The notes beneath the pieces were generated by a model. It saw only the letters and a program-made list of their open reading frames with translations. It made no database searches and had not been told where the DNA came from. A program made the translations under genes and the position numbers. Below are positions 1 through 15,760 of a DNA stretch of 15,760 nucleotides, in pieces (the first letter of the stretch is position 1; each line of letters starts with the position of its first letter). This DNA comes from Verrucomicrobiota bacterium (GTDB lineage Bacteria > Verrucomicrobiota > Verrucomicrobiia > Limisphaerales > AV2), in the NCBI GenBank assembly GCA_003218935.1, contig QHPA01000207.1, forward strand, positions 1 to 15,760, written 5' to 3'.

Positions 1-1611
1 CGTGCAGGAGCCGAGTGGAATCATCGAAGTCGTCAGTGACAGGTCGCGCGATTCGAGCCGTTTCAAATAACGGAGCATTTCCGTTTCCGAGTGGTAACGG
101 TGGAAGACCGGGTGCGTGAGGAATTCGCCCGTCCGCTGGAGGGACGGTGGAATGCGAGACTCCAGGTCTTTGGCTCTCTCCAGAATTCGATCAGCCGGCG
201 GCAAGAGCTTGTTGCAATCGACAGTCGAAAATAAGCGGAGCACGTCTTCAAATGAAGTCGTCTCGTCCAGCGCAATACCGACGGTGGCATCGTCGATGGG
301 CCGGAGATTGATGCTCCAGTCCTCGCCGTGAGCCAGAACCTGCCTTGCAGTTTTCTGGTCGCCGCTTCGACTGGTTTTGACAGCAAGCATGTCGAAGAAT
401 GACTTGTTCACAATTTTGTAACCGACCCCTTCCAATTCTTCCGCCAACACACAGGCGAGCCTGTGAACCCGCTGCGCGATTCTCTTCAAACCTTCCGGCC
501 CGTGATAGATCGCGTAAGCCGCCGCCAGGTTGGCGAGCAACGCCTGGGCCGTGCAGATGTTGCTGGTGGCTTTCTCGCGCCGAATGTGTTGTTCGCGCGT
601 GCCGAGCGAGAGGCGCAGCGCCGGTCGGCCGCGTGAATCCTTCGAGACGCCGACGAGCCGGCCGGGCATGTGGCGTTTGAAGGCGTCGCGAGTCGCAAAG
701 AACGCCGCGTGCGGCCCACCGTAGCCGAGCGGCACGCCAAAACGCTGTGCGCTGCCAACCGCGATGTCCGCGCCGAATTCACCGGGCGGCTTGAGCAACG
801 TGAGGCTCAACAGGTCCGCCGCAACCGCCACCAATGCGCCAGCCCCGTGCCCTCCTTCAATCAAGGACTGATAATCGTGAATCGCTCCGAAAGAGTCGGG
901 GTATTGAACCAGCGCGCCAAAAACCTTCGCGCCGAAAGCAAACGAGTTGTGGTTATCGACGACAACGTCGATGCCGAGCGCCCGGGCGCGGGTCTGGACG
1001 ACTTCAATGTTTTGCGGATGACAGTTCTGCGAGACGAAGAAAACGTTGCGGCCTTCCTCGTGTTTGAGGCGGTGGCACATCATCATCGCTTCCGCCGCGG
1101 CGGTCGCTTCGTCGAGCAGCGAGGCGTTGGCGATTTCGAGGCCGGTGAGGTCGCAGATCATCGTCTGAAAATTCAGCAGCATTTCCAGTCGGCCCTGGGA
1201 AATCTCAGCCTGATAAGGCGTGTATTGAGTGTACCAGCCGGGATTCTCCAGAATGTTGCGCTGAATCACAGGCGGCGTAATGCAATCGTGGTAACCCAGG
1301 CCGATGAAGGAGCGGAAGACCTGATTTTTCGCTGCCATGGAACGGAGTTCGTTCAGAATCCCGAACTCACTTCGGCCGCCCGGCAGATTGAGCGGCCGCT
1401 TGAGCCGGATGCTGGCAGGCACTGCAACGTCAACCAGCGCGTCGAGGCTGGAATGGCCCAGCTCATTGAGCATGTGACGAGTGTCGTCCGCGCTGGGGCC
1501 GATATGTCGACGAACAAAACGGTCGGGATGCCTCAACAATTCCATCTGTGCAGAAGCGGGCCGCCGGGTTTCAGTTGTCGGGCTGTCTTTCGCCGTTTCC
1601 GTCGAGAACAT
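1..1611 (-). CDS. gcvP: Glycine dehydrogenase (aminomethyl-transferring), P protein of the glycine cleavage system, N-terminal half (3' end outside window)
   Basis: The P protein is the PLP-dependent decarboxylase of the glycine cleavage system. It releases CO2 from glycine and loads the aminomethyl group onto lipoyl-H protein. The visible 537 residues match the N-terminal half: FVRRHIGPS near residues 31-39, then [46 protein letters not shown] and [11 protein letters not shown]. The frame continues through [19 protein letters not shown] to IPLGSCT at the window edge. That junction belongs to the fused ~950-residue form, because split GcvPA subunits end before it. The PLP-lysine domain lies outside the window. 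The start is the ATG at 1611; an internal ATG at 1545, just before LLRHPDRF, is a credible alternative, and neither has a good Shine-Dalgarno (SD) sequence. The upstream neighbour is divergent, so gcvP is first in its transcript and any gcvT or gcvH partners are not upstream here. Confidence 0.96.
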
Positions 1612-1683
1612 GGAGGGAAAGTAAGTGGCGTCGGCGGCAAAGCAAGCGGGATTTCTTAGCCGGAACGATTCAGTCAGAGGAAT

Positions 1684-1827
1684 GGGGAGCGCAGCCGCCT
1701 CGGCTGCTGTTCGGCGCGCCCCGCGCCGAACTCTGCACCAGGAGGACAACCATCCGGTCGGGCGCCTCGCGCCGGAATGCCAACGACGAGGGCGCCGTTG
1801 GCAGCGACTGAAGCGGTCGCGCTCCCC
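1684..1827. repeat. Large clover-like palindromic extragenic repeat
   Basis: The outer arms are GGGGAGCGC (1684-1692) and GCGCTCCCC (1819-1827). The pairing resumes after two mismatches with CCGC (1695-1698) and GCGG (1813-1816). Inside are GCAGCCG/CGGCTGC with a 3-nt loop (1691-1707) and TTCGGCGCG/CGCGCCGAA with a 3-nt loop (1710-1730). A smaller GGCGC/GCGCC hairpin follows near 1760. The nested layout would fold as a long stem with side hairpins. I recall similar elements scattered between genes in Verrucomicrobiota, but copy number cannot be tested here. It sits between the divergent gcvP and the 1877 gene. No coding function is likely, although several frames stay open across it because of its GC content. 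Confidence 0.7.
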
Positions 1828-1876
1828 CACTGGATTTGACTCTGGCGATAACGCGAAATTGCGCTAAAGTCTGGTC

Positions 1877-2509
1877 GTGCCGGGCCAACGACAGCGTGCT
1901 GTTTTCATTGCCGTCGCCGTCCTCGTTGTCGCGTGGATTGCGGCCATCACAGGCTACGTCATTGCGAGGAACTCCAGGATGACTGCAGGCAAATTGCGGG
2001 CTTACGCCCAGTCCGTGGACTTGAACAAGTTGTCGGGCGACGCGCGGGCGAAAGCAATCCGCGAACTGGCGGACAAATTGAACCGGCTTTCGCCGGAGGA
2101 ACGTCGCAAGGCGCGAATTGCGCGCATCTGGCAACCGTGGTTCGGAGCCATGACGGAAGACGAGAAAGGCACATTCATCGAATTGACCATGCCCACTGGC
2201 TTCAAGCAGATGCTTGCGTCGTTTGAAGAGCTGCCACAGGAGAAACGGCGTCGGGCCATTGACGACGCGACGAAGCGGCTCAAGGAAGCGCAAGAAGAAA
2301 AAATGAGGGACGACAGCGAGGCGCCGTCCGGCGCCACGACCAACGCGCCGCCGGTCCTCAGCGAAGAGTTGCAGCAAAAGATCACGAAAATCGGGTTGAA
2401 GTCGTTTTACAGCGAAAGTTCGGCGCAGACGAAGGCCGAGCTGGCGCCGTTGCTGGAAGAGTTGCAACGGACAATGGAGAGCGGGCGGTTGTTTCGAGGG
2501 AATCGTTAG
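1877..2509 (+). CDS. Hypothetical membrane-anchored protein with a charged helical domain
   Basis: I do not recognise this 210-residue protein. It has one hydrophobic segment at about residues 9-27 (VFIAVAVLVVAWIAAITGY) after a short basic N-terminus. A long, highly charged, mostly helical region follows, with LRAYAQSVDLNKLSGDARAK, LADKLNRLSPEERRKARIAR and KRLKEAQEEK, and then a proline/alanine/threonine linker near residues 150-160 and a second helical segment to the end. The topology suggests a single-pass anchor with a soluble helical domain, but which side it faces is unclear. The GTG at 1877 is the start used here because it places the membrane segment at the N-terminus; the SD is weak. 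The minus strand carries a 265-codon open frame over the same bases, rejected because it has no recognisable protein features and runs into the palindromic repeat. Function is unknown. Confidence 0.75.
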   Translation: MPGQRQRAVFIAVAVLVVAWIAAITGYVIARNSRMTAGKLRAYAQSVDLNKLSGDARAKAIRELADKLNRLSPEERRKARIARIWQPWFGAMTEDEKGTFIELTMPTGFKQMLASFEELPQEKRRRAIDDATKRLKEAQEEKMRDDSEAPSGATTNAPPVLSEELQQKITKIGLKSFYSESSAQTKAELAPLLEELQRTMESGRLFRGNR

Positions 2510-2580
2510 AACGTTGAATCGTTACAAAGGGTTTGTGCAAACAAATGACGAACAGGAGGCGTATTTCCAACAAAATGGTC

Positions 2581-2601
2581 CTCCCGTCCGACGGGAGAGG
2601 G
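2581..2601. repeat. Short extragenic palindrome, copy 1
   Basis: CTCCCGTC (2581-2588) and GACGGGAG (2590-2597) form a perfect 8-bp inverted repeat around one base, followed by AGGG. It shares the CTCCC(G/A)TCCGA(C/T)GGGAGAGGG pattern with the element at 2669, so the two look like degenerate members of one family about 88 bp apart. Confidence 0.55.
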
Positions 2602-2668
2602 AACAGCCAGAAGCGCCGCTGGCAGCTTCCAAAGCGGTTGGATACGCTGGCCGACGGAGGACGATTCT

Positions 2669-2709
2669 CCCTCTCCCATCCGATGGGAGAGGGCCGGGGT
2701 GAGGGTGAG
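2669..2709. repeat. Short extragenic palindrome with GGGGTGAGGGTGAG tail, copy 2
   Basis: CCCTCTCCCATC (2669-2680) and GATGGGAGAGGG (2682-2693) are a perfect 12-bp inverted repeat around a single base. The tail CCGGGGTGAGGGTGAG follows at 2694-2709. This motif is familiar to me as a dispersed extragenic repeat in many environmental bacteria, including Verrucomicrobiota. It lies in the 259-bp gap before the pseudopilin gene, so it could act as an mRNA 3' end stabiliser or an attenuator for the upstream gene. No T-run follows it, so it is not a classical terminator. Confidence 0.6.
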
Positions 2710-2768
2710 TGTGCCCAAATCCGAAGTTGTTTTTGCACGACTCCAAAGTTCCATTGCAACGCGACGTG

Positions 2769-3365
2769 ATGATCGAACCCATCCCTGACCCCTCGCAAAA
2801 GCCGCCCGCGTCCGTTGGGTTCAATGGCATGGGAAGCGCCTTCACACTGATTGAACTACTTGCTGTGCTGGCGATCATCAGTGTGCTCGCCGGCTTGCTC
2901 CTGCCGGTCATCAGCAAGGCAAAGGAAGCGGGGCGGGCCACCGCGTGCCTGAGCAACCTGCGGCAGATCGGCATCGCGCTGCAGCTTTACGTGCAGGACA
3001 ACAACAATCGTCTGCCGGTGATGCGCGACAAATCATTTGACACGAACGCGCCGCCAACCAACGCGCTGCCAGGCCCGGACGTGGCGCTGTCGAATTACCT
3101 CGGCGCGGTGAAGGTGCTGCGTTGTCCGTCGGACCGGAAACGGATTTACGAACAGACCGGTTCGAGCTATGCGTGGAACAGCTTGCTCAACGGCCAGGAC
3201 GCCGAGCAGCTCAAGATGTTGAACATGGATTTTGATCCGCACCAGATTCCGGTGTTCTTCGACAAGGAAGCGTTTCACAGCGCGCGCGGCCAGAAGAAGG
3301 GCGTCAACTACCTCTACGCCGACGGCCACATTAAAAATCTGCTGGCGATCGAGGGAAGTAAATGA
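2769..3365 (+). CDS. Type II secretion/type IV pilin-like pseudopilin (prepilin N-terminal methylation domain)
   Basis: This is a 198-residue prepilin-like protein. The class III signal reads MGSA then [18 protein letters not shown] (residues 21-42), with the invariant Glu at residue 29, position +5 of the predicted mature protein. The residue before the cut is Ala rather than the usual Gly. The hydrophobic helix is followed by a globular part with [11 protein letters not shown] and a C-terminal [12 protein letters not shown]. That layout matches the short pseudopilins (H-X9-DG type) that are abundant in Verrucomicrobiota and Planctomycetota, although here the spacing from His to Asp-Gly is longer. 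Such proteins are inserted in the inner membrane and cleaved by a prepilin peptidase, and the role of individual paralogues is mostly unknown. The start is set at ATG 2769. GTG 2709 lies against the repeat tail, and ATG 2829 would leave almost no leader. No other secretion gene is adjacent. Confidence 0.85.
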
Positions 3366-3411
3366 ACGGATTTGCGATATACGATTTGAGATCCGCAACG
3401 CCGGCAAACCC

Positions 3412-3416
3412 AGGAG
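3412..3416 (+). promoter_or_regulatory. Ribosome binding site for the ABC ATPase
   Basis: AGGAG lies 7 nt before GTG 3424. It decides the start, because the frame itself is open from well upstream within the pseudopilin gene. Confidence 0.7.
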
Positions 3417-3423
3417 CCCAAAA

Positions 3424-5097
3424 GTGATTTGTCTCTCTCGTCTTGCCAAGATTTTCGGCCAACGCGTCGCGGTGGACGATCTCACGTTGCACGTGCGCGC
3501 TGGTGAGATTTTCGGACTGCTCGGCCATAACGGCGCCGGGAAGAGCACGGCGATTGGCATGATGCTCGGACAGGTCTGGCCCACGCAGGGAGAAGTCCAC
3601 ATTTGCGGTCACGACGTGACGCGGCGACGCTCATTGGCGCTGCGGAAGGTCGGCGCGATTTTTGAAACGCCGGCGTTCTATGATTACCTCAGTGGCTGGC
3701 GGAATCTCGAGATCCTGAGCCATTACTCGGCGCCGACGCCGGCGAAGCGAATCCGCGAGGTGATGGAGTGGGTCGGCCTGGCCGGACGCGAGCAATCGAA
3801 GGTTAGAACGTATTCACACGGAATGCGGGCGCGACTGGCGTTGGCGCAGGCGCTCCTGCCGCAGCCGGAGTTACTCATCCTGGATGAACCCGGCGACGGA
3901 CTTGATCCCGAAGGAATCCACGAGATGCGCCAGACGATTCGGCGGCTGCACGGTGAATTGGGCCTCACCATTTTTCTATCATCGCACCTGTTGAACGAGG
4001 TCGAGCAACTTTGCACGCGCATCGCCGTGATGAACCAGGGGCGAAAGGTGTTTGAAGGTTCGCTGGCAGAAGTCAAACAGCCGAAAAACTGGGTTCGCCT
4101 GCGCGTCAACGATTTCCACCAGGCTGTGAAGTCGCTGCGCGAGGAGAATCTGATCGTGGACGAACGCGACGGCCAATTCGTGGCGCTCGCTACCGAAGCG
4201 GGCACCGACGTGGTCGTCCGTCGTTTGGTGGAGCAGGGGATGGCTGTTTATGAAATCGCGCGACATGAACAAACCCTTGAAGACTTTTATTTGGGACTGA
4301 TGCGGAATGATATTCAACGATTTAACTATTTAACGAACGACGATGTTTTATCTCCAACTGCGCAACGAGCTCTGGAAGCTGTTTGCCAAAAAGCGGACCT
4401 ACATCGGCTTCCTGATGTTCCTGCTGGCGCAGAACGTCATCATTCTACTCTTTCGATTCACGAACGGCCCGCGCGTGAGCATGATACGGACACTGGAGGG
4501 AAACGGCTATCTCGCGCAGCAGTTTATTTCGGCGCTCACCGTGGCGACTTTTATGCTCTTGCCCATCGCGTATTTGCTCTTGCCGCTCTATGTGTCGCTG
4601 GTTGGCGGCGATCTGGTCGCGAAGGAAGCCGAAGATGGAACGCTGCGAATGATTTTGTCGCGGCCGGTTTCACGGCTGAGATTGCTGCTGTTGAAATGGC
4701 TTGCCGGCGCGTTTTTTTCCCTGGCGCTGGTGCTGGCGTTGGGTTTGTTCGGAGTCGTGTTTGCGTCGTTCTGGTTTCCGTGGAAAGGATTGTTCGTGTT
4801 TATTCCGGGCGAGCTGTTCAGCGTATTCGACGCGGCGGGAGGACTGCAACATTACGTCGCGGCGCATCTGATGATGGCCACGAAAGCGGTCACGGTGATG
4901 GGACTGGCCTTCATGTTTTCCTGTTTCAACGTCAAGCCCGCTGCAGCGACAATCCTGGCGCTCTCGTTTGTTTTCGCGAACTTCATCATGCAGAACATTC
5001 CCTACTTCCACGACCTGCAGCACTGGTTTCTCACGTATCACCTGAACATCTGGCAATATATGTTCGCGCAACCGATCCCGTGGTGGAAGATAGGTGA
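3424..5097 (+). CDS. ABC transporter ATP-binding protein (drug/bacitracin-type exporter); frame abnormally extended into the permease gene
   Basis: This is the nucleotide-binding subunit of an ABC-2 type exporter. Motifs counted from GTG 3424 are Walker A GHNGAGKST (34-42), the Q-loop region GAIFETPAFYDYLSG with Glu in place of Gln as in many BcrA-like ATPases, the signature YSHGMRARL (130-138), Walker B LLILDEP (150-156) and the H-loop His188. The normal family C-terminus is reached at LEDFYLGLM (285-293, up to about 4302). No stop follows in this frame until 5097, so 250 or more codons overlap the permease gene in another frame and encode an Arg/His/Ala-rich sequence with no family features. 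The functional protein probably ends near 4300-4335. A one-base indel there would bring in TGA 4298, TGA 4308 or TAA 4331. Partner permease: 4343-5182. Confidence 0.85.
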   Translation: MICLSRLAKIFGQRVAVDDLTLHVRAGEIFGLLGHNGAGKSTAIGMMLGQVWPTQGEVHICGHDVTRRRSLALRKVGAIFETPAFYDYLSGWRNLEILSHYSAPTPAKRIREVMEWVGLAGREQSKVRTYSHGMRARLALAQALLPQPELLILDEPGDGLDPEGIHEMRQTIRRLHGELGLTIFLSSHLLNEVEQLCTRIAVMNQGRKVFEGSLAEVKQPKNWVRLRVNDFHQAVKSLREENLIVDERDGQFVALATEAGTDVVVRRLVEQGMAVYEIARHEQTLEDFYLGLMRNDIQRFNYLTNDDVLSPTAQRALEAVCQKADLHRLPDVPAGAERHHSTLSIHERPAREHDTDTGGKRLSRAAVYFGAHRGDFYALAHRVFALAALCVAGWRRSGREGSRRWNAANDFVAAGFTAEIAAVEMACRRVFFPGAGAGVGFVRSRVCVVLVSVERIVRVYSGRAVQRIRRGGRTATLRRGASDDGHESGHGDGTGLHVFLFQRQARCSDNPGALVCFRELHHAEHSLLPRPAALVSHVSPEHLAIYVRATDPVVEDR

Positions 5098-5182
5098 GTC
5101 ACTCAGCATTTTGCTCGGCTTCAACCTCACGTTCCTGGTTATCGGCCTGACGGTGTTTCAGGTGCGCGACATCAAGTCGTGA
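4343..5182 (+). CDS. ABC-2 type transporter permease
   Basis: This 279-residue integral membrane protein begins MFYLQLRNELWKLFAKKRT, the usual cytoplasmic lead-in of ABC-2 permeases. About six hydrophobic segments follow, including IGFLMFLLAQNVIILLF, ATFMLLPIAYLLLPLYVSL, ALVLALGLFGVVFASF and a last one at LLGFNLTFLVIGLTVF. The motif GDLVAKEAEDGTLRMILSRP after the second segment is characteristic of this family. It would form the export channel with the ATPase encoded just upstream, and the substrate is unknown. The start ATG lies 9 nt after a TAA (4331-4333) in its own frame and has no clear SD, so translation is probably coupled to the ATPase. The apparent long overlap with the ATPase frame is discussed under that gene. 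Confidence 0.9.
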   Translation: MFYLQLRNELWKLFAKKRTYIGFLMFLLAQNVIILLFRFTNGPRVSMIRTLEGNGYLAQQFISALTVATFMLLPIAYLLLPLYVSLVGGDLVAKEAEDGTLRMILSRPVSRLRLLLLKWLAGAFFSLALVLALGLFGVVFASFWFPWKGLFVFIPGELFSVFDAAGGLQHYVAAHLMMATKAVTVMGLAFMFSCFNVKPAAATILALSFVFANFIMQNIPYFHDLQHWFLTYHLNIWQYMFAQPIPWWKIGESLSILLGFNLTFLVIGLTVFQVRDIKS

Positions 5183-5197
5183 CCCAGCCGCTGTGCC

Positions 5198-5217
5198 GGC
5201 GTCACCGAGGTGACGCC
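5198..5217. repeat. 9-bp inverted repeat
   Basis: GGCGTCACC (5198-5206) and GGTGACGCC (5209-5217) are perfect inverted arms two bases apart, 16 nt after the permease stop and between two convergent genes. No T-run follows on either strand. It may be an mRNA 3' end hairpin or another dispersed repeat. Confidence 0.5.
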
Positions 5218-5267
5218 GTGGAATAGTTCGCCTCCGCCTCCTCACGTCGGCGGCTACTACGGAGCGA

Positions 5268-5299
5268 GGGCCTGCGGGGATGCTTGGCCCGGCTTTTTT
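5268..5299 (+). terminator. Possible intrinsic terminator after the ABC permease
   Basis: GGGCC (5268-5272) pairs with GGCCC (5286-5290). An inner GC/GC pair surrounds a GGGGAT loop, and TTTTTT follows at 5294-5299, three bases after the stem. It fits the end of the plus-strand ABC transcript, just before the convergent rng stop. The stem is short and bulged, so confidence is moderate. Confidence 0.4.
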
Positions 5300-5320
5300 G
5301 ATGTGCTTTTGGCAGGCGTT

Positions 5321-7303
5321 CTAACCGCCGACACTGGCCATTTGTTCGTTGGTGGCGACGTTGACGATCTGGAACTGCTCGGCGTGGAACGCCGGGTCAG
5401 CGCGGAAGGAGAGTTTGCCGAAATAGCGCTTCTCCAGTTCGATGAGCAGCTTCTCGTCTTCAGTGCGGAGGCGCTCCAGCACCGTTGGATTCACAACGAT
5501 GCGAAGCTGGAAGTCCGATTCATCCCGCTGGCGTCGCTTGAGGATCTCCGCGAGCTTGCGCTGAATCTCCACGCTCATGGTAAGCGCGCTCTTCACTTTG
5601 CCGCGGCCTTTGCAGTACGGGCAATCGTCATAGACGGCGGCCCGCACGCTCTCGGTGTGGCGTTGGCGTGTCATTTCCATCAAACCGAGTTGTGAAATCG
5701 GCAGGACGTGCGTCTTGGCGCGGTCGCGCTTTAATCCTTCCTTCACCCGCTGATAAACCTGCTGCTGATCGCGGCGCGATTTCATGTCGATGAAATCGAG
5801 CACAATGAGGCCGCCCATGTTGCGTAGGCGCAGTTGCCGGCAGATGTCGTCGGCTGCTTCGAGGTTGACCTTGAGGATGGTGGATTCCTGATCTTTGCCG
5901 CTTTTGTGTCGGCCGGTGTTGACGTCGATGGCGACGAGCGCCTCGGTTTCGTCGATGACGATGTAGCCGCCGCTCTTCAAATGCACCTGGCGCGCGAAGG
6001 CGCCTTCCAACTGCCTGGTAATGTTGAAGCGATCGAAGACCGGCTGGGAATCCACGTAGAGCTTGACCTTGGAAATAGAACGCTGGGAGATGCGTCCGAT
6101 CATTTCGCGGATGCGATCGTATTGCCGCGGGCTGTCGATGACAATGCGCTCGACATCTTCGGTGAGGAAATCGCGCACCGTGCGCTCAACCAGGTCCGGC
6201 TCCTGGAAAACGCAGGTGGCCAGCGGCTGTTTGTTGCTTTTTTCCTGAATCTGCTTCCATTCGTCGATCAGCAAGGCGAGGTCGCGGACGAAGTAACGTT
6301 TTTGCTGGCCATCGCCCACGGTGCGAATGATGACACCCATGCCTTCGGGAATGTTGAGTTCCCGGAGGATTCTTTTCAGGCGCTGGCGTTCCTCATGATT
6401 TTCGATTTTGCGCGAGATGCCGCTTTGATCGGAATTTGGCAGCAACACCAGGTAACGCCCGGGCAGAGCCAGGTTGGTCGTCACGCGCGGCCCTTTGGTG
6501 CCGATGGGCCCTTTGGTCACCTGCACAATGATGTCGCTGCCCGGCGGATAGAGACGGGGGATGTCCCGCTGCGTGATGCGGGGTTTGTCGCGCTTGCGGC
6601 CTTCGCGTTCGACTATTTCGACGCTGCTGTCGAAGTTGCTGGGGACGATGTCCCAGTAGTGCAGGAAGGCGTTTTTCTCAAAGCCGATGTCCACGAAAGC
6701 GGCTTTCAAACCGTCCTCGAGGTTTTTCACCTTGCCTTTGAAAATGCTGCCGACGAGACGCTCGTCCGAGGTGCGTTCGATGGTGAACTCTTCGAGCTTG
6801 CCCGCTTCGAGCACTGCGACGCGTGTCTCCAGGGACTCGGCGTTGATGACGACCTCCTTGTGGAGTTTTTTGGCGGGCTTAATCAGGCGCTGGACTTTTT
6901 TGATGACTCTCGTGGCCACGACTTTGATCGCGTCCACGAAGCCCTGTGGCGGCTGTTCCTTGACCTGAACCGGTTGGAAACCGGATTCCTCCTCTTTCAC
7001 TTCAGCGGGAATGGCGAGGTCAGGCACGCGGAATTCGCGCTTCCTTTGTTCACCGGATCCGGGCGCTTTCGCGACGGCGGGAGCGTCGGCCGGCAGGCCG
7101 GCAGCCAGATTTTCTGCGCGTTGAATTTCGCGTTCATGACGCGCGCGGTCGAAGACCGAATCTTCGCTCGGTTTTTCACCGAGCGCTTCGGCGCGGGCTT
7201 CGCTGGCGGCGCGGTCAGTGCGCTGAACGTTGGCGGACATTCCGCCGCTCGGGCGGAACCGGTGGCCGCCTCGACGGCGGCGGGAAAAACTCTTTTCACT
7301 CAT
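5321..7303 (-). CDS. rng: Rne/Rng family ribonuclease (RNase G/E-like)
   Basis: This single-strand-specific endoribonuclease acts in rRNA maturation and mRNA decay. It is 660 residues long. An Arg/Lys-rich, low-complexity extension fills about residues 1-150. An S1-like RNA-binding domain follows (about 160-270; LVGSIFKGKVKNLEDGLKAA, FVDIGFEKNAFLH), then the RNase H-like and catalytic region. AIDVNTG gives Asp460 and VLDFIDM gives Asp503, spaced 43 residues apart as Asp303 and Asp346 are in E. coli RNase E. The Zn-link CPYCKGRG (Cys561, Cys564) is intact, so the usual tetrameric architecture is expected. There is no long C-terminal degradosome scaffold, as in RNase G. The start is ATG 7303, 3 nt after the rodA stop, and it is the last gene of the elongasome operon. 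E. coli also places rng next to mreBCD. The N-terminal extension is the unusual part. Confidence 0.95.
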   Translation of the reverse strand: MSEKSFSRRRRGGHRFRPSGGMSANVQRTDRAASEARAEALGEKPSEDSVFDRARHEREIQRAENLAAGLPADAPAVAKAPGSGEQRKREFRVPDLAIPAEVKEEESGFQPVQVKEQPPQGFVDAIKVVATRVIKKVQRLIKPAKKLHKEVVINAESLETRVAVLEAGKLEEFTIERTSDERLVGSIFKGKVKNLEDGLKAAFVDIGFEKNAFLHYWDIVPSNFDSSVEIVEREGRKRDKPRITQRDIPRLYPPGSDIIVQVTKGPIGTKGPRVTTNLALPGRYLVLLPNSDQSGISRKIENHEERQRLKRILRELNIPEGMGVIIRTVGDGQQKRYFVRDLALLIDEWKQIQEKSNKQPLATCVFQEPDLVERTVRDFLTEDVERIVIDSPRQYDRIREMIGRISQRSISKVKLYVDSQPVFDRFNITRQLEGAFARQVHLKSGGYIVIDETEALVAIDVNTGRHKSGKDQESTILKVNLEAADDICRQLRLRNMGGLIVLDFIDMKSRRDQQQVYQRVKEGLKRDRAKTHVLPISQLGLMEMTRQRHTESVRAAVYDDCPYCKGRGKVKSALTMSVEIQRKLAEILKRRQRDESDFQLRIVVNPTVLERLRTEDEKLLIELEKRYFGKLSFRADPAFHAEQFQIVNVATNEQMASVGG

Positions 7304-7306
7304 AAA

Positions 7307-8506
7307 TCAATAGTTTCTTCGATAGAGGTACACGTTTTGCAAAACGCCCGCGGCGATCAACGAGCAGAGCACTGAAGACCCGCCGTAACTGAGCAGCGGC
7401 AGTGGAATACCCGTCACGGGCATCAAGCGAATGTTCATGCCGATGTTGATGAAGACATGACTGAAGAGCAGCGTGACCACGCCCACCGCCAGCAATTTGC
7501 CCAGGCGATCGCGCGCCTGGCCGGCGATGCGGATTCCGGTGAACAGAACCACAGTGTAGAGGGACAGGACAAGAACGCTGCCCAGGAAACCTTTCTCCTC
7601 GGCAATCACAGAGAAAATGAAGTCGTTGTGCGCCACGATGGGCGGCAGGTAACCGAGCGCAATCTGCTGTCCCTGACGCCAGCCTTTGCCCCAAAAACCG
7701 CCCGAGCCAACGGAAATCAAAGCCTGCTTCACGTTCCAGGAATCGTTGCGTTCCTGAAGGCGCGCCTTCTGGCGTTCGGCTTCGGTGCTTTTGTCGGCGG
7801 CGAAATCGCGATTGAAATAGACCCACAGCCGGCGTCGCTGATAATCCTCCAACTTGATCTGCCAGGCGGGCGGCGCGAACAAGATATCCACCAGCAATAG
7901 CGCCACCAGAACTCCTGCGGCGCCGACCAGGCGGCGCAGAAATCGCGTCGGCACGCCTGCCACGTAAGTCATGACCAGACCCACGGGCAGCAGCACCAAC
8001 GCGGAGCCGAGATCGGGTTCTTTCAGGATCAACAGGAACGGCAGCACCGTGAGACCAACGGCCTTGACGAACACTGTCGGCTGGCGCAGTTCTTCCGTCG
8101 GCCGGCTGAGGAAATGCGCCTGGATGAAAATGAAAGCGAGCTTGGCGAATTCGGACGGTTGCAGTTGGAAGAACCCCAGATCAATCCAGCGCCACGCGCC
8201 GAGCCGATACGCGCCGACATGCGGAAGCAGCACGGCGATCAGCAGCAGAATCGCCATCCAGTAAGCGACCATGGACCACCGGGCGAGCGAGTGGTAATCG
8301 ATCAAACAAATGCCCACCGCGGCTGCTGCGCCCATCAGATACCAGATGATTTGCCGGACGGGGAACTGGTTGTACCACGCCGCAGTCTCACTCGGTGGCT
8401 TGGCGCTGTAAATGAACGCCACGCCGATGATCATCAGCCCGATAATGGCCAGGATCATCCCCCAGTCCACGCGCGACTGGCGTCCGCTCAGGTGGATTTC
8501 AAACAT
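7307..8506 (-). CDS. rodA: Rod shape-determining protein RodA (SEDS peptidoglycan glycosyltransferase)
   Basis: RodA polymerises lipid II into glycan strands during lateral wall growth, working with the class B transpeptidase PBP2. The 399-residue protein has about ten membrane segments. SEDS landmarks are WIDLGFFQLQPSEFAKL (107-123), LKEPDLGSAL (161-170), GSGGFWGKGW (267-276), HNDFIFSVIAEEKG (293-306) and GIPLPLLSYGGSS (366-378). Asp295 in the HNDFIF segment aligns by motif with the catalytic Asp of RodA enzymes, where the usual form is HTDFIF. The stretch at about 212-260 before GSGGFWG is a long, charged soluble loop. The start ATG 8506 is 2 nt after the mrdA stop, and the stop is 3 nt before rng, so translation is almost certainly coupled. 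Confidence 0.96.
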   Translation of the reverse strand: MFEIHLSGRQSRVDWGMILAIIGLMIIGVAFIYSAKPPSETAAWYNQFPVRQIIWYLMGAAAAVGICLIDYHSLARWSMVAYWMAILLLIAVLLPHVGAYRLGAWRWIDLGFFQLQPSEFAKLAFIFIQAHFLSRPTEELRQPTVFVKAVGLTVLPFLLILKEPDLGSALVLLPVGLVMTYVAGVPTRFLRRLVGAAGVLVALLLVDILFAPPAWQIKLEDYQRRRLWVYFNRDFAADKSTEAERQKARLQERNDSWNVKQALISVGSGGFWGKGWRQGQQIALGYLPPIVAHNDFIFSVIAEEKGFLGSVLVLSLYTVVLFTGIRIAGQARDRLGKLLAVGVVTLLFSHVFINIGMNIRLMPVTGIPLPLLSYGGSSVLCSLIAAGVLQNVYLYRRNY

Positions 8507-8508
8507 CG

Positions 8509-10395
8509 TCAGTTTTGCACCAGAGATTCCGGTTTGTTTGGCTTCGATTGCGACTCGCGCTTTTGCAGCGCCAGATAAACCTGCTGAGCGACGGGTGCGG
8601 AGGTTGCGCCGCCGGACGTTCCGTCCTCAATCATCACCACCACGACATAGCGCGCGTTGTCGAACGGCGCGAAGGAGGCGATCCATGTCGTGTGGCCGAT
8701 GGTTTTGCGTCCTTGCTGGATCTGGGCAGTGCCGGTCTTGGCGCAAATTCTCATTCCCGGGACAAAGGCTCTTGTGCCTGTGCCTTCGGCATCCTCCACG
8801 TCAGCGAGCATGGCGCCGCGAACGGCGTTGAGACTGTTTCTGCTGATTCCCAATTCGCCGCGAATCCGCCCGGCGGGAAACTTGACGGCCTGATCGGCGC
8901 GGAAGGGGTCCTGCGGTTCGATGCGCGCCACCAGCCGGGGCCAATAGACCGTGCCGCCATTGGCGACCGCGGAGATCATGACGGCGACTTGCAACGGGGT
9001 GACGTCGATTTCCTGGCGCGGGAGAATGCCGGTGCGTTCGCCAAAGTGGAACCGCTTGCCCATTTCCGCGATACGGTCCACGCCGAGTTTCAAACCTTCG
9101 TGAATGAAATAGGAGTTGCTTGATTTAACCAGTGCCCGGCGAAAATTGAAATCGCCCGGACCGGCTAAGTCGTCAATTGGTTTGTGCCCGCGAGCGATCA
9201 CATAAAAGCCCGGGCTATGGTAAACTTCGTTCGGGTCCAGCGTTCCTGCCTCCAGCCCGGCGAGGCCGACGACGATTTTGAAAATAGAACCGGGCGCGTA
9301 ATTTTCCTGCATGGCTCGATTGATCTGCGGGCGCAGAATCGGATCATCCAATTTCGCGGCTTCGGCTCTTTCCTCGGTCAAACGCACGGCGAAATCGTTT
9401 GGATCGTATGCAGGATCGGAGGCCATCGCGATCAGGTCGCCGTTGCGCGGGTCCATAACGACCACCGCGCCTCGGACCGGACCGGCGTAGGGAACCGGCG
9501 CCGAGCGCAGGGCTTTTTCAGCCGCCTGTTGGATGGCGATGTCAATGGTCAGGTAAACGCTTTGACCGGCCTCGGCCGGCGCCCAGACGTTTTCCGATTG
9601 GCGATAACCCAGACTGTCCACCAGGACGGATTTGACTCCGTTCCGGCCGCGCAGTTGCTCGTCAAACGCGCCTTCGATTCCGACCACCCCTCGGAAATCC
9701 GGCATCCGGTAATTGAAGAAGACATCTTCGTCGGCCGCCGAATCATCGCGCTGCAAATGACCGAGCAAATGGCCTGCCGCGGCGTGATGGGGGTACACTC
9801 GCACGGGCTGAACTTCCAGGTCAAAGCCCGGCAAGTCAGCCGATTGTTCGGCAAACAGGGCGATTTGCGTCGGGTTGAGGTTGGTCAACACAGCCATGGG
9901 CATGAAGAGGCGCTGATCGTAATGTTCGATGAATTTTTTGTCCTGCAAGGGCACCGGCTGGTGAAGCAACGAACTGACGCGATAGACCAGATTGCTGACC
10001 ACCTGGTAGCGCGTCAGCCTGCCCAACTCAATTCGCTGGTTGCGCGTGAGGCGGGCTTTCGAATTGGTCCTGGTGAGCTGGCGCATGACCCAGTTCAAGT
10101 TGTTGCTGTAGGCGGATCGAAAGTAAGGTCGTAGTTCATCCAGGTAGAGGTTGACGTTGTAGCTGGGGCGGTTTTCGGCCAGCGCGACGCCGTTGGCGTC
10201 AAAAATTTTTCCGCGGATGGCCGGGATGCGCACCGCGCGAAACGACTGGTTGATCTGGCTGGTCTGGTAGCGCTTGGCAGAGAGCACCTGCACGTACCAG
10301 AGCCCCAGCAGCAGGAGACCCAGCCCTGATAAAACAGAGATGGCCAGCACCCGCAATTGCCGGTCGTTCTTTCGGAGTTGGTCAAATATCAGCAT
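8509..10395 (-). CDS. mrdA: Penicillin-binding protein 2 (peptidoglycan D,D-transpeptidase MrdA)
   Basis: PBP2 is the class B transpeptidase of the elongasome and crosslinks the glycan made by RodA. It is 628 residues long, a normal size for the family. A membrane anchor lies at about 15-35 (RVLAISVLSGLGLLLLGLWY). The pedestal follows, with RAVRIPAIRGKIFDANG (53-69), the usual first motif after the anchor. The transpeptidase motifs are all present: SIFK with nucleophile Ser370 and Lys373, SSN at 425-427, and KTGTA starting at Lys553. The active site therefore appears intact. It starts at ATG 10395, 6 nt after mreD, and ends 2 nt before rodA. PBP2 (mrdA) is preferred over the divisome PBP3 (ftsI) because of its place between mreD and rodA. 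Confidence 0.96.
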   Translation of the reverse strand: MLIFDQLRKNDRQLRVLAISVLSGLGLLLLGLWYVQVLSAKRYQTSQINQSFRAVRIPAIRGKIFDANGVALAENRPSYNVNLYLDELRPYFRSAYSNNLNWVMRQLTRTNSKARLTRNQRIELGRLTRYQVVSNLVYRVSSLLHQPVPLQDKKFIEHYDQRLFMPMAVLTNLNPTQIALFAEQSADLPGFDLEVQPVRVYPHHAAAGHLLGHLQRDDSAADEDVFFNYRMPDFRGVVGIEGAFDEQLRGRNGVKSVLVDSLGYRQSENVWAPAEAGQSVYLTIDIAIQQAAEKALRSAPVPYAGPVRGAVVVMDPRNGDLIAMASDPAYDPNDFAVRLTEERAEAAKLDDPILRPQINRAMQENYAPGSIFKIVVGLAGLEAGTLDPNEVYHSPGFYVIARGHKPIDDLAGPGDFNFRRALVKSSNSYFIHEGLKLGVDRIAEMGKRFHFGERTGILPRQEIDVTPLQVAVMISAVANGGTVYWPRLVARIEPQDPFRADQAVKFPAGRIRGELGISRNSLNAVRGAMLADVEDAEGTGTRAFVPGMRICAKTGTAQIQQGRKTIGHTTWIASFAPFDNARYVVVVMIEDGTSGGATSAPVAQQVYLALQKRESQSKPNKPESLVQN

Positions 10396-10401
10396 GTCCG
10401 C

Positions 10402-10968
10402 TCAGTAATCTACATGACGTCCGCGATCCCGCTTGATTTCGCGGTCGGGACGAAAACTGGTTTCCGGCTGGGCCTGATAGCTAAAGGCGCGATTGAACTG
10501 GTCGAAAAGGTAGAAACAAACCGGTGTGAAGGCCGCGCCGCCGAGCGCCATGACCAGCCACTGCCACAGCGAACACCAGCCCAACAACGGTTCGTCTCCC
10601 GTGCCAATCAGTGACAACACAGTAAACAACGGGGCCACCGCGCTCGCGGCCAGACCCAGCATGAATTGGGCGTAGAGCTGCTCGCGCATAATCAGGTCGC
10701 GGCAGTAATGGACGACCAATCCGATGACGAACAGCGGCAGCACGCTGATGCCCAGCGGATTGGTTGAAAGGGAATCGAACCACAACCCGCCCAGCGTCGC
10801 GATCAGCGCCACGGTCGAAATGTTGGCGCTTAAACTCGCATAAACCACCAGCGCCGGCAGCAGGTCGATTTGTGCGCCGATCAGGTTCCGCAGACCGCGA
10901 AAGTACGATTCGAGAAAGACCGCCAGGAAGGCGACCAGGAGAATCGCGATGGTGTTCATCCAGTTCAT
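10402..10968 (-). CDS. mreD: Rod shape-determining protein MreD
   Basis: This 188-residue, strongly hydrophobic protein has about five membrane segments, including NTIAILLVAFLAVFLESYF at the N-terminus, ALVVYASLSANISTVALIAT and GISVLPLFVIGLVVHY. The short glycine-rich GGLWFDSLSTNPLG between segments 2 and 3 is the best-conserved feature of this weakly conserved family. A charged cytoplasmic tail (PETSFRPDREIKRDRGRH) ends it. MreD is an inner-membrane part of the elongasome that works with MreC to control RodA-PBP2. The identification rests on topology, that motif and position between mreC and mrdA. Its ATG overlaps the mreC stop in an ATGA arrangement, a sign of translational coupling. Confidence 0.9.
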   Translation of the reverse strand: MNWMNTIAILLVAFLAVFLESYFRGLRNLIGAQIDLLPALVVYASLSANISTVALIATLGGLWFDSLSTNPLGISVLPLFVIGLVVHYCRDLIMREQLYAQFMLGLAASAVAPLFTVLSLIGTGDEPLLGWCSLWQWLVMALGGAAFTPVCFYLFDQFNRAFSYQAQPETSFRPDREIKRDRGRHVDY

Positions 10969-11783
10969 TGCAACATTACCCAGACTTGTTCCAGGCGGTT
11001 CAGGTTCACCACGAGTTTGACTCGGGCTTCGAGGTTCAAACCGTGGTCGTTGGTCCGCACATCCACGATTTGGCCCACGGTAATTCCTTTCTGAAAAATG
11101 CCGCCGTCGCCGCTGGTGAGCACGGGCTGGCCCGGCTTGAGCAGACTGCCCCCGGGCACAAACACGAGGTCCACCAACAGACGGTCCAGGCTGGAAGCGC
11201 TCGGTGAGATGATCCCTTTGGCCACGACGCTTTGGTCACGCGGCTCCTGCACCTGCGCCGAGAATCGACAGTTTGGATCGCCGACCAGCACGACGCGCGA
11301 GCGGTCGAAACCCACGTCGGTGACGCGTCCAACGAGGCCTTCGGGAGTCAGCACCGTCATATTGGGGTGTATCTTGTCCCGCAGGCCGACATCGATCATT
11401 ATCGTTCGCCACCAGTTTGCCGGGTCTTGTCCCACGACGCGGGCGGGTTTCAACGACCACGGGACGCGCTGCTGCCAGCCCACGGCCCGACGCAGTTGCG
11501 CGTTTTCCCGCGAGGCTTCCTGTGCTTGCACGAGTTGTTCGTGCAATCGCTGGTTTTCCTTGCGGAGTTCGTCGATCTGCTGGAGGAGCGCGCTGCGCGG
11601 CGCGATGGCATTACCGGTTTGTTCGGCGAAATTCTGCGCCGAGCCGGCCAGGGCGAAGAGCGGCAGGAAAAGTCCGCCCAGCGCGAGCTTGAGTTTGCCG
11701 GCCGTCTGCTCGGGCAGGTTGAGAACAACGAGCACGAGCAGCAAAACCAGGCCGACCGTCATATAATACTGCCTTCTTAACAT
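10965..11783 (-). CDS. mreC: Rod shape-determining protein MreC
   Basis: MreC is a periplasmic scaffold that binds and activates PBP2. The 272-residue protein has one N-terminal anchor (YMTVGLVLLLVLVVLNL, 7-23). A second hydrophobic stretch at 33-48 precedes a coiled coil at about 66-100 (LLQQIDELRKENQRLHEQLV). The two beta-barrel subdomains follow, with ARVVGQDPANWWRTIMIDVG (114-133), VLTPEGLVGRVTDVG (144-158), VVLVGDPNCRFSAQV and LTSGDGGIFQKGITVG (222-237). These are standard MreC signatures. The start ATG 11783 has GGGGTGA upstream as a plausible SD. It begins 55 nt after mreB, and its stop overlaps the mreD start. Confidence 0.95.
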   Translation of the reverse strand: MLRRQYYMTVGLVLLLVLVVLNLPEQTAGKLKLALGGLFLPLFALAGSAQNFAEQTGNAIAPRSALLQQIDELRKENQRLHEQLVQAQEASRENAQLRRAVGWQQRVPWSLKPARVVGQDPANWWRTIMIDVGLRDKIHPNMTVLTPEGLVGRVTDVGFDRSRVVLVGDPNCRFSAQVQEPRDQSVVAKGIISPSASSLDRLLVDLVFVPGGSLLKPGQPVLTSGDGGIFQKGITVGQIVDVRTNDHGLNLEARVKLVVNLNRLEQVWVMLQ

Positions 11784-11838
11784 CTGTCACCCCGTCGTCA
11801 GAGCGGGGCGGACACACTCCTGAACCGTTTCCAGCGGC

Positions 11839-12867
11839 TCAGGTTCGGCTGGAGGAAGCGACTCGCTTGAGAAATTGGAGTTCCTGCAAAACGCGGCCGG
11901 TGCCTTCCGCAACGGCAGTGAGAGGATCGTCCGCAATGTGGACCGGCAGGCCGGTTTCTTCGGCCACCAATCGGTCAATGCAACGCAACAATGAGCCGCC
12001 GCCCGCCATGACAATGCCGCGATCCACCAGGTCGGCGGACAATTCAGGGGGGCAACGCTCCAAAGTGATGCGAATGGACTCCAAAATACTGGTGAGAGGC
12101 TCCTTCAGGGCTTCCCGGATTTCCTCGGAACGAACCGTGAGGGTCTTGGGCAACCCGGCGCTCAAATCCCGCCCTTTGACTTCCATGGTTAATTCCTGTT
12201 CCAGAGGAAAGGCCGAGCCAATACGGATTTTTATTTCTTCCGCGGTGCGTTCGCCAATCATCAAGTTATAGGCACGTTTCATGTAGGCGACGGTGGTTTC
12301 ATCGAACTCGTCGCCACCGACCCGCAAACTGCGACTGAACACAATTCCTGCCAGGGAAATGATCGCAATTTCACAAGTCCCGCCGCCAATATCGACAATC
12401 ATATTGCCGGCGGGTTCATGCACCGGCAAACCGACACCAATCGCAGCGGCCATCGGTTGTTCGATCAGATAGACCTCGCGCGCGCCGGCGTGAGTGGCGG
12501 AATCTTTGACCGCCCGTTTTTCCACTTCCGTGATGCCGGAGGGTACCGCCACCACGACTCGGGGAGCGATCAGTTTGCGACGGTGAACCTTTTGGATGAA
12601 ATGCCGCAGCATTGCCTCCGTGATTTCGAAATCGGCAATCACGCCATCTTTCATGGGCCGGATGGCGACGATGTTACCGGGCGTGCGGCCGAGCATGCGC
12701 TTGGCTTCCTCCCCGACAGCCAGGACGTTGGTCGTTCCCGCCTGGATTGCAACGACCGAAGGTTCACGCAACACGATCCCCTGATCACGAACATAAACGA
12801 GAGAATTCGCAGTCCCAAGGTCTATCCCAATGTCGTTGGCAAACAAACTCTTAAGTTGCGCAAACAT
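11839..12867 (-). CDS. mreB: Rod shape-determining protein MreB (bacterial actin)
   Basis: MreB is an actin-like ATPase whose membrane-bound filaments position wall synthesis. It is 342 residues long, typical of the family. The N-terminal MFAQLKSLF can form the short amphipathic membrane helix. Phosphate 1 is [14 protein letters not shown] (12-25), the connector is [12 protein letters not shown] with Glu136, phosphate 2 is [11 protein letters not shown] (158-168), and the adenosine motif is VMAGGGSLL (286-294). It is the first gene of the six-gene minus-strand elongasome operon. The start ATG 12867 has only a weak SD (TAGG about 7 nt upstream), and a better GAGGTG lies a little too far away. 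Confidence 0.97.
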
Positions 12868-12889
12868 GAATTGTGCCTAGCACCTCAAC

Positions 12890-12919
12890 ACGTTACGTGC
12901 GTCAAGTGTGCGCGGTCAA
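12890..12919 (-). promoter_or_regulatory. Candidate promoter for the mreB operon
   Basis: On the minus strand, TTGACC (12919-12914) and TAACGT (12895-12890) are 18 bp apart, placing the start of transcription about 15 nt before ATG 12867. A second TTGACG at 12905-12900 could serve as an alternative -35, but no good -10 follows it. Confidence 0.3.
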
Positions 12920-13009
12920 GTCTATTAACTGGTTGTTCGCCAACGGTGAAGGCCAGTCGGAACCGATGGGAAGAATTTCGACTCGGCTGACAAGTTTTAG
13001 GGGAAATGT

Positions 13010-13084
<75 letters not shown>

Positions 13085-13095
13085 AGAACTCCTTC

Positions 13096-13123
13096 TAAAT
13101 AAAGGCGTTTGAAGATGATTCAA
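13096..13123 (-). promoter_or_regulatory. Candidate promoter for the tRNA gene
   Basis: On the minus strand, TTGAAT (13123-13118) and TATTTA (13101-13096) are separated by 16 bp. The -10 element ends 11 nt before the mature tRNA 5' end, a normal arrangement for a tRNA promoter. Confidence 0.45.
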
Positions 13124-13139
13124 GCGAAATAAATTTTCC

Positions 13140-13163
13140 ACTTGTAACCCAAACTTGTAACCC
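13140..13163. repeat. 11-bp direct repeat upstream of the integrase
   Basis: ACTTGTAACCC occurs at 13140-13150 and again at 13153-13163, with a 13-bp period. It lies just before the integrase start and overlaps its likely -35 region. It may be an operator or an integrase arm-type binding site; no partner copy is visible elsewhere in the window. Confidence 0.7.
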
Positions 13164-13169
13164 TATATT
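13142..13169 (+). promoter_or_regulatory. Candidate integrase promoter giving a leaderless mRNA
   Basis: TTGTAA (13142-13147) and TATATT (13164-13169) are 16 bp apart. A start 6-7 nt beyond the -10 would fall on or beside ATG 13175. The integrase has no SD, which agrees with leaderless translation. Confidence 0.4.
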
Positions 13170-13174
13170 AAAAC

Positions 13175-14662
13175 ATGAAGCGGACTCATGCAAAATCCAC
13201 GGAACCGGCTGGCCAGCCGGTGTTTCACAAGGTCGCTGAGAATCTTTATCGGCTCGAATCATCGGGCGGATACTATGCCCTCGTAAAACGAGCGGGCAAG
13301 CAGTTTCGTCGCTCGTTGAAGACAAAGGACCGGAAGTTAGCGGAACGTCGCCTCAGTGATCTCAAAGCCAAAGTCGGGGCGCTTCGAATCAGCGATGATG
13401 CCGATCTAAATTTTCGGCAGGTCGCTAATTACTGGAATGAAGCGACGAAGCACACAATCGCCGGTGGCACTTTGGCCCGTCGAAATACCTGCATCAAGAA
13501 CCTGTCGGAATTTTTCAAGGATGCGAGCCTCCGTAATATTGAAGTTCGTCACTGCGAACAATGGGCCGCTAACAGGGGCAGCGACGTTGCAGCGCAGACT
13601 TTCGCTCACGAACTGGACACGATGAAATCCGTTTTCAAATACGCGGTGAATCACGGTCTCATTCTTGCCAATCCAGCGGCGAGTATAAAGCGGAAGAAAA
13701 TCTCGAATCGCAAAATCCTCACCCCGGCTCGAGAGCAATTCCAAGAAATCGTCGCCGAGATGCGCAAATCCGACGGCAGAAGCGACAGCCAGGAAAAAGC
13801 CAAAGACGGTGCTGACCTGGTCGAATTCCTCGCGTATTCCGGGGCGCGTTTGGGGGAGGCTCATGCTGCCCGTTGGCAGGATGTCAATTTCAAAAATGGA
13901 GAAATCTGGATTCACGGAATTAAATCCGAAGCCAGTGACCGACTCATTCCCATGCCGAGAGAATTGAAGGCATTTTTGGAAAGACGCAAAGCGGAAACCA
14001 AGCCGCAGCGCACCGATCTGATTATCGGAATAAAAAGCGCAAAACGGAGTCTTGCCAGAGCGTGTCGCAAGTTGGGATTGCCACGTTTCACTCATCATGA
14101 TTTCCGGCATTATTTTGCGACGACTTGTATTGAAGAAGGTGTTGATATTCCCACGGTGTCTCGCTGGCTTGGTCATAGCGACGGGGGAGCACTCGCGATG
14201 CAACGTCATGGTCATTTGAGACGAGAGCACAGTTTGGCTATGATGAAACGAGTCAGCTTTGCTCCGAGACCTGACAATATCGTTCCGCTGCCCCAGTCCA
14301 AAGCCTCAACATTCAGAGGCGGTTCACCTGCCACCACAGGCGAACGCCGCGCTATTGCCAAAGCTAAGACGAAATACAGCTATCCTTGGTGGGCGTCAGA
14401 AGTTCCGCTCGAAGTGTTTTGGGGACAGCTCAACGAAGAAACCTTGATTGTTCCAATTGAAAAACTTCTTGAAGTGGCGAAGCTGGTAATGGGCCGTCAG
14501 GTGCTCAAACAGGAGTTAGGCGACCGGCTGGCTCTGATAGACGAGCTTTTTGAAAGAGTACCCGAAGCGACGCTCAACGAAGTTCTCCCCAAAATACCGA
14601 GCGAAATTACTTCGCAAACAGGGCGTCCAGGTCCAGCGCAATCTCTGGCACAGCGGCACTGA
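13175..14662 (+). CDS. Tyrosine recombinase/phage integrase family protein, catalytic Tyr replaced by His
   Basis: This 495-residue protein has tyrosine-recombinase architecture. An arm-binding-like N-terminus (YYALVKRAGKQFRRSLKTKD, 33-52) is followed by a core-binding SAM-like domain at about 78-175 and a catalytic domain at about 183-355. Catalytic residues seen are Arg225 in YSGARLGEA, Lys250 in HGIKSEASDR, His308 and Arg311 in HHDFRHYF, and His334 in WLGHSDGG. In this subfamily the nucleophile normally follows as AMxxYGHLRxEHS, but here it reads AMQRHGHLRREHS. His345 (CAT, 14207-14209) therefore replaces Tyr, one T-to-C change from TAT, and no other Tyr is near. The protein is predicted to be recombination-dead but still able to bind DNA. 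A C-terminal extension of about 130 residues has no recognised domain. The 3' end overlaps the convergent Uma2 gene by 56 nt. Confidence 0.92.
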   Translation: MKRTHAKSTEPAGQPVFHKVAENLYRLESSGGYYALVKRAGKQFRRSLKTKDRKLAERRLSDLKAKVGALRISDDADLNFRQVANYWNEATKHTIAGGTLARRNTCIKNLSEFFKDASLRNIEVRHCEQWAANRGSDVAAQTFAHELDTMKSVFKYAVNHGLILANPAASIKRKKISNRKILTPAREQFQEIVAEMRKSDGRSDSQEKAKDGADLVEFLAYSGARLGEAHAARWQDVNFKNGEIWIHGIKSEASDRLIPMPRELKAFLERRKAETKPQRTDLIIGIKSAKRSLARACRKLGLPRFTHHDFRHYFATTCIEEGVDIPTVSRWLGHSDGGALAMQRHGHLRREHSLAMMKRVSFAPRPDNIVPLPQSKASTFRGGSPATTGERRAIAKAKTKYSYPWWASEVPLEVFWGQLNEETLIVPIEKLLEVAKLVMGRQVLKQELGDRLALIDELFERVPEATLNEVLPKIPSEITSQTGRPGPAQSLAQRH

Positions 14663-15179
14663 TGAGTCGGCCACCCGGACCGTGGATGGCTCGTTCGACA
14701 AAGTGGTCCCCGGCGGGTTGGAGGTGGACTTCGATCTGTCTGTCCGGTGCCAGCACGAACCAGCATTCCTTCACGCCCGCGTTGGCGTAAGCGCGGAGTT
14801 TGGAGCGGTCGTGGTCCTGGGTGGTCACACAAACCTCGATGACAAGCTCGGCGGTGTGGGGATGGTTCCGGTAGAAGTCCTCCTCGCGTCCCCGGACCAC
14901 TGCGAGGTCGGGTTCGGGCTCTGAGTCCTGACAGGTGATCGGTTGTTCTGGCCGACAAAGACACCCAGTCGGGACCAGGGTCTGCAGCAACCGGAGGAGC
15001 CGCATGGCGAGAAAACTGTGCAGGGGGGATTTGGACATTTTGTGGAAAACCTGGCCGTAGAGCAATTCGGTCTGCTTGGGAATCAAGCCCATCTCGCCCA
15101 ACGCATGATACGCCTTTACGGAGAGAGGCAAGACTTGCGGGCCGCGGACCTCTGCTTTCGATTCTTCGACTTCCGTCAT
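14607..15179 (-). CDS. Uma2 family endonuclease (PD-(D/E)XK fold, former DUF820)
   Basis: This 190-residue protein is normal in length for Uma2 proteins, predicted restriction-endonuclease-fold proteins common in multicopy in many bacteria and of largely unknown biological role. Family motifs in order are an N-terminal LPLSVKAYHALGEMGLI, a YGQVFHKM segment, SPLHSFLAMRLLRLL, EPEPDLAVVRG with Asp91, and ELVIEVCVTTQDHDRSKLRA with Glu115 and Lys127. The last is followed by YANAGVKECWFV. The acidic and lysine positions expected of the fold are present, so the core appears intact. The start is ATG 15179 with a weak SD. A larger open frame on the same strand (14497-15210) is a shadow in another phase. 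It may be cotranscribed with the HTH gene upstream, with a 65-nt gap. Confidence 0.9.
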   Translation of the reverse strand: MTEVEESKAEVRGPQVLPLSVKAYHALGEMGLIPKQTELLYGQVFHKMSKSPLHSFLAMRLLRLLQTLVPTGCLCRPEQPITCQDSEPEPDLAVVRGREEDFYRNHPHTAELVIEVCVTTQDHDRSKLRAYANAGVKECWFVLAPDRQIEVHLQPAGDHFVERAIHGPGGRLISAAVPEIALDLDALFAK

Positions 15180-15222
15180 GCCAGAATCTAGCCCATTGTG
15201 GCGGGTTCACTCAAGCTCGTTG

Positions 15223-15242
15223 TTATGGAGTTTTATGGAGTT
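15223..15242. repeat. Perfect 10-bp tandem duplication
   Basis: TTATGGAGTT is repeated head to tail at 15223-15232 and 15233-15242, two bases after the end of the HTH gene and about 45 bp upstream of the Uma2 start. One helical turn of period would let a DNA-binding protein dimer contact one face, so it is a candidate operator. Confidence 0.6.
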
Positions 15243-15244
15243 CT

Positions 15245-15529
15245 CTACCTGCAACTTGTTCTCGAAAGATCTCCTGTTTCGATGGACGTTTCCCGCAAAA
15301 AGCGGTCAAGATCATCTTTGGAATAAATCGGATGTCGCAACGCGCGCGAGGGGTGCAGCAAGCCTCGTTTTGTCAATCGGTCAATCGTGATTTTCGCGAC
15401 GCCCAAATATGTTGCTGCTTCGGCGCGTTTGAATCCCTTTTTCTCAATGTAAGCTTTCGGTTCGGTATCTTTCGGATAACCGTGGCGATGCGTTTGATGT
15501 TTGGACGGCAGACATTTTCTTTTGAGCAT
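15245..15529 (-). CDS. Small helix-turn-helix protein, excisionase/MerR-like (HTH_17 type)
   Basis: This 94-residue basic protein has one winged-helix HTH unit at about 34-81. KRAEAATYLGVAKITIDRLT is the turn motif, GLLHPSRALRHPIYSKDDLD is the wing, and RFLRET closes it. The layout matches excisionase and MerR-type DNA-binding domains that act as recombination directionality factors or small transcriptional regulators. The N-terminal 30 residues are basic and probably disordered. AGGA sits 4-5 nt before ATG 15529. It follows the unknown upstream gene by 11 nt on the same strand, so the two look like one operon. Its nearness to an integrase suggests an Xis-like role, but that is inference. Confidence 0.82.
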   Translation of the reverse strand: MLKRKCLPSKHQTHRHGYPKDTEPKAYIEKKGFKRAEAATYLGVAKITIDRLTKRGLLHPSRALRHPIYSKDDLDRFLRETSIETGDLSRTSCR

Positions 15530-15540
15530 AGAATCCTGTT

Positions 15541-15760
15541 TTATTCGATCTTGATGGTTTCGACCTCGATTGTTTCGATGGCTCCGCCCGCGCTGCCCAC
15601 AGCGGCGTAGCGTTCCGGCACTGAGAAGATGGCCTCGACGGTGCGGGTTTGGAGGGCGATGGCCCAGTCGCGCAGATGGGTGCCGGAAATGCGGACCCGA
15701 TGATTGAGAAACGAAATTGTTAGGGTGTCCTTGCCCTTGATGGACTCAAACTTCGCGAGG
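15541..15760 (-). CDS. Unrecognised protein, C-terminal 72 residues (5' end outside window)
   Basis: This is an open frame entering from the right edge and ending at TAA 15543-15541. The visible C-terminus reads LAKFESIKGKDTLTISFLN, then HRVRISGTHLRDWAIALQTR and TVEAIFSVPERYAAVGSAGG. It ends with a repetitive acidic IETIEVETIKIE. I do not recognise the family. The codon pattern and the tight 11-nt spacing to the HTH gene support it as real and cotranscribed. No membrane segment is visible in this part. Confidence 0.65.
   Translation of the reverse strand, partial: LAKFESIKGKDTLTISFLNHRVRISGTHLRDWAIALQTRTVEAIFSVPERYAAVGSAGGAIETIEVETIKIE

Follow-up and report, generated by a model that had tools for sequence, protein, structure and literature searches.

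Histidine at the nucleophile position of a Verrucomicrobiota integrase inserted at the 5' half of a tRNA-Met gene

Introduction

What has become of a tyrosine recombinase that reads histidine where its nucleophilic tyrosine should be? The question is raised by an integrase gene in a contig of a Verrucomicrobiota bacterium (QHPA01000207.1, assembly GCA_003218935.1), of which the whole stretch analysed, 15,760 nucleotides, is called the window below. An earlier note, made from the sequence of the window, had described the histidine in an otherwise complete active site and had offered recent inactivation of a mobile element or retention of the protein as a DNA-binding regulator, with sequencing error as the trivial alternative. 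Here, we compare the integrase with its homologues and with the allele of a sister genome, describe the site at which its element is integrated, and weigh these explanations together with that of a nicking enzyme. The features of the window are collected in Table 1.

Table 1. Features of the window discussed in the text, with the basis of each assignment.
Feature	Position	Strand	Basis or remark
mrdA-like (PBP2-like) gene	8509-10395	-	named from translation
tRNA-Met (CAT), integration target; 5' end faces int	13010-13084	-	ARAGORN
attL core, 38 bp: tRNA nt 1-37 (into anticodon loop) and one flanking base	13048-13085	-	exact repeat in sister attR
Direct-repeat pair TTGTAACCC, period 13, first copy	13142-13150		probable arm-type site, putative role
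Direct-repeat pair, second copy	13155-13163		probable arm-type site, putative role
Promoter-like site of int (TTGTAA, 16 nt, TATATT)	13142-13169	+	consensus match only
Tyrosine recombinase (integrase) ORF, 495 aa, with C-terminal extension	13175-14662	+	Pfam, PHROG, homologue search
Catalytic Arg225	13847-13849	+	alignment column
Catalytic Lys250	13922-13924	+	alignment column
Catalytic His308	14096-14098	+	alignment column
Catalytic Arg311	14105-14107	+	alignment column
Catalytic His334	14174-14176	+	alignment column
Integrase codon 345, CAT (His), nucleophile position	14207-14209	+	alignment with best 120 of 2404 homologues
Uma2-family gene	14607-15179	-	Pfam Uma2, 2.6e-20
Small HTH_17/MerR-type protein, candidate excisionase (RDF)	15245-15529	-	Pfam HTH_17, 1.5e-07; putative role

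Results

Histidine occupies the nucleophile position of an otherwise intact active site

The integrase matches the Pfam family Phage_integrase (PF00589) at 1.8e-19, with 70.6 bits against a cut-off of 27.1, and the phrog_1 integrase at 2.9e-60. A search with the protein found 2404 homologues, the best 120 of which were aligned with it by MAFFT for the comparison of residues. At column 345, Tyr is present in 120 of these 120 homologues and His in the window, which confirms the reading of the CAT codon in the earlier note. The remaining catalytic residues listed there are likewise in place in the window, at columns that are conserved among the same 120 sequences: Lys250, His308 and Arg311 are each found in 120/120, Arg225 in 119 with one gap, and His334 in 119 with Arg in the last. 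The open reading frame is uninterrupted over its 495 codons, as had been stated. We considered whether another tyrosine could serve as the nucleophile, which the earlier note had named as a refutation. This was ruled out, since column 345 is the conserved Tyr of the best 120 homologues and was aligned in a profile match to the Tyr of the XerA (5hxy) segment IYTHLN. With the Tyr nucleophile missing, the protein is a tyrosine recombinase by descent and not by catalytic definition. Outside the active site, an alignment of 61 sequences revealed a nearly invariant N-terminal region and a conserved C-terminal extension with near-invariant columns at 395-461.

The place of the substitution is unusual, and the histidine has no counterpart among the relatives found

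To see the substitution in proportion, we counted departures at the 89 columns that are conserved in at least 117 of 119 relatives. Column 345 is the only one of these at which the window deviates. The 119 relatives comprise 93 that agree with all of these columns, 21 that differ at one and five that differ at two to nine, so that 26 depart at one or more of them. Furthermore, 87 of the 495 integrase columns are invariant, and nine unconstrained changes would strike at least one of them with a probability of 0.82. Considering both figures, one departure alone is unremarkable, and it is the location at the nucleophile that is unusual; a change at an invariant column is by itself no sign that function had been lost beforehand.

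None of the best 120 of the 2404 homologues shares the histidine. Scans for exact matches to one motif in a sample of genomes, which are silent on distant families, found GALAMxxHGH in the window's genome alone out of 387 from the phylum, and the tyrosine form GALAMxxYGH 14 times in 13 of the 387, two of them again in the window's own genome. In viral contigs, the same kind of scan returned no AMxxHGHLxxEH and 15 stretches with AMxxYGHLxxEH. The search for orthologues with His that the earlier note had suggested was thus negative within this scope, and the scans speak against a His-bearing clade close to the window's integrase. A literature search found no paper on recombinases without the catalytic Tyr.

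The sister allele encodes tyrosine, and selection was kept up along nearly the whole branch

In the sister genome (G001), contig C196 (QHNT01000076.1) carries the integrase at the same chromosomal place with TAT at codon 345, and positions 5275-15760 of the window are about 97% identical to the sister in DNA. A third allele (ENA, P0001), identical at 483 of 495 residues (98%), also has Tyr at 345. The integrase genes of window and sister differ by 9 nonsynonymous and 36 synonymous codons, without a gap or a stop, and dN/dS was 0.068 (NG86), 0.090 (YN00) or 0.085 (ML). The test of selection named in the earlier note therefore points to strong purifying selection. Other genes of the window range from 0 (mreB) to 0.33 (mreC), and the integrase has the third lowest value after mreB and the ABC permease once the row for part of gcvP (2.18), a badly aligned stretch, is set aside. 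The names used here and below (mreB, mreC, mreD, mrdA/PBP2, rodA, rne/rng, gcvP, ABC permease and rpsO) are what we take these genes to be from reading their translations.

When the differences were polarised by the majority of seven outgroup loci, the window branch received six nonsynonymous sites, codon 345 included, and 18 synonymous sites; seven further synonymous sites that could not be polarised were divided half and half. Assuming an omega of 0.06 otherwise, constraint was absent from no more than about 9% of the window branch (95% Poisson bound). Codon 118 polarises in the opposite direction with closer protein relatives, in which Ser is usual, and this does not weaken the conclusion. 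As such, the histidine is recent, if it is real. The uninterrupted frame, the low dN/dS of 0.07-0.09 and the short unconstrained share together rule out a long-standing pseudogene.

Recent inactivation, the first of the two readings in the earlier note, fits these data best, because no relative found has His, the corresponding locus of the sister encodes Tyr, selection covers nearly the whole branch and the other catalytic residues are kept. We give a probability of roughly 0.6 to a recent catalytic knock-out of the integrase in an integrated mobilizable element that is now locked in place. According to this reading of the sequences, the base would be real, the activity lost and the element unable to move. 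The part of the earlier assessment that still weighs against it is error, which stays the main rival and is taken up below with the state of the assembly.

The element is integrated in the 5' half of tRNA-Met

The integrase gene starts 90 bases from the 5' end of tRNA-Met, and the tRNA reads away from it. In the sister, attL lies on contig C196 and a 38-bp copy of the core forms attR at G001:C105:9245-9282, adjoining the rpsO flank. Two further members of the genus have empty sites (G004:C74 and G002:C325): their DNA similarity to the window stops at 13085, the base beside the 5' end of the tRNA, and their similarity to the sister's rpsO flank starts at the tRNA, in G002 as judged from alignments that meet there. 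G003 has the 38-mer with one mismatch beside the rpsO flank, and its site is probably occupied as well. The element therefore lies on the promoter side of tRNA-Met and the duplicated part is the 5' half of the tRNA, which rules out a conventional insertion at the tRNA 3' end. The restored tRNA-Met takes its 5' half and its leader from the element, and the native upstream region is left beside the orphan 5' half.

In a further case (L041), a single contig contains both ends of the element: tRNA-Val occupies 7823-7897, and 37 bases of its 5' half are repeated at 13442-13478, which gives an element of about 5.6 kb. The right arms of this element and of the sister's are alike. As to gene content, the 3' end of the integrase gene overlaps the convergent Uma2-family gene by 56 bp (14607-14662) in window and sister alike. 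A TrwC relaxase (1.8e-63) was detected in the sister contig only, beyond the point that corresponds to the end of the window, in a frame that runs off the contig. This TrwC-type relaxase indicates that the sister's element is mobilizable or conjugative.

The assembly has two suspicious places, neither of the type of a base substitution

The opposite end of the element was sought in the window's own assembly (G000). On its contig C347, the rpsO flank runs to base 3224 and is followed by 75 bases (G000:C347:3224-3298) that are 98.7% identical to mreB (window 12629-12703); beyond them lies an element-like arm, 88% over 101 bp. The corresponding interval of the sister holds attR. The mreB piece is probably a local assembly fault caused by mates of the duplicated tRNA half. 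Past about 100 bases, the arm of this contig (L074, from 3298) is closer to that of G003 (L073, near 9000-9606) than to that of the sister, and the likeness may reflect a mosaic, or the use of this one tRNA-Met site by different elements. The second place is in the mrdA-like gene, where an in-frame segment of 96 bp (32 codons) with copies of TTCCTGGC on either side is absent at 9009/9010. The segment is present in G001, G002 and G003, the three members of the genus in which this stretch could be compared, and its loss in the window is either a real deletion or an assembly fault.

These observations bear on the reading that the histidine is an error of sequencing, consensus or assembly, or a minority strain variant chosen by the assembler, in which case the usual enzyme of the population would have Tyr and be ordinary. 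The substitution is a single transition in one draft assembly of 546 contigs and 82% completeness, from which fixation is not deducible; the same assembly has the chimeric-looking stretch on the attR side and the 32-codon loss that the three genus members do not share; and His was seen nowhere else, either in the best 120 of 2404 homologues or in the motif scans of phylum genomes and viral contigs. Against error, the integrase frame has neither a gap nor a stop relative to the sister, the 467 mismatches over 14062 aligned bases between the two assemblies provide true changes enough to include the CAT codon, and the suspicious places differ in type from a base substitution. We thus regard error as unlikely, but as an explanation that deserves to be taken seriously.

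Integrases of this group face the 5' ends of many tRNAs

To see whether the layout is peculiar to the window, we examined 33 of 56 loci. Left out were the window itself (L001), L040 on the contig of L011, L048 with an integrase gene cut by the contig start, L057 at 22% identity, and the partial or weak matches L005-L009 and L026-L039. In 28 of the 33 relatives, the 5' end of a tRNA faces the integrase gene. The other five comprise one with the 3' end facing, one with the tRNA downstream and three with no tRNA in reach, one of which has just 40 bases of upstream DNA. Because the 28 tRNAs comprise nine identities, the 5'-facing layout does not go back to one inherited locus, although the integrases are related.

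Beyond this set, the 14 loci with the Tyr motif in phylum genomes have the 3' end of a tRNA facing the integrase gene in eight, the 5' end in five and no tRNA near in one; two of the five 5'-end loci (L086 and L099) are in the window's genome and are identical with L002 and L003 of the 33 relatives. Among the 15 viral-contig loci, the 5' end faces the gene in two and no tRNA is near in 13, in 12 of which the DNA fetched or the contig itself starts within the open frame. Family members with a tRNA 3' end facing the integrase gene were seen at L088 and L091-L097 (open frames of 357-403 aa). The orientation of targeting varies within the wider integrase family. The window's genome itself holds other Tyr integrases, at tRNA-Lys and at tRNA-Ser, which might act in trans on the element; their leader repeats differ from that of the window, at tRNA-Lys by one of nine bases.

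A repeat pair is fixed in the leader and overlaps a promoter-like site

The leader between tRNA-Met and the integrase gene contains a pair of direct repeats (Table 1). Of 27 leaders, 23 have such a pair, with period 13 and at least 8 of 9 bases matching, at a distance of 73 to 81 bases upstream of the tRNA; in 100 shuffled sets, the number averaged 0.04 and never exceeded 1. The 27 leaders derive from 29 5'-facing loci (the window and the 28 relatives), with window and sister counted as two and with L015 and L025 excluded for an uncertain start of the integrase gene. The repeated words vary between subgroups (GGGTTACAA, GGGATACAA, AGTATAGAA, GTATCAGAT), and a similar pair is found in the right arm of the sister element and of L041. 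The pairs are probably arm-type sites of the integrase.

In a consensus scan of the window's leader, one promoter-like site was found on the integrase strand, compared with a mean of 0.2 in shuffles; its first hexamer and most of its spacer lie within the repeat pair. The same scan gave no promoter-like site on the tRNA strand of this leader. Across the 27 leaders, TATAAT-like hexamers are near the tRNA in 15, where shuffling gave 6.5 on average and 13 at most, which is weakly in line with an element-borne promoter of the tRNA.

Considering that the repeat pair overlaps the promoter-like site, binding of the integrase at its own promoter is plausible, and it would be equally so for members with Tyr. 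This brings us to the second reading in the earlier note, a retained DNA-binding regulator that would act on the repeat pair between the integrase gene and tRNA-Met and control two divergent promoters without cutting. Apart from the overlap, the nearly invariant N-terminal region would suit such a role; window and sister are identical over the first 114 residues apart from residue 15, at which the window has the Pro that is usual in the family, and dN/dS is low over the whole gene. However, the period that preceded the change accounts for the low dN/dS, none of the other catalytic residues is lost, autoregulation would apply to Tyr members too, and no relative with His was found among the best 120 of 2404 homologues, which leaves the regulator without positive support. 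We consider it quite improbable.

Discussion

The histidine at the nucleophile position of this integrase most likely means that one copy was inactivated recently, or that the assembly is at fault, and not that the enzyme is of a novel type. In the knock-out that we prefer, a mobilizable element would have entered between tRNA-Met, on the mreB side, and rpsO through recombination in the tRNA-Met 5' half. Its Tyr allele would be an arm-binding integrase that recombines the core in the tRNA 5' half, with the HTH_17 protein as a candidate excisionase. A single change in the lineage or population would then have placed His at the nucleophile position. Such an enzyme would form no 3'-phosphotyrosine intermediate and therefore could neither integrate nor excise, so that the element would be trapped, while the protein would probably still bind its arm sites and core. 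Cre deprived of its Tyr (Y324G) yielded no cleaved product (PMC2747268).

A different outcome would follow if His itself acted as the nucleophile, or let water attack, and turned the integrase into a site-specific nicking enzyme at the core site. Wittschieben et al. in 1998 reportedly converted the vaccinia topoisomerase into a site-specific endonuclease by replacing its active-site Tyr with Glu, Cys or His, and the remaining active-site residues are intact in the window integrase. However, this type IB topoisomerase is only a distant mechanistic relative, cuts at a tRNA gene would be costly, and no second example with His turned up in the best 120 of 2404 homologues or in the motif scans. Moreover, the Cre mutant Y324G also gave no hydrolysis product (PMC2747268), though with Gly rather than His. 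In both Cre and the vaccinia enzyme the active-site Tyr was replaced and the other residues were kept, as here, but those are laboratory mutants and the change in the window is a natural or apparent one. Nicking is highly improbable in our view.

Among known systems, the genomic-island tyrosine integrases (PF00589, phrog_1) share with the window the catalytic domain, the R-K-H-R-H set, a tRNA attachment site and a small HTH protein nearby; the window copy differs from them in reading His at the nucleophile position and in the conserved C-terminal extension. Targeting of the tRNA 5' half is known and uncommon. Zhao and Williams are said to have described a reversed target orientation in 2002 (cited in PMC6563490). 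In Islander, 159 islands have a 5' tDNA fragment against 3760 with a 3' fragment (PMC4383910). As in the islands with a 5' fragment, the tRNA 5' half is duplicated here and the element lies on the promoter side of the tRNA. In contrast with them, the layout is common to an integrase group (28 of 33 loci and nine tRNA identities) and the repeat pair is fixed in the leader.

The archaeal pTN3-like integrases also use the tRNA 5' half as attB, and the integrase promoter then drives the tRNA; according to a review, a comparable situation is rare in bacteria (PMC8371274). Dependence on the element promoter is stated for the pTN3-like integrases, and it would be expected for the window. The window differs from them in its bacterial host and in an integrase gene that stands whole beside the tRNA and is not split. 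A literature search combining integrases, tRNA genes and Verrucomicrobia found only work on a haloarchaeon, which is no proof of absence. A more far-reaching reading would join these threads: a Verrucomicrobiota integrase group may enter tRNAs from the 5' side and put the host tRNA on an element promoter, next to repeats that the integrase binds, and the nucleophile-less integrase of the window may still bind these repeats and serve as a non-cutting controller of the divergent promoters of its own gene and tRNA-Met in an element unable to leave. We hold this combination to be quite improbable.

Taken all together, the histidine, if true, would put a date on the loss of mobility by an element on the promoter side of a host tRNA-Met. 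More is to be learnt from the setting than from the histidine itself, in that a group of bacterial integrases targets tRNA 5' halves and keeps one layout of the leader, and this fixed-leader group makes the takeover of host tRNA transcription by an element testable.
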